Origin: an uncultured bacterium
Lineage (GTDB): Bacteria > Cyanobacteriota > Vampirovibrionia > Gastranaerophilales > Gastranaerophilaceae
Assembly (NCBI GenBank): GCA_949282195.1
Contig: CASDOW010000003.1
Coordinates: 26,325-90,324, forward strand
DNA: 64,000 bases
Reading direction: 5' to 3'
Positions 1 through 64,000 of this stretch are shown in pieces (position 1 is the first letter of the stretch; every line of letters starts with the position of its first letter). Made by a program: the position numbers and the translations under genes. The notes beneath the pieces were generated by a model. It saw only the letters and a list, made by a program, of their open reading frames with translations. It was not told the DNA's origin and ran no database searches.

Positions 1-1487
1 TGGGGCACGTTGACCATGGTAAAACAACATTACTTGATTCAATCAGGGCTTCAAAACATAAAATTGTTCATACCGAAGTTGGCGGCATAACTCAAAGTAT
101 TGGTGCTTATACCGTTTGGTTAGATAAAAGAAAAATTGTATTTATTGATACTCCCGGTCACGAAGCGTTCACCCAAATGCGCTTAAGAGGAGCGCAATCA
201 ACAGATATTGCTGTTCTTGTTGTTGCTGCTGATGACGGCGTTATGCCACAAACCATCGAAAGTATTTCGCATGCGCGCTCTGCGGGTGTACCAATTATTG
301 TTGCAATTAATAAAATGGATAAGCCTGATGCTAATCCTGATAAAGTTTTACAAGAATTAACAGAACACAATTTAATTCCTGAAAAATGGGGCGGAGATAC
401 AATTTGTGTTCCTGTATCAGCTTTACAAAAAACAGGTATAGATGATTTATTGGAATATATTTTGCTTGTTGCTGACATGCAAGAACTAAAAGCAGTTGAA
501 AAATGTCCAGCTTCTGGTGTAATTATTGAAGCAAACTTGGATAAGGGCAAAGGCCCTGTTGCAACTATGCTTGTACAAAATGGTACCTTGAAGGTTGGCG
601 ATTCAATTGTTGCAGGTACTGTTGGCGGCAAAGTTAGAGCATTGTTGGATGATTCAGGCAAAAGAGTTCGAACAGCCGGACCTTCAACTCCTGTTGAAAT
701 TTTGGGCTTAAATGAAGTACCTCAAGCAGGTGATTTGTTTGAAGTTGTAAAAAATGAAAAAGTTATGAAACAAATTGTTGAAGAACGCAAACAACAAGAA
801 CGTTCAACCCGCCTTGAAGCAATGACTGCTGCACACGTTCAAAAAGAAGCAATGGCAGACAATGAAGTTACTAATTTAAATTTAATTATTAAAGCAAATA
901 CAAATGGTTCTGCTGAAGCGGTTTCACACGCAATTCAAAATGTTAAATCTTCAAAAGTTGTGCCAAAAATTGTGCATGCCGGCGTAGGTGATATTTCTGA
1001 AGCGGATGTAATGCTTGCAAGTGCTTCAAATGCAATTATTCTTGGTTTTACTGTTAAAGAAGATTTAAATGCACTTATTTCAGCTCAAAAAGAAGGCGTA
1101 AAAATCAAAAAATACGATATTATCTACCAGGTATTAGAAGATATCGAAAAAACTATGCTTTCACTTCTTTCTCCTGAAATTGAAGATGTTGAACTTGGCA
1201 AGGCTGAAGTTAGAGCCGTATTTACAATTGGCAAAACAACAAAAATTGCAGGCTGCTATGTAACCGAAGGTAAAATTGTACGCTCTAAAACTGCTCATTT
1301 AATAAGAAACGGCGAAGTTATTTTTAAAGGTGAAATTGATCAATTAAAACGCTTCAAAGATGATGTTAAGGAAGTTAAAGAAGGCTTTGAATGCGGTATA
1401 TCATTCTCTAAATTCAACGATATCCAAGAAGGCGATATAATTGAAGTTTCTACAACAAAAGAGGTTGAACCCCAAACACTTGTATAA
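1..1487 (+). CDS. infB: Translation initiation factor IF-2 (5' end outside window)
   Basis: GTPase that brings initiator fMet-tRNA to the 30S subunit and promotes subunit joining. The open frame enters from the left edge: base 3 begins GHVDHGKT (G1/P-loop), followed by DTPGHEAF (G3) and NKMDK (G4), then the beta-barrel and C-terminal tRNA-binding domains. About 495 codons are visible; the N-terminal region, which family members carry, lies upstream. An internal ATG at 177 is not the start because the G1 motif lies before it in the same frame. The gene ends in TAA and is followed 14 bp later by rbfA, the classical infB-rbfA-truB order. Confidence 0.97.
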   Translation, partial: GHVDHGKTTLLDSIRASKHKIVHTEVGGITQSIGAYTVWLDKRKIVFIDTPGHEAFTQMRLRGAQSTDIAVLVVAADDGVMPQTIESISHARSAGVPIIVAINKMDKPDANPDKVLQELTEHNLIPEKWGGDTICVPVSALQKTGIDDLLEYILLVADMQELKAVEKCPASGVIIEANLDKGKGPVATMLVQNGTLKVGDSIVAGTVGGKVRALLDDSGKRVRTAGPSTPVEILGLNEVPQAGDLFEVVKNEKVMKQIVEERKQQERSTRLEAMTAAHVQKEAMADNEVTNLNLIIKANTNGSAEAVSHAIQNVKSSKVVPKIVHAGVGDISEADVMLASASNAIILGFTVKEDLNALISAQKEGVKIKKYDIIYQVLEDIEKTMLSLLSPEIEDVELGKAEVRAVFTIGKTTKIAGCYVTEGKIVRSKTAHLIRNGEVIFKGEIDQLKRFKDDVKEVKEGFECGISFSKFNDIQEGDIIEVSTTKEVEPQTLV

Positions 1488-1501
1488 ATGAAAGAAATAA
1501 T

Positions 1502-1852
1502 ATGTCATTAAGAAATGAACGAGTAAGAAAAGCATTAATGAGAGAAATCTCTGATATTATTTTTCGAGAAATAAAAGACCCTGCAATTTGCGGAATGGTT
1601 TCCATTGTTGATGTTGATGTTTCATCTGATAATTCTGCTGCAAGGGTTTTTTATAGTGTATATGGTTCAGAAGAACAAAAAAGAAAAACCTCTCAGGCTC
1701 TTGAGCGTCATACTGGGCAAATTCGTCATGAAGTTGGTAAAAGAATTAGGTTGAGAAAAACCCCAAGCTTGTTGTTTATTTTAGATGATTCTTTGGAACA
1801 TGGCGCAAAAATGATGGATTTGATAAATAAAATTGAGCGCGGCGAGTTATAG
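1502..1852 (+). CDS. rbfA: 30S ribosome-binding factor A
   Basis: Small KH-fold protein that binds free 30S subunits and helps mature the 5' end of 16S rRNA. The 116-residue product has the family's usual length and opens SLRNERVRKALMREISDII, with the characteristic DPA(I) turn (KDPAICGMVSI) and the AARVFYSV strand. It sits between infB and truB; its stop codon abuts the truB ATG, so the two are probably translationally coupled. The Shine-Dalgarno sequence before it is weak (AAAGAAAT). Confidence 0.94.
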   Translation: MSLRNERVRKALMREISDIIFREIKDPAICGMVSIVDVDVSSDNSAARVFYSVYGSEEQKRKTSQALERHTGQIRHEVGKRIRLRKTPSLLFILDDSLEHGAKMMDLINKIERGEL

Positions 1853-2701
1853 ATGTATCTTCTTAACATTAACAAACCAAAAGGTATAACTTCTTTTGAT
1901 GTTATTAGAAAATTAAGAAAAAAATTAAACATCAGACAAATTGGACACTCTGGCACCTTAGACCCTTTAGCATGGGGTGTTATGCAAGTTGGTGTCGGTT
2001 CTGCTACAAAATTACTTGATTTTTTGCCTTCTGATAAAGAATATATTGCTGAGATAAAATTTGGTTTTGAAACAACAACATACGATGAAGAGGGCGAAAA
2101 GTTTTTTATAAAAAAACCTGATTTCACTTTTGACGAGCTAAATATTGCCCTTAAATCATTTCTTGGAAAAACCATGCAAATTCCGCCAAAATATTCTGCC
2201 ATAAAATCAGGTGGCAAAAAATTATGCGATATGGCAAGGAATAATGCCGTAATTGATTTATCTGATTATATAAGACCCATAGAAATCTATTCTATTGATA
2301 TTTTAAAATTCAACGGCTATGATGAGTTGCAATTAAAAATTTCTTGTAAAAAAGGAGCGTATATTCGCTCTTTTGTTTTTGACTTAGGTCGTAAGCTATC
2401 TTGTGGAGCGTATTTAGTTAACTTAGAAAGAACAAAAGCGGGCAATTTTTCAATTGAATTTTCAAATAATCTTGATGATGAAGAATATAATTATATTAAT
2501 CCTTTAAATGTGTTATCTTTTCCTAAATATGAATTGAACGAATTAGAATTTCAGAAAATATTGAATGGAAATTTTATAAATACAGATATTAAATTTAATG
2601 ACGATAAAATACTATTAACAAAAAATAATAAACTTGTATCTATTGCGGTTTTATCGGATAATCTAATTAAGCCAAAAAAACTATTTAAGGATAATTTATA
2701 A
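1853..2701 (+). CDS. truB: tRNA pseudouridine(55) synthase
   Basis: Makes pseudouridine-55 in the T-loop of elongator tRNAs. The 282-residue protein begins with NKPKGITSFDVI and carries the catalytic-loop motif GHSGTLDPLAWGVM, with Asp37 as the nucleophile, followed by the C-terminal region of the bacterial type. The ATG directly follows the rbfA stop, and the TAA stop shares its last base with the ATG of the next gene, so rbfA, truB and the GerMN gene form a tightly coupled operon. Confidence 0.96.
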   Translation: MYLLNINKPKGITSFDVIRKLRKKLNIRQIGHSGTLDPLAWGVMQVGVGSATKLLDFLPSDKEYIAEIKFGFETTTYDEEGEKFFIKKPDFTFDELNIALKSFLGKTMQIPPKYSAIKSGGKKLCDMARNNAVIDLSDYIRPIEIYSIDILKFNGYDELQLKISCKKGAYIRSFVFDLGRKLSCGAYLVNLERTKAGNFSIEFSNNLDDEEYNYINPLNVLSFPKYELNELEFQKILNGNFINTDIKFNDDKILLTKNNKLVSIAVLSDNLIKPKKLFKDNL

Positions 2702-3330
2702 TGAATACTTTTTTTAAAACTTTTTTTATCTGTCTAATTGCAGCATTAGGCTTTTTGTTCTATCAATATGTTTCAACAGATAGTTATAGCGGCTTAAAAG
2801 TATCGTCTAATAATCCAATTTTTGGCGTACAAAAAGATGAACCAAGCGAAAATAAGGTAAGTGTTCCAATAGATACTCAAACAAATGTTAAAGAACAAAA
2901 AAATGTTGCAGCTGAAAAAAAAGAACAAAAAAAAGTTGAACATTATTATTCTAAAGTTTATTTCTTTAATTCAAAAGGTAAATTGAGCCTTGTAAAGCGT
3001 GAATTTCAAAATCCAGTGAATTTGAATAAGGCTATTAATATTCTTCTTAGAGGCCCTATAATTTCTGAAACAAAAAGCGGATATTATTCAGAAATTCCTT
3101 CTAATGTGGATTTAATTTCGATTAATAGTCAAAACAACAGCGTTATTGTTAATTTATCGTCTAATTTTGGTAATGGCGGCGGCACTCAAAGTATTGAAAA
3201 CAGGGTTATGCAGCTATCAAAAACCGTTAAACTATACGAACCAAACAAAAACATTTATCTGTATATTGACGGCAAACAGGTTGAATATTTAGGCGGTGAC
3301 GGCGTTTATATTAAGCAGCCGCTTGATTAA
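2701..3330 (+). CDS. GerMN-domain envelope protein
   Basis: Predicted extracytoplasmic protein of 209 residues anchored by one N-terminal membrane segment (about residues 5-23). A lysine/glutamate-rich linker (about 45-80) leads to a GerMN domain (about 95-205): INILLRGP, YYSEIP, VIVNLSSNF and the closing NIYLYIDGKQVEYLGG. GerMN domains occur in spore-germination protein GerM but also widely in non-sporulating bacteria and cyanobacteria, where they are thought to act at the cell wall; nothing else here suggests sporulation. Its start overlaps the truB stop by one base, so it is the last gene of the translation operon. It ends exactly against the stop of the opposing gene. Confidence 0.75.
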   Translation: MNTFFKTFFICLIAALGFLFYQYVSTDSYSGLKVSSNNPIFGVQKDEPSENKVSVPIDTQTNVKEQKNVAAEKKEQKKVEHYYSKVYFFNSKGKLSLVKREFQNPVNLNKAINILLRGPIISETKSGYYSEIPSNVDLISINSQNNSVIVNLSSNFGNGGGTQSIENRVMQLSKTVKLYEPNKNIYLYIDGKQVEYLGGDGVYIKQPLD

Positions 3331-4125
3331 CTATATTGCAATCCAATTTAGGGGTTTGTTTTTAACTTTTAGATTTTTATCAAATGTTTTAAGATAATAG
3401 TCTTTGTTGTTGAGCATAATTGCCCAAAAAATGATTGAATAAGATGACGGGGAATTAATTAAAATTTTATGTTTGCAAGTTGCAAGAAAATAAAATTGTT
3501 CTTTCCAGTCTTTTAAATCGATATATTTTACAGGAATTATTGTATTAATTTTTTCTTCAATATTTTTAGATGTAAAAACATATAATATTGGTTTTTTAAT
3601 ATATTTATTAAGTCTTTTGATTGAATTTTCTATATACTGCCAATCGACTTTTTGGCTTATTATATCGTTTTCGTTGATATATAGACCAATTGAATTATTT
3701 GTTGAAATTTCTTCTAGTAAATCATAATTTTTGACAAAGTTGTAATTGTTAAATTCAATTGACTTTAAGATATCTTGCGTAATATATTCAATATCATCTA
3801 TCTTGAAATGTTTGAGATTTAAAATTTTATTGTTTTTAATTTTTTTTGATTTGATTTCTTTGTTTATTTTTTTCTCATCAACAAGAATTCGATTATAGTT
3901 TAGCGCATCTTTTGCAATACTTTTCACTTTCCCTGTGGAAATATAACCACACTCAAGATTAAAATTCGACATTGTGTTTTCAAATTCTACTCTTTTTTTG
4001 GTGTTATTTTCATAAAAACACTTTCTTTTCTGGTGTTTTTCAAGGATTTTTCCGTATGCATAAATAGATAAATTGTCCGCAAAATTTTCTTGATATTCTA
4101 GTATTAATAATCCGCTATTATCCAT
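3331..4125 (-). CDS. Divergent GT11 (fucosyltransferase-like) protein
   Basis: 264-residue protein with no signal peptide. Its N-terminus (ENFADNLSIYAYGKILEKH) aligns by eye with the GGLGNQMFQYA.G..L opening of glycosyltransferase family 11, which contains alpha-1,2-fucosyltransferases. The C-terminus (FYFLATCKHKILINSPSS) matches the family's 'CKH.I..NS.FSWW' segment. The HxRRGDY nucleotide-sugar motif is not conserved: the corresponding stretch reads IGLYINENDII. The protein may be an inactive relative or use another donor. It is very rich in Lys, Asn and Ile. It converges on the GerMN gene and has no linked sugar genes. Assignment is by motif only. Confidence 0.45.
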   Translation of the reverse strand: MDNSGLLILEYQENFADNLSIYAYGKILEKHQKRKCFYENNTKKRVEFENTMSNFNLECGYISTGKVKSIAKDALNYNRILVDEKKINKEIKSKKIKNNKILNLKHFKIDDIEYITQDILKSIEFNNYNFVKNYDLLEEISTNNSIGLYINENDIISQKVDWQYIENSIKRLNKYIKKPILYVFTSKNIEEKINTIIPVKYIDLKDWKEQFYFLATCKHKILINSPSSYSIIFWAIMLNNKDYYLKTFDKNLKVKNKPLNWIAI

Positions 4126-4239
4126 AATAAATTCCGTACAAAAAATTAATCATATGAATGATTTACATTTTAATTTATCACAAATAAGCTTATATTATTA
4201 AATCTTTATAAAACTTTTACATTATCAGAGAGTGAAAAT

Positions 4240-4803
4240 ATGAGAAAATTATTTGTATTTGTTTCTGTTTTATTCACTGCAATGTTCACAAGTGCTTGTA
4301 TTCATACGCTTGCCGTTCAAGAATTAAACCAAATTGCAGCTAAATATCTTGATGACGGAGATATTCCCAGCGCTATTTCAAGATTAGAATCTTCAATTGA
4401 TTTAGACCCTAATATTTATGAATCCCGATATAATTTAGCTGTTGCATATATAAAAGTAAATGCTTGTGAAAAAGCGATTTTACAAGCCGAGGAAGCAAAA
4501 AAACTAATCAAAGAAGAACCCGCAATAAATTACACTCTTGGGGTTGCATATGATTGCGCTGCACATCAAATTTTTGAAAAAGAAAACGACGACGGCGAAA
4601 TTGAAGAAATAACTTATAGTAACCCTGATGAAGATTATAAAATGGGTACTAAATTTATTGATTATTTAGAAAAAGCAAACGATAACTACAAAATTTACAC
4701 TCAGCTTGTGCCAAGTGCTGATGATGCTGATGAAGTTTTAAGGACAATTTCGCAAAATGATGAAAAATTGTCCGAAATGAAGCAAAAATATAATCATAAT
4801 TAA
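4240..4803 (+). CDS. TPR-containing lipoprotein
   Basis: 187 residues with a hydrophobic signal (residues 4-19) ending TSAC, so Cys20 is the probable lipidated residue. The next 80 residues contain about two tetratricopeptide-like helical pairs (AAKYLDDGDIPSAISRLESS, then YNLAVAYIKV), a protein-interaction scaffold. The start ATG follows GAGAGTG at good spacing. It lies 8 bp upstream of lgt, the enzyme that would lipidate it, so the two are probably co-transcribed. The precise role is unknown; TPR lipoproteins often take part in envelope assembly. Confidence 0.7.
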   Translation: MRKLFVFVSVLFTAMFTSACIHTLAVQELNQIAAKYLDDGDIPSAISRLESSIDLDPNIYESRYNLAVAYIKVNACEKAILQAEEAKKLIKEEPAINYTLGVAYDCAAHQIFEKENDDGEIEEITYSNPDEDYKMGTKFIDYLEKANDNYKIYTQLVPSADDADEVLRTISQNDEKLSEMKQKYNHN

Positions 4804-4811
4804 CAAAGAAT

Positions 4812-5621
4812 ATGTCTTTAATTATTTCACAACCAATTAACTCAATTGCATTTCATATATTTAATTATCCTGTTAAATATTATGGGTTGCTTTTGACTTT
4901 AGCTATTTTTGTCGGGCTTGTTGTTTCTTATTTTCTTTTAAAAAAAAGATTTAATATTATTTTAGCTCAAGATTTTGTTGATATTTCTCCCTTTATGATA
5001 TTAATATCGTTAATTGGCGCAAGATTTTTTTATGTTTTAGGCGATTGGGAATTTTATTCACTTTATCCTAGAGAAATTTTTTTTATAAACCATGGCGGGC
5101 TCTCGATTTATGGCGCTATTTTTAGCGGAATTATATTTTTTATTTTTTATTGCAAAAGAAGAAATATTTCTTTTTTATCATTCTGCGACTGCTTAGCTGT
5201 TGTTATGCCTATTTGTCAATCAATTGGAAGATGGGGAAATTATTTTAATCAAGAGGCGTTTGGAACTCCTACAGAAGGATTTATTAAATTATATGTTGAT
5301 GAAATATATAGACCCTTGGAATATAAAAATTTTCAATATTTTCACCCTGCTTTTTTATATGAAGGCATTTTAAATCTGTTGTTGTTTTTATTTCTTCTTT
5401 TTCTTTTTATCAAATTTAAAAACATCAAAAAAGGTTTAATTTTTTCTTTGTATTTAATTTTTTATGCATCAATAAGATTATTGATTGAAAATATTAGGCT
5501 TGATAGCGTGATGAATATTTATAGTATACATGTTGCTTCAATAATTAGTATTGTAATTCTTTTATATGGTTTAATTAATCTTATTTATATATATTTTTTC
5601 AACAAAAAAACTGAAAGGTAA
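4812..5621 (+). CDS. lgt: Prolipoprotein diacylglyceryl transferase
   Basis: Inner-membrane enzyme transferring diacylglycerol from phosphatidylglycerol to the lipobox cysteine of prelipoproteins. The 269-residue protein is mostly hydrophobic with about seven membrane spans. It contains HGGLSIYG (94-101), the Lgt signature IGRWGNYFNQEAFG (138-151, with Arg140) and a C-terminal SIRLLIENIR segment matching the second essential arginine region. The stop codon lies inside the stem of the following terminator. Confidence 0.95.
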   Translation: MSLIISQPINSIAFHIFNYPVKYYGLLLTLAIFVGLVVSYFLLKKRFNIILAQDFVDISPFMILISLIGARFFYVLGDWEFYSLYPREIFFINHGGLSIYGAIFSGIIFFIFYCKRRNISFLSFCDCLAVVMPICQSIGRWGNYFNQEAFGTPTEGFIKLYVDEIYRPLEYKNFQYFHPAFLYEGILNLLLFLFLLFLFIKFKNIKKGLIFSLYLIFYASIRLLIENIRLDSVMNIYSIHVASIISIVILLYGLINLIYIYFFNKKTER

Positions 5622-5637
5622 AACCTTTCAGTTTTTG
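5607..5637. terminator. Bidirectional terminator between lgt and gpmI
   Basis: Perfect stem of about 12 bp (AACTGAAAGGT with ACCTTTCAGTT) closed by a three-base AAA loop, flanked by an A run on the left and a T run on the right. It can therefore stop transcripts from either convergent gene. The lgt TAA is inside the left arm and loop. Confidence 0.85.
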
Positions 5638-5652
5638 ATATTAAACCATATT

Positions 5653-7191
5653 TTATTTTACTGCCATTTGTTTAATCATTGAATGACCTGTCATTTCGTC
5701 TGGTTTTTTTAGATTTAATATATCTAAAATTGTTGGTGCAATGTCACAAAGTGCACCTTCATTATTTAGTTCATATTTATCTTTTGAAACAATAATGAAT
5801 GGCACAACATTTGTTGTATGTGCTGTTTGAGGTGCGTGGGTTTGTTCGTTGTACATCCATTCCGCATTACCATGGTCAGCTGTAATAATCATTGTTACAT
5901 CATTTTCAAGTGCTTTTTGTGCAATTTTTCCTACACATTCATCCACTGCTTGACATGCTTTGATTGCAGCGTCCATAACACCTGTGTGACCTACCATATC
6001 AGGATTTGCAAAATTAACAAGTATAAATCCGTATTCAGGATTATCAATTGCTTTTAATACATTGTCGCAGACTTCATAAGCACTCATTTCCGGTTTTAAG
6101 TCGTATGTTGCAACTTTTGGAGAATTTACAAGTGCTCTTGTTTCAAGTTTGCCTGATTTTTCAACTCCGCCGTTGAAGAAAAATGTAATATGGGCATATT
6201 TTTCAGTTTCTGCTGTTCTAAATTGATTAATTCCGTTTTCATCAAGAACATCGCCTAAGATATTAACAAGAGTTTGCGGTTTAAACGCTACAGGAACATC
6301 AAAAGTTTCATCATATTGAGTCATGCAAACATAATAAAGATTGTTTATGACTTTTTTTCTGTAGAAACCGTCAAAGTTTTCATCTGTGAAAGCTCTTGTT
6401 ATTTCACGTGCCCTATCGGGTCTATAGTTAAAGAAAATAACAGCGTCATTATCATTTATTCTTTTTCCGCCTATAACAGTTGGCTCAACAAATTCATCAG
6501 TTACATTGTTTTTATATGAATTTTCAATTGATATATTAGAATTTTCTTCTTTAATTCCTTCGCCTAATGTAAGACAATCATAGGCTCTTTCAACTCTTTC
6601 CCAGCGTTTATCTCTGTCCATTGCCCAATATCTGCCAATGATTGAAGCAATTTTTGGCAAGCTGTACTGTTTTAAAACTTCTTCCGTTTGAGCTAAATAT
6701 TCAACAGCGGATGACGGCGGAGTATCTCTGCCGTCAAGAAAAGCATGGATATAGACATCCTTAAGCCCGTTATCTGACATCATTTTAATTAATGCATTTA
6801 AATGTTTCATTGAGCTATGAACTCCGCCCGGGGAAACAAGCCCGTAGATATGCATTGATGAATTATTTTTCTTAACATGATTTATGGCATTCAAAAATTC
6901 TTCATTTTTGAAAAAATCACCTTCGTCAATTGCTTTATTTATTCTTGTTAATTCTTGATATACAACCCTTCCAGCGCCGATATTTAAGTGTCCAACTTCA
7001 GAATTTCCCATTTGTCCTTCCGGAAGTCCGACATTTAGCCCGTCAGCATGGATAGTTGTAGAAGGCATTTGATTAAAATATTTATCAAAATTTGGAGTAT
7101 TGGCAGAATATACTGCATTATATTTTGTATCTTTTGAAATACCCCATCCGTCTAAAATGCATAATAATGCTCTTTTTTTAGTGTTTGTCAT
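5653..7191 (-). CDS. gpmI: 2,3-bisphosphoglycerate-independent phosphoglycerate mutase
   Basis: Interconverts 3- and 2-phosphoglycerate in glycolysis using two metal ions and a phosphoserine intermediate. It belongs to the alkaline-phosphatase superfamily. From the preferred start the protein has 512 residues, the usual size: LLCILDGWG (metal Asp14), GQMGNSEVGHLNIGAGR (nucleophile Ser64), HAFLDGRDTPP and the C-terminal ITADHGNAEWM metal site. The frame is open 14 codons further upstream, but ATG at 7191 is preceded by AGAGGT at good spacing and gives the family N-terminus. Confidence 0.96.
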   Translation of the reverse strand: MTNTKKRALLCILDGWGISKDTKYNAVYSANTPNFDKYFNQMPSTTIHADGLNVGLPEGQMGNSEVGHLNIGAGRVVYQELTRINKAIDEGDFFKNEEFLNAINHVKKNNSSMHIYGLVSPGGVHSSMKHLNALIKMMSDNGLKDVYIHAFLDGRDTPPSSAVEYLAQTEEVLKQYSLPKIASIIGRYWAMDRDKRWERVERAYDCLTLGEGIKEENSNISIENSYKNNVTDEFVEPTVIGGKRINDNDAVIFFNYRPDRAREITRAFTDENFDGFYRKKVINNLYYVCMTQYDETFDVPVAFKPQTLVNILGDVLDENGINQFRTAETEKYAHITFFFNGGVEKSGKLETRALVNSPKVATYDLKPEMSAYEVCDNVLKAIDNPEYGFILVNFANPDMVGHTGVMDAAIKACQAVDECVGKIAQKALENDVTMIITADHGNAEWMYNEQTHAPQTAHTTNVVPFIIVSKDKYELNNEGALCDIAPTILDILNLKKPDEMTGHSMIKQMAVK

Positions 7192-7314
7192 GGTAACCTC
7201 TTTTGTTAATTTTTCACTAACACATTTTATCAAGAAAAATTATCGCTAACAAGGTGGATTTTATTTAATTTTTGTTTATATTAATATATTTAATTAATAC
7301 GAGGACATAATATA

Positions 7315-8934
7315 ATGAAATACTCAAAATATAACGTGGCAATAATAGGAAGCGGAATAAGCGGTTTGTTTCTAGCAAATAAACTGGCACAAAACAAAGA
7401 ATTTAGCGATGGTATTGTCATAATTACAAAAGGAGAGCTTTTTTCAGGTTCCTCCTCTTTAGCACAAGGCGGAATTGTCAGTGTCATTCCTGAAATAAAT
7501 ATCAAAGATTCAATTGAATCACACATAAAAGATACAATTGATGCAGGATGCGGCTTGAATAATATTTCTGTTGTTCAATATGTTTCAAAACAATCATCCA
7601 AAGTTACACAAGATTTAATTAACTTTGGTGTAAAATTTGATGAAAATGATAAACATCAATTAAATTTTACTCTTGAAGGCGCACACAGCTATCCAAGAAT
7701 ACTACATGCTCAAGGTGATTCAACAGGCAGAGTTATAGAAGAAGCTTTATGTAAACAATTGGAAAAAGCAAACAATGTAGATTTATATGATAATACTATG
7801 GCACTTGAGCTATTGGTTGATGATGATAACTCTATAAAGGGTGTTATTGTCTACAATTGGCAAAATGATACTTATGAAGTAATTTATACAAGTAATATTG
7901 TTATTGCAACCGGTGGCATAGGGCAAATTTATAAAAATACAACAAACCCGATTGAATCAACAGCAGACGGGATAGCACTTGCATTTAAAGCGGGTGCTGA
8001 AGTAAAAGACATGGAATTTGTACAGTTTCATCCAACAGCCCTTTATGTAAAAAATAAAAAAACAAGTCCTCTTGTTTCTGAATCTGTTCGAGGTGAAGGC
8101 GCAAAATTAGTTAATAAAAACGGTGAATACTTTGCAAAAAATTATCATTATCTTGCCGATTTAGCGCCCCGTGATGTTGTTGCTCGCGCAATTAGACAAG
8201 AGATGATTAATACAAAATCCGAATTTGTTAATTTGGATATTTCTCAAATTGGTATAGAAAAATTTAAGAAAAGATTTCCGACAATCACAAAATTATGTGA
8301 AGAGAACAATATAAGCCTTGAGAGCGGATTAATTCCTGTTGTTCCTTGTGAACATTACTTTATGGGCGGAATAAAAACTGATTTATCTTCTAAAACGTCA
8401 ATTAATAATCTCTATGCAATTGGAGAGTGTGCTTCAACAGGGCTGCATGGAGCTAACAGATTGGCTTCAAATTCATTGTTAGAATGTGCAGTTTTTGCTG
8501 ATTCTTTGGCTGATGAATTAATTCATACACATATTGCTCCTCCTAAAAAACATGGGGCAAAAGTAATGAATATCATTGATAAATATATCAATAACGAAAT
8601 TGATTCTTGTGATGAAATAGAAAAAATTCAAAAATTATTTGATAAATTAAAAGATACTATGAGTAAAAATGTAGGCATAGTGAGAAATCAAACATCACTT
8701 GATTTAGCAAATAAAAAAATAGACGAGATAAATTTTGCTTTAAGTGAATTAAACGCATCTAATTCAAGATTAAAGTATGAATTACAAAATGCAATTTGTG
8801 TTGCAAAACTAATTATTAACGCTGCTATATCTAGAAAAGATTCAATTGGTGCTCATTTTAGAGATGATTCCCCTAAAAAAGAAAGACAAAATCAAGAAAG
8901 AAAAGGAAAATATGAAACAATATTGGTTAAATAA
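7315..8934 (+). CDS. nadB: L-aspartate oxidase
   Basis: FAD enzyme oxidising L-aspartate to iminoaspartate, the first step of de novo NAD synthesis. The 539-residue protein has the FAD-binding GSGISG motif (12-17), SSLAQGGI, the fumarate-reductase-like core with EFVQFHPTALY and SVRGEGAKL, and the signature LHGANRLASNSLLE (about 376-389). The C-terminal GAHFRDD is typical. The start is preceded by ACGAGGA. It overlaps nadC by 23 bp, indicating coupling. nadA is not in the window. Confidence 0.95.
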   Translation: MKYSKYNVAIIGSGISGLFLANKLAQNKEFSDGIVIITKGELFSGSSSLAQGGIVSVIPEINIKDSIESHIKDTIDAGCGLNNISVVQYVSKQSSKVTQDLINFGVKFDENDKHQLNFTLEGAHSYPRILHAQGDSTGRVIEEALCKQLEKANNVDLYDNTMALELLVDDDNSIKGVIVYNWQNDTYEVIYTSNIVIATGGIGQIYKNTTNPIESTADGIALAFKAGAEVKDMEFVQFHPTALYVKNKKTSPLVSESVRGEGAKLVNKNGEYFAKNYHYLADLAPRDVVARAIRQEMINTKSEFVNLDISQIGIEKFKKRFPTITKLCEENNISLESGLIPVVPCEHYFMGGIKTDLSSKTSINNLYAIGECASTGLHGANRLASNSLLECAVFADSLADELIHTHIAPPKKHGAKVMNIIDKYINNEIDSCDEIEKIQKLFDKLKDTMSKNVGIVRNQTSLDLANKKIDEINFALSELNASNSRLKYELQNAICVAKLIINAAISRKDSIGAHFRDDSPKKERQNQERKGKYETILVK

Positions 8935-9775
8935 TTTTGCAATTGATGATTTTATCGTATCAGCCTTAAAAGAAGATATGTATTTTGGGGATATTACAAC
9001 GGACAGCGTTTGTTGCAGCCTCAATAATCCTATTTTTGAACTTTATTTAACCACAAGAAATGACGGTGTTTTGTGTGGAAAAGATGTGTTTAAAAGAGTT
9101 TTTCAATTGCTTTGTGAAAATAAAGTTAATATTGAATTTTATTTTAATGACGGTGACGAAATAAAAAAAGGCGATAAGATTGCAAAAATTAACGGTGAAG
9201 CAAGATACATCCTTACAGGCGAAAGACTTGCGCTTAACTTTGTACAAAAAATGTCAGGAATAGCAACGTATACACGCAAGTTTCAATCAAAGATTGAAAA
9301 ATACGGAGTTAGAATTGTCGACACAAGGAAAAACACGCCTAACTTTCGTCTTTTTGAAAAATATTCTGTTAAAGTAGGCGGTAATTACCTTCACAGATTT
9401 AATTTATCCGATTGTGTAATGTTAAAAGATAATCATATTGCTCTGTTGGGTGGTTCAATAACAAATGCTGTTAATGAAGTTCGAAAAAATATTTCCCATG
9501 CACATAAAATAGAAGTAGAATGTGACACAAAAGAGCAGGTTATTGAAGCACTTGCAAATAACGTCGATATAATAATGCTTGATAATATGACTATTGATGA
9601 AATGCGCGAGTGTGTGAGAATTGTTAATAAACAAGCAATTGTTGAAGCTTCAGGATGTGTAACTATTGATAATGTCGAAGAAATTGCAAAAACAGGCGTT
9701 GATGTTATTTCTACGAGCGCAATAGTTATGAAAGCGCCAACATTGGATTTAGCTTTTGACTATATAAAAAAATAA
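8912..9775 (+). CDS. nadC: Nicotinate-nucleotide diphosphorylase (quinolinate phosphoribosyltransferase)
   Basis: Converts quinolinate and PRPP to nicotinate mononucleotide. The 287-residue product shows the quinolinate-binding series VDTRKNTPNFR, EKYSVKVGGNYLHR and MLKDNHI, then the barrel strands IEVECDT, IIMLDNM and VEASGCV. The ATG at 8912 follows AAAAGGAAAA and fits the family start (YWLNNFAIDDFIVSALKED); the frame is open back to 8846 inside nadB but those residues do not belong to the family. Cotranscribed with nadB. Confidence 0.95.
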   Translation: MKQYWLNNFAIDDFIVSALKEDMYFGDITTDSVCCSLNNPIFELYLTTRNDGVLCGKDVFKRVFQLLCENKVNIEFYFNDGDEIKKGDKIAKINGEARYILTGERLALNFVQKMSGIATYTRKFQSKIEKYGVRIVDTRKNTPNFRLFEKYSVKVGGNYLHRFNLSDCVMLKDNHIALLGGSITNAVNEVRKNISHAHKIEVECDTKEQVIEALANNVDIIMLDNMTIDEMRECVRIVNKQAIVEASGCVTIDNVEEIAKTGVDVISTSAIVMKAPTLDLAFDYIKK

Positions 9776-9776
9776 A

Positions 9777-10652
9777 TTAATTAAAATAAATTTGTTTAAT
9801 ATAATCAATTGTCTTCATAAGACCGCTTTGAAGCGATGTATTTAGAGTGATATTATTATCGTTTAAATATGTCAGCTCCGGTATATAAGTTGGAAAGATT
9901 TTTTTGTCATTAAGAACTATAATTTTTGATTTAGACTTTGTGTAGTTTGTGATTAATTTTGCAATGCTTTTATCAAGATAAATGCTTGAAGTTGAAATAT
10001 CAATAATGGTGTCAATTGAAATATTATTCATAATTTTAATCATAGCTGAAGCTATATCTTCGCAATATGTTAAATACAAACCTCTGTTATAAACAATTAT
10101 ATCTTTATTGTTTAGTGCACTAAATATCATTTTTGCAACAAAATTATTTGAATTTAATACTGTATTAATACCGTATAATTCACTTATTCTGACAAGTTGA
10201 ATATCGGTTTTATAGGTTTGTTTAAAGTTATTAATTAAATCAACAATGAGCTTAATTAAATTATAATATTCAAAAAAGTCTTTATTGCTTTCATCAAAAT
10301 CGCAAAAAGGAAGCATAACTAAGAGTTTTGAGCCTGAATTTTTTGTATAAGATAAAATATTTTTTATTTTCTCAAGCTGATTAAAAGAGTATTCATATTT
10401 ATTTTCAAAATAATTATCCAAATTACAGCAATCGAGCCAATAGATATAATCGACTGTCGGTAAATTTTGGCTATTAATTTTTTCATCAATTAAATTGAAA
10501 CAATTATTTTTCAACAACCCGCAAATATTGGAAAATTGTCTGCCATTTTCAGCGCTTGGCGCAAATATGGTTAAATTTTCGTCTTTTAATAGTTCAAATG
10601 CAAGAGTGGTGCTTAAAATACCGCCGACTTTTGATACTAATACCTTATCCAT
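9777..10652 (-). CDS. Divergent extended-SDR (epimerase/decarboxylase-like) protein
   Basis: 291 residues resembling NAD-dependent nucleotide-sugar epimerases or UDP-glucuronate decarboxylases, but strongly diverged. Visible traces are an N-terminal beta strand plus GGILSTTLAFEL in place of GGxGFIGSHL, a possible YxxxK catalytic pair (EYYNLIKLIVDLI), and a C-terminal IIVYNRGLYLTYCEDIASAM that matches the family's 'I.VYG.G.QTRSF.YVDD...' segment. The Rossmann glycine motif is incomplete, so cofactor binding is doubtful. It ends one base after nadC on the other strand and lies just downstream of the TOPRIM gene. Substrate unknown. Confidence 0.5.
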   Translation of the reverse strand: MDKVLVSKVGGILSTTLAFELLKDENLTIFAPSAENGRQFSNICGLLKNNCFNLIDEKINSQNLPTVDYIYWLDCCNLDNYFENKYEYSFNQLEKIKNILSYTKNSGSKLLVMLPFCDFDESNKDFFEYYNLIKLIVDLINNFKQTYKTDIQLVRISELYGINTVLNSNNFVAKMIFSALNNKDIIVYNRGLYLTYCEDIASAMIKIMNNISIDTIIDISTSSIYLDKSIAKLITNYTKSKSKIIVLNDKKIFPTYIPELTYLNDNNITLNTSLQSGLMKTIDYIKQIYFN

Positions 10653-10670
10653 ATGTATATTTTAATTGTT

Positions 10671-11630
10671 TTATATGTATTTGACAATTGTTTCAATTTC
10701 TGTGTTATTAAAATCTTCTTTAGTTGTAAAGTTTTCAATATATTTTTTTAATTCTTGAGCAAATTGCGCTTTCTTAAATTCGCCAAAACCATATTTTTTA
10801 TATATATTTTCAAGGTTTAAGACCATTGAACTCTGATTGTTAAAATCATCAAATATGCAATTATATTCATTTTTGTGGATAAAATTAATTGCTTTTAATA
10901 ATACATTTATTGGTATTAAATCTTCAAATTCGCCGCTTTTAATCAGATAAATTTTGTCTTTATTTCTTAGCTTAGGTTCTATTAGGGATTTTGTTTGAGA
11001 AGCATCTTTATCTAATAAAATAAAAAACGGAAGTTTTATATATTCAGTCATTGAATAGTATTTTCTTGCAACCTGATTTTTGCCTCCTGCAGGGATAACT
11101 ATTACGCCGATTTTATCAAGATTTATGTCAAATAGCTTAAACATTGTGTTTAGCAGGGTATATTCTGTTTGCCCTTCGCAAAGTATTATTTTTTCAATAG
11201 GATATAATAGTGAATACTTATTTCTCAAGGTTTTTATATTTATTCTTTCAGAATTTAATTTTTTTATCCAAAGCAAATTTTTTAAATCAATGCCGTTTTC
11301 AGAAATCTCATTAATCATTGCTGATATATTCAATCGGCTCGATAGGTATTGATAAGATATTTCATTTTTTGTAAAATAATTTTCTTCAAGCTCTTCTATA
11401 ACATTGTTTACAAAATAATCGTTATTAACTTCTTTAAGAGAAGAATTAAAAATTTCTTCAACAATATGAATTTTAGAATTTAAGTCTAAGTCTTTACAGT
11501 TAAAATCTAAGCAAAATTTATTTATAATATCATCAAAAACCCTGCTATAGCGAATATATGCAGGTTCAAACCTTGTCAGACGGTCTAGTATTGTTATAAA
11601 ATAATCCTTTGGAATTCTTTTAAATTTCAT
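10671..11630 (-). CDS. Stand-alone TOPRIM (OLD-like) domain protein
   Basis: 319-residue protein with an uncharacterised helical N-terminal half and a C-terminal TOPRIM fold of the OLD-nuclease type. It shows ILCEGQTEYTLL (catalytic Glu), VIVIPAGGKNQVARKYY, FFILLDKDASQ (DxD metal pair) and EFEDLIP, a motif also seen in OLD-family TOPRIM domains. The ATPase domain that precedes TOPRIM in full OLD proteins is absent. TOPRIM domains cleave or rejoin nucleic acid phosphodiesters with Mg2+. A role in repair, plasmid control or defence is possible but not shown. It is followed by the SDR-like gene after 18 bp. Confidence 0.6.
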   Translation of the reverse strand: MKFKRIPKDYFITILDRLTRFEPAYIRYSRVFDDIINKFCLDFNCKDLDLNSKIHIVEEIFNSSLKEVNNDYFVNNVIEELEENYFTKNEISYQYLSSRLNISAMINEISENGIDLKNLLWIKKLNSERINIKTLRNKYSLLYPIEKIILCEGQTEYTLLNTMFKLFDINLDKIGVIVIPAGGKNQVARKYYSMTEYIKLPFFILLDKDASQTKSLIEPKLRNKDKIYLIKSGEFEDLIPINVLLKAINFIHKNEYNCIFDDFNNQSSMVLNLENIYKKYGFGEFKKAQFAQELKKYIENFTTKEDFNNTEIETIVKYI

Positions 11631-11645
11631 ACTAAAATACTATCA

Positions 11646-11681
11646 TAAAAAATGGCGGTTAATTTTTATAACCGCCATTTT
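11646..11681 (-). terminator. Terminator of the small membrane-protein gene
   Basis: A 13-bp stem (AAAATGGCGGTTA with TAACCGCCATTTT) closed by a 7-base loop, followed on the minus strand by a run of T. It lies directly after the stop of the gene ending at 11683. Confidence 0.8.
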
Positions 11682-11682
11682 G

Positions 11683-11994
11683 TTAATTTGTTTTATTATC
11701 ATTTTTTTTACTGTTTTTAATTTTATCAATGAGAATGTAAGCACCTGATAAAACTGCCCCTAAAAGTGCCGAACAACCAGCAGAATAAGCAACAGATTTG
11801 GGAATTGTTTTTAAAAAAACATCTGCACTTCCTGAATTCTTTAGTGCATTTGAGTTTTTTACATAATAACCTAAATCATAAATTCCTTGGACACCTGCAC
11901 CTAAACATGCGCTCACTGCTGCACATTTTGCAACGTATGATGAATTTGGATTTTTGGATCCAATGATATGACCAATAGAAAATATTTTAGGCAT
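11683..11994 (-). CDS. Small predicted membrane protein
   Basis: 103 residues from the preferred start. The ATG at 11994 is preceded by GGAGGA at ideal spacing, whereas the frame extends 10 codons upstream without a ribosome site. There are two hydrophobic, Ala/Gly-rich segments (about residues 20-42 and 70-90: CAAVSACLGAGVQGIYDLGY and YSAGCSALLGAVLSGAYILI) and a Lys/Asn tail, suggesting two membrane helices. No family recognised. It has its own terminator. Confidence 0.6.
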   Translation of the reverse strand: MPKIFSIGHIIGSKNPNSSYVAKCAAVSACLGAGVQGIYDLGYYVKNSNALKNSGSADVFLKTIPKSVAYSAGCSALLGAVLSGAYILIDKIKNSKKNDNKTN

Positions 11995-12060
11995 ACAATC
12001 CTCCTTTTTTTTATTATAACACACCTGAATAAATTTAGTTGCTATATACTACATAAAAGT

Positions 12061-12101
12061 TAATAGTGTATTATTGACATTTATTGATTTTGATGTAGAA
12101 T
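12061..12101 (+). promoter_or_regulatory. adhE promoter with adjacent dyad
   Basis: TTGACA (12074-12079), a 16-bp spacer and TAGAAT (12096-12101) form a near-consensus sigma-70 promoter about 40 bp before the adhE ATG. The dyad TAATA-GTG-TATTA (12061-12073) abuts the -35 box. Since rex lies next to adhE and Rex commonly represses adhE, this dyad could be its operator, but it is short and does not match the TTGTGA-type Rex box well. Confidence 0.6.
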
Positions 12102-12140
12102 TTAAATAGAGATTTTTTTCACGAAAAGGAGAATTAAAAT

Positions 12141-14765
12141 ATGACAGCTACTGAAGAAAAGAAAACAACCGAATTGGTTGAAACTGTTGAACAGTTAGAA
12201 GCTCTTATCGACAGAGTTGCCGCAGCTCAAAAAGAATATGCAACATTCTCTCAAGAACAAGTTGATAAAATTTTTAAAGCAGCAGCAACTGCAGCAGACA
12301 AGGCTCGTATTCCTCTTGCAAGAATGGCTCATGAGGAAACAGGAATGGGTATTGTAGAAGATAAAGTTATCAAAAATCACTTTGCATCTGAATACATATA
12401 CAACAAACATAAAAACACCAAAACTTGCGGTGTTATTGAAGAAGATAAAGCAAACGGAATTAAAATTGTTGCTGAACCTTTGGGAATTTTAGCAGGTATT
12501 GTTCCTACTACTAACCCTACTTCAACAGCTATTTTTAAATCATTAATTGCTCTTAAAACAAGAAATGCAATCATTTTTTCACCACACCCAAGAGCAAAAG
12601 AATGTACAATTGCAGCTGCTAAAATCGTTTTAGATGCTGCTGTTAAAGCTGGTGCTCCTAAAGATATTATCGGTTGGATTGACGTACCTTCAATCGAATT
12701 ATCTGGCTATTTAATGAAAGATAAGAAAATTTCTTGTATTTTAGCTACAGGCGGTCCAGGTATGGTTACCGCTGCTTATTCATCAGGAAACCCTGCATTA
12801 GGTGTTGGTCCTGGTAATACATCAGCTGTTATTGATGAAACTGCTGATATTAAAATGGCAGTTTCTTCTGTTCTAATGTCTAAAACATTTGATAATGGTA
12901 TGATTTGTGCTTCTGAACAATCAGTTGTTGTTGTTGACAGCGTATATGAAGAAGTTAGAAAAGAATTTGCATACAGAGGAGCATATTTATTAAGTGATTC
13001 AGAAATGCAAAAACTTATTGACCTTCCATTTATCGATCCTCAAAGAGGTACTGCTCATCCTAAAATCGTTGGTCAAAGCGCGCACACTATTGCTAAATTA
13101 GCAGGTTTTGAAGTTCCTGAAAATGCAAAAGTTCTAATCGCTCAAAGACCTTCTGTTGATTGGGCTGACCCATTCTCAAGAGAAAAATTATCTCCAATTT
13201 TAGCTATGTATAGAGCAGAAAATTTTGAACAAGCTGCTGATATGGCTTATACACTTGTTTCAAAAGGCGGCGCAGGTCACACTTCTGTTTTATATACAGA
13301 TGAACGCAAAAAAGATAGAATTGATACATATGCAAAGAAAATGCCTTCTTGCAGAGTATTAATCAATCAACCTTCAAGCCAAGGCGGTATCGGTGACTTA
13401 TACAACTTCCGCATGGAACCGTCATTAACATTGGGTTGCGGTTCTTGGGGTAAAAACTCAGTTTCCGGTAATGTTGGTGTTAAAGACTTATTGAACTACA
13501 AGAGAGTTGCTGAAAGGAGAGAAAACATGCTTTGGTTTAAGGTTCCTCAAAAAGTTTACTTCAAACGCGGTGCTACTGATTTAGCTTTACGTGAATTACA
13601 AGGTAGAAAGAAAGCATTCATTGTTACAGACAGATTTTTATTCAATTCAGGTGCTGCTGATCAAATTATCAAAGTTCTTGATGAAATCGGAATTGACCAT
13701 GAAGTATTCTTTGATGTAAAACCGGATCCGACTTTATCTACAATCGAAGATGCGTATGCAATTATGAAACCGTTTGAACCTGATGTAATCATTGCGTTAG
13801 GTGGTGGTTCTCCAATGGATGCAGCTAAAATCTTGTGGTTAAAATATGAACAACCTGATACAGTATTTGAAGATATTGCAATGAGATTTATGGATATCAG
13901 AAAGAGAATTTGTCAGCTTCCTGAACTTGGTAAAAAAGCACTTATGGTTGCTATTCCTACAACATCAGGTACTGGTTCAGAAGTTACACCATTCTCTATC
14001 ATTACTGATGATAAATCAGGTGTTAAATATGCAATCGCAGATTACGCTTTAACTCCTTCTATGGCTATTGTTGATCCTAACTTTGTTGACGGTATGCCAA
14101 AAGGTTTAACTGCTGCTTCTGGTATTGACGCTCTAGTTCACGCTATTGAAGCCTATGTATCTTGTATGGCAACTAACTTTACTAATTCAAACGCTCTTGA
14201 AGCAACAAAATTAGTATTTAAATATTTAGGTCGTTCATACCATGAAGGTGCTAATGATCCTATTGCAAGAGAAAAAATGCACTATGCAGCTACAATTGCA
14301 GCTATGGCATTTGCTAATGCTTTCTTAGGATTATGTCACTCAATGGCACACAAACTTGGTGCTATGTTCCACGTACCACATGGTGTTGCTAATGCATTAT
14401 TAATCAGACAAGTTATCAAATATAACGCAACTGATTGTCCTAAAAAACAAGCAACATTCCCTCAATATAAATATCCATGTGCAGTTGAAAGATACGCTCA
14501 AATTGCAGATGAATTAAAATTGGGTGGTTCATCAAACGAAGAAAAAACTCAATTATTAATCGATGCTATCGATAAATTAATGAGTGATGTTCAACTTCCA
14601 AAATCAATCAAAGAATTTGGCGTAACAGAAGAAGACTTCTATGCTAAATTAGATGAAATGGTTGAATTGGCATTTGACGATCAATGTACTGGTGCAAACC
14701 CTGTATATCCTCTAATGGAAGATATGAAACAATTATACATTGACGCATTCAATGGCAATGTGTAA
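12141..14765 (+). CDS. adhE: Bifunctional acetaldehyde-CoA/alcohol dehydrogenase
   Basis: Reduces acetyl-CoA to acetaldehyde and then ethanol, regenerating two NAD+ in fermentation. In known members it forms helical filaments (spirosomes). The 874-residue protein has the expected two parts. An aldehyde dehydrogenase domain (about 1-440) has ATGGPGMV and the catalytic Cys256 in NGMICASEQS. An iron-dependent alcohol dehydrogenase domain (about 450-874) has ALGGGSPMDAAK, TTSGTGSEVTPF and the iron-ligand region HSMAHKLGAMFHVPHG. A strong AAGGAG site precedes the ATG. It has its own promoter and terminator, and rex follows. Confidence 0.98.
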   Translation: MTATEEKKTTELVETVEQLEALIDRVAAAQKEYATFSQEQVDKIFKAAATAADKARIPLARMAHEETGMGIVEDKVIKNHFASEYIYNKHKNTKTCGVIEEDKANGIKIVAEPLGILAGIVPTTNPTSTAIFKSLIALKTRNAIIFSPHPRAKECTIAAAKIVLDAAVKAGAPKDIIGWIDVPSIELSGYLMKDKKISCILATGGPGMVTAAYSSGNPALGVGPGNTSAVIDETADIKMAVSSVLMSKTFDNGMICASEQSVVVVDSVYEEVRKEFAYRGAYLLSDSEMQKLIDLPFIDPQRGTAHPKIVGQSAHTIAKLAGFEVPENAKVLIAQRPSVDWADPFSREKLSPILAMYRAENFEQAADMAYTLVSKGGAGHTSVLYTDERKKDRIDTYAKKMPSCRVLINQPSSQGGIGDLYNFRMEPSLTLGCGSWGKNSVSGNVGVKDLLNYKRVAERRENMLWFKVPQKVYFKRGATDLALRELQGRKKAFIVTDRFLFNSGAADQIIKVLDEIGIDHEVFFDVKPDPTLSTIEDAYAIMKPFEPDVIIALGGGSPMDAAKILWLKYEQPDTVFEDIAMRFMDIRKRICQLPELGKKALMVAIPTTSGTGSEVTPFSIITDDKSGVKYAIADYALTPSMAIVDPNFVDGMPKGLTAASGIDALVHAIEAYVSCMATNFTNSNALEATKLVFKYLGRSYHEGANDPIAREKMHYAATIAAMAFANAFLGLCHSMAHKLGAMFHVPHGVANALLIRQVIKYNATDCPKKQATFPQYKYPCAVERYAQIADELKLGGSSNEEKTQLLIDAIDKLMSDVQLPKSIKEFGVTEEDFYAKLDEMVELAFDDQCTGANPVYPLMEDMKQLYIDAFNGNV

Positions 14766-14777
14766 TTAAATAATTAT

Positions 14778-14815
14778 AAAGCAAGGCTTGATTAATATTG
14801 AGCCTTGCTTTTTTA
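14778..14815 (+). terminator. adhE terminator
   Basis: An 11-bp stem (AAAGCAAGGCT with AGCCTTGCTTT), 12-base loop and T run, 12 bp after the adhE stop. It separates adhE from rex, so rex needs read-through or its own promoter. Confidence 0.85.
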
Positions 14816-14833
14816 ATATAAAGGTGTTTAAAA

Positions 14834-15457
14834 ATGAAAAGCGCACTTTCGCAACGCACAATAAACAGATTAACGCAATATTATACGATATTAAGAGATT
14901 ATTCAAAAAAAGAAATTCAAAATATTACCTCGTCGCAAATTTCACAACTTCTTGATATTGATGAAACTCAAGTTCGAAAAGATATAAAAAGCATAAATTG
15001 CAAAGGTAAATGCAAAGTAGGATACTCTGTTTCTGAACTTAAAGGCATAATTGAAGATGTATTAGATTATAAGGTAATAAAAAAAGCTTTTGTAATTGGC
15101 GCAGGTAATCTTGGAGTGGCGCTTTCAAAATATTCAAAATTTAGCGAATTTGGGCTTCAAATCGAATGTCTTTTTGATGCCGATAAAAATAAAATCGGTA
15201 ATACAATTGACGGAAAAGAAATTTTTGATATAAAGCTATTAAAGCAAAAAGTTCAAAAATCAGGAATAAACATTGCAATATTAACAACGCCAAACAAGGT
15301 CGCTCAAGAAGTATGTGATTTTTTGGTTGATTGCGGTATTAAATACATCTGGAATTTTGCGCCAAGTATATTAATAGTGCCTAAAAGTGTTAAAGTATGG
15401 CATGAAAATTTAATTGGCAGTTTTATTCAATTTTGCGCGGTTGAAAATATTACTTAG
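14834..15457 (+). CDS. rex: Redox-sensing transcriptional repressor Rex
   Basis: DNA-binding sensor of the NADH/NAD+ ratio; it releases DNA when NADH is high, inducing fermentation genes. The 207 residues comprise an N-terminal winged helix (TINRLTQYYTILRDY, then QISQLLDIDETQVRKDI) and a C-terminal Rossmann domain with the dinucleotide motif IGAGNLGVAL. The usual 'GxxGVGY' linker appears as KCKVGYSV. Its position directly after adhE supports adhE as its target. Confidence 0.93.
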   Translation: MKSALSQRTINRLTQYYTILRDYSKKEIQNITSSQISQLLDIDETQVRKDIKSINCKGKCKVGYSVSELKGIIEDVLDYKVIKKAFVIGAGNLGVALSKYSKFSEFGLQIECLFDADKNKIGNTIDGKEIFDIKLLKQKVQKSGINIAILTTPNKVAQEVCDFLVDCGIKYIWNFAPSILIVPKSVKVWHENLIGSFIQFCAVENIT

Positions 15458-15506
15458 TTTTAGGAAACTGATAATATTAATATTTGTAAACCATTTATTT
15501 TTTTTC

Positions 15507-15670
15507 TTGCAAAAAAATATTTTTCCGATAACATAGATAATGCACCTAAATTATAGATACGTAATTTAGTAAAAAAAAACCGAATTTGAATACATTTCAA
15601 AACCGGTTATATAATGAGTCTTGTATCGTTAGTAAATCTTAAAGCCCGATTATTATTGGGCTTTTTTTTA
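15507..15670 (+). ncRNA. Candidate small structured RNA
   Basis: Gene-free segment after rex. TTGCAA (15507-15512), a 16-bp spacer and TAACAT (15529-15534) could be a promoter, predicting a transcript from about 15541. Downstream lie three successive inverted repeats: CTAAATTA/TAATTTAG (15546-15569), a two-part stem AACCG/CGGTT plus TTTGAA/TTCAAA (15578-15608), and the terminator at 15641. The facing gene downstream is on the other strand, so this is not a leader of a plus-strand gene. It may be a ~130-nt sRNA or only the 3' UTR of rex. No known RNA family recognised. Confidence 0.35.
15641..15670 (+). terminator. Intrinsic terminator downstream of rex
   Basis: A 7-bp stem AAAGCCC/GGGCTTT with a 10-base loop and at least six further T. 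It lies 184 bp after the rex stop and ends the structured segment above. Confidence 0.8.
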
Positions 15671-15742
15671 ACATTTTTTATTATACTACGCGCTACAATT
15701 ATAGAAATACTACATATATACTATTTATCTTCTAAAAGATAA

Positions 15743-16132
15743 TTATTCTGCGGTTTTAACCGTATCATAGCCCATTTTTTCCCATGTTCTGTATCCTCCG
15801 GCCAAAACCTTTACCATATAGCCTTTTTTAGCTATCTCATAGGCTGTTTTATGCGCTAATTGGCACAATTGGCTGTAACAATATACAATATTTAGCTTAT
15901 GTTTTTCAAACATTATCAAATGTTCTTCAAGGCTGTCATAAGGCACATGGATAGCATATGGAATATGCCCTTCGATATAATCATCATATTTTCTTACATC
16001 AACAATATTTAAATCTTCAATTTTATTTTCAATTTGTCTTTTTAAATCAAATGGTGACACAATAAATGATAGTTCATTTAAGAAAAATTCTTCAGCCTTT
16101 TTTGTATTTTCGGTTATGTAATTTATTTCCAT
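15743..16132 (-). CDS. Rhodanese-like domain protein
   Basis: 129-residue cytoplasmic protein. After a ~35-residue N-terminal extension there is a single rhodanese fold: NIVDVRKYDDYIEGHIPYAI, then IVYCYSQLCQLAHKTA with the active-site cysteine at YCY, and the closing VKVLAGGYRTWEKMGY. Such domains carry persulfide sulfur or serve as sulfur-relay adaptors. The active loop differs from the usual CxxGxRS. AAGGAG precedes the ATG. It lies 82 bp downstream of the response-regulator gene on the same strand. Confidence 0.8.
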   Translation of the reverse strand: MEINYITENTKKAEEFFLNELSFIVSPFDLKRQIENKIEDLNIVDVRKYDDYIEGHIPYAIHVPYDSLEEHLIMFEKHKLNIVYCYSQLCQLAHKTAYEIAKKGYMVKVLAGGYRTWEKMGYDTVKTAE

Positions 16133-16214
16133 TTTTTTCTCCTTATTTCTATCTATTCGATTGATAACGATAATATATGCAATATCATACTAATAGATTG
16201 GTATTGATAATATA

Positions 16215-16904
16215 TTAAACAATTCCTTCTCTTATTGCTTTAACAGCGGCTTGAGTTCTGTCATCAACAACCAATTTTTGAATAATATTGCATACATGGG
16301 CTTTTGATGTATGTTCTGAAATATTTAATTCATCGGCGATTTGCTGATTGGATTTGCCTTCTACAACTAATTTCAAGACTTCATATTCGCGAGCGGTCAA
16401 GTTTGCATGGGTTTGTTTGAAATTAGAACGGCTGACCTGAGTATTAGGAACAACATTTGGGTTTAATTCCCTTAAAATTTGAACCGCTTTTTTATCAATC
16501 CACATAGCCCCTCTTGAAACAGATTGCACAATCAAATCCAATAATTCTGTATTTATATCTTTTAAAATATATCCGTAAATACCCATTTTCATTGCTTTGT
16601 TGATAACATGTTCATTTATGTGTGATGTTAAGATTGCAAATTTAACATTAGGCTTTTGAGCTGATACTTTTTCAATTAAATCCAGACCGTTTATATCGCC
16701 AAGCTCTAAATCTAAAAGTACAACATCAGGATTTTGAGCTACAATTTTACTTATACCTTCTTTTCCGTTTGAAGCTTCAGCCACAACGCAAACACAAGGC
16801 GAGTTTTTAAAAAGTGATTTTATACCGCAGCGAAAAAGTTTATGATCATCAACAATCATTAATCTTATTTTTTCTTCGGTATTATTTAAAATAGTATTTT
16901 GCAT
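16215..16904 (-). CDS. NarL/FixJ-type response regulator
   Basis: 229 residues: a receiver domain (about 13-135) with acidic pair Asp19-Asp20, phospho-acceptor Asp65 (VVLLDLELGD), the ILTSH switch residue and the ILKD lysine, then a LuxR-type helix-turn-helix (LTAREYEVLKLVVEGKSNQQ and INISEHTSKAHV-like recognition region). No sensor kinase gene is nearby, so it is an orphan in this window. Targets unknown; the long upstream intergenic region and the downstream rhodanese gene are candidates. Confidence 0.9.
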   Translation of the reverse strand: MQNTILNNTEEKIRLMIVDDHKLFRCGIKSLFKNSPCVCVVAEASNGKEGISKIVAQNPDVVLLDLELGDINGLDLIEKVSAQKPNVKFAILTSHINEHVINKAMKMGIYGYILKDINTELLDLIVQSVSRGAMWIDKKAVQILRELNPNVVPNTQVSRSNFKQTHANLTAREYEVLKLVVEGKSNQQIADELNISEHTSKAHVCNIIQKLVVDDRTQAAVKAIREGIV

Positions 16905-17267
16905 ATTTTCTCCTTATTTTTTAATCAGATTATCAGTATATTTTTTAAAATTCATTATATTGACTAAAATAAGAGGAATAATTATAGGATAAATTTAAAT
17001 TTGAAGTCTGCTTTATATTAAGGTTTAAATACGATTTAAGGATTAAATATGACCTTCGAGATTAAGTTTTAAGGGGGGTTGAATTGCTTTTTGGTATAAT
17101 TAATCATCTACATAAATATAATAGCTTGTTACATAATATACATTATCACAACCAATCGATTAACATGGATATAGCATTTAAACTCACGTATACTTAAGAA
17201 TTATGTTTTAAGTTAAATTAATCTAAAAAACCGAATTATTATTTTTTAAAAATGTTATAATAACTTT
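16905..17267. promoter_or_regulatory. 363-bp divergent intergenic region with extended -10 elements
   Basis: Gene-free, AT-rich region between the response regulator and the FAD oxidoreductase. Two extended -10 boxes face right: TGG-TATAAT ending at 17100 and TGT-TATAAT at 17253-17261. The latter ends six bases before the ATG at 17268, which would give an almost leaderless mRNA. An inverted repeat ACTTAA/TTAAGT lies around 17190-17215. No ribosome site precedes 17268. No RNA gene recognised. Confidence 0.5.
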
Positions 17268-18560
17268 ATGGAAAATCAAGCAAAATATGACGTTGTAATT
17301 ATCGGCGGAGGCACATCTGGCTGCGCTTGCGCATATATTTCAAGCATGCTCAATTTAAAAACTCTTTTAGTTGAGAAAAATAATTTTTTTGGCGGCTTGA
17401 TGACTGCAGGGTTGGTTGTGCCGGTTATGAAATCTTCGGTTGTTGAATACAATTGCGATTATTATCACAAACTTGTTTCAACTGCGAAAAAATACAATGC
17501 TCAAATTACATACAAAGATAAAAATGACGGCTGGTTCAATCCTGAACTTTTAAAAATAGTTCTTGATGAAATTTTATCTAACTCAAAAAATCTCGACATT
17601 TTATTTGAAACAAATGTTTTAGACGTTATAAAAAAAGATAATTCTATATGTTCTATTATTTTAAATTCTAACTTATTATCAATACCAGTCGAAGCGAATT
17701 ATTTTATAGACGCAACAGGCTCAGGAGAATTTTCACGTCTTTGCGGTTGCAGTTTTTTAAAGGATACAAATACTAAGCAGCAAAATTCGCTAAGATTTAT
17801 TTTAGGTAATGTTGATATAGAAAAGTTTTGTAATTTTATAAAATCTATTGATTTTGATGAGGATATTACCAATACCTATCGAAACGAAATAGATACAAAT
17901 AACGAACTTCATTTTACTACAGCTTCCACTTGGGATACTTCAAAATATTGGGCTTTAGATAAAATCTTACAACAAGGAGTTAAAGACTGCATCTTAGAAG
18001 AAAAAGACAGAAGCTACTTTCAAATCTTTTCAATTGCCGGTGCAAAAGGCGAAGTTGCCTTTAATTGCCCTAGAATGTCTAATTCTTTAGGTAATCCTTT
18101 TAAACATTCAAATGATATTGTTGAGGCTCGAAAAGCTATATATCGACTTTACAATTTTGTTAAAAAATATTTTGAAGGTTTTGAAAATTCGATAATTGTT
18201 AATATTGCCCAACAAACAGGTATTAGAGAGCAAAATCGGATTAAATCAAAATATATCTACAAAAAAGATGATATTTTTTCGGCTAAAAAATTTAAAAACC
18301 CAGTTTTAGAAGCCAATTACCCTATTGATATTCATTCCGATAAAAAGAATGGTTCTATATTAACAAAAACCTTAAATTACCAATTGCCGATTGAATCATT
18401 GATGAGCGATGAAATAGATAATCTTTATGCAATCGGCAAATTAGTCGGTGCGGAGTTTAAAACACACAGCGCTCTTAGAGTTCAAAAAAGCTGTATGTCA
18501 ATGGGTGAAGCTGTTGCAAAACATATTAAACAAAGATTACTTGCCGATACAGAAGTTTGA
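17268..18560 (+). CDS. FAD-dependent oxidoreductase
   Basis: 430 residues of the FAD-dependent oxidoreductase family (pfam12831 type). The N-terminal dinucleotide site reads VVIIGGGTSGCACAYISS and is followed by LLVEKNNFFGGLMTAG. Mid-protein FIDATGSGEF and C-terminal LYAIGKLVGAEF are the usual second FAD contacts. QQTGIREQNRI is also typical of the family. Substrate not predictable. It lacks a Shine-Dalgarno sequence and may be leaderless. Its 3' end overlaps the opposing mnmE 3' end by 24 bp. Confidence 0.8.
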   Translation: MENQAKYDVVIIGGGTSGCACAYISSMLNLKTLLVEKNNFFGGLMTAGLVVPVMKSSVVEYNCDYYHKLVSTAKKYNAQITYKDKNDGWFNPELLKIVLDEILSNSKNLDILFETNVLDVIKKDNSICSIILNSNLLSIPVEANYFIDATGSGEFSRLCGCSFLKDTNTKQQNSLRFILGNVDIEKFCNFIKSIDFDEDITNTYRNEIDTNNELHFTTASTWDTSKYWALDKILQQGVKDCILEEKDRSYFQIFSIAGAKGEVAFNCPRMSNSLGNPFKHSNDIVEARKAIYRLYNFVKKYFEGFENSIIVNIAQQTGIREQNRIKSKYIYKKDDIFSAKKFKNPVLEANYPIDIHSDKKNGSILTKTLNYQLPIESLMSDEIDNLYAIGKLVGAEFKTHSALRVQKSCMSMGEAVAKHIKQRLLADTEV

Positions 18561-19865
18561 AAATATATTATCTAAAATGCTATCAGTTAAAACTTCTCCT
18601 GTAATTTCATCTAAAGATAATATTGCGCCTTTTAAATCCATTGCATATAAATCAGCTAAATCGGTTTCTTTTGAAGTTAAAATCACATTTTCAAGAGATT
18701 CTTTTGCTCTTAATAAACACGTCTGCTGGCGTTTGTTGGTTGTGTAATTAGTATCTTCTATAACAAGATTTTTTATAATTGAAGAAATTTTGTCTTTTAA
18801 TTTATCTATTCCAAACCCGCTTTTAGAACTTATTTCAATTGAATCGATATTATCGTTTTTAGGTGTAATATCGGCTTTTGTTTTAATATATATTACTTGT
18901 TTATTTTTTGCTAAATCAATTAATTCTTGATTAATTTCAGAAAAATCATTTTCATATAAAAACAAAATAATATCTGATTGTTTTATCGCTTCAATAGAAT
19001 TATCGATACCTATTTGTTCAACTAAATCTGCTTTATTTTTATCTCTTATTCCTGCTGTATCAACAAAATTTATGATATATCCGTCTAAATTTACGGATTC
19101 TTTTATTGTATCTCTTGTTGTGCCTGCAATATCTGTTACAATTGCGCGTGAGTAGTTTAAAAGGGAATTAAACAAAGAACTTTTACCAACATTAGGCACA
19201 CCAATTAAGCATGCACTTAATCCGTCTCTAATAAAATCGTGACTTTTGGCATTTTTTAATATTTCATTTATTTCTTGAATTTTATCACTACATATCGAAA
19301 CGATTGCTTTATTATCAACTTCAGCAACATCTTCAGGAAAATCAATTGACGCAATGACTTTTGAATAAATTTCAACTAAATCATTCTTTATCAAATTGAT
19401 TTTTTCTTTTAAATATCCTCCTAGATTATTTAGCGCATTTTGAGCTGATTTTGTACTTTTAGCTTGAATTACATCTAAGACTGCTTCTGCTTGTGAAAGG
19501 TCAATTCGATGATTTAAAAAGGCACGTTTTGTAAATTCGCCTCTTTGAGCTATTCTTGCACCTTTAGATAAAATTAATTCCAATATTGAATTTATAATTG
19601 AAGGATTTCCATGGGTTTGTATTTCAACAACATCTTCTCCTGTATAGCTATGAGGAGCAATAAACGGCAACAATATTACTTCATCCAGCTTGTTATTATT
19701 ATCATCTAAAACAAAGCCATAGTTAATTTTTTTTATTTCAATATCTTTTGAAAATATTTTTTTAGCTATTTCAATGGCTTTATCGCCTGATATTCTTATA
19801 ATCCCGACAGCAGAGAGGGCTTGAGGGGTTAATGTTGCACAAATTGTATCAAAATTATTTTCCAT
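18537..19865 (-). CDS. mnmE: tRNA modification GTPase MnmE
   Basis: With MnmG it installs the (carboxymethyl)aminomethyl group on the wobble uridine of certain tRNAs. The 442-residue protein starts DTICATLTP, binds folate through its N-terminal domain (GEFTKRAFLNHRIDLSQAEA), contains a G domain inserted in a helical domain (GVPNVGKSSLFN, TDIAGTTRDT, DTAGI), and ends with the invariant FCIGK whose cysteine is functional. mnmG is not in the window. Confidence 0.96.
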   Translation of the reverse strand: MENNFDTICATLTPQALSAVGIIRISGDKAIEIAKKIFSKDIEIKKINYGFVLDDNNNKLDEVILLPFIAPHSYTGEDVVEIQTHGNPSIINSILELILSKGARIAQRGEFTKRAFLNHRIDLSQAEAVLDVIQAKSTKSAQNALNNLGGYLKEKINLIKNDLVEIYSKVIASIDFPEDVAEVDNKAIVSICSDKIQEINEILKNAKSHDFIRDGLSACLIGVPNVGKSSLFNSLLNYSRAIVTDIAGTTRDTIKESVNLDGYIINFVDTAGIRDKNKADLVEQIGIDNSIEAIKQSDIILFLYENDFSEINQELIDLAKNKQVIYIKTKADITPKNDNIDSIEISSKSGFGIDKLKDKISSIIKNLVIEDTNYTTNKRQQTCLLRAKESLENVILTSKETDLADLYAMDLKGAILSLDEITGEVLTDSILDNIFSNFCIGK

Positions 19866-19939
19866 ATGATAATTTTAGCATGTTTATAGTAAAATTAAAC
19901 TTATAATTTAGACTTTTAATTTTTAACGAGGAGAATATA

Positions 19940-21052
19940 ATGGATTTCGTAACATTAACAATAGAAATTTTAAACAAACTAGCCTCTTTTGCAGGTTCCT
20001 ACGGCATGGCGATTATAATTTTCACTATTTTAATGCGTCTATGTTTATGGCCGATTAATGTATCTCAACAACGTTCTATGAAAAATATGCAAACACTTAC
20101 CCCTAAAATGAAAATGATACAAGAAAAATATAAAAATAATCCGCAAGTAATGCAGCAAAAAATGATGGAATTCTATAAAGAACATAACTTTAATCCGACT
20201 GCGGGTTGTTTACCTATGTTAATTCAAATCCCCGTATTTATTATGCTATATAGTGCTCTTATGAGTCCTCAATTTATTCAAATGGCAGGAAATACTAATT
20301 TCTTATTCATAAATCGCCTGGACGCAACAATTAAATCAAATGCTGGTGTTTCTCTTGACGGAAAATTTTCCGTAGGCAAAAATGCACAATTCCAAGCAGG
20401 GAAGTCCGCTAAAGTATATTTAGCAAATAATCAAGTAATTGAAAATGTAAAAATAGAAAAACCTCAAAAAGCAGTATCAATTCAAGGCGAAATCGAACAA
20501 GATAAGCCAATCGAGCTTAAAATCTCTCTTGACAGTTTAAATCTTAAATTTGCTCAGCTAGATAAAATTCAAAAAGCAGATTTATCTGTTATGAATATTA
20601 TGACAAAAGAAACAGAAAATGTTGAATTTATTAGACGCGGCGATATTTTAGTTGCATCCGTACCAACAATTCCTGCTCAAAATGCAATTCATTATGATGT
20701 TATTGTTTTAGTTGCCTTGTTTGGCTTAACAATCTGGCTTTCTCAAAAAGTTATGATGGCTACAACAAAATCAAAAAATCAAGACGCTACTCAAGAAGCA
20801 ATACAAAAATCAATGGGCACAATTATGCCTGTGATGATTATTTTGACATTTGTATTTATTCCTATTCCTGCAGGTGCCTTGTTGTATCTTGTTACAAGTA
20901 ATATTTTCCAAATAGCTCAAACAGTTATAATAAATAAACAGCTTGAATTTGAGGAAAACAAAAAAGAACAACAATCAAATGAACAAAAAGGAATAATCGA
21001 CGCTAAAGTTATTGATTCAAAAGTTGTCGAAAAAAAAGAAGATAAGCAATAA
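19940..21052 (+). CDS. yidC: Membrane protein insertase YidC (cyanobacterial-like form)
   Basis: Oxa1/YidC/Alb3 insertase that folds membrane proteins with or without Sec. The 370 residues include a first core span (about 18-38) with the conserved groove Arg33 (LMRLCLWP), the cytoplasmic coiled loop (MKNMQTLTPKMKMIQEKY), a second span (92-110, CLPMLIQIPVF), a roughly 120-residue extracytoplasmic insertion (about 128-248), and later spans ending in a Lys-rich tail. The large E. coli P1 domain is missing; an insertion at this position is seen in cyanobacterial YidC proteins. GAGGAG precedes the ATG. It is not next to rpmH or rnpA here. Confidence 0.93.
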   Translation: MDFVTLTIEILNKLASFAGSYGMAIIIFTILMRLCLWPINVSQQRSMKNMQTLTPKMKMIQEKYKNNPQVMQQKMMEFYKEHNFNPTAGCLPMLIQIPVFIMLYSALMSPQFIQMAGNTNFLFINRLDATIKSNAGVSLDGKFSVGKNAQFQAGKSAKVYLANNQVIENVKIEKPQKAVSIQGEIEQDKPIELKISLDSLNLKFAQLDKIQKADLSVMNIMTKETENVEFIRRGDILVASVPTIPAQNAIHYDVIVLVALFGLTIWLSQKVMMATTKSKNQDATQEAIQKSMGTIMPVMIILTFVFIPIPAGALLYLVTSNIFQIAQTVIINKQLEFEENKKEQQSNEQKGIIDAKVIDSKVVEKKEDKQ

Positions 21053-21138
21053 ATATCCTACAAAAATTTTATTTTTTGTCTGTATGCTTTAAAATATCCG
21101 TATTTTATAATAAAATCAGTTAGAAAAGGGTAATTGCT

Positions 21139-22455
21139 TTGAGCGAAAAATTAGTTATAAAAGGTCAAATTCCAACAAAAGGTGAAGTTTCTGTTAGCGG
21201 TGCTAAAAACTCAGTATTAAAGCTAATGGCGGCTTCTCTTTTGTGTAAAGATACTTGTGTAATCTATAATGTGCCTTGTTTGTCCGATGTTGAAATAATG
21301 CTTGAAGTTTTATCTGAACTTGGCGCTAAATGTATTTATGATAAAAAACTAAAAAAAGTTGAAATTGATTCTTCTAATCTTACAAATTGCACTGCTTCAA
21401 AAGAATTTGTTTCTAAAATGCGCGCAAGTTTTTGCGTTTTGGGTTCATTAGTCGGAAGATTAAACGAAGCAAAAGTCGCTCTCCCTGGCGGTTGCAAAAT
21501 TGGTGAAAGAAGAGTTAATTTTCATATTAAAGGTTTAGAAGCATTAGGCTGTACTTGTAAGATTGATGACGGCTATGTTATAGCAAAAGCCTCTAAATTA
21601 TCAGGCGCAACGGTATGTTTTGACATTCCTTCCGTTGGTGCCACAGAAAACGTCATGATGGCTGCAGTATTGGCACAAGGTACTACTATAATTCAAAATG
21701 CAGCGCAAGAACCTGAAATTGTAGATTTGGCAAATTTCCTTAAATCAATGGGTGCTCAAATTGAAGGTGCAGGTACAAATCAGATTGTTATAACAGGTGT
21801 AAACCAATCCGATTTAAAAGGATGTGAATATACAACTCTGCCCGATAGAATTGAAGCAGGAACATATATGAGTATAATTATTGCTTCAAGAGGTGAAGGC
21901 ATTATAAGAAATATTTTCCCAAATCATCTTACTTTGTTTACGGGAAAATTATTAGAAATGGGAGCTAAAATTAAACTAATTGATCCTAATACAATGGAAG
22001 TTTCCAATAATCAACGCTTAAAAGCAATGAATTTCATTACTCAGCCATACCCTGGCTTTCCAACTGACCTTCAAGCGTTAGCTATGGCGCTTTTATGCTG
22101 TGCAGACGGGATTTCAGTTGTAACAGAAAGTTTATATGAAAATCGCTTTATGCATATTCCTGAGTTATGGAAAATGGGCGCAAACATAATTGTAAATAAA
22201 AAACATGCAATCATAAAAGGGGTTGATTGTTTAGGGGGCACTAAAGTTCAATCAACAGATTTAAGAGCAGGCGCTGCACTTGTTACAGCGGCAGTTATGG
22301 CGCGTGGAGAAACAGAAATCAGCGGATTAAACCATATAGATAGAGGTTATGAAAATTTTGTTGACAAGCTTCGCGGTTTGAATTTGGATGTTGTTAGAAT
22401 AAATGATAATTCGGCGGATTTAATGACAGGAGAAATTAATGGCACAAGATTATAA
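21139..22455 (+). CDS. murA: UDP-N-acetylglucosamine 1-carboxyvinyltransferase
   Basis: First committed step of peptidoglycan synthesis: transfers enolpyruvate from PEP to UDP-GlcNAc. The 438 residues show GAKNSVLKLM (Lys23, Asn24), the active-site loop LPGGCKIGERR with Cys119 (the fosfomycin target), GATENVMM, and DRIEAGTY. Translation appears to start at TTG (21139), preceded by AAAAGGG. It overlaps the next small gene by 17 bp. Confidence 0.96.
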   Translation: MSEKLVIKGQIPTKGEVSVSGAKNSVLKLMAASLLCKDTCVIYNVPCLSDVEIMLEVLSELGAKCIYDKKLKKVEIDSSNLTNCTASKEFVSKMRASFCVLGSLVGRLNEAKVALPGGCKIGERRVNFHIKGLEALGCTCKIDDGYVIAKASKLSGATVCFDIPSVGATENVMMAAVLAQGTTIIQNAAQEPEIVDLANFLKSMGAQIEGAGTNQIVITGVNQSDLKGCEYTTLPDRIEAGTYMSIIIASRGEGIIRNIFPNHLTLFTGKLLEMGAKIKLIDPNTMEVSNNQRLKAMNFITQPYPGFPTDLQALAMALLCCADGISVVTESLYENRFMHIPELWKMGANIIVNKKHAIIKGVDCLGGTKVQSTDLRAGAALVTAAVMARGETEISGLNHIDRGYENFVDKLRGLNLDVVRINDNSADLMTGEINGTRL

Positions 22456-22762
22456 AAGGTGGTACGACCATGATCCTCTCTTATTAAAAGTTATTAACAT
22501 GTTAAGAGATTATCAGACCGAATTAAGAGAACAAGCAATTGAGTTTTTGGACTCAATTGAAAAAAAAGTTTCAAAAGAAGCCATTGAAAAATTTTATCAA
22601 TTGGTTAAGCCCATAAATGGCGGCTCAAGGTGGTATGACAAAGACCCTGTTATATCAAGAACGGTTGAGCTTCTTAGAGTTGTTCCTCCTGAAGTACAGA
22701 AAAAAGCTGCTCAAATGTTTATAGATACACTTAAGAAAAACGGTATCTCTATTGAAGAATAA
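22439..22762 (+). CDS. Small protein with duplicated RWYDxDP motif
   Basis: 107-residue soluble protein of unrecognised family. It is built from two similar helical units, residues 7-40 and 64-97. Each opens with RWYDHDP or RWYDKDP, followed about eight residues later by a leucine-rich helix (INMLRDYQTELREQAIEFL and VELLRVVPPEVQKKAAQMFI). The start codon lies inside the murA 3' end, so it is translated from the murA transcript and may relate to cell-wall work. Its last 108 bp overlap an antisense reading frame. Confidence 0.65.
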   Translation: MAQDYKRWYDHDPLLLKVINMLRDYQTELREQAIEFLDSIEKKVSKEAIEKFYQLVKPINGGSRWYDKDPVISRTVELLRVVPPEVQKKAAQMFIDTLKKNGISIEE

Positions 22763-23002
22763 TTCTTCCTGCATATTTACCAGTATTTTTTGAGTTGTTC
22801 TTTCAGCATTATTTCTTAATTTACATTTTACTTGTTTAATTGAATTAGAAATTTTATAGAATTCAAAGCATTTTTGGTAAGTATACTCTTTAATCATTAT
22901 TGAATTTGCAATTCTTGCTTCATAGTTAAGTAATTGCGAAGGGTTCATTTCTTCGTCATAATATTCATTGATTTTATTTTCAAGCGCACCTGTTGATATC
23001 AT
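22655..23002 (-). CDS. Putative anti-sigma factor
   Basis: 115 residues, starting one base after the stop of the ECF sigma gene with AGAGG at good spacing inside its 3' end, so probably coupled. The first 50 residues (ENKINEYYDEEMNPSQLLNY, then IANSIMIKEYTYQKCFEFY) resemble the N-terminal helix layout of ZAS-type anti-sigma factors ('i..YlDgELs..E...ve.H...C..C'), but the HxxxCxxC zinc ligands are not conserved. No membrane segment. The last ~35 codons lie antisense to the gene at 22439-22762. Function inferred from context. Confidence 0.5.
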   Translation of the reverse strand: MISTGALENKINEYYDEEMNPSQLLNYEARIANSIMIKEYTYQKCFEFYKISNSIKQVKCKLRNNAERTTQKILVNMQEELFFNRDTVFLKCIYKHLSSFFLYFRRNNSKKLNRS

Positions 23003-23003
23003 T

Positions 23004-23570
23004 TTAACCTCTTGAATATTTATTTATGTCGTCTTTGATAATTGCTCGTGCTCTGGCAATTCTTGATTTAACCGTTCCTATTGTTGTATTTGTTATGTTA
23101 GATATTTCATCATAACTTAAGCCTTGAATTTCTCTTAAAGTAATAGGAATTTTATAATGCAGGGGAAGATTTTCAATTGAAGTTTTAATTATTAAATCAA
23201 GTTCGTTATTTAATATTGTTTCTTGGGGATTTGAATCATAATCTGGTACTTCAATAGCAGATGAGTCATCATTTTTAATCAAAGGTATTTCTTGCGATTT
23301 TTTCTTATTTTTTCTTAAGTAGTCATAATATGAATTTAATATTATTTGATTAAGCCAAGTTTTAAAATATTTTGGATTTTTTAACTGAGTTATTTTTTTA
23401 CTTAATTTGATTAGAACATTTTGCATAATATCAGCGATATCATTTTCATCCTTTTTAAGATAATACAGTGTTGTATAGATGTTATTTTGTTCTTGTTTAA
23501 TTAATTCAATTAATGCTAGTTTATCAGAGTTAATTGCTCTTTTTATAATTTCAATTTTATCTTCATTCAT
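23004..23570 (-). CDS. ECF-type RNA polymerase sigma factor
   Basis: 188 residues with region 2 (about 25-92: DIADIMQNVLIKLSKKI, YFKTWLNQIILNSYYDYLR, the -10 recognition helix) and region 4 (about 128-182: SIENLPLHYKIPITLREIQG and YDEISNITNTTIGTVKSRI, a helix-turn-helix). Regions 1 and 3 are missing, as in extracytoplasmic-function sigma factors. It is followed immediately by a possible anti-sigma partner. Its regulon is unknown. Confidence 0.9.
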   Translation of the reverse strand: MNEDKIEIIKRAINSDKLALIELIKQEQNNIYTTLYYLKKDENDIADIMQNVLIKLSKKITQLKNPKYFKTWLNQIILNSYYDYLRKNKKKSQEIPLIKNDDSSAIEVPDYDSNPQETILNNELDLIIKTSIENLPLHYKIPITLREIQGLSYDEISNITNTTIGTVKSRIARARAIIKDDINKYSRG

Positions 23571-23639
23571 AAATTAAGACTATTAAATTTTGTCTTATTT
23601 CGCTATAATCTGATATATATAGTCATCAAGGTAATATTT

Positions 23640-24668
23640 ATGTATTTTAGAATTATAGACGCAAATTTAAATAGAGCCACTGAAGGATTAAGAAATGTTG
23701 AAGAGTACACAAGATTTATTTTAAATAATAAAGCTATTTCAACCCAATTGAAAAATTTGCGCCATGAAATTACAATGTTTTTTGAAAAGGATTATAATAA
23801 ACTTGTAAACTCAAGAGATACAAAAAACGACATCGGAATAAACATCCAAAACATAACTAAAAATAGCAATAATCAAAATGTCCTTAGAGCGAATATCAAA
23901 AGAACACAACAAGCATTAAGAGTTTTAAATGAATACGGCTCACTTGACGATTATTACAGATATAAAATGTATGAAATAGAAAAAGAAATCATGGATTTAA
24001 TTAACACAGAAAAAAAGACAAATATTAAAAATGCGCTTTTGAATAATAAAAATATTTATCTCATTACTTCTCAAAACGGATTTGAAGATAATAACGCATT
24101 TATTGATAGAATTGCACAAATTTTAAACTCAGGCGTTAAGTTAATTCAATATCGAGAAAAAAATAAATCAGCAAAAGAGATAATTTCAATTGCTTCTAAA
24201 TTGCGCCAGCTTTGTTCTATGTATGACGCTCTTTTAATCATTAATGACAGAGTAGATATTGCAAAAATTGTGGACGCAGACGGGGTACACCTAGGGCAAG
24301 ACGATATCGACATCAATTTAGCGAGAAAAATAATAGGCGAAGATAAAATTATCGGAATTTCAACACACAAACCTGATGACGCAATTATAGCGCAAGATAT
24401 GGGTGCAGATTATATTGGAGTTGGACCTGTTTTTAAAACGCCCACAAAACCAAGCACAATTCCTGTTGGGCTTGAATATGTCAAATGGGTAAGCCAAAAT
24501 ATCAATATTCCTTTTTATGCAATAGGTTCAATTGATGAAAACAATATTAAGCAAGTCATAGACGCAGGTGCTACAAAAATTGCAGCAATTCGCTCTTTAA
24601 TGAATTCAAATGATATCAATAACACAATTTCAATTTTTAATGAGGCTTTAAATCGTGGCAGTAATTAA
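23640..24668 (+). CDS. thiE: ThiD2-ThiE fusion: thiamine-phosphate synthase with N-terminal domain
   Basis: 342 residues in two parts. Residues 1-125 (YFRIIDANLNRATEGLRNVE, then QQALRVLNEYGSL) match the ThiD2-like domain fused to ThiE in cyanobacteria and some other bacteria; free-standing ThiD2 has been described as an HMP-phosphate kinase. Residues about 135-342 are ThiE: LIQYREKN, LIINDRVDIAKIVDADGVHL, GQDD and GADYIGVGPVFKTPTKP, joining HMP-PP with thiazole phosphate to make TMP. No TPP riboswitch fits in the 69 bp upstream. Its 3' end overlaps the Nudix gene by 14 bp. Confidence 0.93.
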   Translation: MYFRIIDANLNRATEGLRNVEEYTRFILNNKAISTQLKNLRHEITMFFEKDYNKLVNSRDTKNDIGINIQNITKNSNNQNVLRANIKRTQQALRVLNEYGSLDDYYRYKMYEIEKEIMDLINTEKKTNIKNALLNNKNIYLITSQNGFEDNNAFIDRIAQILNSGVKLIQYREKNKSAKEIISIASKLRQLCSMYDALLIINDRVDIAKIVDADGVHLGQDDIDINLARKIIGEDKIIGISTHKPDDAIIAQDMGADYIGVGPVFKTPTKPSTIPVGLEYVKWVSQNINIPFYAIGSIDENNIKQVIDAGATKIAAIRSLMNSNDINNTISIFNEALNRGSN

Positions 24669-25239
24669 TTCAACTAAATTTTTAGATTTTAAATCTACAA
24701 TTTCCCCTTCAGGGCAAGATTGGTACTATGTAAAAAGGACAAATGACAAGCCAAATCATGATAGTGCAGTTGCAATAACAACGCTTGTAAAAATAAATGG
24801 CGAATATAATTTTCTTTTTATCAAGACAAATAGACCGCCAATTTTATCGGAAAATAAAGCAAAATACTGCCTTGAATCTCCTGCGGGACTGATTGCTGAT
24901 ATAGATAAGGATGAAACTTTATCAGATTGCATTAAAAAAGAACTTTTAGAAGAAACAGGTCTTGTTGCAGATGAAATATATATCGAACTTAAAAATTCAT
25001 CTACAAGCGCTGGTTTATCAAGCGAAACTTTAACTTATGTTACTGCAATTTGCAATTCATATAATATCATTCAAAAGCCTGTTTCTGACGGCGGAATAAT
25101 ATTAGAAAGATTTTTTATTCCGATAAATTCAATTAACAGATATTTAACAACGATTAATCAAAGCGAAATATCCGTGGCTGCCGCACTTGTTTGCGGAGTT
25201 TATTATGCATTATTGAGGGTTAATTCTCTCCAAAAATAA
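24655..25239 (+). CDS. Nudix hydrolase
   Basis: 194 residues with a Nudix box, PAGLIADIDKDETLSDC followed by IKKELLEETGLV. The normally invariant Arg of REUXEE is replaced by Lys, giving KELLEETG. The shape (SPAGLI before the box, a large beta insertion after it) is closest to ADP-ribose or nucleotide-sugar pyrophosphatases. Overlap with thiE suggests coupled expression; a role in thiamine or nucleotide pool sanitation is only a guess. Confidence 0.8.
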   Translation: MAVINSTKFLDFKSTISPSGQDWYYVKRTNDKPNHDSAVAITTLVKINGEYNFLFIKTNRPPILSENKAKYCLESPAGLIADIDKDETLSDCIKKELLEETGLVADEIYIELKNSSTSAGLSSETLTYVTAICNSYNIIQKPVSDGGIILERFFIPINSINRYLTTINQSEISVAAALVCGVYYALLRVNSLQK

Positions 25240-25444
25240 GCAATTTTTCTATATTTACATTTAAAAATTTTGATAATTCATAAATCTTAGCTAAAGACAT
25301 GTTTGCCTTACCGCGCTCAATATTTGCTATATAATTTTGTGATACATTCATAATTTCGGCAAGTTGTTCTTGCGTTAAGTCTTTCTTAATGCGCTCAATT
25401 TTAACATTTTTGCCGAATTTTTTTAATAAAATTTCTTTATCCAT
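25220..25444 (-). CDS. XRE-family transcriptional regulator
   Basis: 74-residue single-domain Cro/CI-type helix-turn-helix protein: IKKDLTQEQLAEIMNVSQNY as helices 2-3 with recognition segment QNYIANIERGKANMS, and the final helices SLAKIYELSKFLNVNIEKLL. It is divergent from the surface-protein gene at 25534. The 90 bp between them hold two symmetric operators that overlap the facing promoter, so it probably represses both itself and that gene. Its 3' end overlaps the Nudix gene by 20 bp. Confidence 0.85.
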   Translation of the reverse strand: MDKEILLKKFGKNVKIERIKKDLTQEQLAEIMNVSQNYIANIERGKANMSLAKIYELSKFLNVNIEKLLIFGEN

Positions 25445-25446
25445 AT

Positions 25447-25512
25447 TTATAAGTATATAAATATTGACTTATAAATTTAAGAGTGTTATAAGTTATAATA
25501 TATAACTTATAA
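25447..25512. promoter_or_regulatory. Two XRE-type operators
   Basis: The 8-bp half-site TTATAAGT/ACTTATAA occurs exactly four times as two inverted pairs: 25447-25454 with 25467-25474 (12 bp apart) and 25486-25493 with 25505-25512 (11 bp apart). The second pair extends to a perfect 12-bp dyad with a 3-bp centre. A fifth, imperfect half-site lies at 25519-25526. The geometry of the two pairs is almost the same, as expected for cooperative repressor dimers. Confidence 0.75.
25464..25492 (+). promoter_or_regulatory. Promoter of the cysteine-rich surface-protein gene
   Basis: TTGACT (25464-25469), a 17-bp spacer and TATAAG (25487-25492). The -35 box overlaps operator 1 and the -10 box overlaps operator 2, so bound regulator would block RNA polymerase. 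Confidence 0.65.
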
Positions 25513-25533
25513 ATTATAACTTATTGGGGAATT

Positions 25534-27744
25534 ATGAAACACAAAAATTTTTCATGCCAAAAATTTGGCTTTTCTATGGTGGAATTAATGATATCACTTA
25601 TTGCGATTAGTTGTATCACGGCTGCTTTTACGCCGTTGATTACTAAAAAGTTTGCTACAAACATCGGCTTTGGCGGCGGCGGAGGAACTACTCCTTCAAT
25701 TAGTTCTGATTGTAGTTCAAGATATTCATCTGATTGTTTATTATGTACATCAAGCGAATGTTTGAGTTGTTCTAAAACGTGTCCAGAAGGTCAATGTCAA
25801 GATTCAACAAATTGTTCTTGTAAGGATTGTCCTGAAAGTGAATATCCTAATTGTATTAAATTTACAAATACAGCTTGTATACAATGTAAGAATGGTTATA
25901 GGTTAGTTGATAGTACTTGTATAGAGTGTCCTAACGGAAAATATTCGGATAACGGAAAAGAATGTAAGTATTGTGAAATAGGTTATTGGCCTAATGATGA
26001 TAAAACAGCTTGTGTGGAATGTCCTAAGGGGTATATTTGTAATCAAGATACACAGGTAAAATGTAGCGGTACAACAACACCAAAAATTGAAGAAAACCTT
26101 GGAGGTATTTTAGGTAAATCTCATATTTGCGCTCCATGTCCAGCAGGGTCTTATTGCGTAAATGGTATTGAAACAAAATGCCCTGAAGGAACATATTCAG
26201 AAGGTAATAAATCACAATGTTCAACATGTCCAGATAATGAACATCCAAATGAAGATCAAAGTGCTTGCACAAGTTGCCCGACAGGTTATTATTGTTCAGG
26301 CGGTCAACAAGTATCATGTAGCGAAAAATGGAGAAATTGTGCTGAATGTGATTCAACGGGCTGTACTAAATGTAAGGAAAATTTTAATTTTTCAAATGGT
26401 CAATGTGAAAGCTTATCTCCTGTTACAATGAAGGTCGGAAATCTTTATGTAACAAAATATAATATGGGCGATAGAGATGAGCTTCCTATTCCATCAACTA
26501 TTACTTTATTAAATTATAACGAAAAATGTCCTACAAATGGAAGATGCTGCTGGCAGGGGCAAACTGCAAATGGTAGCTATTGTGATGCTGAAAATGGTGG
26601 ATATAGCGGTTGTAAAAGAACGGTTTGCAATTGGGACGCAGCAAGAGAAGTTTGTGCCAGACTTGATTTAGACGGATTTAACTGGAGGTTACCCGCATAT
26701 TCTGAAATGAGCAGTTGGTATTCATATTCTGCTCTTATGTCTGCAAACGGGTTACAGTTGTGTAATGGTTACGATGGAAGTTCTAAAAATTGGTCACGTT
26801 GCTATCCACAATACAGCAACTGCGGAAATTATGTAAATTATTCTTATATAGGATCATTAGCATGTTATCCAAGTTACTTGTGGACAAGAAACTATTATAA
26901 CAGCGATAACGCATACTACTACTATTTAAGTGGTTCAAATGGTTATTGGAGTTATGCATCAACATACAAAAGATATGCTGCTTCTGTTCGTTGTGTGGCT
27001 GAAGAATCAAATACTTGTCCTGCAGGCACATATAAAAGCAATAATGATTGTCTTGATTGTTCTAATAAATACCCAAACTGCAGTCTTTGTGATGATCAAT
27101 TGTGTCATTTATGTCAAACTGGATATGAATTCCATAGAGGAACAGGTAAATGTGTTAAATCACTAGAAAATGCTCTTCCTGTAGATAATTTTTATGTAAC
27201 AAAATATAACATGGGTGATAATGGTCTACCAATACCTTCAACTGTTACAATACTTCCAATTAACGGTACTTGTACATCAATTAGATGTTGTTGGCAGGGT
27301 CAAACTGCAAATGGTAGCTATTGTGACGCATTTTATAATGGGTATAGCGGATGTAATAGAACAGTGTGCAATTTTGAAGCAGCAAAAGAAATATGTAATC
27401 AATACACAGGTGGTAATAAAACTTGGAGACTGCCTAAATACTCCGAAATGAGCAGTTGGTATCAAACGTATTCATCTAATTATGCGGATATATTTGGATT
27501 GCAATTATGCAATGGCTACGATGAAAAAAGTTATAATTGGCCCAGGTGCTATCCCAAATACGGTTCTTGCAAAGGAACCTACTCAGATGCGTGTTACTCC
27601 AGTTATATATGGACACAAAATACATCTAATATTAATAGCTCATACTATTACTATTTGAGCGGATCTAACGGATATTGGAATTATGCAATCACTTACAATC
27701 TTGAAGCTTTTTCTGTTCGCTGTATAACCGATAGAGTTGATTAG
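25534..27744 (+). CDS. Cysteine-rich surface protein with prepilin-like N-terminus
   Basis: 736 residues. The N-terminus is a type IV prepilin signal: cleavage after Gly12 would leave FSMVEL (Glu at mature +5) and a hydrophobic helix to about residue 38. A Gly-rich linker is followed by about 240 residues of cysteine-rich repeats of the type CPAGSYCVNG and CPTGYYCSGG, resembling GCC2/GCC3 or growth-factor-receptor-like modules of eukaryotic surface proteins. Then come two copies of a ~190-residue domain (about 299-490 and 551-736). Each has YVTKYNMGD, CCWQGQTANGSYC, WRLP..SEMSSWY, LQLCNGYD, YYYYLSGSNGYW and SVRC(V/I), reminiscent of Fib_succ_major/DUF1566 domains. Likely a disulfide-rich pseudopilin or surface adhesin. 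Ligand unknown. Preceded by TTGGGGA and controlled by the divergent XRE gene. Confidence 0.8.
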   Translation: MKHKNFSCQKFGFSMVELMISLIAISCITAAFTPLITKKFATNIGFGGGGGTTPSISSDCSSRYSSDCLLCTSSECLSCSKTCPEGQCQDSTNCSCKDCPESEYPNCIKFTNTACIQCKNGYRLVDSTCIECPNGKYSDNGKECKYCEIGYWPNDDKTACVECPKGYICNQDTQVKCSGTTTPKIEENLGGILGKSHICAPCPAGSYCVNGIETKCPEGTYSEGNKSQCSTCPDNEHPNEDQSACTSCPTGYYCSGGQQVSCSEKWRNCAECDSTGCTKCKENFNFSNGQCESLSPVTMKVGNLYVTKYNMGDRDELPIPSTITLLNYNEKCPTNGRCCWQGQTANGSYCDAENGGYSGCKRTVCNWDAAREVCARLDLDGFNWRLPAYSEMSSWYSYSALMSANGLQLCNGYDGSSKNWSRCYPQYSNCGNYVNYSYIGSLACYPSYLWTRNYYNSDNAYYYYLSGSNGYWSYASTYKRYAASVRCVAEESNTCPAGTYKSNNDCLDCSNKYPNCSLCDDQLCHLCQTGYEFHRGTGKCVKSLENALPVDNFYVTKYNMGDNGLPIPSTVTILPINGTCTSIRCCWQGQTANGSYCDAFYNGYSGCNRTVCNFEAAKEICNQYTGGNKTWRLPKYSEMSSWYQTYSSNYADIFGLQLCNGYDEKSYNWPRCYPKYGSCKGTYSDACYSSYIWTQNTSNINSSYYYYLSGSNGYWNYAITYNLEAFSVRCITDRVD

Positions 27745-27775
27745 ATTTATGTTATTTTTTGTGTTTTGATATCTT

Positions 27776-27801
27776 AAGGGGGCAATTGCTCCCTTTTTTT
27801 T
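27776..27801 (+). terminator. Terminator of the surface-protein gene
   Basis: Stem AAGGGGGC with GCTCCCTT (one G-T pair) and AATT loop, followed by eight or more T. Located 32 bp after the stop. Confidence 0.8.
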
Positions 27802-27802
27802 A

Positions 27803-27834
27803 CACAAAAAAAGTCCGCATTTAGTCGGACTTTT
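27803..27834 (-). terminator. lepA terminator
   Basis: A 9-bp stem AAAAGTCCG/CGGACTTTT with 8-base loop; the A run on the left is a T run on the minus strand. It lies 20 bp downstream of the lepA stop. Confidence 0.8.
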
Positions 27835-27854
27835 GCAACAAATAAAATATTAAT

Positions 27855-29657
27855 TTATTCCTCATTTAAAGATAATACTGCCATAAATGCTTCTTGCGGA
27901 ATTTCGACTCTGCCTACTGATTTCATACGTTTTTTGCCGCGTTTTTGTTTTTCCAATAACTTTCTTTTTCTTGAAATATCGCCGCCATAACATTTATCTA
28001 AAACAGATTTTCTTAGGGCTTTAATATTTGTTCTTGCGATAACTCTGCCGCCGATTGCCGCTTGAATTGCAACTTCAAACATTTGTCTTGGAATAATTTC
28101 TTTTAGTTTATTAGTTAATTTTTGACCGATATTATAAGCGCTATCTTTATGACAAATTACAGACAAAGCGTCAACTATCTCATTTGCAAGTAAAATATCC
28201 ATTTTAACTAAATCGGATTTTTTATAATCGCAAAATTCATAATCCAAAGAAGCATAACCGCGCGAACGAGATTTTAATTGATCATAAAAATCTGTAATAA
28301 CTTCAGACAAAGGTAATTGATATTCAAGATTTACCCTTATATCATCAATATATTGCATATTAATGAATATACCTCTTTTATCTTGACATAATTCCATTAA
28401 GGTGCCGACATAGTCGTTTGGAGTAAAAATATTAACTCTAACATAAGGCTCTTCAATATATTCCCTATATTGTGGAGCCGGAAGCTCAGCAGGGTTATCG
28501 ATTTCAACCATGGAGCCGTCTGTTTTATAGACTCTATAAATAACAGAAGGTGCCGTTGTGATTAACGATAAATCATATTCACGCTCTAAGCGCTCTTGAG
28601 CTATTTCCATATGGAGCATACCCAAAAAACCACATCTAAAACCAAAACCAAGCGCATTAGATGTTTCAGGTTCATAGGTAATTGAACTGTCTGACAATTT
28701 TAATTTTTCTAAAGCTTCTTTTAATTCTTGATAATCTTCATTATTTACAGGATACAAGCCCGAAAAAACCATTGGTTTTGCTTCTTTGTAACCTTCAAGA
28801 GGTTCAATTGCAGAATTTTCAACATGCGTTATAGTATCACCTACAAAGCGCGTTATTTCTTTTATTGAACCTGCAAAATACCCAACTTCGCCTGTTTTTA
28901 ATTCATTGACTTGATTTCTGTGAGGATTTAAAAAACCAAGCTCAATAACTTCAAATTCCCTGCCTGTTGCCATGAATTTAATTTTGTCGCCAAGCTTAAT
29001 TGATCCGTCTACGACTTTAAAAAAGCAAATTGTCCCTAAATAAGCGTCATATGCACTATCAAAAACCAAAGCTCTTAAAGGTTTATCGGATGTATCAATT
29101 GGGGCAGGAACATATTTAACAATTGCCTCTAAAACTTCATCTATTCCTTGTCCTGTTTTTGCGCTAACAGGAATTGCCATTGAAGCATCAATTCCTAAAA
29201 CGTCTTCAATTTCTCTTTTAACTCTTTCAACATCAGCAGAAGGTAAATCAATTTTATTAATTATCGGAATAATTTCAAGATTTTGTTCCATTGCAAGATA
29301 AACATTTGCCAATGTTTGAGCTTCAACACCTTGAGTTGCGTCAACAATCAAAAGCGCACCTTCGCAAGCTGCCAAAGAACGAGATACTTCATAGGAAAAA
29401 TCAACGTGCCCAGGGGTATCGATTAAATTTAATATGTATTCTTTGCCGTCTTTTGATTTATAATTCATTTTTGCGGCATTAAGCTTAATCGTTATACCTC
29501 TTTCGCGCTCAATATCCATGGTGTCAAGCAATTGATCTTGCATTTCTCTTTTTGAAATAGTATTTGTTGCTTCTAAAAGCCTGTCGGCAAGTGTGGATTT
29601 TCCATGGTCAATATGAGCTATTATGCTAAAATTTCTAATATTATCAAGTTTTTTCAT
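27855..29657 (-). CDS. lepA: Elongation factor 4 (back-translocase LepA)
   Basis: 600-residue ribosome-dependent GTPase thought to rescue stalled or mistranslocated ribosomes. G motifs: [17 protein letters not shown] (G1), RERGITI (G2), DTPGHVDF (G3), NKIDLPSA (G4) and SAKTG (G5). EF-G-like domains and the LepA-specific C-terminal domain ([20 protein letters not shown], then [20 protein letters not shown]) follow. Length is standard. Confidence 0.98.
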
Positions 29658-29706
29658 AGTTTTTATTATACAATAAACATAAGTTAATAAAAATATTTTT
29701 TTATGC

Positions 29707-29735
29707 TTGAAAATTATTTTTGAGCACCGTAAAAT
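29707..29735 (+). promoter_or_regulatory. rpmE promoter
   Basis: TTGAAA (29707-29712), a 17-bp spacer and TAAAAT (29730-29735), placing the transcript start about 30 bases before the rpmE ATG. An overlapping alternative, TTGAGC with TATAAG, lies just downstream. Confidence 0.55.
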
Positions 29736-29772
29736 AATTAATATAAGATATTATCACTAAAAGGGAAGAACA

Positions 29773-29973
29773 ATGAAAAAAGGTATTCACCCAGATTACA
29801 AAAAAACAACTATAAAATGTGTATGCGGAAACGAAATCGAAACCGGTTCTGTTGAAGAAAACATCACAGTTGAAATTTGTAACGCTTGTCATCCTTTCTA
29901 TACAGGAAATCAAAAAATTCTTGACTCTGAAGGTAGAGTTGAAAGATTTAAAAAACGTTACGAAAAAAAATAG
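29773..29973 (+). CDS. rpmE: 50S ribosomal protein L31 (zinc-binding form)
   Basis: 66 residues: MKKGIHPDY start, zinc ligands Cys16, Cys18, Cys36 and Cys39 (CVCGN and [10 protein letters not shown]), and the [10 protein letters not shown] end. This is the zinc-containing (C+) type; the C- paralogue used under zinc starvation is not in the window. AAGGGAAG precedes the ATG. Confidence 0.97.
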
Positions 29974-29986
29974 TTGCAAAATTAAA

Positions 29987-30014
29987 TTTGGCTGGCTAAT
30001 TACCAGCCAAAAAT
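29987..30014 (+). terminator. Hairpin after rpmE
   Basis: Perfect 9-bp stem TTTGGCTGG/CCAGCCAAA with 7-base loop. The following tract AATTTATAT is T-poor, so it may be a leaky terminator before thyX. Confidence 0.55.
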
Positions 30015-30056
30015 TTATATAAATCTTTTGTTTGAATTAGCTTGTGGGAGTAAATT

Positions 30057-30752
30057 ATGCCAAAAAAACAACTTGAAGTTTCACTAATTTCTATACCTGA
30101 CAATTTATTGGATGTAATTTACACCGCATGTAGAACTTGCTATAGTCCTGACGGCGCTGTTGATATATACGAAAATATAACAACAGATGAAGAAAAAAAA
30201 TTAGCATTAATTAAAAAAGTTATTTCATCAGGACATTACTCTACAATTGAACATATTCAGGTTACTTTTGCAATAAACAATATTTCAAGAGCGGCAACTC
30301 ATCAATTAGTTCGCCATAGACATGCAAGCTTCTCTCAAAAATCTCAAAGATATGTCAAAGAGAAAGGCGAATTTGATTTTATTGTACCTCCTGCAATTGA
30401 GGCAAAAAAAGATTTGTACGATAAATTTTTAACTCATATGAATTTAACATCAATGCTTTATGAAGAGTTTTTGCAAAGCGGCATAAAAAGCGAAGATGCA
30501 AGAGCAATTTTACCAAACGCAACAACAAGCTCAATGGTTGTGAGCTTAAATTTAAGAGAGCTGATACATCTTGCTAATTTAAGACTTTGCACCAGAGCGC
30601 AACTTGAAATTAGGCTTGCGGTTAAAAGAATGTGTGCGCTTGTTGAAGAAAAAGAGCCTTGGCTTAAAGAACATCTTGTTCCAAAATGCGAAAGATTAGG
30701 CTATTGCGACGAAGAAAAATCATGTGGAAGGATGAAAACTAAAAATGGATAA
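30057..30752 (+). CDS. thyX: Flavin-dependent thymidylate synthase
   Basis: Makes dTMP from dUMP using methylene-tetrahydrofolate and FADH2 from NADPH; independent of ThyA. The 231 residues carry the ThyX signature as [14 protein letters not shown] (about 84-97), [12 protein letters not shown] before it, and [21 protein letters not shown] as the C-terminal FAD/dUMP site. GGGAG precedes the ATG. It overlaps prfA by 8 bp. Confidence 0.95.
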
Positions 30753-31836
30753 TTCAATGTTTGAAAAAGTTGAAAAAATTGAAAAAAGATACCAAGAGCT
30801 TGGTGTCACTTTGTCAAAACCTGAAATTATCCAAGATTATGAAAAATTCCGTGATTTATCCAAACAAAGAAAAACCATGGAAGAAACCGTAAATATTTAT
30901 TATCAATATAAAGAGGCGGTTGAAGCTATCAAAGAAGCCAAGGAAATGCTCCATGGTGAAAAAGATTCTTCCATGAGGGAATTTTTAAACAACGAAATAT
31001 CTTCAAATGAAAATAAAATCACAGAGTTTGAACATCGCTTAAAAGTTTTATTACTTCCAAAAGATCCAATGGATGAAAAAGATATCATGCTTGAAATCAG
31101 AGGCTCAGCAGGCGGAGATGAAGCTAACATTTTTGCAGGCGACTTAATGAGAATGTATCTTAGATATGCTCAAGCAAAAGGTTGGCAGACAAAAATTTTA
31201 TCGATAAATGAATGTGAAGCCGGCGGTGTTTCCGAAGTAGTTATTTCCGTTAAAGGCGGCGATGACATATATTCAAGGCTAAAATACGAATCAGGGGTTC
31301 ACAGAGTTCAAAGGGTTCCTCAAACAGAATCTCAAGGCAGAGTTCATACGTCTACTGCCACTGTTGCGGTTATGCCAGAAGTTGATGATGTTGAAATCGA
31401 ACTTAACATGAACGATATTGAAATCACAACTGCTCGTTCAGGCGGCGCAGGTGGTCAAAACGTAAATAAAGTTGAAACTGCGGCCAGAGTTTTCCATAAA
31501 CCTACTGGTATAATGATTTTCTGTACTGAAGAACGTTCTCAACTTCAAAATAAAGAAAGAGCTTTACAAATTTTAAAAGCAAAACTTTACGACATAGAAG
31601 TTCAAAAACAAATGCAAGAAGTTACCGACTTAAGACGTTCACAAGTCGGAACAGGCGACAGAAGCGAACGTATCAGAACATATAACTTCCCTCAAGGCAG
31701 ATTGACTGACCACAGAATTGGTCAAAATTTTGACGTTAGGGAAGTTATTGAAGGCAATTTAGACAAATTAATTGATATGTTAACTGAATATGACCAAAAA
31801 TTAAAACTAGAAAAACTAGCTGAAGTCGACGAATAA
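30745..31836 (+). CDS. prfA: Peptide chain release factor 1
   Basis: Reads UAA/UAG and triggers peptide release. 363 residues with the catalytic GGQ at about residue 236 ([14 protein letters not shown]), [20 protein letters not shown] before it, and the RF1-type ending [20 protein letters not shown]. There is no RF2-type programmed frameshift. The start overlaps the thyX end; a second ATG four codons on is also possible. The usual partner prmC is absent here. Confidence 0.96.
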
Positions 31837-31866
31837 AATTCATTTTATAAAAAATTAATTTTTACC

Positions 31867-34800
31867 CTATATTGAGAATATATCTTTAATATCTTGATAT
31901 GTAAGAGATTTAACAATATTTCTATCGATTGAAATTACGCTATCAACCAATGAGCGCTTTTTAGACTTCAGCGCTTGGATTTTTTCTTCAACAGTGTTTT
32001 TAGTAATTAAGCGATAAACAAATACTTTCTTCGTTTGCCCGATACGATAGGCTCTATCGGTTGCTTGGTCTTCAACGGCAGGATTCCACCATGGGTCATA
32101 ATGTATAACATAATCTGCCCCTGTAAGATTTAAGCCGGTACCACCCGCTTTTAGAGAAACAAGCATAATAGGTATTGTAGGATCATCGTTAAATCTTTCA
32201 ACAACAGCTTGACGGTCTTTTGTTTTGCCTGATAAATATTCGTGTTTAATACCTTTCTTTTCAAGCCATTCTTGAATTATATCCAACATTCCGACAAATT
32301 GAGAGAATAAAAGTATTCTGTGTTTTTCTGAAATTATTTCTTCTAACATTGATTGAAGTTGTTCAAATTTACCAGAATCATTAATTCCTAATTTACCTTC
32401 TTTGTCATACAAACGAGGGTGGCAGCAAATTTGTCTTAAGCGTAATAACGCAGAGAAAATTGACATTCTTGATTTTTCAAGTCCAACTGTTTCAATTGAT
32501 TTAAATAATTCCTCTTTAGTTGAATCAAGAACTTGTAAATATAAATCTTTTTGCTCGGGCGTAAGTTCGCAATATGCAACAGATTCAATTTTATCGGGTA
32601 AATCTTTTGCAACATCTCTTTTCATACGCCTTAAAATAAACGGATAAATTTGTGATTTAAGGCGTTTTTGAACTTCTGTATCTTCATTTTCAACAATAGG
32701 TGTAACAAATCTATGTGTAAATTCATTTGAATCAAATAAAAAGCCGGGCATAAGAAAATCAAAAACAGACCACAATTCTTCAAGTTTATTTTCGATAGGC
32801 GTACCGGAGAGCGCTAATCTATGTTTTGAATTAAGCATTTTGCAGGCTTTTGATGTTTGACTTTGAGAATTTTTAATATTTTGAGATTCATCTAAAATTA
32901 CATATCTGAATGTTTGTTTTTTTAATTCATCAATATCACGTCTAACAAGAGCATAACTTGTTATTACAACATCATATTTAGAAATTTCGGAAAACTTTTT
33001 CTTTCGCTCAGTGCCTGAAAGAGTTACATATTTTAAATTTGGGGCAAATTTTTCGATTTCCTTTTCCCAGTTGAATACAACACTTGTCGGGCAAATAACC
33101 AAGCTTGGTTCTTTTTGGTCTTTTTCTTTAGCTTTTTGTAATAATGCTAGTGTTTGAACTGTTTTTCCAAGCCCCATATCATCAGCTAAAACACCATTTA
33201 AACCGTATTTATATAAAAACCAAAGCCAGCTAAAACCCTTTAATTGATATTCACGTAAATCAGCCTTAAGAGCCTTGGGAAGCGTTGTTGTATCGAGAGT
33301 TGAAAAAGTTGAAATTTCTTTCCAAAACTTAGAAAAAGAACGGCTCATTTTGAGATTTATGCCCATTTTTTCCATTTCAGACACAACGCCAGCGCGATAA
33401 GTCTTTACAATATATTTATCTTCATCATTTTTATAAACATCATAAGTGTTAAAAGATTTTAATAACGATAAAACATCATCAACAGGTATTGTTACTTGTC
33501 CGCCTTGAGGAATATTGTAGTATTTTGCGCCTTCATAAGTCAAATCGATTATTTTTTCAAAATCAACTTCCCTATCATCTGCTTGCCCTTTCAACTTAAT
33601 CTCAAATTTATCTGTTCCGTCTTGAGAAAAGTCTATATCAGCAATTAATTTAAGTCCCTTTTTATTTAGTTTATAGAAAGATAAGTCATCTTTTTCTATA
33701 AACTCCCAACCTTCACCTGCTTTTGAAATATAGTAGTTATAAAAATCGATTGCATATTCTTTATCAAGAGCTAAATTATTTGATTGAACAGGCGCAAACC
33801 TGCAAGCTAAAAGCATTTGATATGCGGCTTGCTCAAATTGCATATCTCTTTTTATCCAATATAATAAATCTTTTTGCGGGTCTTTAATAGTAACATAAGG
33901 GCTTTTATATTGTTTTTGATAGGGTACTCGAACGCCGTCATATTCAAATTCCAAAGAAGCCTTTAGTGACTGATCATAATCAACCCCTAATTCAACAACA
34001 CATTTTGGAGGTCGTTTTTCAAAGGTTAATTTTTCCATTTCTTCTGACATATTAACTGTCATAACTTCTTTTAATTTTGGCAATTCTTCGTACACAAATT
34101 TTCCGCCGTCAGCATCTTTAATATCTGAAAAGCTTGCCTTTGTTAAATTTTGAGGTACAACACTAACAGGTGTATCGCACTGGAAAATGACATCTTTATA
34201 TCTTCCCCATTTTAATTGACGAGAAAAATATCGAACTTCTTCAAAAGGATAAATTTCATCAATGTCGTTTCTTTTCCAGTATAAGCTCAATAAAACGTTT
34301 CCAACATAAGAAACATTTACATCTAAACACAAATTCCAAATCGAATCGCTAAAGCGAATTTTTTTATGGGTTTTTGCGTCAATTACATCATCCATTTTAG
34401 AGAGCATTCTAAAAAATTCATCAAATTTGTTTATTTGAACATCATACCAGCCTGATTTTTTATCCAGTCTTGATTGACTTAACAGCATTTTAAACATGAC
34501 AACTTCAAGCTTTTGAGAATTGTTTAATTCAAAATTTTCTTCTTCTCTTTGCCTTTGGATAATTTGTTTAAAAACAGCCTCTAAATCTCTGATAACCTTT
34601 TTGGTGTGTCTGTTCATTACGAGAATTGAAAAGAAATTTTGCCTTCTTTTTGGATTGAAATGAAAAATAAAATCTCCCATAGGATTTTCATTCATGGGCA
34701 ATTCTTCATCAGTTAAATTAGGTTCAATATCGAATTTTTCATACAAATATTCATCCCAAAAATGATTTTTTAAAGACGCAAACCCGAGAGCAACAGCATG

Positions 34801-35034
34801 TTTACACCATGGTTCATCCAAAGGACAGTTGCAAGTAGGTTTTGCGCCTGCTTTTGTAAATTTAATCCCTGTTTCATAGTAAGGCTTAAAATTACCTTTA
34901 ATTTTCGCCCTGACAATGTTTTCGTTGAATTTCAAATCTTCAACCATGCCTTTTTGAAAAGTTTCATATCCTCTACGATACGAACCGGGTTTTGAGTTAT
35001 CTTTTAAATATTTATTATTAAACGTGTACTTCAC
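31867..35034 (-). CDS. SNF2-family helicase with SWIM zinc finger
   Basis: 1055-residue DNA-dependent ATPase. An N-terminal SWIM finger (Cys68, Cys70, Cys77, His79: CNCPLDEPWCKHA) is followed by a ~500-residue region of the bacterial SNF2-associated type, then RecA-like lobes: ADDMGLGKTVQTLALL (Walker A, about 620), ILDESQ (motif II, DESQ rather than DEAH), LSGTPIENKLEELWS, VSLKAGGTGLNLTGADYVIH, and DRAYRIGQTKKVFVYRLI (motif VI). Probably remodels DNA-protein complexes in transcription or repair. Stands alone with ~120 bp of gene-free sequence upstream. Confidence 0.93.
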   Translation of the reverse strand: MKYTFNNKYLKDNSKPGSYRRGYETFQKGMVEDLKFNENIVRAKIKGNFKPYYETGIKFTKAGAKPTCNCPLDEPWCKHAVALGFASLKNHFWDEYLYEKFDIEPNLTDEELPMNENPMGDFIFHFNPKRRQNFFSILVMNRHTKKVIRDLEAVFKQIIQRQREEENFELNNSQKLEVVMFKMLLSQSRLDKKSGWYDVQINKFDEFFRMLSKMDDVIDAKTHKKIRFSDSIWNLCLDVNVSYVGNVLLSLYWKRNDIDEIYPFEEVRYFSRQLKWGRYKDVIFQCDTPVSVVPQNLTKASFSDIKDADGGKFVYEELPKLKEVMTVNMSEEMEKLTFEKRPPKCVVELGVDYDQSLKASLEFEYDGVRVPYQKQYKSPYVTIKDPQKDLLYWIKRDMQFEQAAYQMLLACRFAPVQSNNLALDKEYAIDFYNYYISKAGEGWEFIEKDDLSFYKLNKKGLKLIADIDFSQDGTDKFEIKLKGQADDREVDFEKIIDLTYEGAKYYNIPQGGQVTIPVDDVLSLLKSFNTYDVYKNDEDKYIVKTYRAGVVSEMEKMGINLKMSRSFSKFWKEISTFSTLDTTTLPKALKADLREYQLKGFSWLWFLYKYGLNGVLADDMGLGKTVQTLALLQKAKEKDQKEPSLVICPTSVVFNWEKEIEKFAPNLKYVTLSGTERKKKFSEISKYDVVITSYALVRRDIDELKKQTFRYVILDESQNIKNSQSQTSKACKMLNSKHRLALSGTPIENKLEELWSVFDFLMPGFLFDSNEFTHRFVTPIVENEDTEVQKRLKSQIYPFILRRMKRDVAKDLPDKIESVAYCELTPEQKDLYLQVLDSTKEELFKSIETVGLEKSRMSIFSALLRLRQICCHPRLYDKEGKLGINDSGKFEQLQSMLEEIISEKHRILLFSQFVGMLDIIQEWLEKKGIKHEYLSGKTKDRQAVVERFNDDPTIPIMLVSLKAGGTGLNLTGADYVIHYDPWWNPAVEDQATDRAYRIGQTKKVFVYRLITKNTVEEKIQALKSKKRSLVDSVISIDRNIVKSLTYQDIKDIFSI

Positions 35035-35158
35035 AAATTATCCGTGATAAACTACTTGCTACGTATAAATAAGCACTTAAAACTTAAAACCAAACCAGAA
35101 TATCCCATCCAGTGTCGGTAATTATAAGATATCATTAATACTTACAAAATGCAAGCGG

Positions 35159-37916
<2,758 letters not shown>

Positions 37917-37918
37917 CT

Positions 37919-39244
37919 ATGAGTATAATCAAATTGTTAACAAAAAAGCTCGAAAGAACTATTTTTACAACGCCGTCACACAATCAAAAGCCAATTTTTT
38001 CAAAAGAATATGCTCCATTTTATAAGCATGATTTTTCTGAAATTGACGGCTTTGATAATCTTCAAAATCCTGTTAATTCAATATTAATGGCGCAGGGTAA
38101 AGTTTCTGATATATTAAAAACCAAGCAAACATTTTTCGTGGTACAGGGTGCAACAACGGCCATTTTAGCTGCAATGAAAACAATTATTTCCCCTGGAGAT
38201 AGAGTTTTAGCAGCCAGAAATTGCCATAAATCAATTTTTAACGGACTTATTGTAACAGCAGGAATTGTTGATTGGTTTATGCCGGAAACTGATGAAAAAT
38301 GGGGAATATACACTACTATTGACCCCAAAAAACTTGAATCTACTCTTGAATTAAACCAATATAAAGTATTTATAATGACTTCGCCAACTTACGAAGGCAT
38401 AAATTCAAATATTAAAGAAATTTCAGAAATTTGCAAAAAACACGATGTATATTTAATTGTCGATGAAGCCCATGGTGCATTGTATAATTTTTCTGATAAA
38501 CTTCCTAAAACCGCCATTGAACAAGGTGCTGATATTAGCGTTAATTCACTTCATAAAACCGCAGGCGCTCTTAATCAAACAGCATTATTAAATGTGTCAT
38601 CATCAATAAAACAATTTACAACAACTGATTTTCAAAATTCACTAAACCTTTTTCAAACAAGTTCGCCTTCATATCCTTTTTTGGCAAATATTGAGGTATG
38701 TCTTAACTATTTAAGCTCAAAGGAAGGTAAAAAGGAAATCGAAAACCTGATTTCAGAAATCGAAAAAACAAAGCATGAGCTAAAAAGATTTGGCGTTGAA
38801 TTCTACGAAGATGATAACCATGACCCAACAAAAATCTTACTAATGAAAGACGGTATATCCGGCTTTGATTTATCGGATATTTTATTTAATGAATACAATA
38901 TAGAAGATGAATTAAACAATCAAAATTCTTGTTTATATTTGACAGGCATTGGAACCACAAAACAAAAGATTGAAAAACTAAAAACGGCGCTTAAAAAAGT
39001 CCCGACAAATCCTTCTTTTGAGCTTCAAACAATGGATTTTCAACCGTATCCGATTGTTAAATTGCAGCCTGTTAATGCATTTAATCGCAATTTTATTTAC
39101 ATCAACAAAAATGATTCATTATTAAAAATTTCAAACAAAATGATTTTGCCATACCCCCCTGGTGTCGGGCTTTTATACCCCGGAGAAGCAATTCAAAAAT
39201 GGCATTTAAATTATTTAAATAATGATGTTGAAATTATAGCTTGA
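37919..39244 (+). CDS. Orn/Lys/Arg decarboxylase-family PLP enzyme
   Basis: 441 residues, the short form of fold-type I basic amino acid decarboxylases (SpeA/Cad type in Gram-positives and cyanobacteria). Visible: TTPSHNQ start, VVQGATTAILAAMKTI, AARNCHKSIFNGL, TSPTYEGI, VDEAHGAL, and PLP-Lys213 in NSLHKTAGALNQTALL; PYPPGVGLLYPGE near the end binds substrate. It likely decarboxylates arginine or lysine for polyamine formation, but the substrate cannot be decided from sequence. It is divergent from ligA and 7 bp from deoB. Confidence 0.85.
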   Translation: MSIIKLLTKKLERTIFTTPSHNQKPIFSKEYAPFYKHDFSEIDGFDNLQNPVNSILMAQGKVSDILKTKQTFFVVQGATTAILAAMKTIISPGDRVLAARNCHKSIFNGLIVTAGIVDWFMPETDEKWGIYTTIDPKKLESTLELNQYKVFIMTSPTYEGINSNIKEISEICKKHDVYLIVDEAHGALYNFSDKLPKTAIEQGADISVNSLHKTAGALNQTALLNVSSSIKQFTTTDFQNSLNLFQTSSPSYPFLANIEVCLNYLSSKEGKKEIENLISEIEKTKHELKRFGVEFYEDDNHDPTKILLMKDGISGFDLSDILFNEYNIEDELNNQNSCLYLTGIGTTKQKIEKLKTALKKVPTNPSFELQTMDFQPYPIVKLQPVNAFNRNFIYINKNDSLLKISNKMILPYPPGVGLLYPGEAIQKWHLNYLNNDVEIIA

Positions 39245-39251
39245 GGTATCT

Positions 39252-40385
39252 ATGAAAAAAAGAGCAATTGTAATAGTAATCGATTCAATGGGCTGCGGCG
39301 CAATGCCTGATGCTATTGAATATAATGACGATTTTACCTGTAATACACTGGTAAATATTGCCAACAAGGAAAACGGTTTAAATGTACCTAATTTTGAAAA
39401 ATGGGGCTTGGGCAATATTATTGATATCAAAGGTGTTCAAAAGAACTCTGAAAATATAGCATCCTTTGGAAAATTAATGCTCAAATCTAAAGGAAAAGAC
39501 ACAACCACTGGACACTGGGAAATGATGGGATTAATTTTAGATAATCCTTTTAAAACATATTTAAAATTTGACGATGAATTAATCAATGAATTTATTAAAC
39601 AAACTGGTTGCAAGGGGATATTGGGAAATTATCCCGCCTCAGGAACTAAAATTATTGAAGAATTGAATAACGAACATCAAAAAACCCATTTTCCCATTAT
39701 CTATACTTCAGCAGACAGCGTGTTTCAAATTGCGCTTGATATTGATTTAATTCCGGTTGAAACGCTTTATGAATGGTGTAAGATTGCAAGAAAAATATTA
39801 GATGAAAAAAATTATGGTATATCAAGAGTTATCGCAAGGCCTTATCGTATAATTGAAGACAAACCCACAAGAATTGGCTCACTAAGACATGATTACTCGG
39901 TTAAACCTCCTAAGGATACACTATTAAATATTTTAGAAAAAAACAACAAAAAAGTTCTCGGAATTGGCAAAATTTATGATATTTTTGTTGGCTCGGGTGT
40001 TAGTGAAAAAATTCTTACAAAAGGCAATACCGACGGGCTCAATAAAACTCTTGAGGCGATTAAAAATTCCAATGCTGACTTTATCTTCACAAACTTAGTT
40101 GATACCGACATGTTATATGGCCACAGACGCGACTCATCAGGCTATAAAAAAGCAATTGAAGAAATAGATTCATATCTTGATAAGTTCACAAATGCAATGG
40201 CAAATGATGACATATTGATAATTACAGCCGACCATGGATGTGATCCGACTTTTAGAGGCACTGACCATACGAGAGAAATGGTTCCTTATTTAATGTATTC
40301 TAAAAATATCAAACCAAAAAACCTTGGTTTAAAAGATTCACTATCCTATGTTAGTGAAGTTGTTGGAAATTATCTTTTAAAATAA
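39252..40385 (+). CDS. deoB: Phosphopentomutase
   Basis: Interconverts (deoxy)ribose 1- and 5-phosphate in nucleoside salvage. Alkaline-phosphatase superfamily, 377 residues, with IVIDSMGCGAMPDA (metal Asp), KDTTTGHWEMMG (phosphorylated Thr), NLVDTDMLYGHRRD and ITADHGCDPTFRGTDHTRE (metal ligands). Start follows GAGGTATC. Not next to other nucleoside catabolism genes. Confidence 0.95.
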   Translation: MKKRAIVIVIDSMGCGAMPDAIEYNDDFTCNTLVNIANKENGLNVPNFEKWGLGNIIDIKGVQKNSENIASFGKLMLKSKGKDTTTGHWEMMGLILDNPFKTYLKFDDELINEFIKQTGCKGILGNYPASGTKIIEELNNEHQKTHFPIIYTSADSVFQIALDIDLIPVETLYEWCKIARKILDEKNYGISRVIARPYRIIEDKPTRIGSLRHDYSVKPPKDTLLNILEKNNKKVLGIGKIYDIFVGSGVSEKILTKGNTDGLNKTLEAIKNSNADFIFTNLVDTDMLYGHRRDSSGYKKAIEEIDSYLDKFTNAMANDDILIITADHGCDPTFRGTDHTREMVPYLMYSKNIKPKNLGLKDSLSYVSEVVGNYLLK

Positions 40386-40387
40386 GC

Positions 40388-40416
40388 TTAAAAAAGGAGC
40401 CGTTTGGCTCCTTTGA
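40388..40416. terminator. Bidirectional terminator between deoB and leuS
   Basis: A 9-bp stem AAAGGAGCC/GGCTCCTTT with GTTT loop. A short T run follows on the plus strand and a longer one (from the A run) on the minus strand. Confidence 0.8.
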
Positions 40417-42882
40417 TTATTTAACAACTATATTTACCAGTTTATTTGGAACAACAATTGTTTTAACTATCGATTTTCCTTCAATTGCCTCTTGAACTTT
40501 TATTGATGTTTTAGCTAATTTTTCAAGTTCATCATTAGACAAACCTTCATCAGCTTCAATTTTATCTTTTATTTTACCGTTAACTTGGACAATTAGAGTT
40601 ATAGATGACATTTTAGCTAAATTGTCATCATATTCTGGCCATAGAAGATTGTGAATTGACTCTTTTGCACCTAATGAAGAATAAATTTCTTCACTCATAA
40701 ATACGCAAACAGGAGAGATTAACTTCAACAATGTCAATAATGCAAAGCTTAAAACATTATAATTAATTGAATTTTCATCCTTTACATATTCATAAATTGC
40801 ATTTGTAAATTCACGATATCTTGATATTACGGTATTAAATTGGAATTCATTTTCAATATCATTTGTGATTTTTTTAATTGAAATATGAACTTCTCTGACC
40901 ATGTTTTCATCTTTTTTAGAAAGATTTTTAATATCAAAATCATAATCAAGTTTGATTTTATCTTGGAATTTTGAATACAAGCGATAAACTCTTGAAATAA
41001 ATTTATAACAGCCTTCTACACCTGCATCTGTCCAATCAAAATCACGAGCAGGAGGTGAATCAGACAAAATAAATAATCTTGCAGTATCAGCTCCATAGTT
41101 TTTGTAAATATCATCGGGATCAACAGTATTGCCTTTCGATTTAGACATTTTCGAACCGTCTTTTAAAACCATGCCTTGCGTTAAAAGATTTGAAAACGGT
41201 TCATCAAAATCTAATAAACTGCAATCCCTTAATGCTTTTGTGAAAAATCTTGAATACAATAAATGTAAAATTGCATGTTCAATACCACCTATGTATTGAT
41301 CAACAGGCAGCCATTTATTTACTTTTTCGCGGTTAAAACACTCTTTATTGTTATTAGCGTCAGAATATCTCATATAATACCAGCTTGAACACATAAAAGT
41401 GTCCATGGTATCTGTATCTCTCAAAGCTTTTGCTCCGCATTTCGGACAAGTTGTATATTTAAATGTCGGGCTTGTTTCTATCGGAGATTTGCCTTGTACA
41501 GAAAAATCAACATCTTCAGGCAATAACACAGGTAAATCTTTTTCATCTACCGCAACTTCACCGCAATTCGGGCAATACATAACAGGAATTGGTGCACCCC
41601 AATATCTTTGACGAGAAATTAACCAATCACGCAAGCGATATTGAGTTTTAAAATCGCCAAAGCCTTGCTCTTTTGCATATTGAGTAATTTTATCTCGGGC
41701 TTCAATTGCTTTTATGCCGTCAAATTGGGCGCTATTGATTAAAGTGCCTTTTTCAATATAGCATTTGCCTTCTTCAAAATCATCGCCTGTAATAACCTGT
41801 ATCATAGGAAGATTGTATTTTTTTGCAAAGTCAAAATCACGCTCATCATGATAAGGAACTGCCATAACAGCGCCTGTACCATAATCAACTAAAGCATAAT
41901 CAGCAACCCAAATTGGACAAACTCTGCCTGTAAATGGATTTATAATATGAGTACCTAAAGGTACGCCTGTTTTAATTCTTTCGGTTGACAATCTTTCAAT
42001 TTCAGAAAGTTTTTTAGCATTTTCACGATATTGTTTAACTTTTTCCATATTTTCAGGTGTAGTTAATTTATCAATATCTTTATATTCAGGCGCCACTACA
42101 AGATAAGTTATACCATATACAGTATCTGCTCTTGTTGTATATACAGGAATTTCAAGCCCTTCAATTTCTTTTACTTTAAATTTTAAAATAGCACCAGTGG
42201 ATTTACCTATCCAATTTGCTTGCATTGTTTTAACATTATCGCCCCAGCCTTTTAATAAATCTAAGTCTTGAAGCAATTCTTCAGAATATTGAGTAATCTT
42301 TAAAAACCATTGAGATAAATTTTTCTTTGTTACTTCGCTGTCACATCTCCAGCATTTACCGTCAATAACTTGTTCATTTGCTAATACTGTGTGACATTTT
42401 TCACACCAATTAACAGGAGCAGTTTTCTTATAAGCAAGCCCTTTTTTATATAATTGCAAAAATAGCCATTGTGTCCATTTATAATAATCAGGCAGGCATG
42501 TAGTAACTTCTCTTGACCAATCAACAGATAAACCAAGCATTTTAAGCTGTTTTTTCATATATGCAATATTATCAAGAGTCCACTTCTGAGGATTAGCACC
42601 ATGTTGTATTGCAGCATTTTCAGCAGGTAAACCAAAACTATCCCAACCCATTGGATGTAAAACATTATAACCTTGAGCTTTTTTAAATCTTGCTACAACA
42701 TCAGTTATTGTATAATTTCGAACATGACCCATATGCAACTTTCCGGAAGGATACGGAAACATTGAAAGCGCATAATATTTAGGTTTATCAGAATTATCGT
42801 CAACTTTATAGGGGTTTGTTTCTTCCCAAATATCAAACCATTTCTTTTCTATTTTTGGAGCAAAATATTCTTTTTCCAACAT
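40417..42882 (-). CDS. leuS: Leucyl-tRNA synthetase
   Basis: Class I synthetase of 821 residues. HIGH motif as PYPSGKLHMGHVRNY, an inserted editing domain (TTRADTVYGITYLVVAPEY, YGTGAVMAVPYHDERD), zinc-binding cysteines (MYCPNCGEVA, TCPKCGAKA), the synthetase core (IGGIEHAILHLLYSRFF) and KMSKS as DGSKMSKSKGN (about residue 578), ending with the C-terminal tRNA-binding domain. Ten bp downstream of thrC on the same strand. Confidence 0.98.
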   Translation of the reverse strand: MLEKEYFAPKIEKKWFDIWEETNPYKVDDNSDKPKYYALSMFPYPSGKLHMGHVRNYTITDVVARFKKAQGYNVLHPMGWDSFGLPAENAAIQHGANPQKWTLDNIAYMKKQLKMLGLSVDWSREVTTCLPDYYKWTQWLFLQLYKKGLAYKKTAPVNWCEKCHTVLANEQVIDGKCWRCDSEVTKKNLSQWFLKITQYSEELLQDLDLLKGWGDNVKTMQANWIGKSTGAILKFKVKEIEGLEIPVYTTRADTVYGITYLVVAPEYKDIDKLTTPENMEKVKQYRENAKKLSEIERLSTERIKTGVPLGTHIINPFTGRVCPIWVADYALVDYGTGAVMAVPYHDERDFDFAKKYNLPMIQVITGDDFEEGKCYIEKGTLINSAQFDGIKAIEARDKITQYAKEQGFGDFKTQYRLRDWLISRQRYWGAPIPVMYCPNCGEVAVDEKDLPVLLPEDVDFSVQGKSPIETSPTFKYTTCPKCGAKALRDTDTMDTFMCSSWYYMRYSDANNNKECFNREKVNKWLPVDQYIGGIEHAILHLLYSRFFTKALRDCSLLDFDEPFSNLLTQGMVLKDGSKMSKSKGNTVDPDDIYKNYGADTARLFILSDSPPARDFDWTDAGVEGCYKFISRVYRLYSKFQDKIKLDYDFDIKNLSKKDENMVREVHISIKKITNDIENEFQFNTVISRYREFTNAIYEYVKDENSINYNVLSFALLTLLKLISPVCVFMSEEIYSSLGAKESIHNLLWPEYDDNLAKMSSITLIVQVNGKIKDKIEADEGLSNDELEKLAKTSIKVQEAIEGKSIVKTIVVPNKLVNIVVK

Positions 42883-42891
42883 TTTATATTC

Positions 42892-43944
42892 CTATTCCTT
42901 TATAACTTTAATAATATCATCTATTGAACTTGTTGTTTTATGAACAACTGCACAAGAGTGTTCGATTGCGGTTGTCGGGTCTTTTAGACCATTACCCGTT
43001 AAAATACACACAATTTTCGAACCTGATTTAACTTTGTCTTTGAATTTAATTAAGCCCGCAATTGAAGCAATTGACCCTGGTTCGGCAAATATACCTTCGC
43101 TTCTTGCTAATAATCTATATGCTTCTAATATTTCTTCATCAGTCACCATATTTATAGTGCCGTTTGATTCTTCTTTTGCTTTTAGAGCATACTCCCAACT
43201 TGCAGGATTTCCAATTCTAATTGCAGTTGCAATTGTTTCAGGCTCATCAACTTTATGACCCAACACAATAGGAGCAGCACCTGCTGCTTGAATACCCATC
43301 ATTTTAGGCAGCTTAGAAGAATTATTGTCTTTAAAATATTCTTTATAGCCCTTCCAATATGCAGTTATATTACCTGCATTTCCAACAGGAATAAAATGAT
43401 AATCAGGAGCGTCACCAAGTGCGTCAATAATTTCAAAAGCACCCGTTTTTTGACCTTCAATTCTGTATGGATTAACGGAATTTACAAGTGTAATTGGATA
43501 TTTTGAAGAAATTTCACGAACAGCATCTAGTGCAGCGTCAAAATTACCGTTAATAGCTATGACTTTAGCCCCATACATCATAGCTTGAGATAATTTACCC
43601 ATAGCAATATGACCGTCAGGAATTAAAACATAACACTTTATCTTTGCCCTTGCCGCATAAGCCGCAGCAGAAGCGGACGTATTACCTGTTGAAGCGCATA
43701 TTATAGCGTTTGAACCCTCTTCAACAGCTTTCGTTACAGCCATTGTCATGCCTCTATCTTTAAAGCTGCCTGTTGGATTTAAACCTTCGTATTTAAAATA
43801 AATTTCAGCATCAAGCCCGATTTCAGAAGGAAGATTTTTAGCCTTGATTAATGGTGTATTTCCCTCGCACAGACTAATTATCGGAGTATTATCATCTACA
43901 GGCAAATATTTGCGATATTTATCTATTAATCCTACATATCTCAT
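42892..43944 (-). CDS. thrC: Threonine synthase
   Basis: PLP enzyme converting O-phosphohomoserine to threonine. 350 residues of the compact class: [18 protein letters not shown]-Lys62 in [33 protein letters not shown], and the phosphate-cradle VGNAGN. Its start lies one base after the hom stop, so hom-thrC form an operon; no thrB is present in the window. Confidence 0.95.
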
Positions 43945-43945
43945 A

Positions 43946-45205
43946 CTACATAACCCTTATTTTATTCTCAACTCTGATATTGTTGTCTTTTGAAATTTTT
44001 TCTATCATAGAGTTAATATCTTTCTCATAACAACTTTCGGTAATAACAATAATTGTTGCATTCGGATTATCCAAAACACCTTTTTGTATTATGCAAGAAA
44101 GATTAATTTTAAATTCTCCGCATGCTAAACCGATTTTTCCGATAACGCCAGGTTCGTTGTTTGCGCTTATCCTTAAATAATAGCAGTTTTTTGTTTCACT
44201 TATATTAATTAAATCCGCATAAATACTGTGATTACACATCGTCATAGGAAGAACTTGATTATTTGTATTTAATTCAGACTTTATAGATAAAATATCGCCT
44301 ACGACAGAACTTGCAGTAGGAAATTCACCCGCGCCCGGGCCTACAAACATAACTTTATCTACTGGAAATCCTGATAATAAAACAGCGTTTGTTGCGTTTT
44401 TAATTTCCGAAATGGATTTATTTTTATCAACAAGCATAGGATGAACTCTAATATCAAGCATATCTGAGTTTTCAACCTTCTTAGCCTGTGCAATCAATTT
44501 TATTTTATATCCCAATTCATCAGCAATTTTTATATCACCTGCAGAGATTTTTGTTATTCCTTCACGATAAATTTTTGTATAATCAATTCTTTTGTTAAAT
44601 ACAATATTTGCAAGAATTGCAATTTTATACATTGCGTCATAACCTTCAACATCGCCTGTAGGGTCAGTTTCCGCATAACCAAGCTTTTGAGCCTTCAACA
44701 AACATTCTTCATAAGAAAGATTTTCTTCTTCCATTTTGGTTAAAATGTAGTTCGTTGTGCCGTTTAAAATGCCCGCAACGGAATTAAAGTCGTTGGCTTT
44801 TAGACTTGTTTTAATTGGAAGAATAATTGGAATACCGCCTGCAACTGCCGCTTCATACATAATTACAACATTATTTTCACGAGCGATATCAAATAATTCG
44901 GCTCCATGTTTTGCTAATAGCTCTTTATTTGCCGTTACAATATGCTTTTTATTTTTGATTGCTTCAATCAAAACATCTTTAACATGAGTTGAGCCTGCAA
45001 CTTCAACCACAATATCAATTTCGGGGTTTTTTGCAATTTCAAAAGCATCTGTTGTTATGTTTTTAACATTAACATCACGTTTTTTATCCAAGTTTTTTAC
45101 AGCAGCTGACACTATTTCAATGTCGTTAAATTTGGATAATACTTTAACAACTCCGCTGCCAACGGTACCAAGACCGATAATTCCGATTTTCAACTTATTT
45201 TCCAT
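43946..45205 (-). CDS. hom: Homoserine dehydrogenase
   Basis: Reduces aspartate semialdehyde to homoserine. 419 residues: Rossmann motif [25 protein letters not shown], catalytic region [13 protein letters not shown] and [22 protein letters not shown], and a C-terminal ACT domain (about 345-419) for threonine feedback. First gene of hom-thrC-leuS on the minus strand; divergent from gltX. Confidence 0.96.
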
Positions 45206-45279
45206 ATAAAAATAATAACATAAATTTATTTTTGGTGTAATATTATTGCATAAAGATTATTTTTTAAGAGGAATGAAAA

Positions 45280-46719
45280 ATGAGCGAAGAAAAAGTCAGA
45301 GTTAGAATTGCACCCTCTCCTTCAGGAAATTTACATATAGGAACTGCAAGGACAGCTCTATTTAATTATTTATTTGCAAAAAAAACTGGCGGCGAGTATG
45401 TTTTAAGAATTGAAGATACAGATTTAGACAGATCATCTGAAGCATATAAACAAAATATATTTGACTCTCTAAAAGCTTTGGGCTTAAATTGGGATGAAGG
45501 ACCAGATGTAGGGGGTCCATACGGTCCATACAAACAATCAGAAAGATTTGATATATATCCAAAATATGCTCAAATGCTTATAGATAAAGGGTATGCATAC
45601 GAATGTTTTTGTTCTAACGAAGACTTAGACGAAGAACACAGAATAGCCGAAGAAAAGAAAATTCCATATAAATATTCAAGAAAATGTTTAAACTTAACAA
45701 AAGAACAAAAAGACGAGCTTAAAGCAAAAGGCATTAAACCTTCAATCAGGTTTAAAGTTGAAGCAAAAGAATTAATCTTCAATGACTTAGTTAAAGGCGA
45801 ATTAAAGTTTGATACAGGCTTAATCGGCGATTTTGCCATTATGAAATCAAATGGAACACCAACATATAATTTTGCAGTTGTTGTTGACGATATGTTGATG
45901 AAAATATCTCATGTTATAAGAGGTGAAGACCATATCTCAAACACCCCAAAACAAATTTTAATCTATGAAGCATTGGGTGCTCCTATTCCTAAATTCGGTC
46001 ATTTGGGTATGATTTTAGCACCTGACAGAAGTAAATTATCTAAAAGACATGGCGCAACGGCAGTTTCTGATTTTATTAAAGAAGGATATTTAACTGAAGC
46101 ATTGTTGAATTTTGTTGCATTGTTAGGCTGGGCGCCTTCTGACGGAGTTGAAATAAAAAATGTTGATGAAATTGCAGCTGATTTTAGAATTAATGAAGTT
46201 TCAAGTTCTAACTCAATATTTGAATATGAAAAATTAAACTGGATGAACGGACAATATATAAAACATATGGATATTTCTAAACTCACAGATTTAGCAATAC
46301 CATTTTTAAATATGTATGACCTAAATAAATATTCAAGAAAACAACTTGAACACATAATAGAGGTTACAAGAGAGCCGATAACACTTCTAAAAGACCTTGT
46401 TTATGATACACAATACTTTTTTGAAGAACCCAAATATAATGAAGTAGAAGAAATTCTAAAGGGTGATGTTGCAAAGGTTGTTCTTCCTAAGTTTAAATCT
46501 GAAGTTGAAACATATGATTTCAACAACGAAGAAAATATCCATGATAAACTTGCTGAATTAAGAACATACTTTAAAGAAAACCACGGTTTCAAACCAAAAG
46601 AAACAATGTGGGCAATTAGAAGCGCACTAACTGGCAGAACAAGAGGTGCGGACATGGTTGCAACAATCCAAATATTAGGTAAAGACGAAGTTATTAAACG
46701 ACTTGAAAAATTAATATAA
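45280..46719 (+). CDS. gltX: Glutamyl-tRNA synthetase
   Basis: Class I synthetase of 479 residues charging tRNA-Glu (and possibly tRNA-Gln where GatCAB is used). HIGH region as IAPSPSGNLHIGTARTALFN, the RIEDTD motif, HVIRGEDHISNTPKQ, and KMSKS variant KLSKRHGAT, with a C-terminal helical anticodon-binding domain. AGAGGAA precedes the ATG. Confidence 0.97.
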   Translation: MSEEKVRVRIAPSPSGNLHIGTARTALFNYLFAKKTGGEYVLRIEDTDLDRSSEAYKQNIFDSLKALGLNWDEGPDVGGPYGPYKQSERFDIYPKYAQMLIDKGYAYECFCSNEDLDEEHRIAEEKKIPYKYSRKCLNLTKEQKDELKAKGIKPSIRFKVEAKELIFNDLVKGELKFDTGLIGDFAIMKSNGTPTYNFAVVVDDMLMKISHVIRGEDHISNTPKQILIYEALGAPIPKFGHLGMILAPDRSKLSKRHGATAVSDFIKEGYLTEALLNFVALLGWAPSDGVEIKNVDEIAADFRINEVSSSNSIFEYEKLNWMNGQYIKHMDISKLTDLAIPFLNMYDLNKYSRKQLEHIIEVTREPITLLKDLVYDTQYFFEEPKYNEVEEILKGDVAKVVLPKFKSEVETYDFNNEENIHDKLAELRTYFKENHGFKPKETMWAIRSALTGRTRGADMVATIQILGKDEVIKRLEKLI

Positions 46720-46721
46720 TT

Positions 46722-46751
46722 GAAAATGAGCCAATATTGGCTCATTTTTTT
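46722..46751 (+). terminator. gltX terminator
   Basis: Stem AAAATGAGCC/GGCTCATTTT with AATATT loop and additional T, directly after the gltX stop. Confidence 0.85.
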
Positions 46752-46754
46752 AAA

Positions 46755-46930
46755 TAAAAAAATCCTCGCTAAAAGGCGAGGTATTTCTACTTGGTACATA
46801 GAAAGGAAGGAAAGGTTAGGAAAAATGTAGGTGTGTGTAAACTTAATTTAAAGTACAAAATATAAAATCAATATTTTGTATCAGTTGCTAAATACTCCCA
46901 AAAAATAATCTCATAATATATAAATTCCAA
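46755..46930 (-). ncRNA. Candidate minus-strand small RNA in a 440-bp gene-free region
   Basis: No coding frame is visible between gltX and 47169. On the minus strand, the stem CCTCGC/GCGAGG (46764-46781) is followed by a T-rich run, a good intrinsic terminator with no gene upstream of it. Above it lie a pyrimidine-rich stretch (46801-46826, TTTCCTTCCTTTC on the minus strand, complementary to ribosome-binding sites) and a perfect 10-bp inverted repeat TACAAAATAT/ATATTTTGTA (46854-46880). A possible promoter is TTGGAA-17-TATTTT near 46925-46897. The rest of the region to 47160 is AT-rich with no recognised element. Confidence 0.35.
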
Positions 46931-47168
46931 TATTGCAAATTTTATAACCTAAAAAACTCCATTTTTGTTCAATTTTACAATTCTTAATGAAAATTTATAC
47001 ACTTAATAATAGCCAATAAACAAAATACATTAATTAGCGCCTTTTTCCAAAATAGTAAAATATACACTCAAAAAATCATCTAAAAACCACACTGTTATTG
47101 CTTTTTAGGCAATTAAAAAACGTGGAATTATATATATAGAGCATACTACATAAGCTAAGGTGAACAAG

Positions 47169-48476
47169 ATGATAAACTCAGGGACAGACGACTATTATCG
47201 AGGCTACTTTGGCTCCTATTTTTCAGAATATTTAGCAAACAAAGAAAAACAGGACGCCAGAATAAACTGTATCATCTTTTTATTTATTCTAACCTTACTT
47301 TTAGCAATACTTGGTGTTTCAAGACCAATTTTCGCAAATACTCAGCATATTGAAGATGTAAAATTAGCACAAGACACCGAAAAGATATATTTACAGGAAA
47401 ACTTTGAGAAAAATATCAAAAACAAATATGCAGGCGCCTATGTATCATTTCCGACAAAAGGGGTTGCCCATATCAAAAAAGTTAAATATATCAATTCAAA
47501 ACCAATTAAAATTAATATTGTCGAATTAAACACTAATGTAAATCCATATTTAAAAATACAACCGCAAATCGCCAGTACAAAATTAAATTCAAAATCCAGC
47601 GTTAGGAAAATAGCTCAAAAACAAGGAGCATTTATAGCAATTAATGGAGGATTTTTTAAACCGCAGACAGGTGTGCCCTTAGGAGCATTGATGATTAACG
47701 GGGAAGTATTAACAGGTCCAATTTATAATAGAGTCGGAATTGCCATTTTTGAGGAAAATAATAAAACGACGTTCAAAATGGATAATATAGCTTTTGACAT
47801 AAAAGCATACACAAAAGATAATGTTGTACAAATCGACAACATAAATCAACCAAGAATGCTATCAACGCATACACTTTTATATACTCCGATTTGGGGTGCA
47901 AAATCTCCTTATGCGCCCAAAAACGGCTACAATATTTTGGTTAGCGGAAATACAATTAAAAAAATTTCCGCTAATCCAATCGAAATAACAGAAAATGACT
48001 TTGTAATTTCAGCCCCTAAACCCGTAATTACAAAATTAGCTAAAAACAATAACTATATTACAATTGACATAAAAATCCCCGATAATCTTAAAGACGCTCG
48101 GCATATAATTGGAGCAGGGCCGTATTTAGTTAAAAATTCGCAGATATATGTGGATGTGAAAACCCAGAAACTCCAGTCAATATCAGGAAAAAATCCAAGA
48201 AGTGCAGTGGGATATAAAAACGATGGTACATTTATAATTGTAACAATTGACGGAAGAGAAAAAGCTTCGGTGGGAATGACATTATATGAACTTGCTAAAT
48301 TAATGAAAAATATAGGTTGTGAATATGCTATGAATTTTGACGGAGGTTCTTCAAGCGCAATGTATGTAAACGGAAAAATTGTAAACTCTGCGCAAAACTA
48401 TGAAGGAATAGCCGTATCAAATGCTTTAACCGTTTCAGAGATCTATCCTGATGAATATCAACTTTCAAGCCTTTAA
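47169..48476 (+). CDS. NAGPA-domain (phosphodiester glycosidase) envelope protein
   Basis: 436 residues from ATG 47169, chosen over the GTG at 47160 because AGGTG lies at ideal distance. A ~30-residue cytoplasmic tail, one membrane span (about 35-57), a linker and a C-terminal NAGPA domain (pfam09992): AIAINGGFFKPQTGVPLGAL-type core, NPRSAVGYKNDGTFIIVTID and AMNFDGGSSSAMYVNGKIVN. Relatives hydrolyse or bind phosphodiester-linked sugars (mammalian uncovering enzyme, bacterial exopolysaccharide or cell-wall enzymes). Faces and overlaps the nnrD stop by 4 bp. Confidence 0.8.
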   Translation: MINSGTDDYYRGYFGSYFSEYLANKEKQDARINCIIFLFILTLLLAILGVSRPIFANTQHIEDVKLAQDTEKIYLQENFEKNIKNKYAGAYVSFPTKGVAHIKKVKYINSKPIKINIVELNTNVNPYLKIQPQIASTKLNSKSSVRKIAQKQGAFIAINGGFFKPQTGVPLGALMINGEVLTGPIYNRVGIAIFEENNKTTFKMDNIAFDIKAYTKDNVVQIDNINQPRMLSTHTLLYTPIWGAKSPYAPKNGYNILVSGNTIKKISANPIEITENDFVISAPKPVITKLAKNNNYITIDIKIPDNLKDARHIIGAGPYLVKNSQIYVDVKTQKLQSISGKNPRSAVGYKNDGTFIIVTIDGREKASVGMTLYELAKLMKNIGCEYAMNFDGGSSSAMYVNGKIVNSAQNYEGIAVSNALTVSEIYPDEYQLSSL

Positions 48477-49372
48477 TTAACAGTTAAAAGCGCTTTAAAT
48501 GCATAAGGAATATATTTTATTAAATCGCTTGCTAAAACGCAATATTCACTCATTGCCTTAGATGCAATTTCACTTGTAAGCCCATGGAGAAATACAGCGC
48601 AACAAGCAGCCGATTCTAAAGATAATCCCTGAGCGCAAAAACCTGCTATCATTCCTGTTAAAACATCTCCGCTTCCTGCTTTTGATAAGGCAGAATTTCC
48701 TGTATGATTGATAAAAATCTTGCCGTTAGGAACGGAAATAACTGTGTCATGTCCTTTTAATAATACAATACAATCAAATTCGCGACTTGCTTCCCATGCC
48801 CATTTCGCTCTATTTTGCTGAATTTCTTTAACATCAACATCTAATAATCTGGATAATTCCAATGGGTGAGGGGTTATTATCGAATTAAGAGGAAAAGAGA
48901 AACTATCAGCTTGAGAAAGAGCATTAAGAGCGTCAGCGTCAAGAATAATAGGGGTATAGGAATTTGCATTTTTCTTTATAAAATTTAAAATAAAATCACG
49001 AACACCGCCGACTAAATTCAAACCACATCCGATTGATACAACATCATAATTTGCAAGTGCATTTAGGTATTTTAATGCGTCTTTAGGTATAGTGCCATAA
49101 TTAGATTGCCCTAAATCAAGATAAGTTAAATCAGGGCACATTGACTGAATTGAACTGATAACATCGCTGCAACTTGCAAGCATTGAATAACCTGCGCCAA
49201 CTTTAAGAGCAGAAATTGAACTTAAATATGCAGCACCGCTAAACTGGCAAGAACCTGCAATATTTAACACATGTCCATAAGTGCCTTTATGAGAATTTTG
49301 AACTCTTTTAGGCAATAAATTTAAAATAATTTCTTTTCCTAAAACCTGTATATTAGCACCTTGCTGTGACAT
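48473..49372 (-). CDS. nnrD: ADP-dependent NAD(P)H-hydrate dehydratase
   Basis: Repairs hydrated NADH/NADPH (NADHX). 299 residues of the ribokinase-like CARKD family: HKGTYGHVLNIAGSCQFSGA, IILDADALNAL, SIITPHPLELSRLL, VLLKGHDTVI and the nucleotide site SKAGSGDVLTGMIAGF. The NnrE epimerase domain, often fused in front, is missing, so it should be encoded elsewhere. Confidence 0.9.
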   Translation of the reverse strand: MSQQGANIQVLGKEIILNLLPKRVQNSHKGTYGHVLNIAGSCQFSGAAYLSSISALKVGAGYSMLASCSDVISSIQSMCPDLTYLDLGQSNYGTIPKDALKYLNALANYDVVSIGCGLNLVGGVRDFILNFIKKNANSYTPIILDADALNALSQADSFSFPLNSIITPHPLELSRLLDVDVKEIQQNRAKWAWEASREFDCIVLLKGHDTVISVPNGKIFINHTGNSALSKAGSGDVLTGMIAGFCAQGLSLESAACCAVFLHGLTSEIASKAMSEYCVLASDLIKYIPYAFKALLTVN

Positions 49373-49389
49373 AAATAAATCTCCACCTC

Positions 49390-49860
49390 TTAATCCAAAG
49401 TAACTTGAAATTGCCTAAAAGCCTCATATGCCGCAATTGCAACCGAATTAGATAAATTTAAGCTTCTTGTATCTTTTTTCATTGGAATTGTCGCACAAAA
49501 TTCTTTATTTTTATTCAAAATATCCTCGGGAATTCCCCTTGTTTCAGGTCCAAAAACCAAAAAATCTCCTTGTTTAAACAAAAAAGATGTATAAATTTTA
49601 TTGGTTTTTGTTGTGAAATAATAAAAATTTGAAGTTTGATTTTCTTTAATTAATTCGTCCAAGCTTGAAATATGTTCAATCTCAAGTTTATCCCAATAAT
49701 CAAGGCCGGCTCTTTTTAAATATTTGTCAGACAACACAAAGCCAAGTCTTCCAACAAGATACAACTTTGCCCCAAGACAAGCACACAATCTTGCAATATT
49801 ACCCGTATTTTGCGGTATTTCAGGTTCATATAAGACGATATTTAAAAAATCGGATTTCAT
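49390..49860 (-). CDS. trmL: tRNA (cytidine/uridine-34-2'-O)-methyltransferase
   Basis: SPOUT-class methyltransferase of 156 residues acting on the wobble base of tRNA-Leu. Typical start NIVLYEPEIPQNTGNIARLC, then LVGRLGFVL, LDYWDKL, and the knot that binds AdoMet: LVFGPETRGIP, IPMKKDTRSLNLSNSVAIA. Two bases downstream of the phosphatidyltransferase gene. Confidence 0.93.
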   Translation of the reverse strand: MKSDFLNIVLYEPEIPQNTGNIARLCACLGAKLYLVGRLGFVLSDKYLKRAGLDYWDKLEIEHISSLDELIKENQTSNFYYFTTKTNKIYTSFLFKQGDFLVFGPETRGIPEDILNKNKEFCATIPMKKDTRSLNLSNSVAIAAYEAFRQFQVTLD

Positions 49861-49862
49861 AA

Positions 49863-50474
49863 TTATTTATTACTTTCAACAAAAAATCTTTTAGATTCAA
49901 ATACAACGGGTAAACCCCTTAATACACAGAATGCAACAGAAATATAAGTACAAATTAAACCTATGTCAAAAATTAAATCCTTATTTTGATATCCCATTGG
50001 TATATTTCCTGCAATCAACAAGAAGAAAGCTATTGCTTTACATACGGCATATGTAAATCTTGAAAAATTAGATGCAACAATGAATTTTGCAATTTTTCCT
50101 TGCATCATTGTGGTTTTACCAAAAGCAGTGTATCCTTTTTCAAAAGCCAATGTTCTCAATGAATCAGTTATAATTCCTCTTGTTAATACAACAATAGGAA
50201 CAACAACATTTATCCAGCCTAAAGCACAAAAAGAAATCCAAAAAACATTCTCAACAATTCTATCGCCCATGATATCTAAAAGTGCACCAAAACGAGAAGA
50301 AATATTAAACTTACGAGCCACAAAACCATCAAGCCCGTCAAACCACATTAATATTGCCGTTAAAAAGAGTGCCGCAAAATATGAAGTCGGGCATTCCGTG
50401 CAATATAACAAGCCCACAACTACAAAAACTAGGAATATTCTTGATAGCGTAATAATATTTGCCAGATTTTTCAT
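49863..50474 (-). CDS. CDP-alcohol phosphatidyltransferase (PgsA-like)
   Basis: Multi-span membrane enzyme of 203 residues. The CDP-alcohol signature reads DGLDGFVARKFNISSRFG followed by ALLDIMGDR, with all four metal-binding Asp. The first helix NIITLSRI is typical of PgsA, so phosphatidylglycerophosphate synthase is most likely; other head groups are possible. ATG 50474 follows GAGGAGG; a TTG 15 bp upstream inside lpxB is less likely. Confidence 0.83.
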   Translation of the reverse strand: MKNLANIITLSRIFLVFVVVGLLYCTECPTSYFAALFLTAILMWFDGLDGFVARKFNISSRFGALLDIMGDRIVENVFWISFCALGWINVVVPIVVLTRGIITDSLRTLAFEKGYTAFGKTTMMQGKIAKFIVASNFSRFTYAVCKAIAFFLLIAGNIPMGYQNKDLIFDIGLICTYISVAFCVLRGLPVVFESKRFFVESNK

Positions 50475-50475
50475 T

Positions 50476-51588
50476 TTATGCCTCCTCAAGTTCTTTTTTG
50501 ATACTTTGCGCTACTTGTTCAACACAATGCAAGTTAGTTAACAATTCTTTTGTTTTTTTACAGCCTTCAATAATATGGTTTCTTTTTTCCTTATTGTCCA
50601 AAATTTGATTTATGCAATTTGCAATTTTTTTAGGCTCAGCGTCAAACATTAAAAACTCATCTACATAATCTTTTTTAGTAATGATATTAACTAAACAAGC
50701 CTTTTTTATATTTCTTACTAAAAGATATATTAAATAGAAAAATAAAGGCCCCTTATACGCAATTATCATCGGAGTTTCAAACATTGCAGCTTCAAGAGCA
50801 ACCGTTCCAGAAGCTAAAATTAAAGCGTCAGAATATGCTAAAAGCTCATGGTTATCTTCTTTGATTTCTTTATATGGAACACTAAAAACACTGTTAGATA
50901 AACTTTTAGCATGGGAAAAAACAAACTGGACATCATTTCTTGATTTCTCTATTAATTTAGCTGCTTTAATAAATATATTCAAAAGAAAATGTATTTCAAA
51001 AATCCTTGACCCCGGAAAAACGCCAATCAATTTTTTATTTAAATCAAGACCATGTTTTTTAAAAAATTCCTCTTTTTTATTGCATAAAGGCAGTTCAGCA
51101 ACAAGAGGATGTCCAACAAACTCGGCGTTTATACCTTCATTGTCATAAAATTCTTTTTCAAAAGGAAATATTGTAAAAACTTTATCAATATTTTTTTTGA
51201 TTGTTTTTAGTCTGTGCTTTCGAGATGCCCAAATTTGAGGCGGAATAAAATAGAAGGTTTTAATTCCTGCCTTTTTTAAATGTTTTGAAATCTGTAAATT
51301 AAAAGCGCCGTAATCAACCAATAAAACCAAATCGGGCTTAAAATCTTCTTTTAGATATTTAACAATTTTTATTCCTAAAAATAAGTGGTTTAAAATTGTT
51401 TTAGGAGTTAACCCAACTTTACCCATTTTTGAATGGTTGCAAAACAACTTGACACCCTCTTGCTCAAGATTAGATTCACCCACACCTTCAATTACAACAT
51501 CAGGGTAAATTTTTCTTAACTCTCTCACAACGCCTGAAGCGTGCTTATCTCCTGAATATTCTCCTGTAATAATAAAAACTTTTTTCAT
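50476..51588 (-). CDS. lpxB: Lipid-A-disaccharide synthase
   Basis: GT19 glycosyltransferase joining UDP-diacylglucosamine and lipid X on the inner membrane. 370 residues: FIITGEYSGDKHASGVV, LVLLVDYGAFNLQISKHLKK, YFIPPQIWASRKHRLKTI, FVGHPLVAELP, GVFPGSRIFEI and LASGTVALEAAMFETPMII. One-base overlap with lpxI (TAATG). Confidence 0.95.
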   Translation of the reverse strand: MKKVFIITGEYSGDKHASGVVRELRKIYPDVVIEGVGESNLEQEGVKLFCNHSKMGKVGLTPKTILNHLFLGIKIVKYLKEDFKPDLVLLVDYGAFNLQISKHLKKAGIKTFYFIPPQIWASRKHRLKTIKKNIDKVFTIFPFEKEFYDNEGINAEFVGHPLVAELPLCNKKEEFFKKHGLDLNKKLIGVFPGSRIFEIHFLLNIFIKAAKLIEKSRNDVQFVFSHAKSLSNSVFSVPYKEIKEDNHELLAYSDALILASGTVALEAAMFETPMIIAYKGPLFFYLIYLLVRNIKKACLVNIITKKDYVDEFLMFDAEPKKIANCINQILDNKEKRNHIIEGCKKTKELLTNLHCVEQVAQSIKKELEEA

Positions 51589-52409
51589 TAAAGTGCCACA
51601 ATTACCATTTTGTGTTTATTTGCATAATCAACCATTTTCTCTTGGTCAACTATTATTGTTTCTCCGCTTTCAAGCGCTAACACATTTGCGCCGTATTTTT
51701 TCATAGTCTTAATTGTTCTCAAACCCACAGCAGGAATATCGAAACGCTTGTCTTGAGCCGGCTTTGAAACTTTAACAACAACTGCATTTTTTCTTTTTGC
51801 TAAACGTCCGCCTCTTTTTATACATCTATCTGTGCCTTCAATAGCTTCAATTGCCATTATCATTCTATCTTTCATAACTACAGATTGACCAATATCCAGT
51901 CCGCCCATTTGTTTTGCAATTTTGAAACCATATTCAATATCAGCATTTTGAGATTCAGTAGGTGCAAGTGCAGTCAAAACGCCTTTTTGAATCATTAAGT
52001 TTTTAATAAATATAGTTTGATCCAAAATTGTAATTCCGATATTTTCCAATTGCTCAACAATTTTAAGCATAATAGCGTCATCATTGAGTTTTTTCATTTC
52101 TTTCAATAAGGAAATTGCAGTTTTTTCCAATTTAGGACGTTTAACAAGCATTGTTTTAGAAACCTTGCCTAAAAAAGTAAGCTGTTTAATCCCTTCATTT
52201 TGTAAGAACTTTTTAATTGAATCAACCTGCCCCGGGCCATAGGAAACAACTTTTGAACAATATTTTTTTAAATCTTTATAATTATCTGATGATAATGAAA
52301 TACAAACTACATCAAAACCGTTTTGCATAGCACTTTTTGCCATATTAACAGGCAATTGACCATCACCTGCAATTAGACATTGTTTATGTTCAAGAATTAT
52401 ATTTGACAT
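51588..52409 (-). CDS. lpxI: UDP-2,3-diacylglucosamine pyrophosphatase LpxI
   Basis: Produces lipid X for LpxB; the LpxI type replaces LpxH outside most gamma- and beta-proteobacteria. 273 residues: LIAGDGQLPVNMAKSA, YGPGQVDSIKKFL, FLGKVSKTMLV, DIGQSVVMKDRMIMAIEAIE, GTDRCIKRGG and DIPAVGLRTI. Directly upstream of lpxB and downstream of lptA. Confidence 0.94.
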   Translation of the reverse strand: MSNIILEHKQCLIAGDGQLPVNMAKSAMQNGFDVVCISLSSDNYKDLKKYCSKVVSYGPGQVDSIKKFLQNEGIKQLTFLGKVSKTMLVKRPKLEKTAISLLKEMKKLNDDAIMLKIVEQLENIGITILDQTIFIKNLMIQKGVLTALAPTESQNADIEYGFKIAKQMGGLDIGQSVVMKDRMIMAIEAIEGTDRCIKRGGRLAKRKNAVVVKVSKPAQDKRFDIPAVGLRTIKTMKKYGANVLALESGETIIVDQEKMVDYANKHKMVIVAL

Positions 52410-52411
52410 TT

Positions 52412-53395
52412 TTATAAACTAAACTCCATTTTGTTATCATTTTCTTTTGTAGTATTTTGTTCAATATTTGTTTTAACATTGCCTACTGCTTCAAAAGTCC
52501 TAGGCTGCATAGTCATGGTAATTTTATCCGCTTCAACGGAATTTACGCCTTTTTCAACAATCTTTGACCTGCCGATAAAAATAATTTTTTCCGGCTTATT
52601 TGTTTTTGAATTGATATGCATGATTGCTTTAGGGCCGTCGGCAATATAATCGCCGTAATCAACATGTACAGAACCTGAAGCCATCATTGTATTACCTTTT
52701 CTGTCATATTGCTGACTTCTTGCTTTAATAATCACCCTGTCGCCATTTTCAAAAGTAACATCAGACAATGTATTGCCGCTTACAATGATATCTTGTCTTA
52801 ATTTTGAATATCTGATATCATCGCCTTTTATTATGCTTTTATCTTGTTTAATAGTGGCTCTTGAAGATAATTTTAAATTATGTACGTCACCTTTTTTATC
52901 CATTAATGCATAGGCATTATCAGATGTTGCAACCATATCTTCGTAGTTTATAACAACATTTCCTATTGCTTTCATTAAACTTGTATTTGTGTCGTATTCC
53001 TGCATATCTGCAGTTATAATAATTGTTGGTTTTTTATCTTCAAGGACGTTTGTTTGAGCGTTACCTTGTGCTGTAATTACTTTATTTATCAATGAAACCT
53101 TGATTATATCAGCTTTTACTTCGTGTTTTTTATTATCTTTTATCTGATGTGCATATGGTTTATCAAAAAATGTTGCAAGCGAAGGCTTTTTTGTTTCAGG
53201 TTCAAGATCTAAATCTGCTCTTGGAGATTGGACAACTACATCACCAACTTGAACTTTAACATCACCTGTGAAATAGCCTTTATTTTTATCTAAGTGCATT
53301 TCTTGTTTCTTGGATTCAATTGTGATTGCAAACACACTGCTTGCAAAAAATAAAACAAAAAATACTATTAAAAATTTCAAATTTATCTTTTCCAT
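52412..53395 (-). CDS. lptA: LptA/OstA-like LPS transport periplasmic protein
   Basis: 327 residues with a signal peptide (about 1-23, ending SSVFA). The mature part holds about three OstA/LptA beta-jellyroll repeats: KNKGYFTGDVKVQVGDVVVQ, SLMKAIGNVVINYEDM and NTMMASGSVHVDYGDYIADG, each a 'G.V.v......v.ad.a' unit. It is longer than E. coli LptA (185 residues), as in cyanobacteria-like lineages. It bridges LPS across the periplasm. Gene order lptC-lptA-lpxI-lpxB. Confidence 0.85.
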   Translation of the reverse strand: MEKINLKFLIVFFVLFFASSVFAITIESKKQEMHLDKNKGYFTGDVKVQVGDVVVQSPRADLDLEPETKKPSLATFFDKPYAHQIKDNKKHEVKADIIKVSLINKVITAQGNAQTNVLEDKKPTIIITADMQEYDTNTSLMKAIGNVVINYEDMVATSDNAYALMDKKGDVHNLKLSSRATIKQDKSIIKGDDIRYSKLRQDIIVSGNTLSDVTFENGDRVIIKARSQQYDRKGNTMMASGSVHVDYGDYIADGPKAIMHINSKTNKPEKIIFIGRSKIVEKGVNSVEADKITMTMQPRTFEAVGNVKTNIEQNTTKENDNKMEFSL

Positions 53396-53416
53396 ATTTA
53401 ATAATCTAGCATAAAA

Positions 53417-54007
53417 TTACAACTGTGTATATTTTTTCTTAGCGTCATCATCCGCATAAATTTTAGTTATCGTTTTATCGATAATCTTAAAATTAGTTAA
53501 TGTAGAATTAAAAACAGCTCTTTTAGATTTACTTATAAGCTTATTATCTTGGATAAATTGAACATTGCCATTGGCAAGGATATCTTTATCTTCACCTTGC
53601 CAAATAAGTTCATCAGCAAATAATTGAGAGCCATCTTTTCCCACAAAAAGATTATCGCCGTTTAAGACAACTTTTTTTGTTTTTTCGTCATAAGTCCCTT
53701 TATTAGACCTGAAGCTTACAACAACATTTCCCTCTTTGTCATAAAAATTGCCAATAACATCATTTAACAATACACTGTTAAATTCAGAATTATACTCACC
53801 TGATTTAGCATAGAATTCCCAGTATTTTTTTTGCTCCTGAGTTTCTGTAACGATAATGTTTTTAACAATTGCATGCTGATTTTTCATTGAATTATCGTCA
53901 GAGTTTTTTCTTACTGTTCTGGTTATAAACCAAGACCAGACAACTCCCCAGCCGATTAAAAGAATCATTGCAAGAACAAATATCTTAACTATCTTTTTTC
54001 TTTTCAT
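53417..54007 (-). CDS. lptC: LPS export protein LptC
   Basis: 196 residues with one N-terminal membrane anchor (about 7-29, VKIFVLAMILLIGWGVVWSW) and a periplasmic beta-jellyroll: YWEFYAKSGEYNSEFNSVLL, GTYDEKTKKVVLNGDN, LFADELIWQGEDKDILANGN. LptC links the LptB2FG transporter to LptA. Heads the lpt-lpx operon, 21 bp before lptA. Confidence 0.85.
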   Translation of the reverse strand: MKRKKIVKIFVLAMILLIGWGVVWSWFITRTVRKNSDDNSMKNQHAIVKNIIVTETQEQKKYWEFYAKSGEYNSEFNSVLLNDVIGNFYDKEGNVVVSFRSNKGTYDEKTKKVVLNGDNLFVGKDGSQLFADELIWQGEDKDILANGNVQFIQDNKLISKSKRAVFNSTLTNFKIIDKTITKIYADDDAKKKYTQL

Positions 54008-54036
54008 AAGAAAATGATAGCATAAATATTAAATTA

Positions 54037-55719
54037 TTATAATATTGACATTGCCTCATCAACCTGTTTTGCATAATCGGCAACTTTACCAAAAGCAATA
54101 AAGCCTTCAATGTCACTTGCTAAAGATGCACCGTTATTTAATTGTGAATATTCTTGAGTTATAAGAGCTAATGTTTCTGTATCAATATTTTCAAAGAAAT
54201 ATGACATAAAATGATCAGGAGTAAATTTCATATTTTTACAAGAAGCCTTTAATTCATTTGCAAGCAAGCTGATTGCTTCAGCGTTTCCTGCCTTAGCTTG
54301 CTCAATTGCAATATCTGTCAATTCTTCAATTGCCTGATTTTTTGCAGCCACATTAAGTGTCATATTTGCATTTTCAAGCAGATTTTCATCGTATTTTTCA
54401 GAATACTTGCTCCATATTTTAATTATGTCTTCTTGAGATAAATTTTGATTATTTAAAACATCTTGTAAGGCAGAGCAATCCAAAATTTGGAAAGGCAGAC
54501 CGCCGTTAATTTTATCTGCAAAATAAATAGCAGATGTATCACTTAAAGGTGTATCATCTGTTGCCGGACGCACATAAGCATTATCAGTTTCAGATTCCCC
54601 AGAACCCTCGGGTGAAACTTCATTATTTGGGTCAGCAGGGTCATTTGCTTCAACTTCTTCAACGTTAAGCAAAGAATTCATAAGCGCATCTAAATATTTT
54701 CTTTGTTGAGATGAATCTAATTTCATTATTTCAGAAATTACATTTTCAACACCGCCTTTTTCGCTAAACAGATTTTGAATATCAGCATTAGTATATTCAC
54801 CGTTTAACAACTGTTCAAGGCTTTGGGTCATATCATATTTACCCCAATCAACGTCGCTTTCAGAGCTGTCAAGTTCAAGATTAGAAACCGTTGAGAATAA
54901 ATCTTGAAGCTTTTGTTCTCTTAAATCGTTATCTTCAAATGAAGTATATATTAAATCCATTATATTTGTTGAATTATTCAAATCGCTGACATCTTGGGCA
55001 GAACCAGCACTTGAAAACAAGTCAATTGCCATATTGACAAATTTTGACCTGTATTGAATTTCTTCAGCAGTAGTTGGTTTTGTTTCGCAGAATTCATCAA
55101 ATCCATAGCTATTTGCAAATCTTATTACCTTTTCAAAAGTAACATCACCTGAATTCATCAACTCATTAAAATCTTCTTCAAAACGAGTCATAATGCCGAC
55201 AAGTCTTTCATTAACCTCAGGTTCAGACTCATCATTTGTAGTAGCAGCAGAAGTACTTTGAGTGGTTCCGCTTGTGGTAGTAGTTGTTGTTGATGATGAA
55301 GTATTTAAAACAGAAGAAGTATCAACATTTCTAGGCTGATTTAGCATAGTATATAAGCTGCCCACAGTGATTTCATCTATTTCATCGCCACGTTCACCAT
55401 GAACATCAGAACCATACATCAATAACAATTGATTTAATTCTTCTTCATCAATAATATCAGCAGAATCGCCTTCTGTATTATAATTTAGAACCTCCCAACA
55501 GGCATTTGCAATATCAGAGCTAAATCCAATTTCTTGAATTCTATCAATAAATTCTTCTTTAGTTGCACCGGCTTGAAGAGCACCTTCACCAAAAATTGAC
55601 TCGGTTCTTTTGCCGCCCTTGCCAAACTTAGTGTAGCCGGTTTCTTTCATGGCTTCTTTTATTTCAGTTTGATTAGTATATCCATATTGCCCGCTCAAGG
55701 CTCCAACATTATTTCCCAT
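54037..55719 (-). CDS. EF-hand-like N-domain protein (paralogue A)
   Basis: 560 residues from the ATG at 55719, chosen because AGGAAG precedes it and the start then aligns with its paralogue (M-[GS]-N-x-[IV]). The frame also opens at a TTG 18 bp upstream. Residues 1-130 form a domain shared with the next gene: SIFGEGALQAGATKEEF, DIANACWEVLN, then two acidic loops TEGDSADIIDEEEL and HGERGDEIDEITVGSLY that resemble imperfect EF-hands. A Ser/Thr-rich linker (about 134-165) leads to a ~390-residue helical region without recognised family. No signal peptide or membrane span. Function unknown. Confidence 0.7.
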   Translation of the reverse strand: MGNNVGALSGQYGYTNQTEIKEAMKETGYTKFGKGGKRTESIFGEGALQAGATKEEFIDRIQEIGFSSDIANACWEVLNYNTEGDSADIIDEEELNQLLLMYGSDVHGERGDEIDEITVGSLYTMLNQPRNVDTSSVLNTSSSTTTTTTSGTTQSTSAATTNDESEPEVNERLVGIMTRFEEDFNELMNSGDVTFEKVIRFANSYGFDEFCETKPTTAEEIQYRSKFVNMAIDLFSSAGSAQDVSDLNNSTNIMDLIYTSFEDNDLREQKLQDLFSTVSNLELDSSESDVDWGKYDMTQSLEQLLNGEYTNADIQNLFSEKGGVENVISEIMKLDSSQQRKYLDALMNSLLNVEEVEANDPADPNNEVSPEGSGESETDNAYVRPATDDTPLSDTSAIYFADKINGGLPFQILDCSALQDVLNNQNLSQEDIIKIWSKYSEKYDENLLENANMTLNVAAKNQAIEELTDIAIEQAKAGNAEAISLLANELKASCKNMKFTPDHFMSYFFENIDTETLALITQEYSQLNNGASLASDIEGFIAFGKVADYAKQVDEAMSIL

Positions 55720-55763
55720 AAGACTTCCTATATGCAAATTTACTACTATTTAAAAACAGATAA

Positions 55764-56507
55764 TTATTCACCCTTGGTTAAAATATCCTTCAAAATAGTT
55801 TTGCCGCCTTGAACCAAAGCTTCAGTTACAACAGACTCAAGTTCACTTCCTTGACCTGAAGAATTAGAATCAGATGTTTCCGCACTTGCTGATTGAGTCA
55901 GACCTCCGTTTAATAAAGGTGCAACAGTATTCAACAAGATTGATATAGGAGTAAAAGAAAACATTGATTTAAATGCATTTGAAACACCGTCAATAACTCC
56001 TTGGAAAATTTGACCAAGAAGAGATTGGTCTTCTGTTGTTGTCTGTGCTTCATCAGCAGTTGTTTCTGATTTATCAACATCGGTTTTTGTATCGGTGCTG
56101 TCGACACTTGAAGCATCTTTTGGGGAAGCAAGATTAGTATATAAACTTCCTAATGTAATTTCATCAATTTCATCACCGCTTTGACCTTTTGCGTCAGAAC
56201 CAAACATCGCCATTAATTTATCCAGTTCTTCTTCATCAATTATATCGGCTGAATCTCCTTCAGTATCTATATTTAAAAGTTCCCAGCATGCACTTGCGAT
56301 ATCTTCATCAAGTCCAAGCTCTTCAAATCTTTCCATAAAATCATCTTTGGTAGCACCTGCTTGAAGTCCGTTTTCACCAAAAATTGATTCACTTCTTTTG
56401 CTATCTTTGCCAAAATGAACTGCAGCATTTTGATTCATTGCGTCTTTTACTTCTTGAGCAGAAGTAAAACCATGCGCACCGCTTAATTTTGAAATGTCGT
56501 TACTCAT
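55764..56507 (-). CDS. EF-hand-like N-domain protein (paralogue B)
   Basis: 247 residues from ATG 56507 (AAGGT upstream and alignment with paralogue A); an in-frame ATG five codons earlier lacks a ribosome site. Residues 1-125 share with paralogue A LSG.HGF/YGYT, SIFGENGLQAGATKDDFMER, DIASACWELLN, TEGDSADIIDEEELDKLM and SGDEIDEITLGSLYTNL. An acidic Thr-rich linker and an amphipathic C-terminus (GVIDGVSNAFKSMFSFTPIS) follow. No signal peptide. 44 bp upstream of paralogue A, so probably one transcript. Confidence 0.7.
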   Translation of the reverse strand: MSNDISKLSGAHGFTSAQEVKDAMNQNAAVHFGKDSKRSESIFGENGLQAGATKDDFMERFEELGLDEDIASACWELLNIDTEGDSADIIDEEELDKLMAMFGSDAKGQSGDEIDEITLGSLYTNLASPKDASSVDSTDTKTDVDKSETTADEAQTTTEDQSLLGQIFQGVIDGVSNAFKSMFSFTPISILLNTVAPLLNGGLTQSASAETSDSNSSGQGSELESVVTEALVQGGKTILKDILTKGE

Positions 56508-56682
56508 ACCATATACCTTCATTCATATCTACACTATTTACTACGACAATTTAAATTAAAAACTTAAACAAAATAATAAAAAAATTTACATAAATTAATA
56601 TTTGCATAAACAAACATAAATATTGATTTTAAAGCTTTTTTAATAAATAATAAATAAAGAAACAGCTATCAAAATTAAAATT

Positions 56683-57282
56683 ATGCATATAAATACCGAA
56701 AGCATTACAACAAAAAACTTATTTTTTAGAAATTATAACCACAAGCAAATTAAAAGATTTAAAAAAGTAGACGAAAATCTTTATCGCGGCGGGAAACCCG
56801 ATAAAATTCAAATGTTGCAACTAAAAAAAATGGGCATTGATACAATAGTTGATTTCACAATAAATTATGTGATTAAACAGCAAAATCGAAAAGAGTATAA
56901 AATGGCAAAAAATTTAGGTATTAACTATGTAAATTTGCCATTTCCCGCATTTAACAATCCAGATATGGATTATTTAAAAACCTTTTTTGAAATTACGGAT
57001 GAAGCAAAAAGAGAAAATAAAAAGATATACATACACTGCGCACAAGGTAAAGACAGAACAGGTCTTTTTGCGGCTTTATACAAATTAAGATATAATCTTG
57101 ATGATATAAATGGCACCATGGATGAAATGTTATCAATGGGCTACAATTCAACTTGTTATCCTAATTTAGCGCGCTATCTTAAAATATACAATAAGACCAT
57201 TCAAAAGCCCAATAGAATTGATTATAACAGCACATTAGGACAAGCAAAGATATTAATGGACAAAAAAATAAATCAAAACTAA
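56683..57282 (+). CDS. Dual-specificity/tyrosine phosphatase-like protein
   Basis: 199 residues with a cysteine-phosphatase fold: NLYRGGKPDKIQMLQLKKMG, the P-loop IHCAQGKDRTGLFAAL (Cys119, Arg125) and a general-acid region around 88-96 (PAFNNPDMD). The pattern is that of bacterial DSP/Siw14-like enzymes, which act on phosphotyrosine, inositol phosphates or phosphoinositides. No signal peptide. It is the only plus-strand gene of the 54-64 kb cluster and diverges from the EF-hand-like pair across 160 bp. Confidence 0.78.
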   Translation: MHINTESITTKNLFFRNYNHKQIKRFKKVDENLYRGGKPDKIQMLQLKKMGIDTIVDFTINYVIKQQNRKEYKMAKNLGINYVNLPFPAFNNPDMDYLKTFFEITDEAKRENKKIYIHCAQGKDRTGLFAALYKLRYNLDDINGTMDEMLSMGYNSTCYPNLARYLKIYNKTIQKPNRIDYNSTLGQAKILMDKKINQN

Positions 57283-57290
57283 AATTTAGT

Positions 57291-57851
57291 CTATTTACCT
57301 TCTTTGCAAGCATATTTACAATTTACGGGCATGCTTTGAAAAATATCAAAATACGACCCAAGAAATACCTTATAAGGGATTCCGTTTTTGAATTGCAGTA
57401 ATTTTGAAGGCCGTTGTTGAAGCTTTGAGTTTGTTTTTGTACCTTCTTTATAAGCAACCGGCATGTCGTCTTGATATTTTATTATTCTTGTTGATTTTGT
57501 AGAATATTTATCACCAAGATACGCCCTTTGAGAAAAAGAGCTTAACTTATCATCAGCAAAAACAAATTGCTCAAAAAGTTCCCTAGAACCGCTTTTATTT
57601 GAATATTCATTATCATGTTTATGATATGAAGCTAGTTTGTCATCTTTATAGAAAAACGATTGTTGATAATCGATTTTACCATTTTCTCTTTTAGATTGTT
57701 TCAAAAAACATTTTACAGGTAATCCGTTAATGAAATCAACTCTTTTGTCACATTTGAAATTATCAGAAAAAACTTCACCATATTCAATCAAGACTACAGG
57801 TACGCCATTTTGAAATTCAATTTTTTTAGAAAATTTCTTATCTCCATTTGG
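57291..57851 (-). pseudogene. Distal part of a repeat protein cut off by an in-frame TAA
   Basis: Reading frame of 187 codons that continues, in the same frame and without interruption, from the stop codon of the gene at 57852-58373. It carries at least four further copies of the unit found at the end of that gene: IEFQNGVPVVLI, VDFINGLPVKCF, IKYQDDMPVAYK and LQFKNGIPYKVF, plus weaker copies (FFYKDDKLASY, FVFADDKLSSF). Translation could restart at TTG 57791 (166 residues), but there is no convincing ribosome site. Most simply one gene of about 360 codons broken by a nonsense mutation. Function unknown; the repeat is reminiscent of YwqK/MORN-like beta repeats. Confidence 0.65.
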
Positions 57852-58373
57852 TTAAACAGTTAAATTTTCAAAATAAACAGTCGGCATGCCATTCATAAAA
57901 TATATTTTTTTATCATAACTTCTTGCACCACAAGAAGTTTCTCTAAACGCTTTTTGATACAAAACTGCATCATTGTAAGGATAAAAAACAGTATTATCAT
58001 CAGAATTATCTGATAATATAACATGTTTTTGTCCGTCAAAACGAGAAAGGTAAGGTATTTTTTTAATTTTATCGTAAATATCTATAGAATAATCAACTAT
58101 ATCCTGTGCTTGTTGTTGAGCGTCAGAATATAATGATTGAGAATCTTGCAATATAGATTCTGAAAAAGATATCAAACCACGATTTAAATTTTCAAAATTA
58201 TGAATTAATGTTTTAACCTGTGGCGGAGTGTAGCAAGCTGCTTTTTCTGTTTTTGAGGCAAAACTTACAGTATCAGAGCCTAAATTGATTTTAGCTAAAT
58301 TATTACTGTTTGAGCGGTCTAAAAAACTTGACACTTTATTTGTGCCAAAATTTACTAACGGCAATATGCGCAA
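57852..58373 (-). CDS. Proximal part of interrupted repeat protein
   Basis: 173 residues from a TTG start preceded by GAAGGA. The N-terminus MRILPLVNFGTNKV resembles the short F-[KG]-[AT] motif seen in two other small proteins of this cluster. A helical middle (about 55-105) follows and then the first repeat unit IYFMNGMPTVYF, eight residues before the TAA. The following frame continues the repeat, so this product is probably truncated. No signal peptide. Unknown family. Confidence 0.6.
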   Translation of the reverse strand: MRILPLVNFGTNKVSSFLDRSNSNNLAKINLGSDTVSFASKTEKAACYTPPQVKTLIHNFENLNRGLISFSESILQDSQSLYSDAQQQAQDIVDYSIDIYDKIKKIPYLSRFDGQKHVILSDNSDDNTVFYPYNDAVLYQKAFRETSCGARSYDKKIYFMNGMPTVYFENLTV

Positions 58374-58452
58374 TTTTTCCTTCTTTCATTAAATTATTGT
58401 TACACAGTAAATTATATAAGCTGATAAGAATTAATCAAGAAAATAAGGTTTG

Positions 58453-59751
58453 CTAATTTCCAATACAAAAATATTCAATTCCGATATTATGCAAATAATC
58501 CTTGTTATATTGATTTCTACCGTCAAAAATAATCGGCTTTCTCATTAAGGATTTAATCAAATCAAAGTCAGGATTTCTAAATTCATTCCACTCTGTAATA
58601 AGCAACAGGCAATCAACATTATTTAAAATTCCATATGCCGATTTTCCGTATTCGACTTTTTCTTTAAATATTTTTTTTGCATATTCGCAAGCTTTAGGGT
58701 CGTAAACTCTAACAGAAGCACCTTTTTTTAACAGTTCCTCAATAATTGTTATTGAAGGCGCTTCTCTCATATCGTTTGTTTTGGGTTTAAAAGCTAAGCC
58801 CCAAACAGCAATTGTTTTATCTTTTAAATCGTTATTAAATTTCAATAAAATTTTTTCAATAAAATTTTGCCTTTGTTTATTATTAACAATTTCAATTGAC
58901 TTGAGAAGATTACATTCACAGTTATTATCTGCTGCTGTTTTGATTAAGGCTTTAATATCTTTAGGAAAACAACTTCCGCCGAAACCTAACCCCGGATATA
59001 AGAATTTAGTCCCAATTCTTGTATCAGCGCACATTCCAAGTCGGACATTATTTATATCAGCGCCAACTTTTTCACAAATATTAGCAATTTCATTTATGTA
59101 TGATATTTTTAACGCCAAAAAGGAATTTGAAGCATATTTAACCATTTCCGCCGATTTTGTATCCATAACTATCAAAGGATGTTGATTTCTTAAAAAAGGT
59201 GCATATAAATTCTTCATTATATCGATTGCTTTTTTTGAATTTGAACCGATTATTACCCTATCCGGTCTTAAAAAATCTTCAACCGCAGCACCTTGTTTCA
59301 AAAACTCAGGATTAGAAACAACATCAAATTCAAAATTAGTATTTTTCTTAATAATTTGAGTAATTTTTTCTGCTGTTCCAACAGGAACCGTTGATTTATC
59401 AACAATTACTTTATAATCATTCATAGATTTTGCAATATTTTGCGCAACTTCGTATACATATTGCAAATCAGCAGAACCGTCATCATTTTGAGGAGTGCCA
59501 ACCGTAATAAAGCAAATTTGCGATTGCTTAACCGCATACTCTAAATTATCCGTAAAAATCAATCTGTTTTCTTTTGTATTGGATTTAATTAACGGCTCCA
59601 ATTCAGGCTCATATATAGAAATAATGCCTTTTTTTAAATTATTTAAAATATCATTATCTTTATCTACACAAATTACATCATTTCCCATTTCAGCAAAGCA
59701 AGCGCCTGCAACTAAGCCAACATAACCGGTACCCACTACACAAACTTTCAT
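58453..59751 (-). CDS. ugd: UDP-glucose 6-dehydrogenase
   Basis: Oxidises UDP-glucose to UDP-glucuronate for surface polysaccharides. 432 residues: Rossmann motif VVGTGYVGLVAGACFAEMG, FITVGTPQNDDGSADLQYV, DKSTVPVGTAE, NPEFLKQGAAVEDFLRPDRV, catalytic Cys in GFGGSCFPKD (about 257) and GLAFKPKTNDMREAP. No other sugar genes adjoin; it sits inside a block of unknown proteins. Confidence 0.96.
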   Translation of the reverse strand: MKVCVVGTGYVGLVAGACFAEMGNDVICVDKDNDILNNLKKGIISIYEPELEPLIKSNTKENRLIFTDNLEYAVKQSQICFITVGTPQNDDGSADLQYVYEVAQNIAKSMNDYKVIVDKSTVPVGTAEKITQIIKKNTNFEFDVVSNPEFLKQGAAVEDFLRPDRVIIGSNSKKAIDIMKNLYAPFLRNQHPLIVMDTKSAEMVKYASNSFLALKISYINEIANICEKVGADINNVRLGMCADTRIGTKFLYPGLGFGGSCFPKDIKALIKTAADNNCECNLLKSIEIVNNKQRQNFIEKILLKFNNDLKDKTIAVWGLAFKPKTNDMREAPSITIIEELLKKGASVRVYDPKACEYAKKIFKEKVEYGKSAYGILNNVDCLLLITEWNEFRNPDFDLIKSLMRKPIIFDGRNQYNKDYLHNIGIEYFCIGN

Positions 59752-59772
59752 TTCAAACTCCTCGCTGATATC

Positions 59773-60348
59773 TTATTTAAAATCACGATTAAATTGAGCA
59801 AATTCAGGAACTTTATTTTTTGCCATTTGCAAAAGAACATACTGCTCTCTCAATTTATTTTTTTCTTCATCAGAAGCAACCTTGGCTTGTTCATTGAGTT
59901 GTGTATAAAGATTTTTTTCAATATTGTTGCCTTTTACGTAAACATCCATATCCTTGCTTTTTTGAAAAGCATTAACTTTTCCTTCATAATTTATCTTTGG
60001 AGCATTAAACAATGTATATAAAAGAGCAATCCCTGCAACAAAAAGCCCCATTAAACCCATTGAAGCACCAAATGCAGCCAATGCTCTTTTAGCATTTGAA
60101 GCGTTTTTGAAGTTTTTTTGTGCAACATTACATCCGTTTTCGACAAAAGTATCACAAATCAAATCGCCGTCAAATAAGTCAAGCAATTCTTTAAAGCCAA
60201 AACCAAGACCGGCAATAAAAGTACCTGCAACAAGTTTGGAGCGTTCACCTCTTACTGTTATGGGATTTTCATCGGTATTTGTTGTCTTTTTTGGAGTTTG
60301 CTTATTTGCTGCTTTAAAAGTAATATTTCTTGCAACATCAATGCGCAT
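59773..60348 (-). CDS. Small membrane protein with FKA N-terminal motif (paralogue 1)
   Basis: 191 residues. The N-terminus MRIDVARNITFKAANK has a short conserved-looking motif; two membrane segments follow (about 38-55 and 92-115, SMGLMGLFVAGIALLYTLF). The C-terminal domain, YEGKVNAFQKSKDMDVYVKG onward, is acidic/basic and helical, ending QMAKNKVPEFAQF. The same C-terminal pattern (Y..KV..F...K.MDV) recurs in the adjacent paralogue. No family recognised. Five bp downstream of paralogue 2. Confidence 0.6.
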   Translation of the reverse strand: MRIDVARNITFKAANKQTPKKTTNTDENPITVRGERSKLVAGTFIAGLGFGFKELLDLFDGDLICDTFVENGCNVAQKNFKNASNAKRALAAFGASMGLMGLFVAGIALLYTLFNAPKINYEGKVNAFQKSKDMDVYVKGNNIEKNLYTQLNEQAKVASDEEKNKLREQYVLLQMAKNKVPEFAQFNRDFK

Positions 60349-60353
60349 AAATA

Positions 60354-60827
60354 CTAATTTCCTTTAACTAACAACCCTTGACCGTTTGTAGCCATTTGGA
60401 ACTGAGCAAAATTATTAATTTTTTCTTCAAGAGGAACATCTTCATTCTTAACTTGTTCGTCAATTTGACCGAGAAGATTTGATTTCACTTCTTTATCTCT
60501 TGAAAATACATCCATTTCTTTTTCTCTTGTAAAAGATGACACTTTTGTATCATACAACTTTGCAGGAAGCGTTAAAGCCATTGCAACAGCAGCAACAATA
60601 CCGCCAACAATACCTGCTTTAGTGTATCTGTTTGCTTTAGCGGAATCAATAAAACAAGTTGCAATTCCTGTCGAAACAGCACCAGCAGCTAAACTTGCAC
60701 CAACTGTACTCAATATGGACAAATTGCGTTCCGTTTTTCTATTAATCGGATTTTCATACCCTTTTTCATTTGCCTTAAAAGAAGGTCTTGAATGATGATT
60801 TTGGACACCCACGCTTGAAATTTTCAT
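60354..60827 (-). CDS. Small membrane protein with FKA N-terminal motif (paralogue 2)
   Basis: 157 residues from ATG 60827; the frame opens 12 codons earlier at a TTG, but the ATG start gives MKISSVGVQ and then RPSFKANEKG, matching the motif of its neighbours. Two Ala/Gly-rich membrane helices (about 37-60 and 72-92) are followed by YDTKVSSFTREKEMDVFSRD and a helical tail ending with FAQFQMA. Paralogous to the next gene over the whole length. Function unknown. Confidence 0.6.
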   Translation of the reverse strand: MKISSVGVQNHHSRPSFKANEKGYENPINRKTERNLSILSTVGASLAAGAVSTGIATCFIDSAKANRYTKAGIVGGIVAAVAMALTLPAKLYDTKVSSFTREKEMDVFSRDKEVKSNLLGQIDEQVKNEDVPLEEKINNFAQFQMATNGQGLLVKGN

Positions 60828-60966
60828 ATGCAACTCACTTTCAAAAAATGTAATCGGATACAATTTTAAAACATGTAAAGAAATTTATTTGCTAAACTGC
60901 AATAAACTAATATGAATAACTTTACACCTGAAAGTTTATCACAAAGTATAAATATGTTAAATTGTT

Positions 60967-63189
60967 TTATGCGCTAATTCCATATTTATTTAAAACTTCA
61001 AGATATTTATTTTCAACCCTTTGATTTAATTCAGCCTTAGTTACGCTGCCGTCATTATCTGTATCTAATACTGAATTAGCTCGATAATATTTTGATGTAG
61101 AGCTATCAGATGATGAACACAATACTTCTCTATCTAAATATGCAGGCAAGAAACATAGGGTATATAAATCACCTCCTGTCAATTTTTCATCAGAACCTTT
61201 TGTCCAATTACTAAAGTATTGTTCAACATAATCTAATTGCTCTATTGCACTCATATTAAGCAATTCTTGTGTTGATGTACCTAAAGACCTTGCGGTTGCA
61301 GGCATAAATTGTATTAATCCTATTGCACCACCGTTACTATTATATGCAGAAGGATTAATTCCTGATTCGCTTTGCATCATACCAATTAAATCAGCAGGGT
61401 CACAATTAATATTTTTTGCAACCTGTTCTAATTTTGCACAGAAACCTTCACCAAGCTTTGTATCTAAAGCTTCAACAAGTTCCTGAGGAAGACTGCCTGT
61501 ATAATATTCATTTTCCGTTTTGGTTTCTTGAGCTTCTTTTGTATTTATAAGTTCATTAACTTCATTTAAATCCTCAAGCGCCTGAGCTAAATCACTTTGC
61601 GCATCAGGAAGTTTTGCGCGCAATTCTTCCAATTTTACTTCAACGGCTTGAAATTCTTCTAACGCTTTTGTGGTCGGACTGTCTGGGTCGTCCTTGCAAG
61701 TTTCAAGTATTTCTTCTTCAATTTCCGCTTTTTGCTCTTGTAACAGTTCAAATTGTTCTTGTTTTGATTGAAGTTGAGCTTTTAAACCCCCTGTTTCATC
61801 ATTACCGTTTAAGAGATTATCTAATCTTTCACATTCTTTTTCATCAGCCGGAATTGTTTTATTTTCAAGCTCATTGATTTGCGCTTGAAGCTCTCTTTTC
61901 TTTTGTTCGATTTGCGCTTGTTCATCCGAATCTTCAGATGAAACACCTTCATATGATGAAAGCGCACTCTTTAACGATGACAATGTTTTATTGTCGCTAT
62001 CCAATTTATTATTAGCTTGGTTTAGAGAAATTTCCGTTTGAGAAATTTGAGAATTTAAAGAACTAATTTCACTATTAACTGAGTCAATCTCTTCAAGATT
62101 GCTTGTTCTTCTTTCATTCAATTCTGCACTTATATTTTCGTCATTTTCAACTGCTTCATTGTAAGCATTTTTTGCATTTTGATATTCACCAGCTTCAATA
62201 TTTTCAATATCAGAAAGAATTGTATCAACGCTTGATTGAGCAGTATCAACATTTTCTTGTCTTTTAACCTGTTCTTTTTTTAATTGATCTAAATTCATTT
62301 GATTAATATCGGTTGGTGCAGAACTTGGAGCACTAACCAAAGAAGAACCGGAACTTGAGTAGCTTTTACCTGTTGAAGTCAAAGTTTTAGTTGGGTCAGA
62401 TGTTTGCCTTGCAGAAATGTTCTCAGTCGTTTGTCCACTTTGCGCTGCAACAGTTTCAGGAATATCACTAACAGACTGTGCATTTTTTGGAAGTTCTATA
62501 TCATATTTAAAAGTGCCATTTTTAATGCTTTCAAAAGCTTCCAATAAATCTTCAGAAGTTAATTCATCTTTATCTTTTTGGACATAACCTTCAAACAATT
62601 CTTTTTCAAAATCATTTATTTCGCCGTCACCGTCTAAATCAAGATAACTTAGAGCTTCTTCACTGGTATATATAGTATCTAGTACATCATCAACCGGTTG
62701 TTGTTCTACTAAAGATAATTCGGATTGATTTGAAGTTAAAGCAGCATCACTAAACATTGACAAACATTTTGTCAAATTTGTCTGTACGATTTCGCCCAAT
62801 GTGTCAAAAAATGTCGCAATTCCGTCTACAACAGCGTCAATAGGGTTAATAGATGTGTTATCATCAGTATTTATATTTTCATAATCTAAAGAGCTGCTAT
62901 TAGCTAAAACATTTTCAGTCGTTGTTGTTTGCGCGGTTTGTAAACTGTCTGTTGAATAATTTTCTTCAGGGTCTTCACCAAGATAAATTTTCTCTAATTC
63001 AGCTATGCTTTGCGTAAACACTGAAGCGTCCGCATAGCCGTTTTGAACTAAATACCTCTTGAAATCAGAGCCATAGCTAAAAATATTAAAATCTATATCA
63101 TCTGACAGGTTTTTAGAAGAATCATCATCGCCATATTTATTGTTTAAATATTCAATAAAACCTGCTTTAATTTCAGAAACACTTTCCAT
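60967..63189 (-). CDS. EF-hand, coiled-coil, lytic transglycosylase protein
   Basis: 740 residues, start ATG preceded by AAGGGG. Order: a ~115-residue N-terminal region; an amphipathic stretch (116-151); a canonical EF-hand loop DLDGDGEINDFE (184-195); a Ser/Thr linker; a long coiled coil (about 300-560); a C-terminal SLT (lysozyme-like) domain with catalytic Glu about 608 in MMQSESGINPSA and GLIQFMPATARSLG; and a second perfect EF-hand DTDNDGSVTKAE (709-720). SLT domains cleave peptidoglycan, yet no Sec or Tat signal or membrane span is visible, so another export route or a role in a secretion machine is implied. Last of the minus-strand cluster before the window end. Confidence 0.8.
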   Translation of the reverse strand: MESVSEIKAGFIEYLNNKYGDDDSSKNLSDDIDFNIFSYGSDFKRYLVQNGYADASVFTQSIAELEKIYLGEDPEENYSTDSLQTAQTTTTENVLANSSSLDYENINTDDNTSINPIDAVVDGIATFFDTLGEIVQTNLTKCLSMFSDAALTSNQSELSLVEQQPVDDVLDTIYTSEEALSYLDLDGDGEINDFEKELFEGYVQKDKDELTSEDLLEAFESIKNGTFKYDIELPKNAQSVSDIPETVAAQSGQTTENISARQTSDPTKTLTSTGKSYSSSGSSLVSAPSSAPTDINQMNLDQLKKEQVKRQENVDTAQSSVDTILSDIENIEAGEYQNAKNAYNEAVENDENISAELNERRTSNLEEIDSVNSEISSLNSQISQTEISLNQANNKLDSDNKTLSSLKSALSSYEGVSSEDSDEQAQIEQKKRELQAQINELENKTIPADEKECERLDNLLNGNDETGGLKAQLQSKQEQFELLQEQKAEIEEEILETCKDDPDSPTTKALEEFQAVEVKLEELRAKLPDAQSDLAQALEDLNEVNELINTKEAQETKTENEYYTGSLPQELVEALDTKLGEGFCAKLEQVAKNINCDPADLIGMMQSESGINPSAYNSNGGAIGLIQFMPATARSLGTSTQELLNMSAIEQLDYVEQYFSNWTKGSDEKLTGGDLYTLCFLPAYLDREVLCSSSDSSTSKYYRANSVLDTDNDGSVTKAELNQRVENKYLEVLNKYGISA

Positions 63190-63273
63190 TACACACCCCT
63201 TTTGTCGGTTATATAATATGTTATCGGCAAAATTATAATAAACTTTATAAAATGTTAAAAAAAGTTACATCCA

Positions 63274-64000
63274 TTACTCACCTAAAATATAAATAGGTAA
63301 ATCATATTTTTTGGATAAGTCAAACATTTCTTTTGGTATTTTATCGATTGAATTAACTTTAGCAACAAGCGCATTTACCTTAGGTGCAAATAAGTTTAAT
63401 TCATTATGCGAAGTATAACCTTTATACTTAATAAGCTCCTCATTAGTTTCTAAAATTGCATTTTTAATATCTTTTGTACTTATTTTTCTTCCATTAACTA
63501 CAACATAATTAAAGGAGTCTAATTGAGAAGTATGTTTAATATTTTGAATTTTGGAAAACAATTCAGAATACTCTTTAGAAGATAAACCCAATTTTTGTTT
63601 TAATTTGTCAACAACAAAACTACGATATAAATCAGACTTATCCGATGAACTGCAAAAATCCTTAAATGCAAAATTAAATGAACATTGATCCTCAAAATAA
63701 GCGTTTAAAATATTTACATTTTCACATTCAAGGCTTGCACCATACCTTAAATTTGAAAAAGTATCATTGTTTTTTAAAGAAATATATGAAGCACATAAAG
63801 TGGCTTCTAAAAGAGGATTTGACAAATGGTGAGCCATATCAATATTACAAAGAGAATCATCATTTACCATATGCACAAATAATCTTAAGTTTTCAGGGGT
63901 GGTGTTAGGGCTAAAGCCGTATTTTGAAAGGTCAAAGTTTTTGGGAAGTTTTGTAAAATCGATAACTTTGTATTGTTGATTATTATGTTTGATAGTGGGG
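63274..64000 (-). CDS. Unidentified protein, N-terminus beyond window
   Basis: The frame is open from its stop at 63274 to the right edge, so at least 241 codons are visible and the start lies outside; an internal GTG at 63876 is not the likely start because coding continues through it (DFTKLPKNFDLSKYGFSPN and onward). The visible part is soluble, helical, with LRLFVHMVNDDSLCN, KDLYRS-like and ISTKDIKNAILETNEEL segments, and ends KKYDLPIYILGE. No family recognised. Same strand as, and 84 bp upstream of, the SLT protein gene. Confidence 0.6.
   Translation of the reverse strand, partial: PTIKHNNQQYKVIDFTKLPKNFDLSKYGFSPNTTPENLRLFVHMVNDDSLCNIDMAHHLSNPLLEATLCASYISLKNNDTFSNLRYGASLECENVNILNAYFEDQCSFNFAFKDFCSSSDKSDLYRSFVVDKLKQKLGLSSKEYSELFSKIQNIKHTSQLDSFNYVVVNGRKISTKDIKNAILETNEELIKYKGYTSHNELNLFAPKVNALVAKVNSIDKIPKEMFDLSKKYDLPIYILGE

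Follow-up and report, generated by a model that had tools for sequence, protein, structure and literature searches.

A conserved operator of four TTATAA-centred boxes separates a small XRE-family regulator gene from the divergent gene for a cysteine-rich, prepilin-type protein in the 64,000-nt stretch of DNA analysed here (the window), from a gut bacterium of the order Gastranaerophilales. Each box likely takes up a single dimer of the regulator, which would thereby repress its own gene as well as the prepilin gene. The four repeat copies that define the operator are non-random and conserved. The sequence also supports the view that this multi-site operator spans the two predicted divergent promoters and faces the gene for a predicted surface protein. 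An initial annotation of the locus had proposed an XRE repressor of a surface-protein gene with a bipartite operator; the regulator, the multi-site operator and the predicted surface gene all hold up, whereas the bipartite architecture is not supported.

Genes in this part of the window run in the order sigma factor (− strand), ThiD2/ThiE, NUDIX, XRE regulator (−), 736-residue protein (+), hairpin and LepA (−) (Table 1). The regulator and prepilin genes are separated by 89 bp of very AT-rich sequence, and the last 20 bp of the regulator gene (window 25220-25239) are shared with the 3′ end of the convergent NUDIX gene. In the 736-residue protein, a Pfam scan places the Lcl_C domains at the C terminus. 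Its N terminus carries a prepilin-type signal recognised by eye, with a Pfam N_methyl match that lies under the cut-off (E 0.033). A genome search finds paralogs of this protein elsewhere in its own genome. Relatives of the regulator come mostly from Candidatus Gastranaerophilales metagenome-assembled genomes, a group that the NCBI taxonomy lists under Candidatus Melainabacteria.

Table 1 Features of the regulator-prepilin locus, in window coordinates.
Feature	Position	Strand	Remarks
XRE/HTH_3 regulator gene, 74 aa	25220..25444	-	Pfam HTH_3 E 1.5e-15
Box 1 ATTTATAAGT	25445..25454	.	Abuts regulator start codon
Predicted regulator -10 TATACT	25452..25457	-	7 nt before ATG; weak -35
Predicted prepilin promoter (TTGACT, 17 bp, TGtTATAAG)	25464..25492	+	By eye
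Box 2 ACTTATAAAT	25467..25476	.	Overlaps predicted prepilin -35
Box 3 TGTTATAAGT	25484..25493	.	Contains predicted prepilin extended -10; without the left A of the other boxes
Box 4 ACTTATAAAT	25505..25514	.	Downstream of predicted prepilin transcription start
Fifth, overlapping box match AATTATAACT	25512..25521	.	Sequence match
Gene for 736-aa prepilin-type, cysteine-rich protein with Lcl_C domains	25534..27744	+	Lcl_C E 1.5e-10, two stretches
Terminator-like hairpin 3′ of prepilin gene	27776..27795	+	Scan

The four exact copies of TTATAAGT/ACTTATAA described in the initial annotation were re-found at 25447-25454 (+), 25467-25474 (−), 25486-25493 (+) and 25505-25512 (−), with inner gaps of 12 and 11 bp. 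The first copy, said to abut the start codon of the regulator, indeed begins 2 bp from the ATG, and the TTATAA cores that the copies share are spaced 22, 17 and 21 bp centre to centre. Taken singly, the 8-mer TTATAAGT is present in the window at chance frequency (7 observed against a mean of 6.0 in shuffles). Four or more copies of any 8-mer within the 89-bp intergenic region were reached in 0 of 200 Markov resamples, and an inverted repeat in this region has a resampling rate of 4 in 100. The paired pattern TTATAAGTN{9,14}ACTTATAA is found at two places in the 2.1 Mb genome, both at the window locus; its reversed-pattern control matches once per strand, and the pattern as such is therefore not especially rare. 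A double box matches six times, five at the window locus and once on contig 43, against 8 and 10 matches for the reversed controls, and on its own is thus weak evidence. The near-full operator, at up to three mismatches, is confined within its own genome to the window locus, and no wider regulon of the window regulator was found.

To follow the boxes across genomes, we used the orthologous regulator as an anchor. Of 288 genomes sampled across the family, 112 match the regulator at E 1e-14 or better, paralogs counted, and these belong to 27 of 41 genera. The operator set comprised the window together with the 80 best of 93 relatives as named loci, less L163 and L206, which have under 75 bp upstream; collapsing identical regions left 74 distinct sequences. 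We looked for TTATAA at offsets 0, 22, 39 and 60, allowing the last to shift by 1 bp. Exact matches number 62, 62, 39 and 45 of 74 for boxes 1 to 4, rising to 73, 69, 60 and 63 when one mismatch is allowed. In 55 of 74 regions all four sites lie in register with no more than one mismatch each, compared with 1 of 3700 dinucleotide shuffles scored identically (0.0003), and all four are exact in 23 regions but in none of the shuffles; the other 19 regions miss at least one site at the one-mismatch threshold. Absence of the sites from orthologous intergenic regions had been named at the outset as the observation that would count against an operator, and these regions contain them. Where the divergent gene was not recognised, boxes 3 and 4 are kept in 4 of 8 regions, compared with 51 of 63 elsewhere, a trend only (p 0.07). 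Fourteen loci carry gpmI on the side divergent from the regulator (L181, L182, L191, L196, L203, L204, L205, L209, L211, L213, L214, L216, L217 and L218); at L181 and L191 the gene begins at a distance of about 250 bp, no prepilin gene intervenes and the boxes are degraded.

The boxes are interleaved with the predicted promoter elements. The prepilin promoter has its −35 hexamer at 25464-25469 and its −10 hexamer, TATAAG without the usual last T, at 25487-25492, and its TTGA and TATA columns are conserved among the 74 regions. Transcription is predicted to start near 25499, and a GGGG lies at 25526-25529. The repeat copies were originally placed over the −35 and −10 elements, and in this predicted promoter copy two shares 3 bp with the −35 and the −10 falls inside copy three. 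On the other strand, the first T, the A and the last T of the regulator −10 are invariant in 74 of 74 regions. Because this element lies so close to the ATG, the regulator mRNA is predicted to be leaderless. A generic consensus scan listed neither promoter. Its output does include a leftward promoter-like site within the prepilin gene, at 25560-25531, a possible rival regulator start that would give the mRNA a leader. We propose that a regulator dimer would occupy each TTATAA-centred box, so that boxes 2 and 3 would repress the prepilin promoter, box 1, at the predicted leaderless start, would serve autorepression, and the boxes may act cooperatively.

The relatives of the regulator raise the question of whether it could also activate. 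In profile searches its nearest solved relatives are the controller (C) proteins C.BclI (E 2.4e-10) and C.AhdI (E 6.1e-10), with CylR2 third. An AlphaFold model of moderate confidence (mean pLDDT 72) gives C.AhdI as the top fold match (E 0.0024), level with a Neisseria regulator, and the fold search returned no match at E 0.001 or better. Among NCBIfam models none exceeded its cut-off for the regulator; the highest-ranked was that of the Y4mF antitoxin subfamily. This kinship, together with a regulator promoter predicted to have a conserved −10 and only a weak −35, would suit a dual switch of the C-protein kind, in which a low level of regulator activates its own or the prepilin promoter and a higher level represses. 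Activators usually bind at characteristic positions relative to the promoter start, and box centres that precede the predicted regulator start by about 28 and 45 bp do not match them. Boxes 2 and 3, moreover, lie over elements of the prepilin promoter, as would suit repression, and we consider a dual switch unlikely.

What the orthologous regions conserve, at sites 1, 2 and 4, is a self-symmetric box of 10 bp, AnTTATAAnT. An A on the left and a T on the right, two positions outside TTATAA, occur together in 67 of 73 regions at box 1, 67 of 69 at box 2 and 45 of 63 at box 4. Box 3 has the pair in 3 of 60 and instead carries TG on its left, like an extended −10. Base composition predicts both letters in about one region in six. 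The base adjoining TTATAA varies. These features bear on the initial proposal of two bipartite palindromic operators, TTATAAGT-N12-ACTTATAA and TTATAAGT-N11-ACTTATAA, units of about 28 bp that would repress cooperatively and perhaps act as a bistable switch. In the window the two inverted pairs are indeed exact, and the second sits inside a 27-bp near-perfect palindrome. They do not persist as a conserved unit, since the 74 regions contain the first exact pair in 33 cases, the second in 10 and both in 6. From clade to clade the G or C adjoining TTATAA switches sides, while the symmetric A...T flank is retained. Each C-protein dimer is centred on a pseudo-dyad within TATA, according to PMC4041747, so the nearest relatives place one dimer on each such site. 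Four dimer sites are for that reason likelier than two bipartite operators, which we regard as quite improbable, and the sequence gave no evidence of positive feedback or mutual repression of the sort that bistability would involve. One dimer per box is likely the best reading. PMC4321490 gives the usual C-protein consensus as GACTTATAGTC, which box 2 with its neighbours, GACTTATAAAT, resembles; it describes a pair of dimer sites that are typically separated by about 4 bp and, for C.Csp231I, a spacer of 18 bp. A reading in which the boxes represent AT-rich promoter DNA retained for use by RNA polymerase, with the regulator acting elsewhere, would fit the base composition of the region, the chance frequency of the single 8-mer and the fact that box 3 is itself a −10, but is very improbable given that boxes 1, 2 and 4 hold register and symmetric flanks across genera though the driven gene changes, and that the near-full operator recurs nowhere else in the genome.

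We then asked what the conserved operator drives in other genomes. A divergent reading frame begins 55-149 bp from the regulator ATG at 69 of 81 loci, and at 79-92 bp in 53 of these; no such frame was found at the remaining 12, three of which are near contig ends. By similarity, the 69 genes include 31 of prepilin type, 7 glycosyltransferases, 3 acyltransferases, 7 members of an MDLSK-like family of 65-74 aa and 7 of an MNIKQ-like family of 63-71 aa, and the remaining 14 loci fall into 12 small groups. Ten representatives were scanned with Pfam. Glycosyltransferase, acyltransferase and Lcl_C models exceeded their cut-offs, N_methyl did so for L148 and L168 and fell just under for L145, L146 and L203, and three small proteins matched no model over cut-off. 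The boxed promoter faces proteins of 63-74 residues in two sets of loci, one family at L151, L155, L156, L158, L164, L166 and L173 and a second at L172, L179, L184, L186, L194, L195 and L210. On the regulator tree, most of whose forks are poorly resolved, the five main classes need 5 changes where the minimum is 4, and rampant swapping of the driven gene is thus not seen at class level. The NUDIX/ThiE/sigma neighbours of the window recur at L141-L144, L146, L150 and L171. The prepilin in this slot varies in length and sequence between loci, except at L141, where it is clearly orthologous to the window copy along its whole length.

Pairing of a prepilin gene with a divergent regulator extends beyond this operator. 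The genome of the window holds 14 prepilin copies with a shared N terminus, 13 of which have a divergent regulator 89-402 bp upstream; the other has none within 900 bp. Two of the 13 regulators are S24-peptidase proteins of the CI/LexA kind and the rest match the XRE model. Two prepilin copies that face CI/LexA-like S24-peptidase proteins (L125:5500-6093 and L126:637-1254) would be candidates for release upon DNA damage. In this genome the window box AnTTATAAnT occurs in 0 of the 12 other intergenic regions between a regulator and a prepilin gene. Because this box is missing there and the regulators differ, every prepilin gene would be kept silent by a divergently encoded repressor of its own, and a private operator in those 12 modules is argued on these grounds and not from identified sites. 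Repeated 8-mers in the 12 did not stand out as in the window (lowest control rate 37 of 200), and modules C16, C14b and C32 contain inverted repeats that arise in fewer than 5 of 100 resamples.

The regulator-beside-prepilin layout is common in the genus. A search returned 136 prepilin matches in 20 of 21 genomes, and among the 80 examined with their flanks, 56 have a divergent ORF matching an XRE model within 700 bp. The other 24 comprise 4 with less than 240 bp upstream, 3 that face S24-like proteins (one tested, two assigned by similarity), 1 that faces a MerR-like protein (by eye) and 16 with no recognised regulator. As background we took the 301 ORFs of at least 200 aa in the window and L056-L115. 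A divergent XRE-type ORF accompanies 43 of them, of which 41 adjoin the orthologous regulator; with these excluded the count is 2 of 260, both prepilins. Putative pilus machinery is represented in the own genome by one Peptidase_A24 match and five T2SSE (PilB-type ATPase) matches, all over cut-off, and partial pilus gene sets are described for Gastranaerophilales in PMC5877343.

Comparison of paralogs and orthologs points to an N-terminal prepilin segment that is homogenised within each genome, at two loci and in two genomes. The window copy agrees with its contig 11 paralog at 46 of 50 residues over codons 10-60 and 99 of 127 over codons 111-290; the corresponding figures against its syntenic ortholog at L141 are 41 of 51 and 172 of 180. 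L141 belongs to genome G293 (identical contig sequence) and mirrors the window copy, matching its own paralog G293_C51 at 47 of 51 residues over codons 10-60. The second ortholog pair, the contig 11 copy and G293_C51, agrees at 42 of 51 residues over codons 10-60 versus 175 of 180 over codons 111-290. Diversification of the Lcl_C domains by a retroelement was rejected, as the reverse transcriptase model PF00078 has 0 matches at E<=0.001 in the assembly.

Taken together, these observations suggest, tentatively and at somewhat less than even probability, a genome-wide repertoire of prepilin-anchored adhesins in Gastranaerophilales, at least 14 of them in this genome, almost each under its own non-interchangeable divergent repressor, whose N-terminal segments recombination homogenises while the outer domains diverge and which cells may unlock independently. 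Part of the same tentative reading is that the controller-protein-like lock in the window kept its operator across genera while the driven gene was replaced several times. If so, surface variation here would use many independent locks, not one expression site, phase-variable repeats or retroelements, and controller-protein-like regulators would extend from restriction-modification systems to surface genes. The conserved box offers a handle by which regulator, boxes and driven gene can be matched between genomes, and the 74-residue regulator is small enough for a direct in vitro test. Our literature search, which subscription papers mostly lay outside, found no report of this regulator-prepilin arrangement and no account of surface variation in these gut bacteria, whose relatives here are nearly all metagenome-assembled genomes.

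Several known systems resemble parts of the locus. The C proteins, such as C.BclI, C.AhdI, C.Esp1396I and C.Csp231I, share the small XRE fold and as a group include the closest solved relatives by profile and by fold, and their loci likewise place several TATA-centred boxes between or before the controlled genes. The window differs in having four or five boxes 17-22 bp apart rather than two sites with a typical separation of about 4 bp, in a regulator divergent from the gene that it faces, and in that Pfam found no restriction or modification gene among the scanned neighbours (sigma factor, ThiD2/ThiE, NUDIX, Lcl_C protein and LepA). CylR2, also a small XRE protein, represses a divergent operon and so shares the layout; unlike there, the driven gene is prepilin-type in the window and a glycosyltransferase, acyltransferase or small protein in other genomes. 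Neisseria-type pilin antigenic variation proceeds by recombination between one expression site and silent cassettes. The likeness lies in the many paralogs and in an N-terminal segment closer within a genome than between syntenic orthologs, whereas each copy described here comes with an upstream region of its own and, in most cases, with a divergent regulator. The Lcl_C domain (DUF1566) is common to the 736-residue protein and to adhesins such as the Legionella collagen-like protein Lcl, which binds host glycosaminoglycans according to PMC11162425; in the window protein the domain stands behind a prepilin-type N terminus and a cysteine-rich region.

The prepilin repertoire may be larger than counted. 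Fourteen contigs (2, 3, 8, 9, 14, 16, 18, 21, 23, 27, 32, 34, 39 and 56) terminate inside a prepilin match or no more than about 190 bp from one, since assembly likely breaks at near-identical copies. On contig 23 (L121), a prepilin copy beside its XRE gene is interrupted by stop codons shortly after the N terminus and looks broken.
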